Positions 1 to 53,132 of a stretch of 53,132 nucleotides of DNA are shown here, one piece after another. The notes beneath the pieces are model-generated. The model saw only the letters and a program-made list of their open reading frames with translations, made no database searches and had not been told where the DNA came from. The position numbers were made by a program, and so were the translations under genes. The stretch comes from Planctomycetia bacterium. Its GTDB lineage: Bacteria > Planctomycetota > Planctomycetia > Pirellulales > PNKZ01. The stretch is from assembly GCA_021413845.1 (NCBI GenBank), contig JAIOPP010000166.1:1-53132 (forward strand), read 5' to 3'. Positions within the stretch are counted from its first letter, which is position 1. Every line of letters starts with the position of its first letter.

Positions 1-1
1 G

Positions 2-862
2 TTCGACGATTACGCCGGTCGGGGCAAACCGGCGCATACGCAAGACATGACCATCGCGAAGACGATGACCGCGACCGACTTGAAGTTCGAGTTTCCGAAG
101 AACCTGACGCCCGAGCAAAAGGCTGCCTGGGACGCCGCTTATAACGCCGAAAACGAGGCGTTTCGCAGAGCCGACCCGAAAGGGGCCGACCTCGTCCGTT
201 GGCGATATCAGCGCTACATCAAAGACTATCTCCGCTGCATCGATGCGGTCGATGAGAACATCGGCCGAGTGCTCGACTACCTCGACGCGGAAGGTTTGCG
301 CGACAACACGATCGTCGTGTATGCCTCGGATCAAGGTTTCTATCTCGGCGAACACGGTTGGTTCGACAAGCGCTGGATCTACGAGCAATCGGTGAAGACG
401 CCGCTGTTGGTCCGTTGGCCGGGAACGGTGAAGCCGGGCACGACGAGCGATGCGATGGTCGCGAACGTCGACTTCGCGCAGACGTTGCTCGAAGCCGCCG
501 GCGTGGCTGCGCCGGCCGAGATGCAAGGCCGCAGCATCGTGCCGGTGCTCGCCGGCAAGACGCCGCCCGATTGGCGCCGCAGCTTCTATTACCACTACTA
601 TGAATATCCGGGCCCACACTCCGTGCGCCGACATTACGGCATCGTGGAGCGGCGCTACAAGCTCGTTCATTTCTACGAGCCGGAGATCGCGGAGTGGGAA
701 ATGTACGACCTCGAAGCCGATCCGAAAGAGCTGCGCAGCGTGCACGCCGATCCGAATTATGTGCAAGAGCGACAGCGACTCGAAAAGGAACTCGCGCGCT
801 TAAGGGCCGAGTTGCAAGTGCCGGCGAACGATCCGCCGGAGACGATGCGCGCGGCTAAGTGA
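2..862 (+). CDS. Sulfatase, C-terminal part (cut by window edge)
   Basis: The frame is open to the left edge (reading FDDYAGRGKPAHTQD before the first internal Met at 47), so the N-terminal half, including the catalytic CxPxR motif, lies outside. What remains is the C-terminal part of an alkaline-phosphatase-fold sulfatase. ASDQGFYLGEHG carries the metal- and substrate-binding Asp and His positions of the family, FDKRW supplies the conserved Lys, and TPLLVRWPG is the usual strand after it. The end (YDLEADPKELRSVHADP) is the typical sulfatase C-terminal subdomain. Family members hydrolyse sulfate esters, mostly on polysaccharides, outside the cytoplasm after formylglycine maturation. The substrate cannot be told from this part. 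The gene ends 40 bases before the convergent small gene at 902-1228. Confidence 0.93.
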   Translation, partial: FDDYAGRGKPAHTQDMTIAKTMTATDLKFEFPKNLTPEQKAAWDAAYNAENEAFRRADPKGADLVRWRYQRYIKDYLRCIDAVDENIGRVLDYLDAEGLRDNTIVVYASDQGFYLGEHGWFDKRWIYEQSVKTPLLVRWPGTVKPGTTSDAMVANVDFAQTLLEAAGVAAPAEMQGRSIVPVLAGKTPPDWRRSFYYHYYEYPGPHSVRRHYGIVERRYKLVHFYEPEIAEWEMYDLEADPKELRSVHADPNYVQERQRLEKELARLRAELQVPANDPPETMRAAK

Positions 863-901
863 TGTTTGCTGCCACTTTCGCTAGAGCGATTCGCTAGATC
901 G

Positions 902-1228
902 CTATTTGGGATAAGGCCAAAAGCCGCCGTGTTCTTCGATTGCCTCAGTGACGTCGGCTTGCAGTTGAAATCGGCGGCGTCGAACCCACCACAACCAACC
1001 GCGTTGGTTAAAAATGACGATTCGACGTATGCCCGGGAGTGGTTCGATCGATGGCCACGCGAGGCACTGCGTTTCCCTACCGCGACGACAAGTGACTTGG
1101 ACGACCGTTCCACCGGTCCCCGAATCATTCGGCTTAATAGTTACGGAAACGTCGAACCCTTTTTCGCGTAGATGATCGGGCAGCGACTCGATCGCTCCAA
1201 CTGGAATGTCTCGAATATCAACGCCCAT
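902..1228 (-). CDS. Small hypothetical protein
   Basis: A 108-residue product that I do not recognise. It is chosen over the overlapping frames because a GAGGA ribosome binding site sits 8 bases before its ATG and its composition is protein-like, with an ordinary mix of acidic, aromatic and hydrophobic residues (for example SLPDHLREKGFDVSVTIKP, and the end AIEEHGGFWPYPK). There is one Cys, in VTCRRGR, and no signal peptide or membrane segment, so it is probably cytoplasmic. A basic aromatic patch (GWLWWVRRRRFQ) sits near residues 77-87. It lies 93 bases downstream of, and on the same strand as, the hypothetical gene at 1322-1933. No function is proposed. Confidence 0.55.
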   Translation of the reverse strand: MGVDIRDIPVGAIESLPDHLREKGFDVSVTIKPNDSGTGGTVVQVTCRRGRETQCLAWPSIEPLPGIRRIVIFNQRGWLWWVRRRRFQLQADVTEAIEEHGGFWPYPK

Positions 1229-1321
1229 CGAACATATCCTCGTGAGCGGATAAAGATGTTGTCGCTACACCTGTGACGTGCTCTGCGACAATTGGCAGTT
1301 GTTAAATGACTCTTGCTTGCA

Positions 1322-1933
1322 TCATAAAGGGCGCGTTGCCCAATCGGGTGCGGGCTTTGGATCGGGCTTCAGGCTTGAAAAATCGGCGATGACGGTTTCG
1401 TTGCCCTTCTTCCGTCGGAACAAAGCATCCCCTTTGCAATAGATGATGTTGCCGGCTTGATCGTGGCCTGACCAGTCGGCTTCAGCAACGATTTCCGGAG
1501 CGGGCCGTGGTTCCGGGGGGCCATCAGCAAGCTGAAGTCCCGTAAATGGGAAATCGGGATGTGTTCCTTCGCGCGAGACGCCCCAAAGTGTTCGTGGCGC
1601 GCTGAACTGTCCTCCACCGCCATAGGTAGTGCCTTGCGGCCAAAGTATCAGAGCGTGAAGCCAGGGCGGGCGGCTAACGGCAGTCCATGCGTGCGTAAAG
1701 TCAGTACTTCCGCGACTGCCTTGATGCACGAAGTAAACAAATAGTTTCCCGTCCGGTGACAGATCACATTTGTTTTCGTAGATTCGGCCCTTGATCCAAG
1801 CTCCGTTCGTGAAATGGTCGCGGCGAGTATCCCAGAGGATGACGTGATACCAACGAGCCGGTCCGCGCCGGAGAATAACGGCGACCGGTTCATCGCGTGC
1901 CGGAATAACGAAGAGGCGTGACACAGGATTCAA
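1322..1933 (-). CDS. Hypothetical protein
   Basis: A 203-residue protein of unknown function. An in-frame TAG lies seven codons upstream, and the only nearby initiator is TTG at 1933, with no good Shine-Dalgarno sequence, so the start is uncertain. The sequence is rich in aromatic residues and glycine. It has motifs reminiscent of beta-propeller or WD-like strands (CDLSPDGKLFVYFVHQG, then later GNIIYCKGDALFRRKKG), suggesting an all-beta protein that may describe state or output values. No signal peptide is evident. The gene may be co-transcribed with the small gene at 902-1228. It looks like real coding sequence because the residue pattern alternates as expected for beta strands and no convincing alternative frame covers the region. 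Confidence 0.6.
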   Translation of the reverse strand: MNPVSRLFVIPARDEPVAVILRRGPARWYHVILWDTRRDHFTNGAWIKGRIYENKCDLSPDGKLFVYFVHQGSRGSTDFTHAWTAVSRPPWLHALILWPQGTTYGGGGQFSAPRTLWGVSREGTHPDFPFTGLQLADGPPEPRPAPEIVAEADWSGHDQAGNIIYCKGDALFRRKKGNETVIADFSSLKPDPKPAPDWATRPL

Positions 1934-2063
1934 CTTATCGTTAGGCGGGTCGGCCTATCACGCACAGAATGCATGTGCGCCTAAGTGTGAAGATAACAAA
2001 CGATTGGCGGTTTTGCGCTAAGGTACGACATGCGGCTACGGCACGTGGAACGTGCCTGCAACA

Positions 2064-2423
2064 TTAGCGCAGCGTCCGAATCTTTACCAAGTGCGAGAGG
2101 AGCAGTCGGCGGAGCTCAAGTGTTTCGGTCGTGAGTTCTTGATAGACCGCTTCGTCCATGTAGCCGAGATCGCGCGAGAGGAGCACGAGGTATTCCAATT
2201 GCCCGGTCGCGGCGATGGCGTTCTGCACATGGCTCGTCGGTTCTCGTTCCCCGGCGACGGCGACCCCTTCGACGAGCAACGACCCGATCGACGTGGCGCA
2301 CTTGCGGATCGTCGCGGTCAGGTTGATCAGTTCTTCTTTCGGAAATCCGCGCGAGACCTCGTAAACTCGCACTACGAGCTTATGTGTCCGATCCCAGAAC
2401 TTCATTTCACGAAAGCTTTTCAC
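2064..2423 (-). CDS. Four-helix-bundle protein (23S rRNA IVP-like family)
   Basis: A 119-residue protein of the four-helix-bundle family related to the 23S rRNA intervening-sequence protein (TIGR02436/S23 type). The diagnostic start KSFREMKFWDRTHKLVVRVY matches the family opening, followed by FPKEELINLTATIRKCATSI and a last helix (ELRRLLLSHLVKIRTL). I choose the GTG start at 2423 because AGGTGG lies about 6 bases upstream and the family begins there; an upstream extension to 2486 would add an uncharacteristic Arg/Pro-rich leader. The molecular role of the family is not well defined; members are often stand-alone genes in Planctomycetota and Bacteroidota. A 7-bp hairpin (2040-2056) follows 8 bases after the stop and may act as a weak terminator. 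Confidence 0.85.
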   Translation of the reverse strand: MKSFREMKFWDRTHKLVVRVYEVSRGFPKEELINLTATIRKCATSIGSLLVEGVAVAGEREPTSHVQNAIAATGQLEYLVLLSRDLGYMDEAVYQELTTETLELRRLLLSHLVKIRTLR

Positions 2424-2485
2424 CGCACCACCTGCCGCAAGATTCTCCCTGCCGGGCCGGCGGAAAGGAGCCGACCTACGAAGCA

Positions 2486-2491
2486 ATTATA
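2486..2491 (-). promoter_or_regulatory. Candidate -10 box for the four-helix-bundle gene
   Basis: The minus strand reads TATAAT exactly at this place, about 63 bases upstream of the GTG start at 2423, which would give a 5' leader of roughly 55 bases. No good -35 hexamer lies 16-18 bases further upstream, so this is only a candidate. Confidence 0.3.
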
Positions 2492-2766
2492 GGGAGCGAT
2501 TCGAGAAACGTCGGCGAATCGCAGGAAGTGGGCGAAATGCCATGCTGGCAGCGGCGAACAGGCCGTGCGGCGTAGGGCTTGCCGGAATATTCGTTACAGT
2601 CGGCATTTCGGGAACCATGGGCGAATCGCAATTCCGAGGCGAGCGGAGGCAGTCATGCCTCCGTTGATCCTGCCTAACGGCTTTCTTCCGGGATTCGAGC
2701 TTTTCTCCGCTTCCAACGGCCGGTTCACACCGGCCGCTCGCCTCGGAAAGAATCCGCTGCGTCGCC

Positions 2767-2808
2767 GGAAAAAGTCGGGGCGGCGAACCGTATTGGTTCG
2801 CCGCCCCG
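2767..2808 (-). terminator. Intrinsic terminator of the DHS-like gene
   Basis: On the minus strand a perfect 14-bp stem (arms 2776-2789 and 2795-2808, GGGGCGGCGAACC with its complement) closes a 5-base loop and is followed by GAC and five T residues (2769-2773). It lies 36 bases after the stop codon of the gene at 2844-3911. This is the clearest canonical Rho-independent terminator in the window. Confidence 0.9.
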
Positions 2809-2843
2809 AGCAATACATTCTTCGGTTCGACGATTGGTCGATG

Positions 2844-3911
2844 TTAGGTCGTCGCAGGTACTTCGTCGAGCAGCTTCGTCCAGCGCTTGGCGGTGCGGCG
2901 CTTCCAGGCACCTTGATGGTAGGCATAGCCGCAGACGAGCGGCATCGCGATCGTCGCTTCGCTGAACACCATCTGCTCGTACACGACGTCGACCTTGCCC
3001 CAGCTCGAGGCTTCCTTCAACGTCGAGCCCGAGAGAGCGCCATCGCGCGTGTCGGCCACGGTGATTTGAATCGCGTACTTGTGCATCGGAGCGTCGACGC
3101 CGAGGATCTCGGCCGCGACGACGATATCTTGCGCGAAGTTCTTCGGCACGCCGCCGCCGATCATCAGCAAGCCGGTATCCGGATTGCGGATCTTCAACTG
3201 CGTCAATTCATAGAAGTCTTTGGCGCTGTCGATGCTCACCTTCGGCTGGTCGCCGCGGGAGTGTTGATGGGCGACGAGCCCGAAGCCGGCCGAGCAATCG
3301 GAGAAGGCCGGGCAGAAGATCGGCACGTCGTTCTCGTAGGCCGCAGCGACGATCGAGTTCGGCGTCTTGCCGTTGTCTTTGAGATACACACCCATTTCGC
3401 GAATGAACTCGCGCGAGGAATGCGGTCGCGGCGGCAGCTCATCGGCGATCTGCTTCGTCACGTCGTCGCAGATGCGCAGCGCGTCTTCGTCGATGAACGT
3501 ATCGTAGATCCGGTCGATGTGCAGGTCGCGCAGGATGTGGTCGTCGAGGCCCGACTTGTAGCGGTCGTCGGCGATGTAGTGTTCGTAGCCGAGGGCTTCG
3601 AAGAAATCTTGATCGACGATGTTCGCCCCGGTGCTGACGATCGCGTCCACCATGTTGTGGCGAACCATGTCGACGATGATCTGCTTGAGCCCGGCGCTGA
3701 TGAGCGAGCCGGCCAAGCAGAGGATCACGCCGCATTCTTTGTCGTCGAGCATCCGGTGGTAGATCTCGGCGGCTCGGGCCAAGTCGCGGGACGAGAAGGC
3801 CATCTCGCGCATCTGTTCGACGATCGGCGTGACATCGACCTTGGTCATGTCGAAGTGCTTGATCGGGCGCGAAAGAAGTTCTTCGCGCGTCGGACGAACG
3901 GATTCACTCAT
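2844..3911 (-). CDS. Deoxyhypusine synthase family protein
   Basis: A 355-residue member of the deoxyhypusine synthase (DHS) fold family, NAD-dependent enzymes that move the aminobutyl group of spermidine onto an amine or Lys acceptor. It shows the family landmarks: STGANIVDQDFFE (NAD region), NDVPIFCPAFSDCSAGFG, GLLMIGGGVPKNF, and near the C-terminus EASSWGKV, where the Lys aligns with the catalytic Lys that forms the imine intermediate. Bacteria normally lack eIF5A, the eukaryotic/archaeal substrate, so a bacterial homologue more likely makes a polyamine such as homospermidine, or acts on another acceptor; this is inference. Length is normal for the family. The gene has its own terminator downstream. 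A 220-base gap containing a heptamer inverted repeat separates it from the isomerase gene upstream. Confidence 0.88.
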   Translation of the reverse strand: MSESVRPTREELLSRPIKHFDMTKVDVTPIVEQMREMAFSSRDLARAAEIYHRMLDDKECGVILCLAGSLISAGLKQIIVDMVRHNMVDAIVSTGANIVDQDFFEALGYEHYIADDRYKSGLDDHILRDLHIDRIYDTFIDEDALRICDDVTKQIADELPPRPHSSREFIREMGVYLKDNGKTPNSIVAAAYENDVPIFCPAFSDCSAGFGLVAHQHSRGDQPKVSIDSAKDFYELTQLKIRNPDTGLLMIGGGVPKNFAQDIVVAAEILGVDAPMHKYAIQITVADTRDGALSGSTLKEASSWGKVDVVYEQMVFSEATIAMPLVCGYAYHQGAWKRRTAKRWTKLLDEVPATT

Positions 3912-4029
3912 CGTGCTGCTACCCTCGGAAAATTACGAAGCGAAAAAGAAAACGGCGTCGAAAATTCGACGCCATTATTTGTATCGCGAGGGGGGGCGAG
4001 AGTCGAGAGGCGGCGGCGTGTCGGAGAAT

Positions 4030-4104
4030 GATAAATGCTAAGTGCTCAATGATAAATGGGAGAGAAATCCTCCGGCATTTATCACTTATCACTTAGCATT
4101 TATC
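4030..4104. repeat. Inverted pair of heptamer repeat tracts
   Basis: The left arm (4031-4058) is four consecutive heptamers (ATAAATG, CTAAGTG, CTCAATG, ATAAATG). The right arm (4076-4103) is four heptamers in reverse complement (CATTTAT, CACTTAT, CACTTAG, CATTTAT). Outer arms 4030-4044 and 4090-4104 are perfect 15-bp complements, inner arms 4051-4058 and 4076-4083 perfect 8-bp complements, all centred on 4067 with a 17-base spacer. The element sits in the gap between the isomerase stop and the DHS-like start, both on the minus strand. It is AT-rich against the surrounding GC-rich DNA. The transcript would fold into a long hairpin without a following T-tract. Confidence 0.85.
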
Positions 4105-4131
4105 GTTTCCGCAGGCTTTGTTCAGATTGCG

Positions 4132-5301
4132 TTAAGCCTTCAGCTGCTCATCGTGCCGCATGCCGCTCGGCGGTTGATCGGCGCGGTGGACATTTGCTAA
4201 GGCGGACTTCGCGCCGGCGTGTTGCTCGACGTCGTTGTCTTCCCATTCGATCGAAACGGCGCCGCTGAAGCCCGAGCGGTTGAGCTCGACGAACAGTTCT
4301 TCGACCGGCGCGGCGTCGCGGGCGGTGCCGGCGGTTACGAAGTTCCAGCCGTTATGTTTATCCCCCATCGGCTTGTGGCCGCCGAGGCGACCGTTGCGCG
4401 TGTAGCCGTCGATGACTTGCACACCTTTGATGTGCGCGCAGTGAATCCGGTCGCCGTAGGTGCGAATGAATTCGACGCCCGACACCCCTTGCCATTCCAT
4501 GTGCGAGCAATCGAAGTTGAAGCCGACGGCCTTGGCGTAGCCGGCCTTATCGCAAGCGGCGAGGTAGTCGCCGGCGCTGGCGATGTCGCCCATTGCGCGC
4601 TCGCTCGGATGGCATTCGAGATCGTAGGTGGTGCCGTACTTCAGGCAGGCATCGAAGACCGGCTTGAACCGTTCGACCAACAGCTCGAGGCTCACCGCAA
4701 ACACGTCCGGAATGTCGTATCCACCGAGCGACTTCGGCACCGGCGGGAAGAGGAACCAATGGCTCCAGCAATGCGCCGGCGAACCGACGAAGCCCGAGAC
4801 CGGGACGGTGCGGTCTTGCAGTTTGCCGATGAAGTGGGCAAGGCGGACGGTGTTCACCAGCGCCGTCGCCGCTTGCTTCTGCGCGATTGCGCCGATTTCT
4901 TCCGGCACGTACAGCGGGTTCGTGCGCGGCGGGTTGTTCCCCTTCCCGCGCCAAGCCTTATACGCCTCGACGCTCTCTCCGCCGATGAACTGCAACGTCT
5001 TCGCGCTCGGTTCGTCGCCGAGCACCTGGCCTTGTAAGTGGGCCGCGAGCGAGAAGATCTGCAAGCCGCGCTTCTGGGCCTTGGCGACGCGCTCTTTCGC
5101 GTAGGCTTCCGCACCGGCGTCGTCGCCGCAGCGCCCGAGGTCGAGTTCCCAAGATGCTTCCTCCCAGCCGTCGAAGCCGGTCGACGCGATCCAGTCGAGC
5201 CACTGGTCTTCGGGCACATTGCCGAACTGCCCACGCACGAGCCCGATCTGATGGTGCGAATGCTTGCCCGCGCGATGCGATTTCGTCTGGTGGTGTCCCA
5301 T
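4132..5301 (-). CDS. Sugar phosphate isomerase/epimerase-like TIM barrel
   Basis: A 389-residue protein of the xylose-isomerase-like/AP-endonuclease-2 TIM-barrel superfamily, which interconverts sugars or inositol derivatives using a divalent metal. Candidate metal ligands are spread as expected: Glu in YDLECHPSER, Asp/His in GFNFDCSHMEW, His in HCAHIKGV and Glu in AVSIEWEDND near the C-terminus. There is no signal peptide; the His-rich N-terminus (GHHQTKSHRAGKHSHHQ) is unusual, and the real start could be one of the few codons after it. Planctomycetes carry many such genes, often near oxidoreductases of sugar catabolism; here the upstream gene is a sulfatase on the same strand, so a role in using sulfated sugars is possible but unproven. 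Confidence 0.88.
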   Translation of the reverse strand: MGHHQTKSHRAGKHSHHQIGLVRGQFGNVPEDQWLDWIASTGFDGWEEASWELDLGRCGDDAGAEAYAKERVAKAQKRGLQIFSLAAHLQGQVLGDEPSAKTLQFIGGESVEAYKAWRGKGNNPPRTNPLYVPEEIGAIAQKQAATALVNTVRLAHFIGKLQDRTVPVSGFVGSPAHCWSHWFLFPPVPKSLGGYDIPDVFAVSLELLVERFKPVFDACLKYGTTYDLECHPSERAMGDIASAGDYLAACDKAGYAKAVGFNFDCSHMEWQGVSGVEFIRTYGDRIHCAHIKGVQVIDGYTRNGRLGGHKPMGDKHNGWNFVTAGTARDAAPVEELFVELNRSGFSGAVSIEWEDNDVEQHAGAKSALANVHRADQPPSGMRHDEQLKA

Positions 5302-5445
5302 GGGAGGCGATTACCTTTGTCGTGTTTGGCGTCGAATGATTTTCTTGCAGAAGTGCCGAGCGTCGTGCGGACGAGGCCGCCGCCCCGCTTGCGGGTTCGC
5401 GAGTCTCACGGAGCGCGCGCTCGAACCGCAGCGTCGCTGTTTTAC

Positions 5446-5486
5446 CCGCCTGTAGGCGGTTTGCAAGTCGGCAGCCTTACGGCTGC
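5446..5486 (-). repeat. Two small palindromes at the 3' end of the sulfatase gene
   Basis: CCGCC-TGTA-GGCGG (5446-5459) and GCAGCC-TTAC-GGCTGC (5471-5486) form two compact stem-loops. The sulfatase stop codon (5477-5479) lies in the loop of the second. Only a weak T-rich stretch follows the first on the minus strand. They may act together as a terminator or be REP-like palindromes; a similar CCGCC/GGCGG stem-loop occurs at 33362-33377. Confidence 0.5.
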
Positions 5487-6994
5487 ACCGGAAACTGCTT
5501 TCTTACGAGCTTGGCGGCTTCATCGGCCGTGGCCTGAAGCTCCACATTGTCGATCACGTTATGCAGTTCCTTCACGTCTCGTTCGTGGTCGTAAAGTTCG
5601 CGGGCAATGACCTTACCGCTCGGCCATTCGCGCCATTCCGTGTAGCGCACCCGCTCCGTTCGGACACTGTAGCCCATCGCGTCGGGCGTCCCCTTTTCGG
5701 TCCGGTCGTAGTAGGCCGGGCGGGGATGCTGCGTGAAGGCAGCCGACTTCAACGCCCCGGCCGGATCGGCCGATAAGAGCGGCCCGAGGTTTGTCCCCTC
5801 GAGCGCTGCCGGCGCGGTGACGCCGCACAGAGCCGCGAGCGTCGGGTACAAATCGACGAGCTCGACGAGCGACGTCGTGCGTGCCCCGGCCCGCGCCGAG
5901 CCCGGCACCGAGATGATGAGCGGCACGCGGGCATCGAGCTCGAAGCACGACGTCTTCCCCCACAGGCCATGCTCGCCGATGTGATAGCCGTGGTCGGCGC
6001 AGAAGACGACGATCGTCGATCGGGCCGCGGGGCTCGCGTCGAGGGCCGCCAGCACCTTGCCGACTTGCGCATCCATGTAGCTCGTATTCGCGAAGTAGCC
6101 ATGGCGCATCTCCGCGATCTGCTCCGGAGTGAGCGTCAGTTGTTTCGGCGGAATGCCGAGTAGTTCGCGGCTGTCATGTGAGGCGATGCCCGGCGACTTC
6201 GTCGGCCAAGTGGGGTCGACTTTCAGAAGTAAGTCGCGATCGTACATCCCCCAGTATTTCGTCGGCGCGTTGAACGGAGCGTGCGGCTTCCAGAAACCGA
6301 CCGCTAAGAAGAACGGCCCGTTCTGAATTTCGCCGAGGACGCGAATCGCTTCGTCGGCCACTTGCCCGTCGTAGTACGCATTGTCGGGCGCATCACGGCG
6401 TTCGCAGTTCGGCGCTTTGGCGACATCCAACGGCGGCTCGCCGTCGACCTTCGGCTTGTCGTCCCCATGTTTTGCGTAATAAAGAAACTCCGGCGAGCTC
6501 CACGACTGCCGATCGCCATGCACCGCCGTATGTGCGTTGTGAAAGATCTTGCCGACGTTGCGGGTCGCATAGCCGGCGTTCTTAAAGGCCTCGGGCAGCG
6601 TCACGACTTCGGGCTTCAACTCGCGGAAGTGCGTCTTGTTGTTCCAGAGCCCGAGCGTGTCGGGTCGAAGTCCGGTGAGCAGCGACGAGCGCGACGGATT
6701 GCATAGCGCTTGCTGGCAATAAGCCCGTTGAAACACGACGCCGCGCGACGCGAGTCGATCGAGGTTCGGCGTCTTCGCCGGCACTTCGGCGGTGCCGAGT
6801 TCGGCACGAAGGTCGTCGGCCATGATAAAGAGGACGTTTGGTCGAACGGCAGTCGCCGCCGTCGCGGGCTGCTGCACGACCTGCGCTTCGGCGATCGTCG
6901 CCGTCGCAACGACGAAAATCATCGCGAATAACCGGCTCACATTCGACGCAAAGAATCGAGGAAGCCGGGAGATCGGCGTAGAGGGCGTGTTCAT
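5477..6994 (-). CDS. Iduronate-2-sulfatase-like secreted sulfatase
   Basis: A 505-residue sulfatase with an N-terminal signal sequence (hydrophobic LFAMIFVVATATIAEA, residues 22-37). RPNVLFIMADDLRAELG gives the paired metal-binding Asp residues (60 and 61). LCNPSRSSLLTG contains the CxPxR sulfatase signature, so Cys98 would be converted to formylglycine. FCADHGYHIGEHGLWGK carries further active-site residues. The DTLGLWNN and HDSRELLG-type features and overall order are like iduronate-2-sulfatases, which remove 2-O-sulfate from uronic acids; the planctomycete substrate is more likely an algal or plant polysaccharide (inference). It is divergent from the ABC-F gene, sharing a 195-base intergenic region, and ends in two palindromes. 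Confidence 0.93.
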   Translation of the reverse strand: MNTPSTPISRLPRFFASNVSRLFAMIFVVATATIAEAQVVQQPATAATAVRPNVLFIMADDLRAELGTAEVPAKTPNLDRLASRGVVFQRAYCQQALCNPSRSSLLTGLRPDTLGLWNNKTHFRELKPEVVTLPEAFKNAGYATRNVGKIFHNAHTAVHGDRQSWSSPEFLYYAKHGDDKPKVDGEPPLDVAKAPNCERRDAPDNAYYDGQVADEAIRVLGEIQNGPFFLAVGFWKPHAPFNAPTKYWGMYDRDLLLKVDPTWPTKSPGIASHDSRELLGIPPKQLTLTPEQIAEMRHGYFANTSYMDAQVGKVLAALDASPAARSTIVVFCADHGYHIGEHGLWGKTSCFELDARVPLIISVPGSARAGARTTSLVELVDLYPTLAALCGVTAPAALEGTNLGPLLSADPAGALKSAAFTQHPRPAYYDRTEKGTPDAMGYSVRTERVRYTEWREWPSGKVIARELYDHERDVKELHNVIDNVELQATADEAAKLVRKQFPVQP

Positions 6995-7189
6995 GAGGTG
7001 GGTACTCGCGATAAGATGACGGGGAGTACGAAGCGCGATCCGACTTGCATCATAGGTCTATCGCGCTGCGTGAAATAGAGTTTCAACGCTAAGAATTCGC
7101 GATCTCCTTCACATCCGCTAGCTTGCGTTGTCAAGCGGCGGGCAGGGTTTGCCAAGCGAGTTCATCGAGTAAGTGCGAGCGATTGCGGT

Positions 7190-9016
7190 ATGGCGATTTT
7201 GTTGAGCGGGCAGGGATTGAGTAAGTCGTTCGGAGCAAGAACGCTGTTCGAAGATATTGCGCTCGAGGTGGGCGAAGGAGAACGCCTGGGGCTCATCGGC
7301 CCCAACGGCTCGGGGAAGTCGACATTGCTCAAGATCTTGGCCGGAGCGCTGGAGCCCGACCTCGGGACTTGCTCGCGCCGCAAAGGTTTACGAACCGGCT
7401 ATCTGCCGCAAGAAGACGTTTTTCCCTCGGGCTTCACGATCGAGCAAGTGCTGCAAGCCGCGCTCGCCGAGCATTCGTTGGAAGACTACGAGCGCGATCA
7501 TCGCGTGGCCGCGATGGTCAGCCGGTTCGAGTTCGCCGATCGTACGGCACTCGCCGAAACGTTGTCGGGGGGGTGGCGCAAGCGATTGGCGCTGGCGCGG
7601 GAGTTGATTCAAGAGCCCGACGTGCTGTTGCTCGACGAGCCGACGAACCATTTGGATCTCGAAGGAATCTTGTGGCTCGAGAAGTTGCTGAAGAACGCGC
7701 AGTTCGCCGTGGTCGTCGTGAGCCACGATCGCTACTTGCTGGAGAACGCCGCGAACCGGGTCGTCGAGCTGAGCCGCGCTTATCCGCAAGGTTACTTCCG
7801 CGCGGCCGGCAACTACAGCGAGTTTCTCGTCAAGCGCGAAGAGTTTCTCGAAGCGCAAGCGCGGCAGCAAGAGACGTTGCAGAATCTCGTTAAGCGCGAA
7901 GTCGAATGGCTCCGTCGCGGGCCGCAAGCGCGGACGACCAAGAGCCAGTCGCGCATCGATCGGGCCGGCAACATGATCGCCGGACTAAAAGATCTGAAAG
8001 AGCGGAACTCGCAGAATAAAGCCGTCGAGATCGAGTTCAGCGATACCGGCCGCAACGCGAATAAGCTGCTCACCGTACGCGACCTCGAAATGGGCTTCGG
8101 CGACCGAAAGCTGTTCCGCAAACTGAACTTCACGCTTGCGCCCGGCGACCGGCTCGGGCTGCTCGGCGCCAACGGCAGCGGCAAGACCACGCTCATTCGC
8201 TTGTTGATGGGCCAACTCGAGCCGCATGCCGGCGAGATCAAACAGGCCCGACGGTTATCGCTCGTCTGGTTCGATCAGAAGCGCGAGCAGATCAACCGCG
8301 AGGTTACGCTGCGCGAGGCGCTCTGCACGCAAGGGGATTCGGTCGTTTATCAAGGTAACGTCGTCCATGTGTCGGCCTGGGCGCAGCGATTTCTCTTTCG
8401 CAAGGAACAGCTCGATACGGTCGTCGGCAAGCTCTCCGGCGGCGAACAAGCCCGAATTCTCATTGCCAACCTAATGTTGCAACCGGCCGATATCTTGCTG
8501 CTCGACGAACCGACGAACGACCTCGATATTCCGTCGCTCGAAGTGCTAGAGGAAAGTCTGTCGCAGTTCCCCGGCGCGATCATCTTGATCACGCACGATC
8601 GCTATCTGCTGGATCGACTGTCGACCGAAGTGCTCGGGCTCGACGGTCGCGGCAACGGCAATCTCTACGCGGATTACACGCAATGGCTCGCCGCCGACAG
8701 AGCCCGGGAGGCGACCGACGCCGAAGCGGAAAAGCCTAAGAAACAGGCGGCTTCCTCGACGCGTGAAAAAGCGAAGCCCGTGAAGTTGTCGTACCAGCAG
8801 CAGCGGGAATACGACGCGATTCAAGATAAGATCGCCGAGGCCGAGGCGCAGGTCGAGAAGCTGCATGAGGAAGTCGGCTTGCTGGCGAATACCGGCACCG
8901 ACTACAAACAACTCACCGTGAAGAGTAACGAACTCAACGCCGCGACGAAGTTGGTCGAAGACCTATTTCATCGTTGGGAAGAATTGGAAATGTTGCGCAG
9001 CGGCGCGAGTTCATAA
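7190..9016 (+). CDS. uup: ABC-F family ATPase, Uup type
   Basis: A 608-residue soluble protein with two ABC domains and no membrane segments. Domain 1: Walker A GPNGSGKST, signature LSGGW, Walker B LLLDEPTNHLD. Domain 2: Walker A GANGSGKTT, signature LSGGEQ, Walker B LLLDEPTNDLD. The charged linker between the two carries the ABC-F interdomain region. The C-terminal 80 residues (KAKPVKLSYQQQREYDAI onward) form the coiled-coil DNA/ribosome-binding extension typical of Uup. ABC-F proteins act on the ribosome during stalled translation, and Uup also influences transposon excision and replication intermediates. Start at the ATG preceding AILLSGQGLSKSFG is standard. The gene is followed 32 bases later by the transglutaminase-like gene. 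Confidence 0.93.
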   Translation: MAILLSGQGLSKSFGARTLFEDIALEVGEGERLGLIGPNGSGKSTLLKILAGALEPDLGTCSRRKGLRTGYLPQEDVFPSGFTIEQVLQAALAEHSLEDYERDHRVAAMVSRFEFADRTALAETLSGGWRKRLALARELIQEPDVLLLDEPTNHLDLEGILWLEKLLKNAQFAVVVVSHDRYLLENAANRVVELSRAYPQGYFRAAGNYSEFLVKREEFLEAQARQQETLQNLVKREVEWLRRGPQARTTKSQSRIDRAGNMIAGLKDLKERNSQNKAVEIEFSDTGRNANKLLTVRDLEMGFGDRKLFRKLNFTLAPGDRLGLLGANGSGKTTLIRLLMGQLEPHAGEIKQARRLSLVWFDQKREQINREVTLREALCTQGDSVVYQGNVVHVSAWAQRFLFRKEQLDTVVGKLSGGEQARILIANLMLQPADILLLDEPTNDLDIPSLEVLEESLSQFPGAIILITHDRYLLDRLSTEVLGLDGRGNGNLYADYTQWLAADRAREATDAEAEKPKKQAASSTREKAKPVKLSYQQQREYDAIQDKIAEAEAQVEKLHEEVGLLANTGTDYKQLTVKSNELNAATKLVEDLFHRWEELEMLRSGASS

Positions 9017-9048
9017 AATTCGAACTATGTCGCAGGGAGCGAGGCCGC

Positions 9049-10095
9049 ATGAAAACGATTCGAGTCTTCGCGATGCTCGTCTTCCTGGCGGCCGGTGCGG
9101 CTCGCTCGTCGGCGGCCGAGCCGACGCATGCGATCGTCAAGACGCCGTCGAAGCACATCAAAGCGACGTTGACGTTTCGGATCGATGCACCCGAGATCGA
9201 GGCGACGAATTGGATCATATTCACCCCGCTACCGCCGGTGTTGCCGAGCCAACACGCCATTAAGGCGAGCTTCGAACCGGACGGCAAGGAGTATCGGGAG
9301 CTGAGCCCACGCAGCCGCAAGATACTTCGCGCGCAAGTGCCGGTGAGCGGCACGAAGAACGCGAAAAAATTCGAAGGACACGCGGTGTTCGAGGCCTCGC
9401 TCGTGGCGCGCCATCTGGTCGTGCGCGAAGAAGAAAAGACTTACGGCCCGGCCGACGAGCTCACGTCCGCGAGTCGTGAATTCAATCTCAGAGCGACGCC
9501 GATTTTTGATTTCGAATCCGAGGCGTTCACCGATTGGCTCGACGAAGAGAAGCTTTGGCGCCGCAAAAGCGAGTCGGAGCTGCACTTCGCACGGCGGGTG
9601 TTTATCCATCTGAAAAACACACTGACCTACGAATACAAGGCTGATATGGATCGGGTCGCGTCGCATGTCTGCGAAGCGGGAAAAAGCGACTGCGGGGGGC
9701 TCTCCATTCTGTTCGTCTCGGTGATGCGGGCCAACGAGATTCCCGCGCGCGTGTTGGCCGGCTGCTGGGCGAAGTCGGCCAAGGCCGACGCCATGCTCGG
9801 AGGCATCCGATACTATCAGGCCCACATCAAGGGGGAGTTTTATCTCGAAGGGGTCGGTTGGGTGCCGCTCGACCTCTCGTCGGCCGTGTCTTATGAAAAA
9901 GAGCCCGAGGGCCTGACCTATTTCGGCCACGACCGAGGAGACTTCATCACGATGCACGTCGATCCCGAACTCAAGCTCGACACAGGCAGTACCGGCATCA
10001 AGTCGATCAACTGGCTCCAGCAGTACCACTACTACGTGCAAGGTAAAGGGAACGTCAAGAACACGAAGCAAACGATCGGCTGGGTCGTCGAGTAA
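9049..10095 (+). CDS. Secreted transglutaminase-like protein
   Basis: A 348-residue protein with a signal peptide (residues 1-22, cleavage near SSA-AEP). It has an N-terminal beta domain and a transglutaminase-like core: Cys215 in SDCGGLSI, His259 in YYQAHIKGEF and Asp275 in VPLDLSS form the Cys-His-Asp triad expected for the papain-like fold. Bacterial members are mostly peptidases, amidases or cross-linkers acting on the envelope; the substrate is unknown. I choose the ATG at 9049, preceded by GGGAGCGAGG, instead of an upstream in-frame start that would overlap the ABC-F gene by 43 bases and mask the signal peptide. It converges on the dehydrogenase gene, 28 bases apart. Confidence 0.85.
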   Translation: MKTIRVFAMLVFLAAGAARSSAAEPTHAIVKTPSKHIKATLTFRIDAPEIEATNWIIFTPLPPVLPSQHAIKASFEPDGKEYRELSPRSRKILRAQVPVSGTKNAKKFEGHAVFEASLVARHLVVREEEKTYGPADELTSASREFNLRATPIFDFESEAFTDWLDEEKLWRRKSESELHFARRVFIHLKNTLTYEYKADMDRVASHVCEAGKSDCGGLSILFVSVMRANEIPARVLAGCWAKSAKADAMLGGIRYYQAHIKGEFYLEGVGWVPLDLSSAVSYEKEPEGLTYFGHDRGDFITMHVDPELKLDTGSTGIKSINWLQQYHYYVQGKGNVKNTKQTIGWVVE

Positions 10096-10123
10096 CGGCC
10101 TTGGCGAATCGTCGATACGGCGG

Positions 10124-11194
10124 CTAAGCTTCGAGAGCCGCGATTACGGCGTCGCCCATTTGCCGCGTCGAGAGCTTCCCGCCGAGATCCGTCGTCGCAG
10201 CGCCGGCGGCCAACGCCTGATCGACGGCTCGGCGAATCACGGCCGCGGCAGCCTCGGTTGCGGCGCTCGGGCCGATCCAATCGAGCATCATCGCCGCGCT
10301 GAGAATCGCCGCGACGGGGTTCGCGATCCCCTTCCCTGCGATGTCGGGTGCCGACCCATGCACGGGCTCGAACATCGAAGGAAAATTCCGTTCGGGATTG
10401 GTATTGGTACTCGGTGCCAAGCCGAGCCCGCCGCCGATGATGCCGCCGAGATCGGTCAATAAGTCGCCGAAGAGGTTCGACGCCACGACGACGTCGTAGC
10501 GCTCCGGACGGCGCACGAAGTCCATCGCCGCCGAGTCGCAGTGTTGTTTGTCGCTCTCGACGTCGGGATACTCGCCTCGGATGCGTTCGAGGATTTCGTC
10601 CCACATCACGTAAGAGTAGCGCATCGCGTTCGATTTCGTAATCATCGTCATTCGCTTGCGGCGCTTGCGAGCGAGCTCGAAGCCGAAGCGCAGAATACGC
10701 TCGACCCCTTTGCGCGTATGAATCGCCGTTTGCAAAGCGAACTCATCTTCGCGGCCGACATGGAACCGGCTCCCGGAATCGATGTACTCCCCTTCCGAAT
10801 TCTCGCGCACGACGACGAGGTCGATTTCCTTGGAACCCTTTTGTGCAAGCACGCTCGGCACGCCGCGCGGGAGCTTCGCCGGCCGCACGCAGGCGTATTG
10901 ATCGAACGTCTGCCGGATCCTTACGAGCGGCGCCAGCGTTTCGTGGTCGGGAATCTTTTCCGGCCAGCCGACCGCGCCGAGCAAGATCGCATCCTGCGGG
11001 CGAAGCACGTCGAGAAAGTTTTCCGGCACCACGCGGCCATGCTCGCGCCAGTAGTCGTAACCCCAGGGGAGCCGCTCGTATTGGAGCTTGAAATCGGCCC
11101 GCCGTTGCACGGCGTCGAGCACGCGCACCGCTTCGTCGATCACTTCCGGCCCGATGCCGTCGCCGGGATAGAGGGCAATCTTGTAGGTCTTCAT
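10124..11194 (-). CDS. Tartrate/isopropylmalate dehydrogenase family enzyme
   Basis: A 356-residue NAD-dependent beta-decarboxylating dehydrogenase of the isocitrate/isopropylmalate family, closest in pattern to tartrate dehydrogenase (TtuC/DmlA). It begins [32 protein letters not shown] and [17 protein letters not shown] contain the substrate-binding Arg residues, [14 protein letters not shown] has the conserved Lys, [13 protein letters not shown] the metal-binding Asp residues, and [18 protein letters not shown] the dinucleotide-binding loop. [16 protein letters not shown] is typical of tartrate/D-malate dehydrogenases and differs from LeuB. The likely reaction is oxidation of tartrate or D-malate. 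The start at 11194 has GGAG 11 bases upstream; a longer frame to 11281 adds an unlike leader. Confidence 0.88.
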
Positions 11195-11436
11195 CGAACG
11201 AAGGTCTCCGGCGGTGGGGGAACGTGCGGAACGGATCAGAATACTCTCGTTCGAGCCGGGAGTCATCCGGTCGTAAAGCATGCTTGCGAATCGAGATGCC
11301 GCGAAGGTCCGGTTCGTGCCGGTTTACAATTGTTTCCTACTTGCAATCCTGTTGCAGATTCGCGAAAATGCGGGGCCTGTTTACGCCGTGCTTCGTCTGC
11401 GGTTTCGTACTTCGCTTGCCCCTTGAGTTCGTCGGC

Positions 11437-12117
11437 ATGTTATCCGTCTTGAACGTGAAGAAGTCGTTTCGCCAGCCCGACGGCTCGCCGTTGCCGATCC
11501 TCGATGTGCCCCGATTCGAGGTGGCCGCCGGCGAACAGATGGTGCTGGCCGGCCAAAGCGGCGGAGGCAAGACGACGCTGCTGCATGTGATCGCCGGAAT
11601 CGCTCGGCCCGATTCGGGAAGTGTGAAGATCGGCGGCACGGAGATCACGACCTTGGCCGAAGCCGGCCGCGATCGGTTCCGGGCGCAGAACATCGGTTAC
11701 ATCTTTCAAACATTCAACCTGCTTCCCGGTTTTACCGCGCTCGAAAACGTGCTGCTGGGGATGAGCTTCAGCGGTTTGAAGGTCGACGAAGCTCGAGCGA
11801 AGCACTTGCTCGAACGGGTCGGCCTCGGCAAACGCCTGACGCACAAACCGGCGATGCTTTCCGTCGGCGAGCAACAGCGCACGGCGGTCGCTCGGGCCTT
11901 GGTGAACAAACCGAAGCTGCTCTTGGCCGACGAGCCGACGGCGAGTATCGACGCGCGGCATCAGCAGCAGGTGCTCGAGCTGATTCGCGAGACCTGCCGC
12001 GAAGAGGGCGTGGCCTTAGTGCTGGTGACTCACGCGCCGCAAGTGGCCGAACAGTTCGAGCGGATCGAACGCTTGGAAGAGATCAATCGAGCGGCGAGTG
12101 CGGCGACGCCGGTTTAA
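11437..12117 (+). CDS. ABC transporter ATP-binding protein, LolD/MacB type
   Basis: A 226-residue ATPase of the LolD/MacB type. Walker A is GQSGGGKTT, the Q-loop is FQTFNLLPG, the signature is LSVGEQQR (Val replacing the usual second Gly of LSGGQ), Walker B is LLLADEPTAS and the switch His is in LVTHAP. The start at 11437 (MLSVLNVKKSF) fits the family; the frame runs 71 codons further upstream, but that leader is Arg/Ser-rich and unlike the family. Its partner is the permease 118 bases downstream. LolD-type ATPases drive mechanotransmission by FtsX-type permeases, extracting lipoproteins or moving substrates in the envelope. Here the histidine-rich permease suggests a metal-linked cargo (inference). 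Confidence 0.92.
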   Translation: MLSVLNVKKSFRQPDGSPLPILDVPRFEVAAGEQMVLAGQSGGGKTTLLHVIAGIARPDSGSVKIGGTEITTLAEAGRDRFRAQNIGYIFQTFNLLPGFTALENVLLGMSFSGLKVDEARAKHLLERVGLGKRLTHKPAMLSVGEQQRTAVARALVNKPKLLLADEPTASIDARHQQQVLELIRETCREEGVALVLVTHAPQVAEQFERIERLEEINRAASAATPV

Positions 12118-12203
12118 CGGTGAGCCTGGAGTAACGTTGAGCCCGCGAAACCGCAAGCGAAGTACGGTCTCGGATGAAGGGTTTGCGTCGCTGTTTACGA
12201 CTG

Positions 12204-12235
12204 CAACGGACAACTGACAACGGACGACGGACAAC
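12204..12235 (+). repeat. Heptamer repeat tract abutting a start codon
   Basis: Tandem heptamers CAACGGA, CAACTGA, CAACGGA, CGACGGA and a partial CAAC run directly into the permease ATG at 12236. The final GGA (12229-12231) is the only purine-rich ribosome-binding candidate, 4 bases from the ATG. The period and sequence resemble the short tandem heptanucleotide repeats known from cyanobacterial genomes. Confidence 0.85.
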
Positions 12236-13750
12236 ATGAGTCTCTGGAAAATGGCGTGGCGGAGCATTCAGCAGCGCGGCACTGCGTCGGCGTTGACGAT
12301 GTTGTCGATGGCGCTCGGCGTTGCGCTGATCGTGGCCGTGATGGTCGTGTACGGCGTCGTCGATCAGTCGTTTCGCAATACGGCCAGCGGCTACGAATTG
12401 ATCGTCGGTGCGAAAGGGGGCTCGCTCCAGCTCACGCTCAACACGGTGTACCACATCGGCCGGCCGATCGAGAATATCCCTTGGACGTATTACAAAGAGT
12501 TTAAGCCCGGCGGCACGTATGCTTCGCTCGTCGAATCGGCGATTCCCTACTGCATGGGAGACAACTACGAAGGATATCGAGTCGTAGCGACGACGCCCGA
12601 GATGTTCACGACGCTCGAGTATGCGCAAGGCAAGCCGTATGAATTCTCGGCGGGACGCAACTTCGGCGCGGAAGCGGCCCACGCCGCCGGCGAACCCGAC
12701 GACGGCCACGGACACGCGCACGATTCCCATAGCCACGCCGGACACGACCACGCGGCGCACGACCACGGGCCTGCGAAGCCGGTAGCGAGCGCCACGGCCA
12801 CGGCGCCGTGGAAGCCGCGCACCGTCGCGATCGACGACGATGACATCGTTCACGAGCATGCCCACGAAGGGCACGATCATCATGCTCCGCCGCACTTCAA
12901 TGAAGCGGTGATCGGTTCGATCGTGGCGCGCAACACCGGTTTGAAAGTCGGCAGCACGTTTCAGCCGACGCACGGCATCACGACCGAAGCGGAGCAAGGC
13001 CATCAACACGATCCGATCACGGTCGTCGGCATTCTTCGTCCGACCGGCACGCCCAACGACCAAGCGATCTTCATGAACATCGAAGGGTTTTTCTTGCTCG
13101 AAGGACACTCGAAGTCGGGCGAGCATCATCACGACGGGCCGCTGCCGGAAGAAGATCGCGAAGTGACGGCGATCCTCATCAAGACGAGCCCGGATCATCC
13201 GACCGCCGGGATCACGCTCAAGAACGTGATTAACGAAGGCCAGATCGCGCAGGCCGCGCTACCGCTGCTGGAAGTGGCGACGCTGTTCAAGATGATCGTC
13301 CGGCCGGTGATGATCGTGCTACTGTTGGTGGCGGTGATGATCGTGATCGTTGCCGGCATCGGCATCATCGTCAGCATCTACAACTCGATGAACGAGCGCC
13401 GGCGGGAAATCGCGATCATGCGGTCGCTCGGGGCGGGCCGGTCGACGGTGCTGGCGGTCGTCATGCTGGAATCGCTGCTATTGGCACTTTGCGGCGGAAT
13501 CGGCGGCTTTTTGCTCGGGCATCTGCTCGTCGGACTGTCCAGCCCGTATCTCGTAGCTCAAACCGGCGTGGAACTCGGTTTCTTGCAGTTTCCTACCTTT
13601 GAGATACCCTTGGAGAGCGGGGCCTTGATCGTGCCGATAGAATTAGTATTGCTGCCGGGGCTGATTCTCTTGGCCGGGCTCGTCGGATACTTTCCCGCGC
13701 GAGCAGCCTACAAGACCGACGTCTCGCGCGCGCTGAGCAACTCCAACTGA
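12236..13750 (+). CDS. FtsX/MacB-type permease with histidine-rich insertion
   Basis: A 504-residue permease: TM1 at residues 18-42, a large extracytoplasmic domain (about 45-350), then three TM segments (about 353-382, 403-432, 463-485). NERRREIAIMRSLGAG (386-401) is the FtsX-family coupling loop. The extracytoplasmic domain is exceptional: 24 His fall between residues 149 and 299, including ten in 149-177 (motif GHGHAHDSHSHAGHDH), seven in 206-220 next to DDDD, and HHH at 297-299. Such stretches bind Zn, Cu or Ni in many metal transporters and chaperones. It pairs with the upstream ATPase. Substrate is unknown; I infer a metal or a metalloprotein. The conventional alternative is a lipoprotein-export (LolC/E) component. 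Confidence 0.9.
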   Translation: MSLWKMAWRSIQQRGTASALTMLSMALGVALIVAVMVVYGVVDQSFRNTASGYELIVGAKGGSLQLTLNTVYHIGRPIENIPWTYYKEFKPGGTYASLVESAIPYCMGDNYEGYRVVATTPEMFTTLEYAQGKPYEFSAGRNFGAEAAHAAGEPDDGHGHAHDSHSHAGHDHAAHDHGPAKPVASATATAPWKPRTVAIDDDDIVHEHAHEGHDHHAPPHFNEAVIGSIVARNTGLKVGSTFQPTHGITTEAEQGHQHDPITVVGILRPTGTPNDQAIFMNIEGFFLLEGHSKSGEHHHDGPLPEEDREVTAILIKTSPDHPTAGITLKNVINEGQIAQAALPLLEVATLFKMIVRPVMIVLLLVAVMIVIVAGIGIIVSIYNSMNERRREIAIMRSLGAGRSTVLAVVMLESLLLALCGGIGGFLLGHLLVGLSSPYLVAQTGVELGFLQFPTFEIPLESGALIVPIELVLLPGLILLAGLVGYFPARAAYKTDVSRALSNSN

Positions 13751-13816
13751 TCTTCCGCTGAGCCGATACGTCGCGACGTCGCTTCCACTTTCCAAATTTT
13801 CCAAGGGCGGATTTCC

Positions 13817-15100
13817 ATGCTGCGAACATCGAAAACATCGAAGTCGGTTCGGTGCGGCGCCTGGTTGAAACGGGCCGTGCTCGGCGCGGTCGTGGCGGCG
13901 CTGTTGGTCGACACTTTCGGATTGCGGCAAGCCGCGGCTTGTCCGTTTTGCAGCGCAGCCCAGATGACCCTCTCGGAAGACATCAAAGCCAACGATGTCG
14001 CCGTGATCTGCAAGCTCGTGGCGCGTCCGCCTGAGCAAGCCGCCGATGCCCCGCCCGAAGCGAGCCAATGCACCTTTGAAATTATTCAGACGATCAAGGG
14101 GGGAGAGGTCATGGCGAAGCAGGCCGACCCCAAGAAGATCAAAATTCTGTACTTCGGCGAGCAGCCGATCGGCTCGAAGTTCTTGGCGTTCGGCATCAAC
14201 CCGATGAATCTCGCTTGGGGAACGCCGACCCTGTTGAGCGAGCGGGCGATCGCGTATGTCGCGAAGCTGCCGGGCCTTCCCGCCGGCGGCCCGCAACGAC
14301 TGGCGTTTTTCCAAGACTATTTCGAAGACGCCGATTCGCTGCTCGCCGCCGACAGCTACGACGAATTCGCCAAGGCTCCCTATGCCGATCTCAAGGGGCT
14401 GAAAGATCGGATGCAGCACGACAAGCTGATCGCCTGGATCAAAGACCCGGCGGTAAGCACGAGCCGCCGCCGGCTGTATCTCTGCATGATCAGCGTTTGC
14501 GGTAAAGCGGACGACGTCGCGTTTCTCGAAGCGATGATTAGGAACACCGACCGCCAAATCCGCACCGCGCTCGACGCGATGATCGGCAGCTACTTGGCTC
14601 TGAAAGGTCCGGAAGGGATGCCGCTCATCGAAGACTTGTTCTTGAAGAATTCGAAGTCGGAATACACCGACACCTATTCTGCGATCATGGCCTTGCGGTT
14701 CATCGGCCAAGAGAGCGACGTCATCTCGCGCGAGCGGTTGAAAGAAGGAATGCGGCACATGCTCGACCAACCGAAGTTGGCCGACCTGATCGTTCCCGAC
14801 CTGACCCGTTGGGAAGATTGGACGGTCATGGATCGGCTCGTGAAGTTGTTCAAAGACGCCGATCCCGATTCGGCTTGGATCCGCTTGCCGGTCATCAACT
14901 ACCTGCGAGCCTGTCCGCTGCCGGAAGCGAAGGTCCGTTTGGAAGAGTTGGCGAAGCTCGACCCGGAAGTGGTCAAGCGCGCGATGAACTACTATCCGAC
15001 TCCGGCAGCCGATGCCTCGGCGACCGGTACGCCGAAAACCACGGAAGCGGCAACCCCGGCCACGACCGTTCCCCCGACGAATCCCGGGGCCGGCTCGTAA
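13817..15100 (+). CDS. Secreted CPFC-motif protein, helical repeats
   Basis: A 427-residue secreted protein. The signal peptide (residues 18-41, hydrophobic LGAVVAALLVDTFG, cleavage near QAAA) leaves a mature N-terminus beginning with CPFCSAAQMTLSE, a CxxC pair. A short beta domain follows (residues 50-130, with FEIIQTIKGGE), then a helical part with HEAT-like character (about 150-390) and a Thr/Pro/Ala-rich tail. It is a paralogue of the gene at 16876-18063: same CPFC start, same IQTIKG/RQTIQG strand, same helical architecture. It lies 66 bases after the permease, same strand. The CxxC could bind a metal or be redox-active; function not recognised. Probably co-transcribed with the transporter genes. 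Confidence 0.85.
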   Translation: MLRTSKTSKSVRCGAWLKRAVLGAVVAALLVDTFGLRQAAACPFCSAAQMTLSEDIKANDVAVICKLVARPPEQAADAPPEASQCTFEIIQTIKGGEVMAKQADPKKIKILYFGEQPIGSKFLAFGINPMNLAWGTPTLLSERAIAYVAKLPGLPAGGPQRLAFFQDYFEDADSLLAADSYDEFAKAPYADLKGLKDRMQHDKLIAWIKDPAVSTSRRRLYLCMISVCGKADDVAFLEAMIRNTDRQIRTALDAMIGSYLALKGPEGMPLIEDLFLKNSKSEYTDTYSAIMALRFIGQESDVISRERLKEGMRHMLDQPKLADLIVPDLTRWEDWTVMDRLVKLFKDADPDSAWIRLPVINYLRACPLPEAKVRLEELAKLDPEVVKRAMNYYPTPAADASATGTPKTTEAATPATTVPPTNPGAGS

Positions 15101-15241
15101 GTCGTCGTTCATAGCCCCCACTCTTGTGTCGCAAATCGTAAAGAACGAATTTCTAACATGTCGCGCGGTCTTGGCCGGATAGAATTCATCGTACGGAATC
15201 AAGACCTCGGGGGTCGCGGTCCGTCGAACTCGGCCGATGCC

Positions 15242-15949
15242 ATGCCCATGTCGTCTCTCGAAACTTCGCTCGCTGCTTCCGCCATCCCTGCCGATTCGTC
15301 GGCGACCTCCGACGAAGGCTTCGAGCACTATCGGGCCCTCTCCGGTTCGGCCGTCGTCAGCTTAATTCTCGGCATCGTCTCGGTCGTGTCGCTGCTCGAC
15401 TTCTGGATCTTGAAGGTCGTGCCGATCTTGGGAATCGTGGCCGGGCTGGGAGCGCTACGCACCATCCGTCGCCAGCCCGACGAACTCTCGGGCCGCAACG
15501 TTGCGCTGGCGGGGGTCGGCGTGTCGGCGTTCTTGCTGTTCGCCGGCTCGGCATGGTCGGGCTATTCATATGCCGTCGAAGTGCCCGAAGGCTACCAGCG
15601 CATCGACTACACGATGTTGAAGCATCCGGAGGAGTCGCGAAAGAATTCCGTTTCGCCGGCGGCGCAAGCACTCGAAGGCAAGAAGGTCTTCTTGAAGGGC
15701 TTCATGTTCCCGACGGCGCACGACAAAGGGCTGACGCGTTTCGTGCTTTGCCGCGACAACGGCGATTGCTGTTTCGGGGGGCAGCCGCCTCCATCGGACA
15801 TGGTGTTTATCCAATTGAAAACGCCGCTCCAAGCGACCTTCACCACCAAGATTCGTCACGTCGCCGGCATTTTCCATGTGGCCGGTTCGCATTCTTCGGA
15901 CGTAAATAAAGACGTTCTTTATCAGCTCGAAGCCGATTACATTAAGTAA
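15242..15949 (+). CDS. Membrane protein with DUF3299-like CCFG domain
   Basis: About 235 residues. An N-terminal DUF4190-like region with two TM segments (VVSLILGIVSVVSLLDFWIL and NVALAGVGVSAFLLFAGSAW) is followed by a periplasmic domain with FLKGFMFPTAHDKGLTRFVL, then CRDNGDCCFGGQPPPSDMVF, and FTTKIRHVAGIFHVAG near the end. The Cys-rich loop plus proline run resembles the DUF3299 domain (an OB-like fold whose ACIHxPPPP loop occupies the same position); this assignment is from pattern memory. An upstream extension to 15158 is in frame but unlike a membrane-protein N-terminus, so I use the ATG at 15242. It shares its domain with the next gene and lies inside the transporter cluster. Three Cys in the loop could bind metal. 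Confidence 0.82.
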   Translation: MPMSSLETSLAASAIPADSSATSDEGFEHYRALSGSAVVSLILGIVSVVSLLDFWILKVVPILGIVAGLGALRTIRRQPDELSGRNVALAGVGVSAFLLFAGSAWSGYSYAVEVPEGYQRIDYTMLKHPEESRKNSVSPAAQALEGKKVFLKGFMFPTAHDKGLTRFVLCRDNGDCCFGGQPPPSDMVFIQLKTPLQATFTTKIRHVAGIFHVAGSHSSDVNKDVLYQLEADYIK

Positions 15950-16010
15950 GACCTAGTCTTACTGCGTCGGCTCTCGTTCGCCGATCGCTCGCCTTATTCG
16001 GGACTTGCTC

Positions 16011-16868
16011 ATGCGTCTTTTCCGCTCGCTCGTCGTCGGTGGTTGCGCTGCGGCGCTGTCGTTCGTCGGCGGTTGTTATCGGCCGACGGAAAAGGCCGAA
16101 GAGAAACGGCCCAAAGCAGCGGTCGCGGTTGTTCCCGACATCAAAGACGACGCCGACAGTAAGACGTTTCAGCGCGTGACCGTAGCGAGCATTCAAGAAG
16201 AAGCCCGTCGCAAAGCAGCGCTTGCCGCGGCGAATTCTTTGAAGCCGACCGGCACGCCGACCCCTTCGGCAACTGTGCCGGTGGCGTCGGCCACGGCCGG
16301 TCCTGCTCTCGGTCCTGTTCCCACAGCTTCCGCATCGGCGACCGGCGATCGTTACCTTCGCCCGGCGATGCAGCGGGCCTTGCCGACGGCCTCGGCCGAA
16401 GCACGTTCGCCGCGCTCGCCCGTTCGTCCGTCGAAGCCGGGAGTTCCCCCTCCGCGCACCCGGGTACTTGCGGCACCGGAAACCTCGGGAGGCGCGCTCG
16501 GAGTGACGTTCGACAATCTGATGTTCGAGATGAAACCGACCGATTATTTCTCGCCGACGATGCTCACCGACGCAGTACGAGCGCTCTTCGAAAAGAAGAT
16601 CAAGATTCGCGGCTACATCCATCCGGCCTCGATGTTGGTGGAAAAGGGAGCGAAGCGGTTCGTCCTCGTTCGCGACGACCAAGGCTGCTGCTTCGGGCCG
16701 GGGGCCCTGCTCTACGACAACATCATCGTCGACATGGTGCCGGGCAAGACGACGAATTTCTCCGTCCGTCCGATCGCCGTCGAAGGAGTGTTGACGTATC
16801 GCGAATATCGCGACCTCGGCGACCGCCCGACGTCGATCTTCCATCTCGAAGCCGACTCGGTGGAGTAA
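16011..16868 (+). CDS. Lipoprotein with DUF3299-like CCFG domain
   Basis: A 285-residue probable lipoprotein: signal MRLFRSLVVGGCAAALSF, then VGGC as lipobox (Cys20). A low-complexity Ala/Pro/Thr/Ser linker (residues 70-150) leads to a C-terminal domain (about 165-285) homologous to the last 110 residues of the preceding gene: IKIRGYIHPASML, then KRFVLVRDDQGCCFGPG, and FSVRPIAVEGVLTYREY. The first Cys of the neighbour's CRDNGDCC is Val here, but the CC pair is kept. I choose ATG 16011 over the in-frame TTG two codons upstream. It sits 61 bases after the preceding gene and 7 bases before the next, so co-transcription is very likely. Confidence 0.82.
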   Translation: MRLFRSLVVGGCAAALSFVGGCYRPTEKAEEKRPKAAVAVVPDIKDDADSKTFQRVTVASIQEEARRKAALAAANSLKPTGTPTPSATVPVASATAGPALGPVPTASASATGDRYLRPAMQRALPTASAEARSPRSPVRPSKPGVPPPRTRVLAAPETSGGALGVTFDNLMFEMKPTDYFSPTMLTDAVRALFEKKIKIRGYIHPASMLVEKGAKRFVLVRDDQGCCFGPGALLYDNIIVDMVPGKTTNFSVRPIAVEGVLTYREYRDLGDRPTSIFHLEADSVE

Positions 16869-16875
16869 GCACATC

Positions 16876-18063
16876 GTGAGCGTTTCGACGTCGAGCCGAG
16901 TGTGCTTCGTCGGCGTGCGTCATAAGGTCGCCGGCCTCTTCGTCGCCGTGTCATGCTCGCTCGCGTTCACTTCTTCGGCGTCGGCGGCGTGCCCTTTTTG
17001 CAACGCGGTCGAACCGTCGTTCGCCGAGCGCCGTGCCGCTTGCGCGGCGCTTGTGCTCGGCGAAGCCGTGGCCGACGAGCAACCGGCGAAATCGGCGTTG
17101 CGGACATTCGTCGTGCGCCAAACGATTCAAGGTGCCGAAGCGCTCGGCAAAGTCGAGCGGATCTCCTGCTCGGCACCCGACGTTGCGGCCGGCGGCTTAG
17201 CGTTGTTGCTCGGCAGTCGCGTCAAGTCGCCTGCCGGTTGGGCGTGGGATGCGATCGGCGTCGAAGAAGCGGCGTTGGTGTACTATCTGCGCGCGCCGGC
17301 CGTCAGCAAACCGGCTGCGGAGCGGCTGCCGTACTTCGCGAAGTATCTAGAACATGCCGACTCTCAGGTTGCCGAAGATGCGTTCTGGGAATTCGGCCGC
17401 GCCCCGTTCGACGCGGTCGCAGCGACGGAAAGCACGCTGCCGTATGAAAGACTCCGTCGCGCGCTGACGGATGTGAATGTGCCCGGCCGGCGCAAAGGAT
17501 TCTACGGCCTCGCGCTCGGCCTGGCGCGCGATGAAACGGAGCGCACGGCGAACCGCCGGCTGCTCGACGAGCTCGTGCGCGCCGAAGCGAACGATTTTCG
17601 CGCCGGGTTCGACGGCATTCTGGCGGGCTTTCTGCTCGCCGAAGGAACCGCTGCGCTCGATCTGATCGATACGCGGTTCCTTGCGAACCCTCAGGCCGGC
17701 GAGGGAGACGTGCGTCATGCGCAGGCCGCGCTTCGGTTCTATTTGCAGTACGGCCGCGCGATTCCGGCTGAGCGGTTGTTGCGCAGCGTCGTCCTGTTGC
17801 TCGATCGACCGGCGACCGCACCCGAAGCGCTCGGAGACCTGACCCGACACCAAGCTTGGAACCATATCGAACGAGCGATGAAGCTCTTCGTCGATTCCCC
17901 GGGAGACGATCCGGCTCTCGATCGGGCCGTCGTCGGCTACTTGCTGGTCGATCCGTTGCCGGCGGCGAAGCCGGCGCTGCGCAAGCTCAAATCGGGCTAC
18001 CCTAAGCGAAGCGAGGAAGCTCTGCACCACTGGTCGACGCTCGGGGTCGGCGAGCGGTCGTGA
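16876..18063 (+). CDS. Secreted CPFC-motif protein, second copy
   Basis: A 395-residue paralogue of the gene at 13817-15100. GTG start with GGAG 10 bases upstream, only 7 bases after the preceding stop. The signal peptide (GLFVAVSCSLAFTSSASA) leaves CPFCNAVEPSFAERRAA at the mature N-terminus. The short beta domain (FVVRQTIQGAEALGKV) and the long helical region with repeated Asp/Arg/Leu helices are in the same order as in its paralogue; the C-terminal Thr/Pro tail is absent. It closes the six-gene cluster and converges on the lipoprotein gene at 18079 with a 15-base gap. Function unknown; the duplicated CPFC proteins flanking the duplicated CCFG proteins suggest a multi-component periplasmic relay. 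Confidence 0.83.
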   Translation: MSVSTSSRVCFVGVRHKVAGLFVAVSCSLAFTSSASAACPFCNAVEPSFAERRAACAALVLGEAVADEQPAKSALRTFVVRQTIQGAEALGKVERISCSAPDVAAGGLALLLGSRVKSPAGWAWDAIGVEEAALVYYLRAPAVSKPAAERLPYFAKYLEHADSQVAEDAFWEFGRAPFDAVAATESTLPYERLRRALTDVNVPGRRKGFYGLALGLARDETERTANRRLLDELVRAEANDFRAGFDGILAGFLLAEGTAALDLIDTRFLANPQAGEGDVRHAQAALRFYLQYGRAIPAERLLRSVVLLLDRPATAPEALGDLTRHQAWNHIERAMKLFVDSPGDDPALDRAVVGYLLVDPLPAAKPALRKLKSGYPKRSEEALHHWSTLGVGERS

Positions 18064-18078
18064 GTCGCCGAAGGTCGC

Positions 18079-19689
18079 TTACTTCGCCGCTGCCGGCCCT
18101 TCGATGAACTTGGCGCGTTCGAGCGCTTGGTCGTCGGGCGCGAGGTCGAGAAACGTCGCTCGATAGGTTTCGATCGCTTGCTTGAGGAGCGCTTGCTTGC
18201 GTGTCGAATCGGTCGCGGCCTCGGATTCCGCTTCATAAGTTCGGCCGAGATTGTAGCGGGCTCCGGTCGTCCAATCGGCGCTCGTCTTCTCTTTCAATAC
18301 CAGCTCGAAATAAGAGCGGGCCGTCTCGAAGTTGCGCAAGTCGTAGGCGACGAGCCCGAGCCAGTAAGTCGCGTTCTGTTTGATTCGATGCGCCAGGGCC
18401 CAGGCTTGCGCGTCGCGTTGCAATTGAATCTCGGCGAGATCTTCTTCGGCGGGTCGCGCACCTTGGTAATAGCGATTGATCGACAGATTCATCAGTGCCG
18501 GATCGGTCTCTTGCGGGTTCTCGTAATACTTGCCGGAAAAGTGACGGATGCGGGCCTTCAGCAGCGGCGACACCGTTCCGGGGCGAAGGTTGTGGCGCGG
18601 CAGATTGTAGGGAGACAACAGCGCCTTCAGCTGCGCGAAATTTTCCTTCTCGCTTTCACGACTGGCGGCGTAGCGCTCGTCGCGCAGCGGCCAAGCGACT
18701 ACTTCGACGATGCCGGGGCATTGCTTCAGCTGCGCGGTGAGCGCCGCCGGATCGATCGAGAGGACCAATTTGTCGCGGCCTCCCAAGGCCTTTTCGAACT
18801 GCGCGAAGCGGGGTTCGACGTACGACGACGAAACGTCGATGATCGCGACCAGGCGCGCGATCTCAGAAGCGCGCGCGGGATACGCCGGCTTGCCGGCCAA
18901 GTCGAGCGCTCGGAGCAATCCGTCGTCGGCCGTGGCTTGCGCGAGCGTGGCGGTTTGCTTGCCGTCTTTGGTTCGGATCGGCGCCCCGATGCGCGCATCG
19001 AAGAGATAAAGTTGCTTGTCGAGCAAGAGCGCGGCGCACCAGCGCCGAAGTTGGTTCGGCTTGATGCCGGGAGTCGGATCGGGATAAGCCAGCAAGACGA
19101 CATCGAGCCCTTGCTGCCGCGCGAGCAGCTGAAAAATCCAGGCCCGATCGAGTTCCGTCGCCCGTCCGAGGAGGAAGGTGTGCCAGGGAAGAAACGGCAA
19201 TTTCGCCTCGGGCGTTTCCGCGGGAACGAGTTGCAGATTCCGAATCGTCCAATCGAAGAGCCGTTCGGCTCGACGAAGCGGATCGGTTTCGTCGCCGACG
19301 GCGAACCGCGCCGTGTCGCGCAGCCAAACCATCTCACGCAAGATCCGGCCGTCTTCGATCGTCATCGGACCGGGTCGATCGGCGCTCGCCGGAAGCGTGG
19401 CGAGGCCTTCGTTCAATCGACGGATCAGTTGCCGCAGCGCCGTCTCGATGTTCCCTTCGTCGAAGTTGTCGAGATCGTTGAGCATGTCGGAAGCGCTCGT
19501 CAGCAACCGGCGACCCATTTGTTCCCGTTCGGCTTGTTCGGTCGCGAGAGGTTCGACGCGCGGCGCCGTGGAGCCGCCCGGATCGTTGCAGCCGGCAAGC
19601 GATGAAACGACGGTGCATAGCAGCACGGATATTCCGACGAACGAAAACCGGCGAACCACATCCCAGGCGAATTGCGAAATCGACGACAC
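18079..19689 (-). CDS. Lipoprotein with degenerate transglutaminase-like and TPR regions
   Basis: A 536-residue lipoprotein (signal RRFSFVGISVLLCTVVSSL, lipobox LAGC, Cys34). Residues about 130-240 resemble a transglutaminase-like fold (RLFDWTIRNLQLVP, then GRATELDRAWIFQLLARQQG and YLFDARIGAPI), but the position of the catalytic Cys appears to be Glu in TELDRAW, so it is probably not an active enzyme. Residues about 430-530 contain two to three TPR-like helix pairs (NATYWLGLVAYDLRNFETAR and ARYNLGRTYEAESEA), suited to protein-protein contacts. It starts 53 bases after kdsA on the same strand and is likely co-transcribed with it, hinting at an envelope role. The precise function is not recognised. 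Confidence 0.8.
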   Translation of the reverse strand: MSSISQFAWDVVRRFSFVGISVLLCTVVSSLAGCNDPGGSTAPRVEPLATEQAEREQMGRRLLTSASDMLNDLDNFDEGNIETALRQLIRRLNEGLATLPASADRPGPMTIEDGRILREMVWLRDTARFAVGDETDPLRRAERLFDWTIRNLQLVPAETPEAKLPFLPWHTFLLGRATELDRAWIFQLLARQQGLDVVLLAYPDPTPGIKPNQLRRWCAALLLDKQLYLFDARIGAPIRTKDGKQTATLAQATADDGLLRALDLAGKPAYPARASEIARLVAIIDVSSSYVEPRFAQFEKALGGRDKLVLSIDPAALTAQLKQCPGIVEVVAWPLRDERYAASRESEKENFAQLKALLSPYNLPRHNLRPGTVSPLLKARIRHFSGKYYENPQETDPALMNLSINRYYQGARPAEEDLAEIQLQRDAQAWALAHRIKQNATYWLGLVAYDLRNFETARSYFELVLKEKTSADWTTGARYNLGRTYEAESEAATDSTRKQALLKQAIETYRATFLDLAPDDQALERAKFIEGPAAAK

Positions 19690-19742
19690 GGCTATTCTCG
19701 GTTAAAGGGGGCTTTGCGAAGTTCGACTTTCAAGCATCGAAT

Positions 19743-20621
19743 TTAAGGAGCGACGGCGAAGCGTTCGACGCAGCGACGAATCGTCAGCAACCGTTCCAAC
19801 AGCGACTCGAATTGGTCGAGCGGCACCATGTTCGGGCCGTCGCTCGGCGAGCTCGCGGGATCGGGATGCGTTTCGAAAAACAAACCGTCGCAACCGATCG
19901 CTACAGCGGCGCGTGCCAACGGTTCGATCATGGCACGATTGCCGCCGGTCGTGTTGCCGAGGCCGCCGGGCTGCTGCACGCTATGCGTAGCATCGAACAC
20001 GACAGGAGCGCCCAAGGCCTGCATCAGCGGAATCGCCTGCATATCGTTGACGAGCCGGCCGTAGCCGAAGAAGGTGCCCCGTTCGCACAACATCATGTTA
20101 CTACAGCCGGAGCTTTCGAGTTTGGCGACGACGTGCCGCATGTCGCCGGGGGCCATGAACTGTCCCTTCTTCACATGCACGGCGCGTCCCGTCGCGGCGG
20201 CGGCGGCTAAGAGATCGGTTTGACGCGCGAGAAACGCCGGGATCTGCAAGACCTCGCAAACCTCGGCCGCCGGCGCGGCTTGATTCGCTTCATGAATGTC
20301 GGTCGTTACGGGGAGGCCGGTGGAACGGCGCACGGCGTCGAGCATCGCAAGGCCGGCCTCGAGCCCGAGCCCACGAAAGGAATCGCCGCTGGTCCGATTG
20401 GCTTTATCGAACGACGCCTTGAAGACCAAGGAGACCTCGTGACGAGCGGCGATCTCGGCGAGCCGATGCGCGATCGCGAGCGCCAGGTCTTCGGTCTCCA
20501 GCACGCAAGGGCCGGCGATCAGCAACAACGGCCGACCACGGCCGACGAGATAAGGGCCGATCTGAGCGGGATTGTTCGGCAAACGAGGTTCCTTCCATAC
20601 CGACGGTCGAAAACGAATCAT
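19743..20621 (-). CDS. kdsA: 3-deoxy-8-phosphooctulonate synthase
   Basis: A 292-residue enzyme condensing phosphoenolpyruvate with arabinose-5-phosphate to Kdo-8-phosphate, the first committed step of the Kdo of LPS, in the cytoplasm. Landmarks: [73 protein letters not shown] and FFETHPDPA. Cys39 in AGPCV is the residue seen in the metal-dependent class (metal-independent enzymes have Asn), and His and Asp in FDATHS and FETHPD complete the metal site. The start at 20621 fits the family best, although no strong Shine-Dalgarno precedes it. It indicates a Gram-negative-type outer membrane. The following gene is a lipoprotein. Confidence 0.94.
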
Positions 20622-20817
20622 ACGGCAACGAGCAAAGCGGAGCGCGATCGCCCTACGACCGGGAAATATACCGATCGCTTGCCGACCGCGTAACCATCGC
20701 TCACGAAGGGCTAACGCAAGCGGTTCTTGCAAGCGACGGGCACGGTAAGTCGGCCGCTGGGTCTGCGACTCTCTCGCCTGCTTCTCGAATCCGATCCGAG
20801 GTGGTTATTTATCCCGT

Positions 20818-20853
20818 AATGAGACAAATCGAACAACGAGGCGACGTCTCATT
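20818..20853. repeat. AATGAGAC inverted repeat with third copy
   Basis: AATGAGAC (20818-20825) and its reverse complement GTCTCATT (20846-20853) flank 20 bases. A third direct copy of AATGAGAC is at 20942-20949. It may be a stem-loop or a set of binding half-sites. Confidence 0.4.
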
Positions 20854-21038
20854 CCGAGACCAATAGGCAGGATCGAACTAGCCGTTGCTCGATTGTGCCC
20901 GAAACCGCTTCGCCGCGCTGTGCCGGTGCGGCCAGGATCAAAATGAGACTCGATGTGTTAAACGTTGCAAGAGTAAGTCTTTACCGCACCTTGAGGAGCG
21001 CGGAAACGGCTTTGGCATAGGTAGTGCAATAGAAGGAG

Positions 21039-21180
21039 TCATGGAGCGGAGATTCAGCCGTTTCTCACAATCCATGACTGGCCCGTGGGGCCTCCGACGA
21101 TTTTTAGCCGGATGACTAACTTGCCCCTAGTTGTTCGGTTAGCCACTGCGGAAAAGGGCCGTCGGAGGCCCCGGTTTTTT
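21039..21180 (+). ncRNA. Candidate short transcript ending in a strong terminator
   Basis: A perfect 13-bp stem (GGGGCCTCCGACG at 21087-21099 with its complement at 21160-21172) closes a 60-base loop and is followed by GG and six T residues (21175-21180), terminator-like on the plus strand only. The loop has a smaller internal stem (CTAAC/GTTAG). A competing hairpin GGCCC-GTG-GGGCC (21080-21092) overlaps the left arm. A 24-codon frame beginning MERRFSRFSQS starts at 21042 behind GAAGGAG, but with only 2 bases spacing. The next downstream gene is on the opposite strand, so the terminator must end a small RNA or a tiny gene. The 5' end is a guess. Confidence 0.45.
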
Positions 21181-21219
21181 CTTTGAGCTTCTTATCTCAG
21201 TTAGGTTCGCTGCGGTGGT

Positions 21220-21996
21220 TTAAGTAGTACGCACGGCCACGACTCGCAACCGGCGATAGTCGGCGTACCAAGCTCCTTCGCTCCAGAGCTCATTGCGGAG
21301 CTCGTCTTCGAGTGCGCTGAAGAACGCCTCGCGTCGTTCGCCGGGAATCGCCGCCACTCCCTCGCGCACGAACATCGTTACCCAGTTGCGCAATCCCGCG
21401 GCACCTTCGAGCAACGTGCGGCGCGGGAAGAGAATCGCGTTGGTCGGTTCTAAGCCTTCGCGCTCGAGCAGCCCGGTATATTCCGCGATGCTCGGGTAGT
21501 ACCAAGCAGGGAGCAAACGTTCGGCTCCTGCTCCCGCATAGCGTCCGATCAGCCTTCGGAGCGCGTCGACGATGCGCCCGACGTTCCCCTGGCCTCCGAA
21601 CTCGGCGACGAACCGACCGCCGGGCTTCAGCACGTTGCGAATGCATCGCACCGCGGCTTCGGGCGGGCGAACCCAATGCAGCACGGCATTGGAGAACACC
21701 CCGTCGAACGGTTCCGGAAACGAGAAGTCGCGCGCGTCGGCGACCTCGAAACGAAGCTGCGGATAATTACGGCGCGCTTCGTCGATCATCGCCCCGTCTT
21801 GATCGATGCCGATCACCTCGGCCCCGACTTGGGCGAGCTGTGCCGTGAGGTGTCCGGTACCGCAACCGAGGTCGAGGATCCGCTCGCCGGCGCGCGGCTC
21901 CAAGAGCTCGACGAGCGAGGCGCCATGCTTCCAAACGAAAGCGTGCTTGTCGTCATAGAGTCGAGCATCCCACGACTTACCGGCGTCGGCAGCCAT
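21220..21996 (-). CDS. Class I SAM-dependent methyltransferase
   Basis: A 258-residue Rossmann-fold methyltransferase. Motif I is ILDLGCGTGHLTAQLA (SAM-binding glycines), motif II is VIGIDQDGAMI (acidic residue for the ribose), then FEVADARDFSF, and VFSNAVLHWVRPPEA is motif IV. The C-terminal part (LLPAWYYPSIAEYTGLLE, FREGVAAIPGERREAF) is arranged like trans-aconitate 2-methyltransferase and related small-molecule methyltransferases. No signal peptide, so cytoplasmic; substrate unknown. It is divergent from the DoxX gene with a 244-base gap. Length is normal for the family. Confidence 0.87.
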   Translation of the reverse strand: MAADAGKSWDARLYDDKHAFVWKHGASLVELLEPRAGERILDLGCGTGHLTAQLAQVGAEVIGIDQDGAMIDEARRNYPQLRFEVADARDFSFPEPFDGVFSNAVLHWVRPPEAAVRCIRNVLKPGGRFVAEFGGQGNVGRIVDALRRLIGRYAGAGAERLLPAWYYPSIAEYTGLLEREGLEPTNAILFPRRTLLEGAAGLRNWVTMFVREGVAAIPGERREAFFSALEDELRNELWSEGAWYADYRRLRVVAVRTT

Positions 21997-22240
21997 ACGT
22001 GTTCCTTGGATTCGGCGTCAGGAAAGATCTGGATATTACGCGAGTTTAACCATCCGGGAGCTAGAGAGCCTCTTTACGATCGGTCGGTTCGCGCTCCGAG
22101 CATGCTATCGCTCTGCTTTGATCGACCCTGTTTGATTGATCTTGTTCGATTTCGTCGAAACGAGCGACAATGGCCGGAAGCCGTGGGGGTGAGCACCGCA
22201 GCCCCTCGTTTTCGCTGCCCGTTATCAGAAGGAATTCGCC

Positions 22241-22666
22241 ATGTCCGCTATCCAAGGTCTCATTTCCGCTCTCGGCCGAATCATGCTCGTCGGCATTTTC
22301 TTGATGAGTGCCGTCGCCAATAAGATTCCGCAGTTCAACGCCGTGGTCGAGAAGATGACCGAGGAAGGAATTCCGAACGCTCGTTATATGTTGATGGGTG
22401 CCATCGCATTTCTGATTATCGGCAGCTTATCGGTCATGCTCGGTTATAAGGCCCGCGTCGGTGCGCTGCTGCTGGCGGTGTTTCTCGGCATGGCGACTTA
22501 CTACTTCCACGACTTTTGGACCTTCGCTCAAGACTCGACTGAGTTTAAGACCGAAATGGGAAACTTCATCAAGAATTCGTCCATCATGGGCGCGCTCTTC
22601 TTCATCATCGCCAACGGCTCCGGCGCAGGGAGCGTCGATCGACGCAAAGTGACGATCGTCGTCTAA
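22241..22666 (+). CDS. DoxX family membrane protein
   Basis: A 141-residue protein with four hydrophobic segments: about residues 8-26 (ALGRIMLVGIFLMSAVANK), 48-66 (YMLMGAIAFLIIGSLSVML), 70-88 and 113-128. The opening GRIMLVGIFLMSAVANKIPQ and the middle PNARYMLMGAIAFLIIGSL are typical of DoxX proteins, integral inner-membrane proteins linked to redox or thiosulfate metabolism and thiol stress in different bacteria. The start is supported by AAGGAA 8 bases before the ATG. The gene stands alone between the divergent methyltransferase gene and an alpha/beta hydrolase gene 186 bases downstream. Confidence 0.9.
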   Translation: MSAIQGLISALGRIMLVGIFLMSAVANKIPQFNAVVEKMTEEGIPNARYMLMGAIAFLIIGSLSVMLGYKARVGALLLAVFLGMATYYFHDFWTFAQDSTEFKTEMGNFIKNSSIMGALFFIIANGSGAGSVDRRKVTIVV

Positions 22667-22697
22667 CGAGGCTCGCGCGCCGGCTAAGTTCGGATGC

Positions 22698-22783
22698 GGC
22701 GTGAAGTGGAAAGTTTCGTCGGCGCGCCTAACATTCTTTTGCGCGCGGGCGAAATCAAGACGGCCGCGTCGTCACTTCACGCC
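22698..22783. repeat. 11-bp inverted repeat between doxX-like and hydrolase genes
   Basis: GGCGTGAAGTG (22698-22708) and its exact complement CACTTCACGCC (22773-22783) flank 64 bases that themselves contain GCGCGC-rich complementary patches (GGCGCGCC and GCGCGCGGG). It lies 31 bases after the DoxX stop and 69 bases before the hydrolase start. It could be a long hairpin in the DoxX 3' region or an operator pair. No T-tract follows. Confidence 0.55.
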
Positions 22784-22852
22784 GAGAGCGCTCTCAACGA
22801 ACGCATCGATCTCGGTCGATCTTGAATCGATTTCTTCGTAAAGGAAGATCGA

Positions 22853-23932
22853 ATGAGCGCTCGTAAACAGCTCTATTTCGGCGCGGCGTTGGTTTGCGCG
22901 GCGCTCGGTTGCACGACGAAGGACGAAGTCCACACGACCGTGATCGCGGAGCCCGCCTCGCTGCCGGCGATCGGACGGGTAAGTGTCCCGTCGGAGCAAT
23001 TGCCGACGAATGCGGATGGCTTGGCAGCGCCTCCATCGGAAGTGCAAGTCGCTGCGACCGGCGAGCCGAGCGATAAGACGAAGTCGGCATCGGAGCCTGC
23101 ACGTCGCAAAGGTTTGGCAAGCATCCTCCCTGCATCGGCGTCGTCGACGTCGCCGAAGTTGACTTCTCCGAAATCGGCGCAATCGGACGGCCCTTCGCTC
23201 GACGAACGGCTCCTGTTTTTTCCCGTGAAGTATCCCGAGGGAAATTGGCAGCCGACCGGTTTGCGGGTCGACGATGCGTGGTTTCCCTCGGCCGACGGCA
23301 CCCGATTACACGGTTGGTATTGTCCCGTCGACAAGCCCGCGGCCGTGATCCTGTACTGTCATGGGAACGGCGGCAACCTCAGCTACGATGCTCCGGTGTT
23401 GCGGTTCTTTCAGAAGTATCTTCAAGCGACGACGCTCGCCTTCGACTATCGCGGTTACGGTCGGAGCGAAGGTCGAGCGACCGCCGAAGGAGTCGTGGCC
23501 GATGCCCGCGCGGCGCGAGCTTGGCTAGCGCACCAGGCCGGCGTGCCCGAGTCGCAGATCGTGTTGATCGGGCGCTCGCTCGGCGGAGCGGTCGCCGTGC
23601 AACTGACGGGCGATGTTCGACCGCGCGGATTAGTGCTCGAAAGCACGTTCTCGTCGCTGAAGGCCGTGGCCGAACATCACTATCCCAAGCTCGCGTCGAT
23701 CGTCCCTGCCGACAAGTTCGACTCGGCCGCGCTGCTCGCAAACTACGACGGCCCGCTCCTCCAAAGCCACGGCGATCGAGACCGCACGATTCCGTTTTCC
23801 TCCGGCGAGGATCTGTTCCTCGCGGCCAAGGGGAGCAAAGAATTCTTCCGCGTCGCCAACGGGGATCACAACGACCCCCAGCCGAGCGACTACTACGGCC
23901 GACTTATGCGCTTCGTGGCGGAATTGCCGTAA
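22853..23932 (+). CDS. Lipoprotein alpha/beta hydrolase
   Basis: A 359-residue predicted lipoprotein: signal LYFGAALVCAALGC with lipid Cys20, a Ser/Ala/Pro-rich linker to about residue 115, then an alpha/beta-hydrolase domain. AVILYCHGNGGNLSYD is the oxyanion-hole region, IVLIGRSLGGAVAVQL holds the nucleophile Ser242 (GxSxG), SHGDRDRTIPFSSG the acidic residue and NGDHNDPQ the catalytic His. The family pattern is that of the YqkD/BEM46-like peptidase-type hydrolases, whose substrates are mostly undefined esters or peptides. ATG 22853 follows AAGGAAG at good distance. It converges on the LssY_C gene with a 15-base gap. Confidence 0.9.
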   Translation: MSARKQLYFGAALVCAALGCTTKDEVHTTVIAEPASLPAIGRVSVPSEQLPTNADGLAAPPSEVQVAATGEPSDKTKSASEPARRKGLASILPASASSTSPKLTSPKSAQSDGPSLDERLLFFPVKYPEGNWQPTGLRVDDAWFPSADGTRLHGWYCPVDKPAAVILYCHGNGGNLSYDAPVLRFFQKYLQATTLAFDYRGYGRSEGRATAEGVVADARAARAWLAHQAGVPESQIVLIGRSLGGAVAVQLTGDVRPRGLVLESTFSSLKAVAEHHYPKLASIVPADKFDSAALLANYDGPLLQSHGDRDRTIPFSSGEDLFLAAKGSKEFFRVANGDHNDPQPSDYYGRLMRFVAELP

Positions 23933-23947
23933 GCGGCGAAGTAGCGC

Positions 23948-24694
23948 TTACGGCTTAACGATGCCGACGCGCAAGGCGCCGTCGGTGTGCCACGGGTCGC
24001 CGCCGCCGTTGCGACCGCTTTTTACCTTGTGGAAATTCGGGATCGAATAGAGCTTCTCTAAGTCACCGGTGGCTTGAAGGTTCGCCATGAGGTGGTCGCG
24101 CTCGGCATCGACGTCGGCCGCAATGTGATGCGTGATCTCGCCCGTCGTGTGGCTCAGCCCGACACGGCGATCGAACGTCGCCGAACCGATCCAAACCGGC
24201 CGGCCGTCGGTGTCGTGCTTCGTCGTCCGCCAAAAGCGGACATGATGTCGCTCGCGCGGGTCGGGCCCGACCGGTTGCTCGAAAGCGAGATCTTCTTTGC
24301 GCTTTTCGTAGTACAGACTACTGACCGGCGCCTCGTCGTACGAGCGTTTGAGCACGGTCGCCTCGGCGATCTCGAGGCAGCTTTTGAGCGTGAGCGGATC
24401 GGCAGGATACCAACCGGCCTTCAGGATGATCTTCTTCACTTCCGTCTCGGTGCCGATGAGTGCGACGTTGAGCGGGTCGCCGGGAATGCCGGTCGTGGTG
24501 TACACGATCGTCGGCACGTCTTCGAGCAGCGGATGCGCGTGAACGTAATGCTCCCAAAGGGCCGGCATCATGAGATACGCGACCACGAAATAGAAACCCA
24601 ACAGTGCGGCCAACGTCAGGCCGGCGCGACGTCGCACGCTTTCATGCGGGATCACGTCCGCCGGCTTCGTGGAGATTTCGGAAACGGTGCTCAT
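23948..24694 (-). CDS. LssY C-terminal domain membrane protein
   Basis: A 248-residue protein with one N-terminal TM segment (residues 27-44, LTLAALLGFYFVVAYLMM) and a C-terminal domain of the LssY_C type. Features seen are GDPLNVALIGTETEVKKIIL, AGWYPADPLTLKSCLEIAEA, RHHVRFWRT, WIGSATFDRRVGLSHTTGEI and THHIAADVDAERDHLM. LssY was first noted in the Legionella type I secretion locus; the domain occurs fused to PAP2 phosphatases or alone on a membrane anchor, and its activity is not known. The domain is complete here. Its neighbour upstream, on the same strand, is a secreted alpha/beta hydrolase (109 bases away). Confidence 0.85.
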   Translation of the reverse strand: MSTVSEISTKPADVIPHESVRRRAGLTLAALLGFYFVVAYLMMPALWEHYVHAHPLLEDVPTIVYTTTGIPGDPLNVALIGTETEVKKIILKAGWYPADPLTLKSCLEIAEATVLKRSYDEAPVSSLYYEKRKEDLAFEQPVGPDPRERHHVRFWRTTKHDTDGRPVWIGSATFDRRVGLSHTTGEITHHIAADVDAERDHLMANLQATGDLEKLYSIPNFHKVKSGRNGGGDPWHTDGALRVGIVKP

Positions 24695-24803
24695 AGTGGT
24701 TCGTGGCGAAGGCGAAATCGGAGTAGTTCGACAAAGAAGTAAGTTCGACGATCGCGACGTTTAGAATAGCATCGAGTCGTCGATACGGCGATCGATTCGC
24801 GCC

Positions 24804-25874
24804 CTAGCGTTGGTCGATCAAGCAGTCGGGGTCGGGTAGGGTCGACTTGCCGACGGCGTCGACCGGATGCGTGAAAAGATAGAGCCAAACGGGTTCGTGA
24901 AGAAACTTGCCCGAACTGTCTTTCACTGCCGCGCTGCCCGGCGTGACGGCGCTATGCGCGCGACCGGCGTCGCCCCCGACGTCGGCCTTGGTAACGAGCC
25001 GGCGCGTGTTGCCGTACGGCGGTTTCGCATGCTCGACGTCGACGATCGGGCCGAAGCGGTGCAGGCCCAAGAGTTCCCACGAGCGGCAGTAGTGATCGGC
25101 CGACCAGCCGCCGTCGAGCACATGGCTGAAGCCGAAAAATCGATTCGCATGCGTCGCCGAAGGGAGCGCTTGCCAAGTGTCGAAGTTGTCGCGCGGGCCG
25201 CAGAACATGACGACCCGATCGACCCGTTGATAGATCGCGAAACGGGCCGCCGTGGTCGAGCCGTGCGAACTGCCGGCGAGAATCACGCGGTCCCAACGGA
25301 GGTTCGTGCCGTCGTCCGTGATGAAATAATCCCAACGTCCTTGCGGGTTCTCCTTGGCGAGCCATTTTACGAACCGGAACGAGCGGCTCATGATGCTGTC
25401 GGGCTTCGGAATATCGACCGCATCGCTCACGTCTTCCCCGATCGCCGCTTCGAGCCGAATTCGGCCGAGATACTTATCGTCGCCCGGCGGCGCAAGCTTC
25501 GAGAGCTTGCCGAACCAGCCGTTGGCATAGTGAATTTGAATCGCATGAAAACCATAGTCGGCCACCCGTTCGAAAAGGGCTGGGCTATGCCCCATCAGCC
25601 AGATGACGAGCTTGCCGCGCGGAACGACGCCGGTGTCGACGATGGCGTTTTCGATGTCGACCGGCTTATCGTTTTTCGTGAAGACAAAGTCGATCTCAGG
25701 GTGCTCTCGCGTGCGCGAATCGACTTCCGAGGCGCGCGCCTTGAGCTCGTAGCGCTGCGGAGCCGGATCGTCGTAGGCCGGCGGGGCTTCGTCGAGGGCG
25801 TAGAGCCGCTGTGCCGAAAGCAAGGCCGAGAGCGCAAAGACGAACGGTGCGAGACGGCAAAGGTAGCGCGACAT
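24804..25874 (-). CDS. Secreted alpha/beta hydrolase-like protein
   Basis: A 356-residue protein with a signal peptide (residues 6-26, LAPFVFALSALLSAQRLYA). A putative alpha/beta-hydrolase core follows: KLVIWLMGHSPALFERVADYG, HYANGWFGKLSKL, and VILAGSSHGSTTAARFA with nucleophile Ser in SSHGS. The GRAHSAVTPG region supplies a plausible C-terminal His. Its pattern is like the BPSS1187 family (periplasmic hydrolase-like proteins of unknown substrate). A start at 25991 is in frame but adds 39 residues without a signal-peptide character, so I use 25874. It is transcribed ahead of the LssY_C gene on the same strand; the two may form a small envelope unit. Confidence 0.82.
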   Translation of the reverse strand: MSRYLCRLAPFVFALSALLSAQRLYALDEAPPAYDDPAPQRYELKARASEVDSRTREHPEIDFVFTKNDKPVDIENAIVDTGVVPRGKLVIWLMGHSPALFERVADYGFHAIQIHYANGWFGKLSKLAPPGDDKYLGRIRLEAAIGEDVSDAVDIPKPDSIMSRSFRFVKWLAKENPQGRWDYFITDDGTNLRWDRVILAGSSHGSTTAARFAIYQRVDRVVMFCGPRDNFDTWQALPSATHANRFFGFSHVLDGGWSADHYCRSWELLGLHRFGPIVDVEHAKPPYGNTRRLVTKADVGGDAGRAHSAVTPGSAAVKDSSGKFLHEPVWLYLFTHPVDAVGKSTLPDPDCLIDQR

Positions 25875-26085
25875 CGTTGTGGCTCGGGGCTGGTGCAAGC
25901 GGGAAGAAGCGGGGCGAGTGCGACCGGCGGAAATTCCACTATAGTCAGCGGTTTCCACCCCCCGAAACGGATTCCCTCCAGGAAGATCCAAGGAACCGGT
26001 GGAACTGCGATTGGCGAGGCCGTAGATTGAAGAGAGCCGCGATGCCTATGCAAATTCCGCGGATTTTCGAACTAACCGGGACTTG

Positions 26086-26439
26086 ATGCCGATGGATGTT
26101 ATGGACGAAACGCCTCCGGAAAACGGAAACCAAGACGGCACCGGCCGCGAAATCCCAGCCGCCGCGACTCCCCCGGCGGCTGCGGCACCGGCCGCTGCGT
26201 CTGCCGCTGCGGCCCCTTCCGAGGAAACGCTCAAGGCCGCTTACAAGGCGTTTAAGAAGCGGCTCAAGATCAAGCAACTCGACCACGACTCGCGCGTCGG
26301 GCGTGCGCCTACCAGCTCCGGCAGCACGAAGATCGCCGGAATCGAACCACCCGACCAGTATCCGAAAGCGGTGTGGGACGCGCTCGTCGAACAGAAAAAG
26401 CTCCGGTATTCCGGCCACGGAATGTATGAGATGCGCTAA
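26086..26439 (+). CDS. Small conserved planctomycete-type hypothetical protein
   Basis: About 117 residues. After an acidic, Ala/Pro-rich low-complexity start (residues 8-45, PPAAAAPAAASAAAAP), a compact C-terminal domain follows: TLKAAYKAFKKRLKIKQLD, then KIAGIEPPDQYPKAVWDAL and a final YSGHGMYEMR. I recall similar C-terminal sequences in other planctomycetes, with the helix, the central IxPPxQxPxxVWxxL and a YE(L/M)R end, but have no function for them. The Lys-rich helix may bind nucleic acid (inference). ATGs at 26086, 26092 and 26101 are all possible; GGGA at 26078 spaces best with 26092. No signal peptide or membrane segment. Confidence 0.7.
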   Translation: MPMDVMDETPPENGNQDGTGREIPAAATPPAAAAPAAASAAAAPSEETLKAAYKAFKKRLKIKQLDHDSRVGRAPTSSGSTKIAGIEPPDQYPKAVWDALVEQKKLRYSGHGMYEMR

Positions 26440-26549
26440 GCTGCAGAGCGCATGGAGCTCGATAAATAGCGATGGCGACGAAACTTTCGCCCTGCCGGCG
26501 GGTTAGAATACGAAGCTGCCGCTTCGTGGAAATTCTTATCGAGACCATC

Positions 26550-28064
26550 ATGAGTCGAATGTTGATAAACCGCTCGGTGCTCGCGATCGTTGCCGCCTGC
26601 ATGATGTCGGTCGTGGCCTCCGCCGGCGCGGCCGAAGAGATCACGTTCAACAAGCATGTCGCTTCGATCGTGTGGGCGCATTGCGTGAAGTGTCATCGGC
26701 CGGGAGAGGTCGCGCCGTTTTCATTGACGTCGTATCAAGACACAGCCAAGCGGGCCGAGCTGATCGCCGAGGTCGTTGCGCGGCATGCGATGCCCCCTTG
26801 GAAGCCGGTCGCCGAGCTTCCTCCCTTCTCCAACGGCCGACGGCTCACCGACGCTGAGGTCGGGCTCATCCGTCGTTGGGCTCAAGCCGGCGCGCCTGAG
26901 GGAGCCGCGAAAGACTTGCCTCCGCTGCCGAAATTCGCCGAAGGCTGGCAACTCGGCAAACCGGACCTCATCTTAGCGATGCCCGAAGCGGCGAAGATTC
27001 CGGCCGATGGCCGCGATATCTATCTCAATGTGTTGTTACCGCTCAAAGTGCCAACCGGCAAATATGTTCGCGCCATCGAATTTCATCCCGGCAATCGCCG
27101 CATCGTGCATCATGCCGTGTTGTTCTACGACACGAGCGGCAAGGCGCGCGAGCACGATGCCGCGGATCCCGCCCTCGGCTTTCGCGCCGGATCTCCTCCG
27201 GGCAAGTTTCTTCCCGGCACGCTCGCCATCTGGACGCCGGGTCGCAACCCGCTGCCGCTCGGCGACGGGCTTGCCATGGCCTGGCCCGACAAAGCCGATC
27301 TGGTGTTGAATCTCCATTTGCACCCGAGCGGTAAACCGGAGACGGAGCTTTCGACCCTCGGCGTTTACTTTACCGACGTTGCCCCGAAGCGAACCTTGGT
27401 CGATCTGATGTTGATCGATCGCAAGATCGACATCGCGCCGGGCGAGAAGAACTTCCGGACGCACGACGAAAAGGTGTTACCGGCAGACGCGAAGCTGGTC
27501 TCCATCTTTCCGCACATGCATGTGATCGGTAAGGAAATCAAAATTGCGGCCACGTATCCCGACGGTCGCCAAGAGACGTTGTTCTTGATCGATGATTGGG
27601 ATTTCAATTGGCAAGACGCGTATGAATATGCCAAGCCGATTCTCTTGCCGCGCGGCACGAAGCTCACGTTCGATGCCGTCCACGACAACTCGACCGACAA
27701 TCCGCAGAACCCCAACAATCCGCCGGTGCGCGTGCGCTGGGGGGAGCAAACTTACGATGAGATGTCGCTCGCGTTTTTGAATCTCGAGCCGGTCGGCGGC
27801 GGCGGTGGAACTGCGAGCGACTTGGCGATGAAGCCGAAAAACGACGCCAAACCGGCCGACTACACGGAGCGCGCCCGAGCCGCGATCAAGAAGATCGACC
27901 TCGACGGCAACGGCCGCTTGAGCTTCCCCGAGGTCTTCGCCGCGGTCGGGAACAAGCACCCGAAGGAAACGGTCGAAAAGCTATTAACCCCCTTCGATAA
28001 CGACGGCGACCGCGAACTCAACCTCACGGAAACCGCCTCGGCGTTGCGCGTGCTGCAACCATAA
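26550..28064 (+). CDS. Cytochrome c / copper monooxygenase-like / EF-hand protein
   Basis: A 504-residue secreted protein combining three modules. After the signal peptide (residues 10-28), a heme c site CVKCH (45-49) sits in a planctomycete-type domain with a possible Met axial ligand in HAMPPW (residue 81). Residues about 155-410 resemble the copper type II ascorbate-dependent monooxygenases (PHM/DBM): adjacent His187-His188 in IVHHAVLFYD, HLH at 256-258 and FPHMH at 320-324 are good copper ligands. Two EF-hand loops follow (DLDGNGRLSFPE from 450 and DNDGDRELNLTE from 483). A peptidyl or small-molecule hydroxylase fed with electrons by its own heme is plausible but untested. ATG 26550 is preferred over the in-frame start 78 bases upstream because the signal peptide begins there. 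Confidence 0.87.
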   Translation: MSRMLINRSVLAIVAACMMSVVASAGAAEEITFNKHVASIVWAHCVKCHRPGEVAPFSLTSYQDTAKRAELIAEVVARHAMPPWKPVAELPPFSNGRRLTDAEVGLIRRWAQAGAPEGAAKDLPPLPKFAEGWQLGKPDLILAMPEAAKIPADGRDIYLNVLLPLKVPTGKYVRAIEFHPGNRRIVHHAVLFYDTSGKAREHDAADPALGFRAGSPPGKFLPGTLAIWTPGRNPLPLGDGLAMAWPDKADLVLNLHLHPSGKPETELSTLGVYFTDVAPKRTLVDLMLIDRKIDIAPGEKNFRTHDEKVLPADAKLVSIFPHMHVIGKEIKIAATYPDGRQETLFLIDDWDFNWQDAYEYAKPILLPRGTKLTFDAVHDNSTDNPQNPNNPPVRVRWGEQTYDEMSLAFLNLEPVGGGGGTASDLAMKPKNDAKPADYTERARAAIKKIDLDGNGRLSFPEVFAAVGNKHPKETVEKLLTPFDNDGDRELNLTETASALRVLQP

Positions 28065-28155
28065 ATAGGCGACTGGTCCTCAGACTCGTCTAGGAGGTTT
28101 CCGGCTGCTAGCAGTAGACTTGCCGGCGAGACATACCCTTCCTCGAGGACTCGCC

Positions 28156-29223
28156 ATGAAGATCACGAACTGCGCCGCTGCGATTGCGCTCACTATCACG
28201 ATGTTGCTTGCCGCTCCGACGGCGCTCCGAGCCCAAGGCGTTGCGGGCGTGATCCCGGTGCAACCGATGTCGATCGAGTCGGCCATCGTCGACAATTCGG
28301 CGCAAGTGATCAATGAGATCATGGGCATTCCCGGCAAAGGAATTCCGACCGCGCTCTTGGCCGACGCGCAAGGGCTCGTGATTATTCCCGACATGATCAA
28401 AGGGGGCTTCGTGATCGGCGCGAAGCATGGTCGCGGCGTGGTGCTGGTGCGCGATCCGACCCTCGGCTGGCAACTGCCGCAATTCGTAACGATCAACGGC
28501 GCGAGCGTCGGCTGGCAGGCCGGTATTCAAGCGATCGATCTCGTGCTCGTGTTCCGCACGAAGAAGAGCGTGCAGGGATTGCTCAGCGGTAAGTTCACGA
28601 TCGGCGCAGATGCCGCCGCCGCCGCCGGACCGGTCGGACGCGAAGCTTCGGCTTCCACCGACGGCACCTTCAAGGCTGAGATTTATTCCTATTCGCGCAG
28701 TCGCGGATTGTTCGCCGGCGTATCGCTCGACGGCTCGGCTTTGCGCATGGATAACGACATCACGGGCGCCTACTATCAGCCGCGCGTCGCCGTGGCGCCG
28801 GGCCAGCCGCTGCCGGCCCCGCCGTCGGCCGTGCGGCTGATCGAAGAAATCAACAAGTACACGAAGCCTGGTGTCGGCATAGCTTCGGCACCGATCGGCG
28901 CGCAGCCCGCAGGCGCGGCGGCAACCGATCCGCGCACCATTCAGCAAAACTTAGCCGCCGCTTCGCAACGCTTAGGCGCCATCGTCGATGCACAATGGAA
29001 AGGCTATCTCGCGCTCCCGCCGGAAACATACGGCGTGGCGCAAGCGCCGAGCATCGAAGCGCTCACGCAGGCCGTCGGGCGGTTTCAAGCCGTGGCCGGC
29101 GACCCTCAGTACGGAGCCCTCGTCGCACGGCCCGAGTTCGCCGAGACGTTGCGACTGTTGCAACAACTGATCGTCGCGCTTCCGCGGCCGGCGATGACGC
29201 TCCCGCCACCGCCGCCGCAATAA
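28156..29223 (+). CDS. SYLF (YSC84-type) lipid-binding domain protein
   Basis: A 355-residue secreted protein. The signal peptide is residues 1-27 (CAAAIALTITMLLAAPTALRA). The SYLF domain covers about residues 40-225: IPTALLADAQGLVIIPDMIK, GGFVIGAKHGRGVVLVRDP, then LVLVFRTKKSVQGLLSGKF and TIGADAAAAAGPVGREA, ending with RSRGLFAGVSLDGSALRMD. SYLF domains bind phosphoinositides in eukaryotes; in bacteria they are found in exported proteins of unknown role. The Pro/Ala-rich C-terminal 90 residues contain no recognised domain and end in a proline run (TLPPPPPQ). GAGGA about 7 bases before ATG 28156 supports this start. The gene converges on the EF-hand gene with a 31-base gap. Confidence 0.92.
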   Translation: MKITNCAAAIALTITMLLAAPTALRAQGVAGVIPVQPMSIESAIVDNSAQVINEIMGIPGKGIPTALLADAQGLVIIPDMIKGGFVIGAKHGRGVVLVRDPTLGWQLPQFVTINGASVGWQAGIQAIDLVLVFRTKKSVQGLLSGKFTIGADAAAAAGPVGREASASTDGTFKAEIYSYSRSRGLFAGVSLDGSALRMDNDITGAYYQPRVAVAPGQPLPAPPSAVRLIEEINKYTKPGVGIASAPIGAQPAGAAATDPRTIQQNLAAASQRLGAIVDAQWKGYLALPPETYGVAQAPSIEALTQAVGRFQAVAGDPQYGALVARPEFAETLRLLQQLIVALPRPAMTLPPPPPQ

Positions 29224-29254
29224 TGCGACTGCAAGCGGGTCCGCTATAACGGCG

Positions 29255-30310
29255 TTATTCCGGAGTCGTGACGCGAGTCAAAACCATCGGCCAGTTGCCG
29301 CGACCGCCGGTAAAATCGCTCGGACGTTGGCCCGGCCGGTTGGAGACGCACCAGCGGAGCGTGTCTCCTTCCATTTGATAAATGCCGAGGCAAAGTTCGC
29401 CACGCTGCGGCCCGTCCGAATAGACGGCGTCCATGTTCCCCATTTTTCCGTCGCCGGTCATGGTGAACGTCCCGGTTCCGAGTCCTCGGCCCTGACCGCC
29501 ACCGCCGATTTCGCGACCCACGATCTCATTGCCGTTGACGACGAGTTCGATCTGCGAACGTCCTTCGATCATCCCTCGCCAAACGGTCGGGCCGGCCTCG
29601 ACCTTCGCTTTGTTGCCCGGCAGCGTGGCCGTGCCGCTCGCGCGGGCTAGGCTCGAATCGGCGGCCCCGCGCAATTCAGGCGCATCGATCGAGGCATCCC
29701 GGTTCTTATCGAGACGTGCGAACCCTTGCGAAAGTTGGGCCCATTCGGCGCGGGTGATTTTTTTATCGCTGTCGACATCGGCAATGCTCAGCAATTGCGC
29801 GGCTGCGGCCGTTGCTTCGAGCTCCTTTTCGTCGAGCGCGTTGTCTTTGTCGATGTCGTAGTCGCGAAAGCCTTGCGCGAGCTTCGTCCATTCGGCGCGC
29901 GAAATCTTGCCGTCGCCGCTGCTGTCGGCCAACTTCATGAGGCCCGACTTATCTTCATCGCTCGTGTCGGTAGGCGGGGCATCTGACGGTTTCGTATCCG
30001 TCGACTTCGAATCGGCCGGCTTGTTCGCGACCGGCTTACCGGCGGGACGCGAACTCAGGTAGTTCCTGTCGGCAGCGCTCAACTTGTTCACGGCAACGAC
30101 GATGACTTCGCCGTCGGTTTTCTTGAGATGCACGTTCCCGTCTTTGACTTCGACGAGTTCGGCCTTCACGGAAAACGATCCGCTGGCGTCGGTCCATTGC
30201 CGATCCGCGGCGCTAGCGACCGAAATCACGGCGACGACGAGCAGGAGCACGGACGAACCCAAGGCAATTATCGCCGCTGGTCGACGTTGGGAAGTTAGCG
30301 CAGGCCGCAT
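29255..30310 (-). CDS. SHD1 / EF-hand secreted protein
   Basis: A 351-residue exported protein: signal/TM segment (residues 12-34, AAIIALGSSVLLLVVAVIS). An SHD1 domain (about 37-88, RQWTDASGSFSVKAELVEVK) is the beta domain common in planctomycete secreted proteins. A Ser/Thr/Lys/Asp-rich linker leads to four EF-hand-like loops between about 120 and 215 (DSSGDGKISRAE, DIDKDNALDEKE, DVDSDKKITRAE, DKNRDASIDAPE). A C-terminal beta domain of TIGR03067 style (about 240-345, WRGMIEGRSQIELVVNGNEI and MEGDTLRWCVS) closes it. I choose ATG 30310, which has GGAG about 10 bases upstream. Likely a calcium-binding envelope protein; partner unknown. A strong hairpin lies 30 bases upstream of the start. Confidence 0.87.
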   Translation of the reverse strand: MRPALTSQRRPAAIIALGSSVLLLVVAVISVASAADRQWTDASGSFSVKAELVEVKDGNVHLKKTDGEVIVVAVNKLSAADRNYLSSRPAGKPVANKPADSKSTDTKPSDAPPTDTSDEDKSGLMKLADSSGDGKISRAEWTKLAQGFRDYDIDKDNALDEKELEATAAAAQLLSIADVDSDKKITRAEWAQLSQGFARLDKNRDASIDAPELRGAADSSLARASGTATLPGNKAKVEAGPTVWRGMIEGRSQIELVVNGNEIVGREIGGGGQGRGLGTGTFTMTGDGKMGNMDAVYSDGPQRGELCLGIYQMEGDTLRWCVSNRPGQRPSDFTGGRGNWPMVLTRVTTPE

Positions 30311-30339
30311 GGCACGGAACTCCGAATGGAAGTGAAATG

Positions 30340-30382
30340 TTGCTACTCCCTCATGATAAGTATTACTTATCATCGGTAGCAA
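30340..30382. promoter_or_regulatory. Two-part palindrome upstream of the EF-hand gene
   Basis: The inner palindrome ATGATAAGTA-T-TACTTATCAT (30353-30373) is perfect over 10 bp per arm with one central base. It is flanked by TTGCTAC (30340-30346) and its complement GTAGCAA (30376-30382). It lies 30 bases upstream of the minus-strand start at 30310. It could be an operator for a dimeric regulator or a leader hairpin; it is AT-rich in GC-rich surroundings and lacks a T-tract. Confidence 0.5.
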
Positions 30383-30534
30383 GGTGAGCCAGCCGCATGA
30401 GCTCCACTCACCATCCAACCCCGCAATTCGATGTACGTAGCGGAATAAATTGCATTTTTGTCAGGAATTTATGGCGCCTGACTTCGATAAATGTAGTGAA
30501 CAAAAAAACACTAATTAACGACCATAATCTCAAA

Positions 30535-30948
30535 CTATTCGTGCGCTTCCGTTTTGGCGGCGCTTCGTTTCGCCCACCACTGCGGCAAGCCGGGGTTGAT
30601 CCGCTGCCATAGTACTCCGTGATACGAAGGCTTCCGCATCTCCAGCGCGACGATCAGCGCCGTCGCTGCTAACGACACGCCTATCGTGATTGCCCAGGAA
30701 GGAACGCCGAACGTGAGCGTGCCATACGTCAGCCCGATGAAGAGGCCGCTCCAAACCAGTTCCGGCGCGCGAGCGACCCGAAAGATGTTGCAGAACAAGA
30801 AAAAATGCATCACGACGTAAGCGACGATGAATCCCAGCCACCACGCGATCGACCAGAGCGCGATCGCAGCCGCCGCGCCGACGACGATCACCAAGCGATC
30901 GACGACCGAGATGCGAAAGCCGGGTTGAAAAACGGCGCCGGGCATCAT
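30535..30948 (-). CDS. Small membrane protein of unknown function
   Basis: A 137-residue protein with three to four hydrophobic segments: about residues 15-37 (VDRLVIVVGAAAAIALWSIAW), 38-56 (LGFIVAYVVMHFFLFCNIF), 65-84 and 84-103 (WAITIGVSLAATALIVAL). The C-terminus is short and basic (PQWWAKRSAAKTEAHE). It starts MMPGAVFQPGFRISVVDRL, and either of the first two Met codons could be the initiator. It is a single-gene unit, followed (on its strand) by an AT-rich stretch with a weak TAGTG/CACTA pair that might act in termination. I do not recognise the family. Confidence 0.72.
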   Translation of the reverse strand: MMPGAVFQPGFRISVVDRLVIVVGAAAAIALWSIAWWLGFIVAYVVMHFFLFCNIFRVARAPELVWSGLFIGLTYGTLTFGVPSWAITIGVSLAATALIVALEMRKPSYHGVLWQRINPGLPQWWAKRSAAKTEAHE

Positions 30949-31028
30949 GATCGATGCGCGCAGTTGCCGTACATGAGGTTGCCGTGTCGCGCTGGGATGT
31001 CGTGGTTCATGGCATCACTGTCAATACG

Positions 31029-32396
31029 TCACGCAAACAACTGCGGAATCGGATTCCCCGCAGCCACGAGCCGATGCGGTCGCCCGTGAGGGTCGTGCAG
31101 CAATCGATCCGGCGAGAGGCCGAGCAGTTGGTACATCGAAGCCGTGATGTCGCCGGGGCCGAGCGCATCGCGAGCCGGAAACGCTCCGGTCTTGTCGCTC
31201 GCGCCGTAAACGAAGCCGCCTCGAAAGCCCCCGCCGCCGAGCATCACGGTGTAGCAATAATTCCAATGATCGCGGCCGCCGTCTTTGTTGTTCACGCGCG
31301 GCGTCCGCCCGAAATCGCCGAGCACCGCGACGATCGTCCGGTCCCACATCCCGCGCTCGACCAACTCGTCGACCAATGTCGAACAGGCCGAGTCGAACTG
31401 CGGCAGCAGCGTCTCGCGGAGCTTGCGGAAGTTGCTGCCGTGCGTGTCCCAAGTGGCGTTCGCATCGGGTGCCCAAGAGATCGTCACCATGCGGGTGCCG
31501 GCTTCGACTAAGCGCCGCGCCAGCAGCACGCTCTGCCCGTAGATGTTGCGACCGTACGCGTCGCGCACCGCCGGCTTTTCGCTTTGCAAATCGATTGCGT
31601 GCCGCGCGGCTTGCGACGTCAGCAAGTCGAGCGCGCGCGAGCGAAACGCATCGACCGCTTCCGGACCCGCGCGTACTTCCGACGGCAGTCGAGCCCCGAT
31701 CGACGTGAGCAACGCACGGCGCGCGGCCATCCGGTCGAGCGAGATATCTTCGGTCGGCGTCAGCTCCGGCACGCCGAAGCCGGCGGCGTTGGGATCGTTT
31801 AAGATGAAGAGCGGATCGTGCCCTCGCCCGAGCAGCCCACCCCAGAAGCCGGGCTGCGGCGGTCCTTTCGCTCCTTCTTTCGTTTGATACGGCAGCACGA
31901 CGTTCGCCACGACGAGTCGCTCCGGCGGCCGAAGCATGCCGAGCACGGAGCCCGGCGTCGGATAGTCGCGCTCCGAGCCGCCGAGCAAGATCGTCGCATC
32001 GCCCCGATCGTGGCCGGTGATGCTGGTATACACAGCCGCGGCATGCGAGTTGTTCACCGTGTGATGCAACGAGCGGACGAGCGAAAAATGTTGCATGCGC
32101 GTCGCGAGCTTCGGCAAATGCTCACACACGTTCACGCCGGGAACGCTCGTGGCGATCGGCTTAAACTCACCCCGAATCCCCTCGGGAGCGTCGGGCTTCA
32201 TGTCCCACATATCGATGTGGCTCGGCCCACCGTTGAGGTAGATCAAGATGCAAGCGTCGGCCTTCGCGCGAATGCCGCCGGGCGAAAGTGATGATTCCGT
32301 TTCGGAGCGCAGCAACTCCGGCAAGTTCAGGCCGCAATAGCCGAGGCCGCCGAGTTGGATCATTCGCCGTCGCGAAACGCGCAAGTCGTAGGTCAT
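31029..32396 (-). CDS. DUF1501 domain-containing protein
   Basis: A 455-residue member of DUF1501, a domain of the alkaline-phosphatase-like superfamily that is very abundant in planctomycetes. It opens with LRVSRRRMIQLGGLG, a twin-arginine signal. ACILIYLNGGPSHIDMWDMK carries the metal-site-like SHIDMWD, FSLVRSLHHTVNNSHA and YTSITGHDRG are further family motifs. TWDTHGSNFRKLRETLLPQF, then VAVLGDFGRTPRVNNKDGGR and DHWNYCYTVMLGGGGFRGG, are diagnostic. These proteins usually sit beside DUF1553 or cytochrome c proteins; this one is solitary. Biochemical activity is unknown; sulfatase- or phosphatase-like chemistry has been proposed from the fold. Confidence 0.94.
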   Translation of the reverse strand: MTYDLRVSRRRMIQLGGLGYCGLNLPELLRSETESSLSPGGIRAKADACILIYLNGGPSHIDMWDMKPDAPEGIRGEFKPIATSVPGVNVCEHLPKLATRMQHFSLVRSLHHTVNNSHAAAVYTSITGHDRGDATILLGGSERDYPTPGSVLGMLRPPERLVVANVVLPYQTKEGAKGPPQPGFWGGLLGRGHDPLFILNDPNAAGFGVPELTPTEDISLDRMAARRALLTSIGARLPSEVRAGPEAVDAFRSRALDLLTSQAARHAIDLQSEKPAVRDAYGRNIYGQSVLLARRLVEAGTRMVTISWAPDANATWDTHGSNFRKLRETLLPQFDSACSTLVDELVERGMWDRTIVAVLGDFGRTPRVNNKDGGRDHWNYCYTVMLGGGGFRGGFVYGASDKTGAFPARDALGPGDITASMYQLLGLSPDRLLHDPHGRPHRLVAAGNPIPQLFA

Positions 32397-32552
32397 GGCT
32401 TCACCTGCCGAACCGTTGCGAAGTCGGGAAATCGCCGCGAGCCGTACCTCTGCCTGCGCAGATTTTTACGCAGCACTAATAGTATCGCGACAAACCTAAG
32501 CAGCAGCAAGCATGTATCTAGCTCGACTCGCGTTCGCCGCCGCAAGGAATTC

Positions 32553-33068
32553 TTATTCTTCGCCGTCCGGCTTGGTTTTGATCACGCTGATTTCGCCGTT
32601 TCGCTCTTTATACGCATACTTTACCTCGGCGAAGTTTTCGATGCCGTTCAATCGCAAGCCTTCTTCCAGATCATGGCCCGAGATATGCGCCTCACGCATC
32701 GCAGCTAAGAGCACCTTGCCGTGCTCGATCAGTAAGATCGGGCTTCCCTTCAACACGACTCCCGCTCGATGCGAGCGACAAGCAATGATCGTGAGCAACC
32801 AATGCGTCGCCACGAGCGCAGCCGAAGCGATGAGCGTGTCGGAGATCGGCGCATGGCCGGTGATTCCGCGGCTTAAGAGCGAGCCGAGAATGAAGCCGAG
32901 GATGATATCGAGCGACGTCACACGCCCGATCACACGACTCTTGCCGATCCGCACGATGAGAATGCCGGAGATATAAACCACGATCGCGCGGGCCGCGACT
33001 TGGTAGATCTCCAACGACCCGTGCGGCTCATTCCCCCCGAATACGACCTCGAAGATTTTAGTGAGCAT
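32553..33068 (-). CDS. DUF421/YetF-like membrane protein
   Basis: A 171-residue protein with three TM segments (residues about 24-42, 51-70 and 78-97; for example VAARAIVVYISGILIVRI) and a cytosolic C-terminal YetF-type domain (about 105-165: GVVLKGSPILLIEHGKVLLA, MREAHISGHDLEEGLRLNGI and VKYAYKERNGEISVI). This is the DUF421/YetF arrangement (Bacillus relatives include YetF and YrbG-like proteins). The function of the family is not established; members have been linked to spore germination and membrane stress. The segment SLDIILGFILGSLLSRGI is the conserved core. The gene is divergent from the response regulator gene, sharing a 346-base intergenic region. Confidence 0.9.
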   Translation of the reverse strand: MLTKIFEVVFGGNEPHGSLEIYQVAARAIVVYISGILIVRIGKSRVIGRVTSLDIILGFILGSLLSRGITGHAPISDTLIASAALVATHWLLTIIACRSHRAGVVLKGSPILLIEHGKVLLAAMREAHISGHDLEEGLRLNGIENFAEVKYAYKERNGEISVIKTKPDGEE

Positions 33069-33414
33069 AGATCCCGTACGGTCGAAGTTTTACGACAGGG
33101 TTAGCGATGGAGATTCTGTGATTCATGTACCGCACTTTGCAAGATCACAGCAAGCGCTCCATCGCGCCGGCAGCGATCGTGAATGCATTGAATCACGGAC
33201 AAGCAAAGACGATCGAGATTCTGCCTCTTACGGCCGACGGAAATCGACCCGAAAATCAGCGGCGATGGCACCGGAATTGCTTCAAGAATATCCAAGAACC
33301 TGCTCCGGCCTTAAGCCTATGCGCTACGAGCCGGACTGCGAAATGCCGTGTTTTGCATCGACCGCCGCTGAAGGCGGCACGCTGTTGTCGTTTGTTTTGA
33401 GTGGAGTTCGATCC
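33069..33414. other. Divergent intergenic region
   Basis: A 346-base gap between the DUF421 gene (minus) and the response regulator gene (plus). It holds a sigma-54-type promoter match (33266-33281) and a small CCGCC/GGCGG stem-loop (33362-33377) about 40 bases before the regulator start. No plausible gene is visible; a 91-codon plus-strand frame at 33125 has poor composition and no ribosome binding site. Confidence 0.6.
33266..33281 (+). promoter_or_regulatory. Sigma-54 (-24/-12) promoter candidate
   Basis: The sequence TGGCACCGGAATTGCT matches the RpoN consensus TGGCAC-N5-TTGCW exactly, with the canonical 10 bases between the GG and GC dinucleotides. It points toward the response regulator start at 33415, giving a predicted leader of about 120 bases, and lies in non-coding DNA. 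Such a promoter would need a sigma-54 activator (not in this window). Confidence 0.6.
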
Positions 33415-34113
33415 ATGTCTCAAGATCTGCCGGGGAATAAAATCGGCATCTTGATCGTCGACAACCATCCGGCTGTCCGCGAAGGGCTTGCGCTACGCAT
33501 CTCGCGCCAGCCCGACATGCAAGTCGCCGGCGAAGCGGCAGATGTCGACGAGGCGTGGGCGTTGATCGAGCGAGTTGAGCCGGAGATCGTCATTATCGAT
33601 ATCTCGCTGAAAAAAGGGAATGGTCTCGACCTTGTGAAGAAGATCAAAGCCGAGGGAAACTCGACCCGCTGCTTGGTGTGGTCGATGTTCGACGGCCTGC
33701 TCTATGCCGAGCGAGCTCTGCGCGCCGGAGCGCAAGGATACATCAATAAGGAAGAAGCGACCGATCGGGTTATCGCCGCGATTCGGAAAGTGCGCGACGG
33801 CGGAATGTATGCCTCCGAGCAGCTGCTGGAAAAGCTCGATAGCCGCGCAGCCGCTAAGAAGAGAGAGCCTTCCGCAAGCACTTCGCTCGTCGAGGAATTT
33901 TCCGACCGTGAGCTGCAAGTGTTTCAGCTCATCGGTCAAGGTTGCGACATGCAGCGCATTTCCGAACGGATGAATTTAAGTATCAAGACCGTCGAGACCT
34001 ATCGGGCCCGGATTAAACAGAAGCTCAATCTACCGAGCCGTACGGAGCTGGTGCGTACCGCCGTGGAATGGGTGCTCTACGAAGCGTCGCCGAACCGCGA
34101 TAAATCGCTATAG
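33415..34113 (+). CDS. NarL/FixJ-type response regulator
   Basis: A 232-residue two-domain regulator. Receiver domain (about 9-130): acidic pocket D16 in IVDNHPAVREG, phosphoacceptor D62 in VIIDISLKKG, Ser90 in VWSMFD and Lys112 in GYINKEE. LuxR-type HTH (about 160-225): FSDRELQVFQLIGQGCDMQR, ISERMNLSIKTVETYRARIK. It is a DNA-binding transcription regulator controlled by a histidine kinase that is not adjacent. I use ATG 33415 with GGAG about 8 bases upstream; the frame extends 118 codons further upstream but that leader has no domain. A sigma-54 promoter match precedes it. In planctomycetes many such regulators are orphans. Confidence 0.93.
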   Translation: MSQDLPGNKIGILIVDNHPAVREGLALRISRQPDMQVAGEAADVDEAWALIERVEPEIVIIDISLKKGNGLDLVKKIKAEGNSTRCLVWSMFDGLLYAERALRAGAQGYINKEEATDRVIAAIRKVRDGGMYASEQLLEKLDSRAAAKKREPSASTSLVEEFSDRELQVFQLIGQGCDMQRISERMNLSIKTVETYRARIKQKLNLPSRTELVRTAVEWVLYEASPNRDKSL

Positions 34114-34200
34114 CGCATCGGCGCCTCAGGAACTGGTAAAAATTCCACCCTCTTGCTTGCGCAACGACCGGTTTTCACTATTTGGCGCAAGGACGGTCTC

Positions 34201-36519
34201 TTAGCGCACGAGCATCCAATCCAGCGTGGCATTTGCCGGAGCCGGCTTGTCGAAGGTTACGGTGAATCCCTCGGGCCCTTTTTCCGAGATCGCACGGTTG
34301 CCGAGCCACGATTGCTCGACGAACACGGCATAGTCTCCGTCGGCCTCGGCAGTTGCGAACTTGATCCGCACGCTGGTCTCGGCATTCGCCACTGCGACGT
34401 TCTTGCCGCGCAAGTTGCGCGCCGGCTTGTCGTCGCCTGAAAGACCGGCCACGCTCGTAACCGCGCCGCCGGCTTGAATGCCGCCGCCGACGAACTCGAA
34501 CGCGCCGCTCTCACGGCTCACCGTAAGCGAAGCCACCTTCTGAGTCGTCGCGGGCAGGGTTACGCCCCGCGTAATGCCGGTCTTTGTGTTCGCGGCATCG
34601 TCCGGGTCGGAGTGGCCGTAGAACCATTGAATCGGCTGAACATGATGGGGTTGTTGGAACAAGATCGCGGCCTTGGCGAAGTCGGCTTTGAAGTTGAGTC
34701 CGATCGTCGCCGCACTGTTCGCGACGATCAGGTTGTCCCAGGCCGGCTTTTGTTCTTGGCGTTTTTCGACGTCGTCCAAGTTAGCCGGTCCGCCTGCTAT
34801 GCTGATGACCGAGTAGCGCGAAGCCGCGCCGTTGTTCGCGACGTCCATCACCGCAGCCGGAAACTGCCCCGGCACGTCTTCCCACATCCAGACGCGAAAA
34901 GCTTGCGGCTTAAACGGATCGGGCCCGATCGCCTGTTCGACCGCGTCCCCCTTTTCGAAGTCGGACTTCGTGCCGATTCCTGCGTGCGGTGCGACGCCGA
35001 GCGTTCGCTGTCCGCCCCGATCGCCCCCCGGCAGAGCACGCGAGACGTCGTTCACATACGTTCCCGGCGCGATCACATAACCGAGCGGCCGGATATGCTC
35101 GTCCCAGGTATAGTTTTCGGTGCGATACAACGTCGGGCTGCCGGCGCTTTTCGCTCCCCACCAGAAACGCTGAATCTCGATATCCTTCGTGCCGTCGGCG
35201 TTGGCGATGAATTTCGTAATCAGATACCAACGGAAATTCCCCTCGGGAGTTTTCTCGGTCGGTTCGTTGACGGCGAAGAAGCGGCCGACGACCGCGGGGG
35301 TCCAATCGCAAGCTTGATCGCCCCGAATGAGCCCGCCGAACTTGCGCTCGATCGACTTCGTAATCGGGCTCGTCACTAGGCCGGTCGTGTAATCCTGGCC
35401 GTTGAACTTGCTCATCTTCGGGTCCGGCAAGTCGTAGTCGGTCCGACCGGCGACGATCAGTACTTTGCCTGCCGTGAGGTGCTTCTTGGGATTGAGATTG
35501 ATGAGCGGCCGCGAGTCGCCGAGCGTTTGCACATTGCTGGCGGAGTTCGAAAAGACGAGCTTCGATTGCGCCCAATCCACGGACTCGACCGTGCTCCGGA
35601 AGTTGTTGTCTTGCGAACGAATGAAGGCCGCATAGCAGTTGCCGTTTTCGTCGCCGGCCGCCGAATGGACGTTGCTCATGTAGTTGAAGTCGCAGTAGTA
35701 GATGTAGGTGTCGCCGTGCGCGTATTGATTGCGAATCACCTTCACGTCGTACGTTTGATTGTCGTTGTTGCTGGTTTGCAGCATATGCAGCAGGCCGGTG
35801 TTGCTCTTGTTGTGCAAGATCGCGCCGGCGACGTGGTCGAGGTCGGTATCGGCGACGAGATAGTTCAAGTTCTTCTCGGCGTCATAGCCGATCGACTTGA
35901 CCAACGCGCGCGTAACGCCGCCGCCGTAGCCCGGCCCGCCATGGACGTTGAGAAACTGGCCGGGCCGAATGCCGCGAACGGTCGGGAGATAGAAGCGCTG
36001 ATCCTTCCCCTTCTTCACCGGCGCTTGGAGCCAATCGAGATAGCTGATCGCACCGTAGACGAGATTGCTTTCGAGCGTAATCGCCGGATGCGTACCCCAA
36101 TGCGGCAGGCTATCCCCTTCGGCGAGGCGCAGATCGCGCTGGATGTGCATGCCGCTCAGCGGTGGCACTTGCACGACGACGCTCTTGCCGTCGTGCGAAA
36201 TGAGGGTTACTCCTTGACCGGTCGTCCAGCGCTTCGTTTCGGCCGGAGCGTCGGGCGTACGAATCAGACCTTGCAGCGGCACGACCTTGTTCGTCAATTG
36301 ACTCCAAGCCGCCGCGGGAATCTCGAGCACGCCGCCGGTTGTGCGCATTTCGGACATCGCTTTTTGATACGTCTCGACAAGCTTCTGAGGCCCGGTGTCG
36401 CCGAACTCGCCGAGAGGCCGAACCACCGAGACGGCCTCGGCTCCCTGCGCATAAGTTGTGATGAGCGGCAGGAACAAGCTGGAGAAAACGAGACCGAAAC
36501 GGAAGCAAAAGCGCGACAT
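34201..36519 (-). CDS. Large secreted protein of unknown function
   Basis: A 772-residue secreted protein with a signal peptide (residues 1-24, FGLVFSSLFLPLITTYAQGA). The start of the mature part (GPQKLVETYQKAMSEMRTTG and GGVLEIPAAAW) is like the entry of right-handed beta-helix pectate-lyase-type folds, but no catalytic motif is obvious. The middle is dominated by beta-strand-rich segments (GKVLIVAGRTDYDLPDPKMS, DTYIYYCDFNYMSNVHSAA). The last 130 residues (FEFVGGGIQAGGAVTSVAGL through VRIKFATAEADGDYAVFVEQ) look like a C-terminal beta-sandwich. A TLDWMLVR end resembles structural tail domains. Start 36519 has GGAG at 8 bases. Possibly polysaccharide-binding or phage-tail-like; unproven. It is convergent with the response regulator gene. 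Confidence 0.75.
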   Translation of the reverse strand: MSRFCFRFGLVFSSLFLPLITTYAQGAEAVSVVRPLGEFGDTGPQKLVETYQKAMSEMRTTGGVLEIPAAAWSQLTNKVVPLQGLIRTPDAPAETKRWTTGQGVTLISHDGKSVVVQVPPLSGMHIQRDLRLAEGDSLPHWGTHPAITLESNLVYGAISYLDWLQAPVKKGKDQRFYLPTVRGIRPGQFLNVHGGPGYGGGVTRALVKSIGYDAEKNLNYLVADTDLDHVAGAILHNKSNTGLLHMLQTSNNDNQTYDVKVIRNQYAHGDTYIYYCDFNYMSNVHSAAGDENGNCYAAFIRSQDNNFRSTVESVDWAQSKLVFSNSASNVQTLGDSRPLINLNPKKHLTAGKVLIVAGRTDYDLPDPKMSKFNGQDYTTGLVTSPITKSIERKFGGLIRGDQACDWTPAVVGRFFAVNEPTEKTPEGNFRWYLITKFIANADGTKDIEIQRFWWGAKSAGSPTLYRTENYTWDEHIRPLGYVIAPGTYVNDVSRALPGGDRGGQRTLGVAPHAGIGTKSDFEKGDAVEQAIGPDPFKPQAFRVWMWEDVPGQFPAAVMDVANNGAASRYSVISIAGGPANLDDVEKRQEQKPAWDNLIVANSAATIGLNFKADFAKAAILFQQPHHVQPIQWFYGHSDPDDAANTKTGITRGVTLPATTQKVASLTVSRESGAFEFVGGGIQAGGAVTSVAGLSGDDKPARNLRGKNVAVANAETSVRIKFATAEADGDYAVFVEQSWLGNRAISEKGPEGFTVTFDKPAPANATLDWMLVR

Positions 36520-36640
36520 AAGATGAACTCCGGCAAGGCGGCGTGGCGTGGACGAACTCGCGTGGCGAACCGCGAGAGTCGGCATCATAACCACGGACGA
36601 GAGCCGATCCTAGCTGCCGCCGAAAAAGTCGCCGGCGCCG

Positions 36641-38128
36641 TTAGCGTACGTCGGCGTGCTCAAGAACTCCGTTTAGTATTCGCTCGAGTGCCTCGCTTAC
36701 GGCTTCGAGCTGGATCGGCTTCGAAACGTAATCGTCCATCCCGGCTTGGAAGCATTTCTGCCGAGCTTCGGCGAACGCGTTCGCGGTCATCGCGACGATC
36801 GGCGTATGGCCTCCCTGCTTGCGCTCGAGCTCGCGAATCCGCTTCGTCGCTTCGAGCCCATCGAGGTCGGGCATTTCCATGTCCATGAAAATCGCATCGA
36901 ACCGTTCGCCGTGAAAAGCGTCGATCGCTTCTCGGCCGGAGCTCACGACCGTGCATCGATGTCCCAGCGCTTCGACGATTCCGATCGCGACGGCTTGGTT
37001 TACGCTCAGATCGTCGGCGAGAACCACAAGATCGTCGTTGCCGTTCGCCTGTAGTTGCTCGACCAGGCGCCAGCCTTCCTCGCCGTTCGGAATCGGGCTG
37101 CAAACCGCTCCGGCTTCGAGCAGCGCTTCATGGTATGTGCCTCGAGCTCGGGCGCTGTCGCAACAAAGCAGCACGTGCCGCCCTGCCAACGGTTGCTGCC
37201 GAATCCGATCGGGTGCGCCGGGAATGCATTCGAGAGGAATCGTAAAATGGAACACGCTTCCGACACCTAGTTCGCTTTCGACCCAGATGCGGCCTCCCAT
37301 CAGGTCGACCAACTGCGCCGAGATGGAAAGGCCCAGACCGGTGCCGCCGTAGCGTCGCGTCGTCGAGCTGTCGCTTTGCTCGAAGGCGTCGAAGATCAAC
37401 ACCCGTTTGTCTGGGGAAATGCCGGGCCCATCGTCGGCGACCGAGACATGCACGTACTCTCGTCCGTCGCCGCCGCGTTCGACGTTTGTATCGACGAACA
37501 CCTCGCCCGACTCGGTGAACTTAATCGCGTTGCCGACGAGATTGACGATCACCTGCCGAATCCGACCGGGATCGCAAGCGAGTTGCGTCGGCAAGGCCGG
37601 CGAGATTCGATGAATCAGTTCCAGTCGCTTCTGCGCCGCATGGCTTCCCATGAGCCGCATCGCATCGGAAATGACGCTATGTGGATTCGCGGCGATCTTT
37701 TCCAGCACCATCTTGCCGGCCTCGATCTTCGACAGATCGAGGATATCGTTCAGCAAATGCAAGAGCGTGTCGCCCGATTGGCGAACGATGCCGAGATAGG
37801 TTCTCTGTTGGGCCGTGAGCCCGGTGCGGAGCGTGAGATCGGTCATTCCGAGAATGCCGTGCATCGGGGTGCGAATCTCATGGCTCATCGTCGCCAAGAA
37901 GCGACTCTTCGCCGCGTTGGCTGCTTCAGCCACGTCTTTCGCGAGACGCAATTGCTCTTCGGCGCGGCGTAGTTCTTTCGCAGTTCGGCCTAGTTCCGTA
38001 TTCGAGATCGCCAACTCCGTCGCACGCAGTTCGGCAGCCGCGGTTCGTTCGGCGACGCGCTCTTCCAGCGTAGCGTTGAGTTTTCCTAGAGGCAGTTTCA
38101 AAACCGCCTCAGGACGATCATGAGACAA
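36641..38128 (-). pseudogene. Hybrid histidine kinase, 5'-truncated by an IS element
   Basis: A 495-codon frame retaining a coiled segment (about 20-75), a HisKA domain with H83 in [12 protein letters not shown], a HATPase domain ([40 protein letters not shown]) and a complete receiver domain with D416 in FMDMEMPD and K470 in YVSKPIQL. The native gene starts with the coil [16 protein letters not shown], which in intact kinases follows a sensor region; that sensor part is missing. The first 12 codons ([12 protein letters not shown]) are read from inside the adjacent IS element, via a TTG. Between the kinase and the last receiver lies only about 50 residues of a first receiver ([15 protein letters not shown] to LVEQLQ), suggesting an internal deletion. 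Likely a non-functional remnant or an unregulated kinase. Confidence 0.82.
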
Positions 38129-38917
38129 GCGAGCTTGGCGAAGCCATGGAAGAGGAAGGCGTAGAACTCGTAGCGGGTGACGAGTCGTCGGAAGGCTTTG
38201 AGCCAGCCGATCGTGCGCTCGACGATCCAGCGTTTACGATAACGCCGGAGCGGTCGGCCGTCTTGAGTGGCCGGTCGTTTGCGGCCGCGACGGTGCGGAC
38301 AGATGAGCTCGACGCCGCGATCGGCCAAGCGTGCGCGGAGCGGATCGCTGTCGGCGGCCCGATCGTAGATCAGCCGCTTCGGCAAACGCGCGACGACCGC
38401 TTGCTCGAGCAGCGGCTCGATCAGAGTGACTTCGCCGGGACGAGCGCTGTCGACGTCGATCGAGAGCGGCAAGCCGGTGCCGTCGACCAGCAGCATGAGC
38501 TTCGAGCCCTTGCCGCACTTGGTCGGGCCGTGATAATCGCCCCCTTTTTAGCCGCGGCGAACGTGCCGTCGGCGAAACCTTCGTCCCATGCGACGTCGCC
38601 TTGCCGATCGAGCTTCAAGATCAGTCGCCGCCAGGCGCGATCCCAGACGCCGTCATTCGACCACTGCTCGAAGCGGCGCCAACAGGTGACGTACGACGGG
38701 AACGAGCGCGGCAAATCCTTCCAACGCGCGCCGGTCCTGAGGATCCAGAGAATCCCTTCGACGCAGCGTCGCGCGTCGGCCCGCGGTCGACCGCCGCGCG
38801 GATCGGGGGCGGGATCGACGAACAGATCGGAGATCAAAGACCGAAGCCGGCACCGCTTATCGGCGTTATCGGATGGTTCGACTTCGCACCATCACGGGGA
38901 AACCCGCAAACTGCGCG
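38089..38917 (-). mobile_element. IS5-family insertion sequence
   Basis: An approximately 830-bp element that carries a DDE transposase and abuts the kinase remnant. The left end starts near GAGGCAGTTTC at 38089; a matching inverted GCAGTTT/AAACTGC pair (38092-38098 and 38908-38914) suggests the right end near 38914-38917. Beyond those seven bases the ends are not well matched and I could not identify a target duplication, so the boundaries are approximate. Size and coding layout fit the IS427-like groups of the IS5 family. Confidence 0.7.
38098..38837 (-). CDS. IS5-family DDE transposase, two frames
   Basis: Frame A (38837 down to 38421; start [23 protein letters not shown]) and frame B (ending at 38098) together make one transposase. 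A holds [12 protein letters not shown], and the catalytic Asp is in FADGT. B supplies [18 protein letters not shown] with the second Asp and [16 protein letters not shown] with the Glu. The join is at a run of five A and five G on the minus strand, in the middle of the element: a -1 slip there continues as [16 protein letters not shown], exactly what IS5 transposases read at this place. The N-terminus looks short for the family (no ATG in frame), so expression may depend on the TTG or the copy may be decaying. The stop lies 9 bases inside the left end. Confidence 0.85.
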
Positions 38918-38995
38918 CGGCTTTTCTCGAACGAACATCCAGGCGTTTTCTGGCCCTTTGCTCATTCGCTCCGTGATCGATGCCGCATCGTTTGG

Positions 38996-40252
38996 CTACC
39001 GGACGTCGAGCCCTTGCATCGTGCCGGTCGTTCCGGCGAACGAGTCGGTTTCGACTCCCAAGCGTTGCGCGATGCTCACGAACAATTTAGGCAACGGGTA
39101 ATTGTTGCGGGCATCGAATGCGAGATGGTTGCCATGCTTGAAGCCGCCGCCGGCGAGAAGCACCGGGAGATTCGTCGTGAGGTGGCCGCTCGCGTTGCCG
39201 AGATTGCTGCCGAGCAACACTTGAGTTCGGTCGAGCAAGCTCGAACCGTTTTCCATGCTCTGCTGAAGGCCTGTGAGAAACTCGAAAAAAGCTTTCATTG
39301 TGGCGAGCTCGATGAGCTCGAGTTGGCGAAGCATATCGGGATTCTTCCCGTGGTGCGAGAGGCCGTGGTAGCCGAGTTGCACGCCGGAGATCAACGGGAC
39401 CGTGCCGAAGCCGGTGCCGCCGAGCGTGATGAGGCGCGAGCTATCGTTTTCCAGCGCGAGGCGGATAATGTCGAAATGTCCACGCAGCCGGCCGACGAGA
39501 TCGGCACCGGGCAACTCGCCCGGCGGCTTCGCTTTCACGATCGGCTTCGGCGTCCGATTCCAGGTCTCGGCCTTCGCGAGGCGCCGTTCCGTCTCGCGCA
39601 CGGCGGTTAAGAACTGATCGAGCTTATCGCGATCGGCCGGGCCGATGCGGCGCTCCATCGATTTCGCGTCGCTTAGCACCGTGTCTAAGATGCTCCGGCC
39701 GTCTTCCAGATCGCGTTCCAAGCCGGCGACTTCGCGCGGTGAACCGGTTAAGAACAACTTCGCGAACGCCTTGCCCGGCGACTGCTCCGGAGGAATCGCC
39801 ACGCCGTTGGCCGACCACGAGAGGGTCTTCTCGCCGAGCGTGAGCGATGCAAAGCGGGTCTTCTCGCCGATCTTGTCGGCGAGATATTGATCGAGCGAAA
39901 TCGTGTTTTTGAAAGTCCGCGCACCCGGCGAAGGGGCAGCCGTGAGGAATGATTTCTCCGCCGCATGCCCGCCGTCGACGCCCGGATGGCTCGTGCCGGA
40001 AAAGACCGTGAACTTGTCGCGCAGCGCTTCGCCGGGTTGCAAGTAGCTCGTCATCGCGTAGCCCGCGCCGGCTTGCTCCGGAAAGAACTTCTCCGGAATG
40101 AAGCCGAGCGGAACGTTGATCGCCACGAATCGCGCCGGCGACGCCTCGGCCGGAGCGGCCCGCAACCGAACGGGCTGCATCGCGTCCAACAGCGGCAACG
40201 CCACGGCAACCCCGGTCCCTCGCAAAAACGTGCGGCGTGAAAGAGCGTTCAT
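38996..40252 (-). CDS. DUF1552 domain-containing protein
   Basis: A 418-residue DUF1552 protein. Twin-arginine signal RRTFLRGTGVAVALPLLDAM at the start. The family landmarks are present: FVAINVPLGFIPEKFFPEQA, then YLQPGEALRDKFTVFSGTSH, FLTAAPSPGARTF, GLSHHGKNPDMLRQLELIEL and VLLGSNLGNASGHLTTNLPV. In planctomycetes and myxobacteria DUF1552 genes pair with DUF1587/DUF1592/DUF1588 cytochrome genes, as here: the latter starts the unit on the same strand, and 33 bases separate the two. The pair is exported and probably acts on organic polymers or alcohols; the mechanism is unknown. The IS element follows 78 bases after its stop. Confidence 0.95.
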   Translation of the reverse strand: MNALSRRTFLRGTGVAVALPLLDAMQPVRLRAAPAEASPARFVAINVPLGFIPEKFFPEQAGAGYAMTSYLQPGEALRDKFTVFSGTSHPGVDGGHAAEKSFLTAAPSPGARTFKNTISLDQYLADKIGEKTRFASLTLGEKTLSWSANGVAIPPEQSPGKAFAKLFLTGSPREVAGLERDLEDGRSILDTVLSDAKSMERRIGPADRDKLDQFLTAVRETERRLAKAETWNRTPKPIVKAKPPGELPGADLVGRLRGHFDIIRLALENDSSRLITLGGTGFGTVPLISGVQLGYHGLSHHGKNPDMLRQLELIELATMKAFFEFLTGLQQSMENGSSLLDRTQVLLGSNLGNASGHLTTNLPVLLAGGGFKHGNHLAFDARNNYPLPKLFVSIAQRLGVETDSFAGTTGTMQGLDVR

Positions 40253-40285
40253 AGTTCGGGATGCGCGATGGTTTCGAGTTCGTGG

Positions 40286-42658
40286 TTAACGCGTAGCGAA
40301 GGTTTTGCTGCTGACGATCGCGTGGATCAACGTCCGTAGGCCGTTGCCGTCGGCGCGCGTCCGTGTCGTGATTTCGGAGATCGATTCCCGATCGCCGAAG
40401 CCCATCTCGCGACCCAGCGCGTACGACAGAATCTTTTCCGTGAGACAGTGCGCAAAGTCGTCGCGCTTCGTGAGCAACAGCTTCTTGAAGTCACGAATGT
40501 CGGCGAAGCGCTCGCCGCTTTCCGTCTCGCCGGCGGTGTCGACCTTCGCGGCTTTTTCTACCCGCCCCCAATTGTGTTCGACGTTCGTCACATGCCAACG
40601 GAGATAGTTTTCCCGAAACGCTCCCGTCGGGTCGAAGCTCTCCAAAGCGAAGCCCGGGGGATCGATCGACTTATGGCAGACGTTGCAACTTTCGACGTTG
40701 CGATGCTTCGCCAATTGCTCGCGCACCGTGACCGCGCCCCGAATGTCGGGCTCTATGCCCGCGGTGTTCGGCGGCGGCGGCGGAGTCGGCCGGCCGAGGA
40801 TGTTTTCCAGCACCCAGACGCCGCGCGTGACGGGCGATGTCGTCGTGCCGTTGGCCGTCACTTTGAGCACCGCGGCTTGCGTGAGCACGCCGCCGCGCAC
40901 GCTTCCCGTCGGCAACGAGACCTTGCGTAGCGCCAATCCTGCGACACCGTCGATCTCGTAGTGCCGCGCCAAACGCTCGTTGAGCATGGCCCAATCGGAA
41001 TCGAGAACGTCATCGATCGAGATGTCTTCGCGCAGCATTTCCCGAAAGAAGCCCTCGCTCTCCCACGCCATGCTCTCTTGCAGCAGCTCATCGAATTTCG
41101 GATAGAGCTTCACGTCGGGCGTGGTCTCGCCTAGTTGCCGCAAGTGGAGCCATTGGCCGGTGAAATTCTTCACGAATGCTTCGCTCTTCGGGCTCTTGAG
41201 CATTCGCTCCACTTGCGCTTTCAACACCTCGGGCGTGTGCAACCGCTTCTCGGCAGCGAGATCGAGGAGTTCTCGATCGGGCGGCGCGCTCCAGAGAAAA
41301 TACGCCAAGCGCGCGGCGAGTTCCGTATCGGAGACGCGGTCGCTATCGCCGGCGGGTTTGTCTTCGTTGAGATAAAGAAAATGAGGCGAGCACAACACGC
41401 CGATTAATGCGGCCCGCAAGCTCTCGTGAAACGTCCGGCCCGATGCCAATCGCGTGGCGACTAAATCGGTGTAGCGTGCGACTTCTTCGTCGCTCGCGGC
41501 GCGTCGAAATGCGCGCGGCACGAAGCTTCGTAAGATCCGCTTCGCGTCGTCGAGCGTGCCGGTCTTCAAATCCGTCGTACCGAGCAATCGCGTATGACAT
41601 TCCGGCGGCCAAGCTTCGATGATCGGCCCCGTCACTTCAACCTCGCCGAATCCGACCCCCGCGTATACGACGCCCGGTTTCTTATTCAACCAGGTCGGAA
41701 GCCCGAGCGGGAAGAATTGGATTGCTCCCTTGGCATCCATCGTCGTTTCGATCTCGAACGTCTTCGGCTCCGCGCCGACTTCGAAGTAGCCGAGGTTCCG
41801 CTGCGTCACGCCGTGCGCATCGAACGTCGACGCCGTCACCGTAAAGCACAACGGGCTCGGCGAGGCGAAAGTCGCCGCTTGAAAGCGAAAGCGGTACTTG
41901 CCGCGCGTCGGCACTCGTTTGCTGCGCGTCGAGACCTTCGAGTATTCCGAATTGTCGGAGCTCGTATGGATCACGATTCGCTCGTCGACGAAGTCGTATG
42001 TGCCTTGGCCGAAATACTGTTTCACTTCGTCGATCGCATCGACTTGGAACGTCTCCGTTTTCGGTCGCTCGCCGAGCGTGATCGCCGCATCGATGGTCCC
42101 CCTCGCGGCTTCCAAGTAGCCTTGCATCTGCTCGGTCGACACGGCGAGCGCTTCGCCGTTGTTGTCGAAGCCGCCCGCTTGTTGATCTTCGGGCAGAAGA
42201 TTCTGAAGTTCGATATCGACGGCCAGCAGATCGTGGATCGTGTTTTGATATTCGATCCGATTCAAGCGCCGCTCGACGACTTCGCGCTGAGCCCGATCCG
42301 CCGCGGCCAGAGTAGGACGAAGCACGCCGAGAAACGATTCGACCTCGGCACGCGCAGGCTTAGGACTATCGGCCGGCGGCATCTCGCCGCGCGCCACGCG
42401 ATCGTAGATCCGGGTCCAAAGATCGGTCTGCGCGCGACCATGCATGGCGAAGTCGGGCTTCTCTAAACTTAAGCGACCTTGCTTCGATTCCGCGTCGTGG
42501 CAATCGAGGCAATGTTTCTTAAAGAACAGGCCGAGCTGCTCTTGGAACTCTTGCGAAGGCTCCGCTCCCGTCACGCGTGCCGGATACAAGTCGAGGCCGG
42601 CGAAGCATGCCACGACGGCTGAGAGGACGACACGGCTAAAGAGATGATTTCGCTGCAT
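40286..42658 (-). CDS. DUF1592 planctomycete cytochrome c protein
   Basis: A 790-residue exported protein with the usual planctomycete multidomain order: signal peptide (residues 8-28), PSCyt1-type heme c site (HCLDCHDAESKQGRLSLEKP), DUF1587 (RLNRIEYQNTIHDLLAVDIE), DUF1595/DUF1592 (ELAARLAYFLWSAPPDRELL), DUF1588 (YLRWHV-type CNVCHKSIDPPGFALESFDP heme region) and DUF1585 (KLLLTKRDDFAHCLTEKILS). It is thought to be an electron-transfer protein that works together with its DUF1552 partner downstream. Length is normal. It is divergent from the PcRGLX-like gene, with a 120-base shared promoter region. Confidence 0.95.
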   Translation of the reverse strand: MQRNHLFSRVVLSAVVACFAGLDLYPARVTGAEPSQEFQEQLGLFFKKHCLDCHDAESKQGRLSLEKPDFAMHGRAQTDLWTRIYDRVARGEMPPADSPKPARAEVESFLGVLRPTLAAADRAQREVVERRLNRIEYQNTIHDLLAVDIELQNLLPEDQQAGGFDNNGEALAVSTEQMQGYLEAARGTIDAAITLGERPKTETFQVDAIDEVKQYFGQGTYDFVDERIVIHTSSDNSEYSKVSTRSKRVPTRGKYRFRFQAATFASPSPLCFTVTASTFDAHGVTQRNLGYFEVGAEPKTFEIETTMDAKGAIQFFPLGLPTWLNKKPGVVYAGVGFGEVEVTGPIIEAWPPECHTRLLGTTDLKTGTLDDAKRILRSFVPRAFRRAASDEEVARYTDLVATRLASGRTFHESLRAALIGVLCSPHFLYLNEDKPAGDSDRVSDTELAARLAYFLWSAPPDRELLDLAAEKRLHTPEVLKAQVERMLKSPKSEAFVKNFTGQWLHLRQLGETTPDVKLYPKFDELLQESMAWESEGFFREMLREDISIDDVLDSDWAMLNERLARHYEIDGVAGLALRKVSLPTGSVRGGVLTQAAVLKVTANGTTTSPVTRGVWVLENILGRPTPPPPPNTAGIEPDIRGAVTVREQLAKHRNVESCNVCHKSIDPPGFALESFDPTGAFRENYLRWHVTNVEHNWGRVEKAAKVDTAGETESGERFADIRDFKKLLLTKRDDFAHCLTEKILSYALGREMGFGDRESISEITTRTRADGNGLRTLIHAIVSSKTFATR

Positions 42659-42778
42659 CCCGCCATCTTAGCACGGCACGGCTCGTCGCGTAGCTGCCGC
42701 CTGCTGTCGTCGGCCTTTGCCGCGGCTATACTGCAAGCCCCCCGCCGCCCCGATTCCCGCCCACCTCGGAGGCCTCGC

Positions 42779-45700
42779 ATGTTGCTCCTCACGGCCATTG
42801 GCCGCCGATTCTTTACGTCGTCGCTTTCCGTTTTGTTGCTATCGACCTGTGCCGGCGCCGCAGCGGCGGCTACGCGCATCGAGCTCGTCGTCGATGAGGC
42901 GACGCACGCACGAACCGTGGCATGGCCCGTCACGACCGGCGTGCCGTTTCCGCTTCGAGCCCTTACCGATGAACGACGGTGTCGCCTCGTCGACGACACC
43001 GGTGCCGAGCAGCCGCTGCAAGCGAAAGCCGCCGCGACGTGGGACGCCGCCCGTTCGAGCATTCGCTGGCTCACGATCGATTTCATCGCACGGCCCGGAC
43101 GAAAGTATGCGCTGGAGTTCGGTCCTGATGTGCGACGAAAAGAATTCCCGCCCGTGATCGGCATCGTCGATCGCGACGATGTCGTCGTTGCAACCGGAGC
43201 GCTGGAAGTCGAGTTCTCGCGCCAAGGTCCGGCTGTGCTCGGGTCGGTACGTTTCGATCTCGACGGCGACGGCAAGATCGGGCCGAGCGAGCGGATCGCA
43301 TCGGGCCCGACCGCCGGCGATCACAAGTTCGTCGATCAAAATAACCACGCTTCGACCGGAACACGCGACGGAGCCGATCGTCAGGTCGTCGTCGAAGCGA
43401 CCGGGCCGGTTCGGGCCTGCGTCCGTGTCGATGGCTGGTACACCGGGTCCGGCGGCCGGCGGATCGTCGCTTATCGGACGCGCTATCATCTTTTCGCCGG
43501 CCTGTCGCTGATGAAGGCGATCGACGAGTTCCGCATCGTCGGCTCGACCCGCGATGTACAATTCCACGAAATTGCGTTGCCGCTCGCGCTCGATCTCGCC
43601 GGCGACAAGCGAACCGTCGCGACTGCCGAGGGGGTGTTCGGTAAACCACCGACGTACGAAGTCTCTGCGGTTCAAGAAACGTATCGGCATTACGGCAACC
43701 CGCTTTGCAAGGCGTCGGTCGTCGAGTCGAGCGAGAAGGGAGAGCGAACCACGCACGATTCGCAACGAGTCGGGCCTTGGATGCAAGTCGTCGATGGGCG
43801 GGCGGCGATCACCGGTTCGCTGCGCAACTTGTCGCAGCAGTTTCCTAAAGAGTGGCAATACGAAAAGAATCAACTCACGCTCCATCTGCAAAGTCCGCGC
43901 GCCGAGCCGCTCGACTTCGGCGAAACAGGCCTGAAGAAATTCTTCGGGCCGGCCGGCGCGAAGTATCTGCTCGATTGGAAAGCCAACGGCGGCAGTTCGC
44001 CGATCTCCGACTTCTTCTACTACGCCGGCCGGCATGCCTTGAAGCGCGATGGCGCGGACGGCCTCGGCATCAACAAGCATCACGAGATTTGGTACCACTT
44101 CGGCTTGGCAGCCGATCAAGCCGCGGGTCGCGAATATGGCGCGCTGGCGGACCAGCAACCTCTCTGCCTCGCAACCGGCAAGTGGAACGTCGACACCGGC
44201 GTGTTCGGGCCGTTGGCCGCGCGACCGAGCAAGCCGCTTTCTGATAACCGATATGAAGCGATCGTCGATCGGATCTTCGATCTCGAACGGACGGCGCAAG
44301 ACGATTTCGGCGACTATGGCTGGTTTCTGTTCGGCGCCGGGCCGCACTATAGCTACCAATGGGATCCGGAAACCAAAAAACATTACGCCGACCCGCGACG
44401 CTTCGAGTACCACACTTATCAGCGCGAAACGCAACTCTGGTGGACGTATTTCCGCTCGGGCGAGCGCAAGTTCTACGATTGGTGCTTGCCGTCGGAAAAC
44501 CATTGGGTCGATATCGCGGTCGCGCATACGCCGACGATGTATTCGACCGAATGGCGCGGCGGAAAAGCCGGTGAGGCCCAACTCCACTATCCGGCCGGCG
44601 ATTGGAGCATCGATAGCCCTCTGCATTACGTTCGTCACCACGACACCGGCGAAGCCTGGCTGCGGAGCGCTTCGCAGTATTGGGCAACGTATCATCGGAC
44701 GCTCGAAACGACGACGCTCGCTTACTACTTGACCGGCGACGAGCGTTACAACGACGTCGTCGACTTTTGGAAAGCGTATTGGGGCGCGCTCGCCGGCATT
44801 CGTAGCGATTCCGCCGCCGCCAAGCCTTGGCATAAAGATCAGATGTGGTGGGTGCCGACTGCTGCCGGAGCGCCGACGAAGAGCTGGGCCGAGATGCTTC
44901 GCGACTACGCGCCGTTTCAATCCGGCTCGCGGCATCAGCAGACCTTGTTCTTCAATCTCTCGACGATGTACGAACACACCTGGGACCCGACGATTCGCCA
45001 AGTGCTCGACGAGTATGCCGCGGCCTTCATCCAACCGGAGAACCCCAACGGCGTGTGGCAATGCCAAGACCACCGCTTGCCGGCGAACGCCGATAGCCCG
45101 CTACTGGCGCACTTTTGGGCTCCGGCACTTTGGAAGTATGCCCGCGCTTCGGGCGATCCGCGCATGCCCGACGTGCTGAAAAAGTATTTCACTGCGTGCC
45201 TCGATGCCGATCCTTACGGCGGCGATGTCGGCATTTACTCGAACAACCAGATCGCTTGGGCCTGGCACTTTACGCGCGATCCGCGGGCCATCATTGCCGC
45301 GAAGCACGAGCTCGACAAACTGCTGCCGAACGCCGAGCCGCTCGCGAAGCCGGAAGACTTGGGGCAGCGAATTTATAATCCGTATGCACCGATCGCGGCG
45401 CTGGCGGCCGTGCCGCGGTTGATCGGAATCATCGAAGAAGCGCAGCCCTACGGCAGTTCGAGCCCGCCTACTTCGGCGCTCGAACCGCAGCGAACGCTCA
45501 TCGCCGCGCGGGTGAATTCCACGTTCCGCGGCACGTTGTGGGGCTGGGATCCCGCGGTCGAGGTTTACGACGTCCACGGAATCGCGCGCGCGAAGACAAG
45601 CGTCGGCATTCTCCGCTCGCATCGGCAACCCTTCGATCGAAGCCTCGCCGGATTTCAAGTCTTTCGCACGGAATTCACTTCCGAAGAGTCTATGAACGAG

Positions 45701-46822
45701 CGTTGGTTGTATCTGTCGCCGAAGTTGGAGACCGGCATCTTGGAACTCGCCGATGGTCTTAACAAGGTCTGGTGTTGGGCGGGCGAGCCGGTGGAGATCG
45801 CGCCGCGCGAGCGCTGGTATTGGCAAAGGACGAGCAACGTTGAGGAACTTACGATCGAGACGGCTCGCCCCGGCCTATTAAGAGTGTCGCGCGAGGGGCC
45901 GCCGTTGTTGACGCGAATCGAAAAGAATCGCCTGATCGTATCGTTCGGGCAGCTCCCGAAGGCGGATTTGATTACGATCGAAGCAACCGACGGGCAGGCG
46001 CATTGGTTTCGCATCGCCGATCTGCCCGACGCCGAATGCTGGGTGACGCCGCAACGACCGACAGATCGCAAAATCGAGCTGCCGCCGATGCCCGCGAAGT
46101 TGCTGGAAGCGCGCCGCAAGCCGGCGCTCGAAGTCGATGAAGCGTTCACGACGGGGCGTTTCGGCAAAGGGCTCTACGTCGCCGGAAAGAACGAGTTCGA
46201 GATTCCCGACGAAATCACCACGGCCGATGGCTCGCAGCGGCGCCTCTCCGATCAGCGGCAGGGCTCGATCGACTTTTGGGTTCGTCGCTTGGTCGATGAG
46301 CGCCTGCAGCAAGTGCCGGTGACGACGATCCTGTACGCCGGCTCGATCTATGTGACGATGCCGAAGCATGTGCCGCTCGACGAATGGGCCCATGTGGCGA
46401 TCGATTGGTTTCCGCTCGCCGATGATCCGGAGCAAGTCATCGTGGCGGTCTATGTGAACGGTGTCGATCACGGCAACTATCGCAGCATCTATTGGGCCGG
46501 CTACGGCGATCGCCCGCAAAGCTTTACGACGAAGCAGCCGTGGCTAAAGAAGTTTGTGATCAAAGCGCCGCCCGGAGCGGCGTTCGCGATCGATGATCTC
46601 CGCATCTCGAGCCAGCCGCGCTACATCGACGTGAAGGTTCCTTTCGGGCGTACGCAGACCTTCAACCCGAACCGCTTCATGGTGCCGACCAGCCCGGCGG
46701 AGTTCGACGCCACGACGGTGTTGCTCGCCCCTTTCGACGGGAAGCTCGAATGCCGGACGAAGGAAGGCGCGCTGCCGATCGCAACGATTCGGATAGAAGC
46801 GCCGGCGGCAAAAGGAAAGTAA
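42779..46822 (+). CDS. PcRGLX/YetA-like polysaccharide lyase candidate
   Basis: A 1347-residue secreted protein. The signal peptide (residues 10-32, FFTSSLSVLLLSTCAGAAAA) is followed by an N-terminal beta domain (ATRIELVVDEATHARTVAWP, then LTIDFIARPGRKYALEFG) typical of PcRGLX/YetA-like proteins, whose name comes from the Penicillium exo-rhamnogalacturonan lyase (polysaccharide lyase family 26). The middle is a large alpha/alpha-toroid (about 470-870: YGWFLFGAGPHYSYQWDPET and SRHQQTLFFNLSTMYEHTW), and the C-terminal 250 residues contain a LamG-like concanavalin fold (GSIDFWVRRLVDERLQQVP, DEWAHVAIDWFPLADDP). GGAGG 6 bases before ATG 42779 supports the start over the longer in-frame alternative at 42644. 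Probably degrades pectin-type or algal polymers (inference). Confidence 0.88.
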   Translation: MLLLTAIGRRFFTSSLSVLLLSTCAGAAAAATRIELVVDEATHARTVAWPVTTGVPFPLRALTDERRCRLVDDTGAEQPLQAKAAATWDAARSSIRWLTIDFIARPGRKYALEFGPDVRRKEFPPVIGIVDRDDVVVATGALEVEFSRQGPAVLGSVRFDLDGDGKIGPSERIASGPTAGDHKFVDQNNHASTGTRDGADRQVVVEATGPVRACVRVDGWYTGSGGRRIVAYRTRYHLFAGLSLMKAIDEFRIVGSTRDVQFHEIALPLALDLAGDKRTVATAEGVFGKPPTYEVSAVQETYRHYGNPLCKASVVESSEKGERTTHDSQRVGPWMQVVDGRAAITGSLRNLSQQFPKEWQYEKNQLTLHLQSPRAEPLDFGETGLKKFFGPAGAKYLLDWKANGGSSPISDFFYYAGRHALKRDGADGLGINKHHEIWYHFGLAADQAAGREYGALADQQPLCLATGKWNVDTGVFGPLAARPSKPLSDNRYEAIVDRIFDLERTAQDDFGDYGWFLFGAGPHYSYQWDPETKKHYADPRRFEYHTYQRETQLWWTYFRSGERKFYDWCLPSENHWVDIAVAHTPTMYSTEWRGGKAGEAQLHYPAGDWSIDSPLHYVRHHDTGEAWLRSASQYWATYHRTLETTTLAYYLTGDERYNDVVDFWKAYWGALAGIRSDSAAAKPWHKDQMWWVPTAAGAPTKSWAEMLRDYAPFQSGSRHQQTLFFNLSTMYEHTWDPTIRQVLDEYAAAFIQPENPNGVWQCQDHRLPANADSPLLAHFWAPALWKYARASGDPRMPDVLKKYFTACLDADPYGGDVGIYSNNQIAWAWHFTRDPRAIIAAKHELDKLLPNAEPLAKPEDLGQRIYNPYAPIAALAAVPRLIGIIEEAQPYGSSSPPTSALEPQRTLIAARVNSTFRGTLWGWDPAVEVYDVHGIARAKTSVGILRSHRQPFDRSLAGFQVFRTEFTSEESMNERWLYLSPKLETGILELADGLNKVWCWAGEPVEIAPRERWYWQRTSNVEELTIETARPGLLRVSREGPPLLTRIEKNRLIVSFGQLPKADLITIEATDGQAHWFRIADLPDAECWVTPQRPTDRKIELPPMPAKLLEARRKPALEVDEAFTTGRFGKGLYVAGKNEFEIPDEITTADGSQRRLSDQRQGSIDFWVRRLVDERLQQVPVTTILYAGSIYVTMPKHVPLDEWAHVAIDWFPLADDPEQVIVAVYVNGVDHGNYRSIYWAGYGDRPQSFTTKQPWLKKFVIKAPPGAAFAIDDLRISSQPRYIDVKVPFGRTQTFNPNRFMVPTSPAEFDATTVLLAPFDGKLECRTKEGALPIATIRIEAPAAKGK

Positions 46823-46825
46823 CGT

Positions 46826-47692
46826 TCAAGGGCTCGCAGTAACGCGCTCGGTCGTCACGGCGACGTTCATGCCGAGATAGTCGGCCGAGGTGCCGTTGAA
46901 CGATCCGGAGATCGGCATGACTCCGCGGGGATGATTGCTCACCCCGGTTACGACATGCTTGAGCGAGGTCGGCTCACCGAGCGTCGGGTCGAAGCCGCGC
47001 CAGCCGAGTAGCGGCAGATAGACTTCGATCCAAGCATGCGTCGACGCGCGGCCTGCGAGCGAAGCGGCGCAGTCGAGATAGCCGCTCGCGAATCGGGTTG
47101 CGAAGCCGAGAACTCGCGCCGCGTCCATCAACAAGGTTGCCATGTCGCGGCAGCTTCCGCTCCCGAGCGCGAGCGTTTCCGCCGGCGATTGCACGCCTCG
47201 TTCGTTGCGACGAAAGTACTTGATTTGCCGATGGACTAACAGATTGAGGGCCGCGGCGAGCGACTCGGCATCGGCATCGCGTGCGGGAAGAGCTTGGTCG
47301 AGCCACGATTGCAGAGCGGTGCGGTCTTCGGAATAAGACGCGGTTTGATACGCCCCGACGACGACCGTTTCGAGCGTGTCGTATTCGACGGGAAACGCCA
47401 CCTGAGGACTCTTATGAGGCTCTTCGGCCGAGAGCGGAAGCGAGCGCTCGACGAGAACCTCGCTGCGAAACTCCAAGCGATCGGCCTCTTCGAGAAAATC
47501 AACGATCACGACCGAGTTGCCGAACACATCGCGCGACCAGTTCAAGCGGTGCTTGGGAAAAATATCGAGCGTCATCCGCGCGACATGCAGATCGTGTCCT
47601 TCGCGCGGACGGAGCACGAGCCGATGCTGCCCGAACTCGATCGGTCGGGCATAGCGATAAACCGTATGATGTTCGATCCGCAGGGTGCTCAT
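46826..47692 (-). CDS. Transglutaminase family protein 1
   Basis: A 288-residue protein of the cytoplasmic-type bacterial transglutaminase family. The N-terminal beta domain (MSTLRIEHHTVYRYARPIEF, then HRLVLRPREGHDLHV) precedes the core with Cys181 in GSGSCRDMATLL, His219 in STHAWIEVYLP and Asp235 in GFDPTLG, a complete triad. Members are putative proteases or amidases, often found beside alpha-E and circularly-permuted ATP-grasp proteins in a peptide-forming cluster, though those partners are absent here. No signal peptide. It starts 12 bases after the next gene upstream on its strand (the second transglutaminase at 47705-48565), so the two form an operon and may work on the same substrate. 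Confidence 0.93.
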   Translation of the reverse strand: MSTLRIEHHTVYRYARPIEFGQHRLVLRPREGHDLHVARMTLDIFPKHRLNWSRDVFGNSVVIVDFLEEADRLEFRSEVLVERSLPLSAEEPHKSPQVAFPVEYDTLETVVVGAYQTASYSEDRTALQSWLDQALPARDADAESLAAALNLLVHRQIKYFRRNERGVQSPAETLALGSGSCRDMATLLMDAARVLGFATRFASGYLDCAASLAGRASTHAWIEVYLPLLGWRGFDPTLGEPTSLKHVVTGVSNHPRGVMPISGSFNGTSADYLGMNVAVTTERVTASP

Positions 47693-47704
47693 GACGAAGG
47701 TATT

Positions 47705-48565
47705 TTACCGTGCATCGAGCGATACGCCTCGGTGCTTCAGTTGCTTCTTCGACAAAGGAGCGTATTTTTGGCCTTCCGCAAGCCGGCAATCGACTTGAAT
47801 ATTGGTCGACGAGACACGCCCGAAAATGCTCACCACGGCCGCGTCGGCGGCATCGCGCGCCGTGCCGATGCGGACGAGTCCGTTGACATGGGCCAAGCGC
47901 GTCGCGTCGAAGATCAGCCAGCGGCCGCCGATGTATGCCTCGAAGCAGGCGTGAAAATCCGGTGGTTGCAATTGGTAGGCGTAGCCGGAGAAGTAGCGGG
48001 CGGGAATCGTGAGCGCACGACAGAAGGCGATGCCTAAGTGGGCGAAGTCGCGACAGACGCCCGTCCGCTGCGTGACGGTGTCGTAGGCCGAAGTTTCCGA
48101 ATTGGTGCTCCCCCGAACGTATTCGACATTCGCGTGAATCCAATCGGCGATCGCCACGACTTGGTCGTAGGGATTCGTGATTTTGCCGAACAGGTCCCAA
48201 GCGAGCCGGCTCAAACGATCGGACTGGCAATAGCGGCTTGGAAACAAGAACGTGATCGCCGACTGATCCATTTCCGCGACCGAAGTAGTATCGATTTCCT
48301 CGGCGTCGTGAAAACGATAGTTGCAGTCGACCGTCCCTTCGTACGTGAGGGAGATTTTCTTTTTGTTGCCGGTGCGCAGGCGAAGGAACCGATTCTCGCC
48401 GCCGTCGATCGAGATCTCTTCCGCCTTGACGCGCGGCTCGATCGTCAGCTTCTCTTCGATGATCGTTTGCGCCGAATTCCGCTGGGGGTGGATATTGAAG
48501 ATCAACGTCGAAGGGAACGCGACGTCGTAGTCGATCCGGCAGGAGACGTGAAAGCGGAGAGCCAT
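47705..48565 (-). CDS. Transglutaminase family protein 2
   Basis: A 286-residue transglutaminase-like protein, N-terminal beta domain (MALRFHVSCRIDYDVAFPST) then core with Cys171 in RTGVCRDFAHLGIAF, His205 in DFHACFEAYIGG and Asp220 in LIFDATRL. All three triad residues are present. It is only distantly similar to the neighbour at 46826-47692 and shows a CRDF/CRDM difference after the Cys. No signal peptide, hence cytoplasmic. The pair is transcribed toward the PcRGLX-like gene and divergent from the TPR-CHAT gene, sharing a 189-base region. Tandem pairs of such enzymes are common in planctomycetes; the in vivo substrate is unknown. Confidence 0.93.
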   Translation of the reverse strand: MALRFHVSCRIDYDVAFPSTLIFNIHPQRNSAQTIIEEKLTIEPRVKAEEISIDGGENRFLRLRTGNKKKISLTYEGTVDCNYRFHDAEEIDTTSVAEMDQSAITFLFPSRYCQSDRLSRLAWDLFGKITNPYDQVVAIADWIHANVEYVRGSTNSETSAYDTVTQRTGVCRDFAHLGIAFCRALTIPARYFSGYAYQLQPPDFHACFEAYIGGRWLIFDATRLAHVNGLVRIGTARDAADAAVVSIFGRVSSTNIQVDCRLAEGQKYAPLSKKQLKHRGVSLDAR

Positions 48566-48754
48566 AAAAGTTTTGCGATCATGTAAAAACGCGGAGTTTC
48601 CAAGTGGTGCGTACAGCTTAGCAAACGGAGTGCCGCCGCCGGCCGATTGCCCGTTTCGAGCATCGGATTGACCCGCGCCGCAAGGTATCTCATATTGGAA
48701 TTGCCCGCGACTTCCGTACCGAATCCGCAGGCCTCATCGATCGGAGCCGATGCC

Positions 48755-51700
48755 ATGAGTCGACCAGCGCAAATGCTTCGGTTCATCTTGAATCAAGTCG
48801 GTCGACTAGCGGCCTGCTGGCTGGTCTGCGCCCCGATCGCATCGGCGCAGATCGCATCGGCACAGTCGACGCAAACGCCGGCACCGGCCCCCGCGAATCC
48901 CGGGGTCAACGAGCAGGCAGTCGCGGTCGGCCAGCTTTTTTACGAAGCAAATCAGCTCCGCGGAGCCGGCAAATATGCCGAGGCCGCCGTCGTCGGGAAG
49001 CGAACCTTGGCCGCGTTTCGCGCGGCGATTCCGGTGACCAACGAAAACACATTGATCGTGGTTGTGTGGTTGGCCGAAATTCATGAGCTCGCCGAAGAAT
49101 GGCCGGAGGCCGAGGATCTGCGCGAGGAAATTTTACGATGGCTCAAGCAACATCGAGGGGCCGAGCATTGGCAAACGACCGATGCTCGACTCGGCTTGGA
49201 ATATCTGCACAAGCTTCGCTCTCTCACGGCGCGCGAACGACAGGAGCTCCATTACGCGACCCGCATCGGTTTGCAATACGAACTGGAAAACCTGACCGTC
49301 ACGCTGGCGAAAGCGGAGCAGGTGCGCGAGATTCGCAAGCGGATTCTCGGCGAGAAGCACTCGTTGTATGCGACGAGCCTGAACAATTTGGCTTTGCTGC
49401 ACTTTCTCTTAGGCAACTTACCGCTTGCCGAACCGCTGTACCTCGAAGCGCGTGAAATCTATCGGCAGCTCGTCGGTGAGAATCATCCCGCATATGCACA
49501 AACGCTGCACAATCTGGCTGGTCTCTACGAAACCATGGGAGACTACGCTCGAGCCGAGCCGTTGTATCTGCGCGCGTGCGAGATCAAGAAACGCACGCTG
49601 GGTGAAAATCATCAGGAATACGCGCGCAGCGTGATCGCGCTGGCGGCGATGTATTTCAGCGTCGGCGACATCGGGCGCGCGGAGTCGCTCGGCGTCGAGG
49701 CGCGCGACGTCTTTCGCCGCACGACGAGCAACCTCTCGCCCGATTATGCGCAGAGCCAGTATTTTCTCGGAATGCTTTCCTATTGTCGCGGAGAATACGC
49801 TAAAGCGGAGCCGATGTTCATCGAGTCTCGCGACATCCGGAAGCACACGCTCGGCGGACTCGATCCGAACTACGCGCGCAGCATAGCCGCTCTCGGGGCG
49901 CTGTATTACAGCCGCGGCGACTACGCTCGCTGCGAAGCGCTCTATCTCGAAGCCCGCGAGATTCGCAAGGTCGCGCTCAGCGAGCGGCACCCGGAATATG
50001 CGTTGAATGTGAACTTGCTCGCGTTTCTCTATGCGACCATCGGCGAGCCGGCGAAGGCCGACCCTCTCTATCGAGAGGCACTCGCCATCTCGCGCCGTTC
50101 TTTGGAAACGACCGCCGCGATCCAATCGGAGCGGCAACAACTGGCGATGGGTCAGAGCCTGCGCTATCAGCTCGACAACTACGTTTCGCTCGGGGTGAAC
50201 TCGGGCCGGTTCGCGCGAAACATCTTCGGCAACGTACTCACTTGGAAAGGAGCGACGTTGGTGCGGCAGCGCGGAATGCGGCTCGCGGCCGATGATCCCA
50301 CGATCGCCGAGCATTTCGCGAAGCTGCAAGCCACGACCGGGCAACTCTCGTCGTTGAGTCGGGCCTATCCGGAAACGGCCGAGCGGCAGGTCGGGTGGCG
50401 CGAGAGGATCGTCGAACTCTCGGCCGAGAAGGAGCGGCTGGAAGCGGAACTCAGCGCCAAGAGCGCCGCGTTTCGCTTAGCGACGAACGAGGTGACGCTC
50501 GACGATCTCTTGGCGGCGTTGCCGCCGGATACCGTGCTCGTCGATTTCTTGGAATTCACGCGTAGCACACCGCCGCGCGAAAAAGACAAGCCGCCGACTT
50601 ACGAACGGCAATGGGTAGCCTTCACGGTACGCCATGCGGAACATCCCGACGGTCAAGTGACGATGCACGCGCTTGGCCCCGCCGAGCCGATCGCCTCGGC
50701 GATCGATGCTTGGCGCAAAGCGTTCGGCATGGATCCAGCAGGGATGCAGGCCGGCAATCGATTGCGCACCGTGATCTGGGAACCGTTGCTGAAATCGATC
50801 GCCGGCGCGAAGACGATTCTCGTTTCGACCGACGGCGCGCTGGGCCGGTTGCCGCTCGGCGCTCTGCCGGGCCGTGAGCCCGGCAAGTATCTCTTGGAAG
50901 AACATCGCCTCGCAATGCTGCCGGTGCCGCAACTGTTGCCGACGTTGGTCAACGCCGCGGGAAAGCGGAAGCTGTCGCAAGAGCTCTTGCTGCTCGGCGA
51001 TGTCGACTACGATGCGGCTTCCGGGCCTGGTGCGGCTCCCGCGAAGAAGAAGCAGCCCCGTCGCCCCGGCGAGAATCGGGCCCCGGCCGACGGACGATTG
51101 TTCGATCCGCTCGCCAACACCGCCGGCGAGATCGCGGCGATCCAAACGCTTTACGCCGGCTTGTTCGAAACGAAGGTCGACGATCCTCGCACGCTCGTGC
51201 GACAAGAAGCCGGGGAAGGCCGCTTCCGCGCGCTTGCGCCTCGCTATCGGCATCTGCACCTTGCGACCCACGGCTTTTTCGCCGGCGCCGAACATGCCTC
51301 GATCGCGCAAGCAGCCGACACGCGCACCGGGCGCGACCGCGCGATGCTCGGCAGTCGCGAGACGCCGCTCGTAGGGAACAATCCGGGCATTCTCTCGGGC
51401 CTCGCACTCGCAGGGGCGAATCGAGAACCGACTTCGGACGGCGACGATGGAATTCTCACGGCGCAAGAAATCGGCGTGCTCGACTTGAGCGGCGTCGATA
51501 CCGTCGTGCTGAGCGCTTGCGATACCGGTCTCGGCGAAACGGCCGGCGGCGAAGGGTTGCTCGGCGTGCAGCGCGCGTTTCAGATCGCCGGCGCGCGCAC
51601 GACCGTCGCGAGCTTTTGGAAGGTCGACGATCTCGTGACCCGACTCTTGATGGAACGCTTCTACCGCAACCTCTGGGACAAAGAGATGCCGCGCCTCGAC

Positions 51701-51835
51701 GCTCTTCGCGAAGCGCAGCTCTACATTCTCAATCATCCCGAAGCGCTGCGGGGAAGCGATGCTCCCGAGGAAACGAACCTCCGCGCGAGCCCGCGTTATT
51801 GGGCGGCGTTCACGCTATCGGGCGATTGGCGGTAG
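48755..51835 (+). CDS. Secreted TPR-CHAT caspase-like protein
   Basis: A 1026-residue protein. A signal peptide (residues 9-29, LNQVGRLAACWLVCAPIASA) precedes about eight TPR units of the 42-residue type (roughly 200-450, for example YATSLNNLALLHFLLGNLPL and AEPLYLEAREIYRQLVGENH). A coiled region (560-590) follows, then the CHAT protease domain (about 670-1020). Its catalytic dyad is His839 in HLATHGFF and Cys922 in LSACDTGLGE. CHAT proteins are caspase-related; some are defence effectors cleaving partner proteins (for example gasdermins or Csx30) but many planctomycete ones are exported, like this one, with unknown targets. ATG 48755 has GGAG 8 bases upstream; an earlier in-frame start at 48647 has no signal peptide directly after it. 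Convergent with the LRR gene. Confidence 0.92.
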   Translation: MSRPAQMLRFILNQVGRLAACWLVCAPIASAQIASAQSTQTPAPAPANPGVNEQAVAVGQLFYEANQLRGAGKYAEAAVVGKRTLAAFRAAIPVTNENTLIVVVWLAEIHELAEEWPEAEDLREEILRWLKQHRGAEHWQTTDARLGLEYLHKLRSLTARERQELHYATRIGLQYELENLTVTLAKAEQVREIRKRILGEKHSLYATSLNNLALLHFLLGNLPLAEPLYLEAREIYRQLVGENHPAYAQTLHNLAGLYETMGDYARAEPLYLRACEIKKRTLGENHQEYARSVIALAAMYFSVGDIGRAESLGVEARDVFRRTTSNLSPDYAQSQYFLGMLSYCRGEYAKAEPMFIESRDIRKHTLGGLDPNYARSIAALGALYYSRGDYARCEALYLEAREIRKVALSERHPEYALNVNLLAFLYATIGEPAKADPLYREALAISRRSLETTAAIQSERQQLAMGQSLRYQLDNYVSLGVNSGRFARNIFGNVLTWKGATLVRQRGMRLAADDPTIAEHFAKLQATTGQLSSLSRAYPETAERQVGWRERIVELSAEKERLEAELSAKSAAFRLATNEVTLDDLLAALPPDTVLVDFLEFTRSTPPREKDKPPTYERQWVAFTVRHAEHPDGQVTMHALGPAEPIASAIDAWRKAFGMDPAGMQAGNRLRTVIWEPLLKSIAGAKTILVSTDGALGRLPLGALPGREPGKYLLEEHRLAMLPVPQLLPTLVNAAGKRKLSQELLLLGDVDYDAASGPGAAPAKKKQPRRPGENRAPADGRLFDPLANTAGEIAAIQTLYAGLFETKVDDPRTLVRQEAGEGRFRALAPRYRHLHLATHGFFAGAEHASIAQAADTRTGRDRAMLGSRETPLVGNNPGILSGLALAGANREPTSDGDDGILTAQEIGVLDLSGVDTVVLSACDTGLGETAGGEGLLGVQRAFQIAGARTTVASFWKVDDLVTRLLMERFYRNLWDKEMPRLDALREAQLYILNHPEALRGSDAPEETNLRASPRYWAAFTLSGDWR

Positions 51836-51880
51836 GCGCGACCGTCGTTCGAACACCGACTTGCCCAAGCGGGATCGCCG

Positions 51881-53132
51881 CTAATTGGTGCGCTGCTCGA
51901 CTCTGCATTTCGGCAAAGCGTTCTGCAGCGATTGCATGCCGTTCGAGGTCGCTTGGACGCCGACTCGAACGCTGGTCAGGTTCGGCAATTTCTCCAGGAG
52001 GCGCAGCGGCGCGTCCGACGTGTTCGTCAGCGTCAGATCGATCGTGACCAGTTTCTCTAGGTCCTGAAGCTTTCTCAAGCCGCGATCCGTGATCTGGGTT
52101 CGCGCGATCGTCAGATTACGGAGCGCGCGAAAGCGAAGCAAGTTATCCAATCCGGCGTCGTCGAGCGGTGTGTTCGAGAACTGAACGGAGTCGAGTTTCG
52201 TGAGCTCGGTGAATTGCGAAAGACCGGCGCCGGTGACCTGCGTTCCGGCAAGATCCAAAGTATGGAGATTCGTGCAATCCTTAAGTTGAGCTAAGCCTGC
52301 GTCGGTGATGCGGGCATCGTTGAGCGACAACAATCGAAGCTCCGGGAGCCCCCGCAAGGAGACGATGATTTCGTCCGTGAGATGAGGCATGCCCGTCAGA
52401 TTCAATTGATGGATGCTCATCCCTTGCAAGGGGACCAAGCCTTGATTGCTGATCGAGGTGCCGTTGAGCAACAGCACCCGCAACTCTTTCAAGCCCCGCA
52501 AGGGAAGCAATTCGTCATCGCCGACGTTCTTTCGATTGGAAAGATGCACACCGAAGATCGTGAACTTTTCGGTGGGCAGCGGAGATCCAGCCGATAGTTG
52601 CACGAAATTGGACGTGTTAGCAATCTGCAAACTCGCGCTGCCGCCCAGCGATTGAATGTATTGCACGAGTTGGCGCTCGTCGCCGACTGCCGGCGCGGGC
52701 ACGTTGCTGCGCGGCTTAGGAGAGCCGCTGGTCGTCGCGGGTTCGCCGAAGGTGCGGTTGGGCATCACACGATCGGTGCTTGCCGGTACGGTACCGACTG
52801 CCGGCACGGCCGAGAGGTCGATTTTCAGGCCGGGGAGCGTCGAAGGGGCGATCTTGCGGGTCGGCAGCGACAAGGCCGTTTCGGCGAGCCGTTTTTCGAT
52901 GCGGGTCTTCTGCAATCCGCTGAGCAGCGGTGCGGCGCGGCCGTACCAATAGTTCGCCGCGGCGAGGAGCTCCGGCTTCTGCGGCGCCTTCGCGGCTTGC
53001 GCGGCGTCCCACCAGGCGTCGCCGGCGGCGCTCTGAGCCGCCGTGTTTTCCAAGGCCTTGACGCTCTTCGCGCCGAGTCCGGCGAGCGTTTCGTCGCCGC
53101 TCTTGGCGTAGCGCGGGAACGCGGCCGGCCAA
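51881..53132 (-). CDS. Leucine-rich repeat protein (cut by window edge)
   Basis: The frame is open to the right edge, so the N-terminus is outside; the visible part is 416 residues. The N-terminal region (PRYAKSGDETLAGLGAKSVK to LLSGLQKTRIEKRL) resembles a domain I recall from planctomycete LRR and SHD-type proteins, whose WWDAAQAAK and YWYGRAAPLLSGL helices are recurrent. A Pro/Ser linker then leads to about nine leucine-rich repeats (residues about 210-410, for example LRLLSLNDARITDAGLAQLK and LHTLDLAGTQVTGAGLSQFT), of the irregular short bacterial type, ending in KLPNLTSVRVGVQATSNGMQ. Function is probably binding of other proteins; exported or envelope-located is likely but the signal is outside. 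Confidence 0.88.
   Translation of the reverse strand, partial: WPAAFPRYAKSGDETLAGLGAKSVKALENTAAQSAAGDAWWDAAQAAKAPQKPELLAAANYWYGRAAPLLSGLQKTRIEKRLAETALSLPTRKIAPSTLPGLKIDLSAVPAVGTVPASTDRVMPNRTFGEPATTSGSPKPRSNVPAPAVGDERQLVQYIQSLGGSASLQIANTSNFVQLSAGSPLPTEKFTIFGVHLSNRKNVGDDELLPLRGLKELRVLLLNGTSISNQGLVPLQGMSIHQLNLTGMPHLTDEIIVSLRGLPELRLLSLNDARITDAGLAQLKDCTNLHTLDLAGTQVTGAGLSQFTELTKLDSVQFSNTPLDDAGLDNLLRFRALRNLTIARTQITDRGLRKLQDLEKLVTIDLTLTNTSDAPLRLLEKLPNLTSVRVGVQATSNGMQSLQNALPKCRVEQRTN

Follow-up and report, generated by a model that had tools for sequence, protein, structure and literature searches.

What is the function of six adjoining genes that combine a LolD-like ABC ATPase, a histidine-rich FtsX-type permease and two pairs of envelope proteins with conserved cysteine motifs? 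This question is raised by a locus of a Planctomycetia bacterium, which was analysed here within a stretch of 53,132 nucleotides, referred to as the window. The original prediction saw in it an envelope system for the export, delivery or metallation of metals, with a parts list similar to that of the zrgABCDE genes of Vibrio cholerae.

Organisation of the cluster

The six genes on the plus strand between positions 11437 and 18063 are real and conserved (Table 1). The row of same-strand genes was found again exactly as first described, the start of gene 4 being the only soft point. The pairing of the envelope proteins was also confirmed: genes 3 and 6 are paralogous (27% over 395 aa, E 7e-38), a DUF3299-type domain is common to genes 4 and 5 (28% over 98 aa, E 4e-10), and the motifs CPFC and CCFG are each present in both proteins of their respective pair. 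A promoter and terminator scan of the cluster gave no sigma-70-like site and no useful signal where the cluster ends. When the cluster was compared with plasmids at the nucleotide level, only short matches to the ATPase were returned.

Table 1. Coordinates of the cluster genes and of selected features in the window
Feature	Position	Strand	Description
Gene 1	11437..12117	+	LolD-class ABC ATPase, ZrgC-like; C-loop LSVGEQQ
Gene 2	12236..13750	+	FtsX/MacB-type permease, ZrgB-like (Pfam MacB_PCD and FtsX, tree, profile scores)
Gene 2, His-rich loop stretch	12680..13132	+	Residues 149-299, 24 His
Gene 2, conserved loop His	12971..13108	+	H246 (HG), H258, H291
Gene 3	13817..15100	+	CPFC protein with signal peptide and Cys-x-x-Cys, then NTR/TIMP-like OB domain and HEAT repeats
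Gene 3, CPFC motif	13940..13951	+	Residues 42-45, right behind likely signal-peptidase I site
Gene 4	15242..15949 (start maybe 15158)	+	DUF4190 membrane anchor and DUF3299 OB domain, CCFG
Gene 5	16011..16868	+	Further DUF3299-type protein, likewise with CCFG; likely a lipoprotein
Gene 6	16876..18063	+	Second CPFC protein

Relationship to Zrg-type transporters

The product of gene 1 belongs to the LolD/DevA/FtsE class of ATPases, with LolD as its top NCBIfam model (199.9 bits, cut-off 307.75). The third position of the C-loop is occupied by a residue other than glycine in all 63 ATPases adjoining a permease of the family (V in 55, T in 6, I and R in 1 each), and the same applies to the ATPases of the relatives in Phaeobacter, Sulfitobacter and Aeromonas; LSGG is found in LolD and MacB of E. 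coli, compared with LSVGEQQ in gene 1. The permease encoded by gene 2 reached 34.7 bits with the NCBIfam LolCE model (cut-off 362.45) and 40.8 bits with the MacB model (cut-off 966). With a profile of the permease family, gene 2 scored 575.7 bits, nine relatives from plasmid records, which had been left out when the profile was built, scored 178-300 bits, and the five permease paralogues of the source genome, LolC, LolE and MacB scored 37-61 bits.

In total, 97 permeases were collected: 78 from 80 relatives, gene 2 itself, ten class-mate proteins and eight from plasmid records; in two of the 80 relative loci (L032 and L073) the permease was missed by the simple gene finder. A tree was calculated from 42 of these permeases, that of Aeromonas and eight controls (LolC, LolE, MacB and the five paralogues). 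Gene 2 and the ZrgA-associated proteobacterial permeases form one clade with a support of 98/98, which comprises 43 of the 51 rows and leaves all eight controls outside, some of which were flagged by the program for long branches. Gene 4 is a DUF3299/ZrgE-family protein: it matches DUF3299 in Pfam (E 4.6e-8; gene 5 is sub-threshold, E 0.0084) and resembles PA4066 (4hsp) by sequence (E 0.0064), and its model does so by Foldseek (E 6e-7) and by VIA (Z 12.5, rmsd 2.5 over 110; next row 8.8). The suggested parallel with Zrg is thus right and stronger than it had been put, and the cluster very probably belongs to the same family. It shares with the Zrg systems (zrgABCDE of V. cholerae and V. parahaemolyticus, PA4063-PA4066 of P. 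aeruginosa) the LolD-class ATPase, the separate FtsX/MacB-type permease and DUF3299. It differs from them by the large His-rich insert of the permease, by the presence of two DUF3299 and two CPFC proteins, and by the lack of ZrgA, for which a search of the source genome (PF10986/DUF2796) gave no match.

Two further transporter types offer other explanations. The LolD-like ATPase next to an FtsX-type permease, together with the lipoprotein-like gene 5, would fit an envelope machine without metal substrate, devoted to lipoprotein release or to work on wall or lipids in the manner of LolCDE or FtsEX. Unlike in LolCDE, however, the scores remain far from the LolD and LolCE cut-offs, the permease branches apart from LolC and LolE, and a second permease gene is absent. 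The MacB_PCD and FtsX architecture of gene 2, shared with MacAB-TolC, would rather suggest an exporter that, like MacB, removes a complex of metal and chelator or some other small molecule from the periplasm, which has been proposed for PA4064-PA4065 with pyochelin-cobalt (PMC11481552). In a Ruegeria relative, the ATPase-permease-DUF3299 genes have just upstream of them a gene for an adaptor of the HlyD type (Pfam HlyD_D23, E 1.2e-8). Such an exporter is nevertheless considered quite improbable. ATPase and permease are encoded by separate genes, unlike in MacAB-TolC, and the permease sits outside the MacB branch and below the MacB cut-off. No HlyD/MacA domain was detected in the ten proteins scanned (the six genes and tested neighbours), no TolC-like gene was found in this same set, and the other plasmid neighbourhoods shown carry no annotation-tagged HlyD/MacA/TolC-like gene.

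Conserved histidine and cysteine positions

A recount of the extracytoplasmic loop of the permease agreed with the 24 histidines reported earlier (24 of 151 residues; binomial 8e-14 relative to how often His occurs in the other called genes of the window), while the median over the 97 permeases is 7. Conservation of the His insertion, on which the metal hypothesis had been made to depend, was found only in part. The large insert at residues 146-224 is not conserved: outside the window, it has a counterpart at one further locus only (L007), where it is shorter. Even so, His-rich runs recur in 26 of the 97 permeases, 24 of which carry them at one common site, and there is a short conserved His motif. 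H246 was found in 79, H258 in 78, H291 in 81 and D275 in all 97 sequences. H246 and H258 occur jointly in 76, including eight of eight from plasmid records and beside ZrgA, and one or both are missing in the remaining 21.

In the DUF3299 proteins, a cysteine with a nearby cysteine or histidine was present in 71 of 71 sequences examined, a descriptive count given that the pattern was drafted after the motifs had been read. Gene 5 is likely a lipoprotein, as judged from its N-terminus. The His pair of the permease and the Cys/His pair of DUF3299 are the conserved candidate metal sites; these motifs would bind metal.

The CPFC proteins display Cys-x-x-Cys at the likely mature N-terminus, followed by an OB-like domain and HEAT repeats, and only two cysteines are near-invariant in the family. 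Foldseek related the N-terminal domain to agrin NtA (E 0.0027-0.0039) and TIMP-1 (E 0.015-0.038) with a probability of 1.00; this likeness comes from Foldseek alone, as the best 50 VIA rows of the CPFC model contained HEAT/ARM repeats and no NTR/TIMP. No NTR/TIMP match was obtained in Pfam, the CPFC profile found no match in the PDB sequences at E 1, and scans of Pfam and NCBIfam gave no family besides HEAT repeats. TIMPs begin with a metal-chelating cysteine. The CPFC N-domain may thus resemble the NTR-type OB domains (agrin NtA, N-TIMP-1) in fold and in the cysteine at the likely mature N-terminus, but differs in the HEAT repeats behind it and in its two-cysteine pattern, which departs from the disulfide set of TIMPs. 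Proteins encoded on Rhizobium plasmids, beside PPIase and HupE/UreJ_2, share the signal peptide, a CAIC motif at the same place and a C-terminal half alignable to residues 161-388 of the CPFC query; unlike the cluster, their ten annotated neighbours include no Zrg-type ABC genes.

For an envelope machine without metal substrate, the cysteines would serve disulfide or redox chemistry and the His run would reflect low-complexity drift. CPFC indeed has a classic redox spacing, and length and place of the His insert are species-specific. The recurrence of His-rich runs at one site and the fact that the partner residue of the DUF3299 cysteine varies solely between Cys and His argue against it, and we hold this explanation to be rather unlikely.

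Distribution in relatives and proposed function

Co-occurrence in relatives had been set as a test beforehand, and the genes proved to be syntenic or co-retained. Among 16 sampled genomes of the class, the permease and DUF3299 were present in 16 and CPFC in 15. All parts stand together in nine, and DUF3299 and CPFC form a separate block in five; in one genome (G167), the permease is retained, the DUF3299 gene lies far from it, and CPFC gave no match. In the phylum searches with the CPFC profile and the permease, at most six candidates were scored per genome, and absences are soft. Within the fetched stretches of the 80 relatives, partly limited by contig ends, a family ATPase match was missing in 32 and a DUF3299 match in 43. 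The neighbourhoods read Fur-DUF2796-ATPase-permease-DUF3299 in Phaeobacter, DUF2796-ATPase-permease-DUF3299-DUF3299 in Sulfitobacter and ZrgA (Pfam E 6.5e-58)-ATPase-permease-DUF3299 in Aeromonas, and in the four loci seen in Deinococcota/Paracoccus a PhoA-type alkaline phosphatase adjoins the core. ComEC- and SmpB-like flanks of Pirellula-type loci, read from the sequences, were taken as unrelated. In the phylum, ZrgA (PF10986/DUF2796) was above cut-off in one of 246 genomes and present at E 0.001 in ten; the idea that sub-threshold matches were His-rich permease loops was rejected, as a family permease is absent from all ten loci. A literature search pairing ZrgA with Planctomycet returned nothing. 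At the level of sequence, this comparison shows ATPase, permease and DUF3299 as the core common to Proteobacteria, Deinococcota, Verrucomicrobiota, Bacteroidota and Planctomycetota, with ZrgA as a lineage add-on.

Published roles of Zrg-type transporters, as far as the cited passages go, conflict between a zinc importer in V. cholerae (PMC9820375) and a MacB-like exporter in P. aeruginosa (PMC11481552). Zinc limitation induced zrgABCDE of V. parahaemolyticus 76- to 206-fold (PMC9817125). In V. cholerae, growth in low zinc is stated to require ZrgA and zrg mutants to be zinc-limited, with growth unaffected in knock-outs of ZrgE (DUF3299) (PMC9820375). For P. aeruginosa, a passage of PMC11481552 reports no relevant change of cell zinc upon loss of PA4065, with pyochelin-cobalt export proposed instead, and describes PA4066 as without evident zinc-binding ability.

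If the cluster were an importer as proposed for V. cholerae, the permease would bring Zn2+ into the cytoplasm, and ZrgA would be replaced by the His-rich insert together with the CPFC and DUF3299 proteins. The common clade with ZrgA-associated permeases and the zinc limitation of zrg mutants favour this, as do the loop histidines, 6 and 4 in permeases with ZrgA versus 21 and 14 in two alphaproteobacterial relatives without annotated ZrgA, as if His-rich sequence had entered the permease. These loci are very few, however, and a trade-off between ZrgA and permease histidines was dropped for this reason. The source genome already holds an ABC-3 (ZnuB-type) importer (two matches, a pair of permeases), which leaves no need for another plain importer. 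No MacB/FtsX-fold transporter with four transmembrane helices is known to pass ions. The same is stated for PA4064/PA4065 in a passage of PMC11481552. Import into the cytoplasm appears unlikely.

For the cluster, as a planctomycete, ZrgA-less variant of a Zrg-type ABC system with CPFC added, we give about even chances to an ATP-driven metal hand-off on the periplasmic side. The split MacB/FtsX-fold permease, powered by the LolD-class ATPase, would move its periplasmic domain through the ATPase cycle (mechanotransmission, as in the MacB fold), with no pumping of ions via a membrane channel. The conserved loop histidines, here joined by the His-rich insert, would capture Zn2+ or a similar metal on the periplasmic side. 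They would hand it on to, or receive it from, the DUF3299 OB domains (CCFG), which are tethered to the membrane, and the CPFC proteins, which would offer Cys-x-x-Cys at their mature N-terminus. The identity of the metal, the hand-off and its direction are what we infer here: zinc or a zinc-like metal is somewhat more likely than not the substrate, and the route via loop histidines, DUF3299 and CPFC is plausible at slightly less than even chances. The source genome encodes two FUR-family genes. The best Zur/Fur-like boxes upstream of gene 1 were no better than in shuffles, and no palindrome in this region was common to relatives.

A bolder possibility, to which we assign a low probability, is that the MacB-fold complex performs no transmembrane transport and uses cytoplasmic ATP to load metal onto exported proteins or strip it from them. 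The permease histidines would take the metal, the DUF3299 OB domains (Cys-Cys/Cys-His) would act as a universal relay, and clients or docking proteins would be lineage-specific, namely ZrgA in Proteobacteria, PhoA-type alkaline phosphatase in Deinococcota/Paracoccus and CPFC, with a TIMP-like, metal-facing N-terminal cysteine, in planctomycetes. The analysis names CPFC as a protein family combining an NTR-like domain with HEAT repeats. If metallation were true, Zrg would be an ATP-driven periplasmic metallation machine and not an importer. The conserved His and Cys sites can be mutated in laboratory systems, by which the question of Zrg function could be settled.

Cluster layout and kinship with Zrg systems

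The six genes were found as the original prediction described: a LolD-class ATPase (gene 1), an FtsX/MacB-type permease (gene 2), two CPFC proteins (genes 3 and 6) and two DUF3299-type proteins (genes 4 and 5), and the pairs 3/6 and 4/5 proved to be paralogous. Both flanking genes lie on the opposite strand, and the cluster is therefore a self-contained run. Searches of the own genome recovered the CPFC family as genes 3 and 6 alone and the DUF3299-type profile as genes 4 and 5 alone; the Pfam DUF3299 model by itself matched gene 4 only.

Features located in the window and in stretches fetched from relatives
Sequence	Positions	Strand	Feature
Window	10124-11281	opposite to cluster	isocitrate/isopropylmalate dehydrogenase gene, upstream neighbour
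Window	18079-19689	opposite to cluster	downstream neighbour gene
Window	22241-22666		DoxX-family membrane protein (Pfam E 1.3e-12)
L017	11318-12667		fusion of genes 4 and 5 into a single 450-residue frame, both CCFG motifs kept
L028 (Bacteroidetes MAG)	10916-11584		membrane protein with His-rich tail (HHHSHSHSHNHD), directly after ATPase-permease-DUF3299; no Pfam match at E 0.01
L097 (Ruegeria)	3128-4285		HlyD-type adaptor gene directly upstream of Zrg-type ATPase-permease-DUF3299 set
L179 (Rhizobium)	4479-5675		CPFC-like protein, signal-like stretch at start, then CAIC

Sequence searches with the permease gave 148 confirmed relatives. Among the stretches of the best 80 by permease similarity, 48 hold a family ATPase at a strict threshold, 37 a DUF3299-like gene and 8 a CPFC gene; in many of them the contig ends nearby. 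The nearest annotated plasmid relatives outside the planctomycetes were permeases of Phaeobacter and Sulfitobacter loci, which the plasmid records annotate as Fur-DUF2796-ATPase-permease-DUF3299 and DUF2796-ATPase-permease-DUF3299-DUF3299, respectively; DUF2796 corresponds to ZrgA of the Zrg systems (Vibrio zrgABCDE, Pseudomonas PA4063-PA4066). An Aeromonas stretch (L095) shows the order ZrgA, ATPase, permease, DUF3299. In a tree of 51 permeases, in which the program flagged long branches on some controls, all 43 family permeases including that of the window formed one group (support 98/98); outside it fell E. coli LolC, LolE and MacB, as did five own-genome FtsX paralogues. The window permease groups with those of the ZrgA-carrying Phaeobacter, Sulfitobacter and Aeromonas loci, whereas E. 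coli LolC/LolE and MacB branch apart. A planctomycete-side permease profile scored nine plasmid-record relatives at 178-300 bits versus 37-61 bits for the same eight controls.

Of the 63 ATPases encoded next to a family permease, none has glycine as the third C-loop residue; the counts are V 55, T 6, I 1 and R 1. LSGG is the reading in both LolD and MacB of E. coli, and LSVG or LSIG that in the ATPases of Phaeobacter, Sulfitobacter, Ruegeria, Catenovulum and Aeromonas. A non-glycine residue at this place is a mark common to these ATPases. In one set of gut-type planctomycete MAGs (L034, L036, L049, L050, L075, L076, L084 and others), the family permease follows a gyrA-like gene and is adjoined by DUF3299 but by no family ATPase.

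Histidines of the permease loop

The count of 24 His within permease residues 149-299 was exact on recount. Conservation of the His insertion did not hold, as the insert at residues 146-224 was seen only in the window and, shorter, in the relative L007. Across 97 permeases (78 relatives, the window, 10 class-mate and 8 plasmid-record proteins) the median loop His number was 7, and a run of at least five His per 30 residues occurred in 26, of which 24 start in one region (window residues 289-298), Bacteroidota and Alphaproteobacteria included. Outside these runs, the conserved loop residues were H246 (79), H258 (78), H291 (81) and D275 (97). H246 and H258 occurred jointly in 76 of the 97, in 8/8 plasmid-record permeases and, by eye, in Aeromonas; this pattern was absent from the five own-genome paralogues. 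H246, H258, H291 and H429 were invariant in 10 class-level rows, and His losses fell mostly within one set of Planctomycetaceae/Thermoguttaceae-type records.

DUF3299 and CPFC proteins

Gene 4 encodes DUF4190 (membrane) and DUF3299 domains. The top PDB chain for its structure model (32 aligned sequences, mean pLDDT 80) was the DUF3299 protein PA4066 (4hsp, Foldseek E 6e-7; VIA: Z 12.5, rmsd 2.5 over 110 residues, next row 8.8), which upholds the proposed parallel with the DUF3299 protein of Zrg. From the model, the domain is predicted to be an OB fold. The CCFG motif assigned to these proteins is the commonest form but varies with lineage: 72 motifs in 71 proteins comprised CCFG (39), CxFC (13), CxYC (8), CCYG (3), CYCAPP (2), CPFC (1) and CxH-P types (6). 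By a pattern composed after the motifs had been read, Cys is thus always accompanied by Cys or His at most three residues downstream in the 71 proteins. The N-terminus of the Phaeobacter, Deinococcus and Paracoccus proteins looks, by eye, like a twin-arginine signal.

Four loci (L091, L093, L096 and L098, from Deinococcus, Allomeiothermus, Thermus and Paracoccus) hold alkaline phosphatase, a small gene, Zrg-type ATPase and permease. The small gene is DUF3299-like (E 4e-18 to 8e-10) with motif CPFC; the Deinococcus phosphatase is PhoA-type (PF00245, E 1e-60) and the other three are named alkaline phosphatase by annotation. In these Deinococcota and Paracoccus plasmid loci, the ABC core is possibly linked to an envelope zinc enzyme.

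C-x-x-C was found in 29 of 33 CPFC-family proteins (28 CPFC, 1 CPYC); the others were L007_7496 (motif lost), L159_6140 (CPFG), L165_6431 (doubtful start) and a fragment in L176. Since in 27 of the 29 the motif is immediately preceded by an Ala that closes a signal-like stretch, the mature protein probably starts with Cys. The gene 3 model (13 sequences, pLDDT 83.8, CPFC segment poorly predicted) has a small beta domain at its start and HEAT-like helices after it. Foldseek matched the first part to agrin NtA (E 0.0027-0.0039) and TIMP-1 (E 0.015-0.038) and the second to HEAT/ARM repeats; Pfam HEAT_2 matched 7 of 13 members and no NTR model gave a match, so that the assignment of the N-domain to the NTR type is suggestive. 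Rhizobium plasmid proteins (12 records) align to the CPFC protein over residues 161-388. The ten annotated neighbours of the L179 protein include a PPIase and a HupE/UreJ_2 protein and no Zrg-type genes.

Co-occurrence and proposed function

Among 246 sampled Planctomycetota genomes, the permease (strict threshold) was found in at least 49, DUF3299 in 63, ZrgA above its cut-off in one and CPFC in at least 18, of which 15 belong to the class, with the own genome and order among them, and three are partial matches. The 16 genomes of the class, searched anew with the permease and DUF3299 profiles, all contain one permease and DUF3299, and at least 15 contain CPFC. The expected synteny was recovered as a single cluster with all parts in nine (G000, G121, G205, G048, G069, G152, G181, G227, G238; two or three other genes interposed in G181 and G238) and as a DUF3299-DUF3299-CPFC block apart from the permease in five (G024, G087, G105, G137, G194). 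The parts are spread over three places in G216; G167 has the permease and a far-off DUF3299 gene, with no CPFC among the matches listed. Gene order also varies by lineage (permease-CPFC-DUF3299-DUF3299 in L169/L170, permease-DUF3299-DUF3299-CPFC-CPFC in L157/L159), and DUF3299 and CPFC are adjacent in 14 of the 16. Retention of the parts despite rearrangement points to a working link among permease, DUF3299 and CPFC, strongest between the latter two.

In MacB, ATP moves the periplasmic domain. A MacB/FtsX-type permease would use ATP for periplasmic-domain motion, not ion flow, as described for PA4064/PA4065 (PMC11481552). The Zrg core is already known; a planctomycete form that lacks ZrgA and carries CPFC proteins was not found among the openly licensed full-text papers searched.

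Two published findings make zinc the best guess for the metal: Zrg relatives are regulated by zinc (PMC9817125 Table 1; PMC11481552), and ZrgA is a zinc-binding protein (PMC9820375, PMC8561739). Against zinc, published work reports unaffected growth of zrgE knock-outs (PMC9820375), PA4066 without evident zinc binding and unaltered cell zinc upon PA4065 loss (PMC11481552). Since the own genome contains a ZnuB-type pair, the role of main importer need not fall to the cluster. Taken together, these points favour a periplasmic hand-off machine that would handle zinc or a similar metal and may either deliver or remove it.
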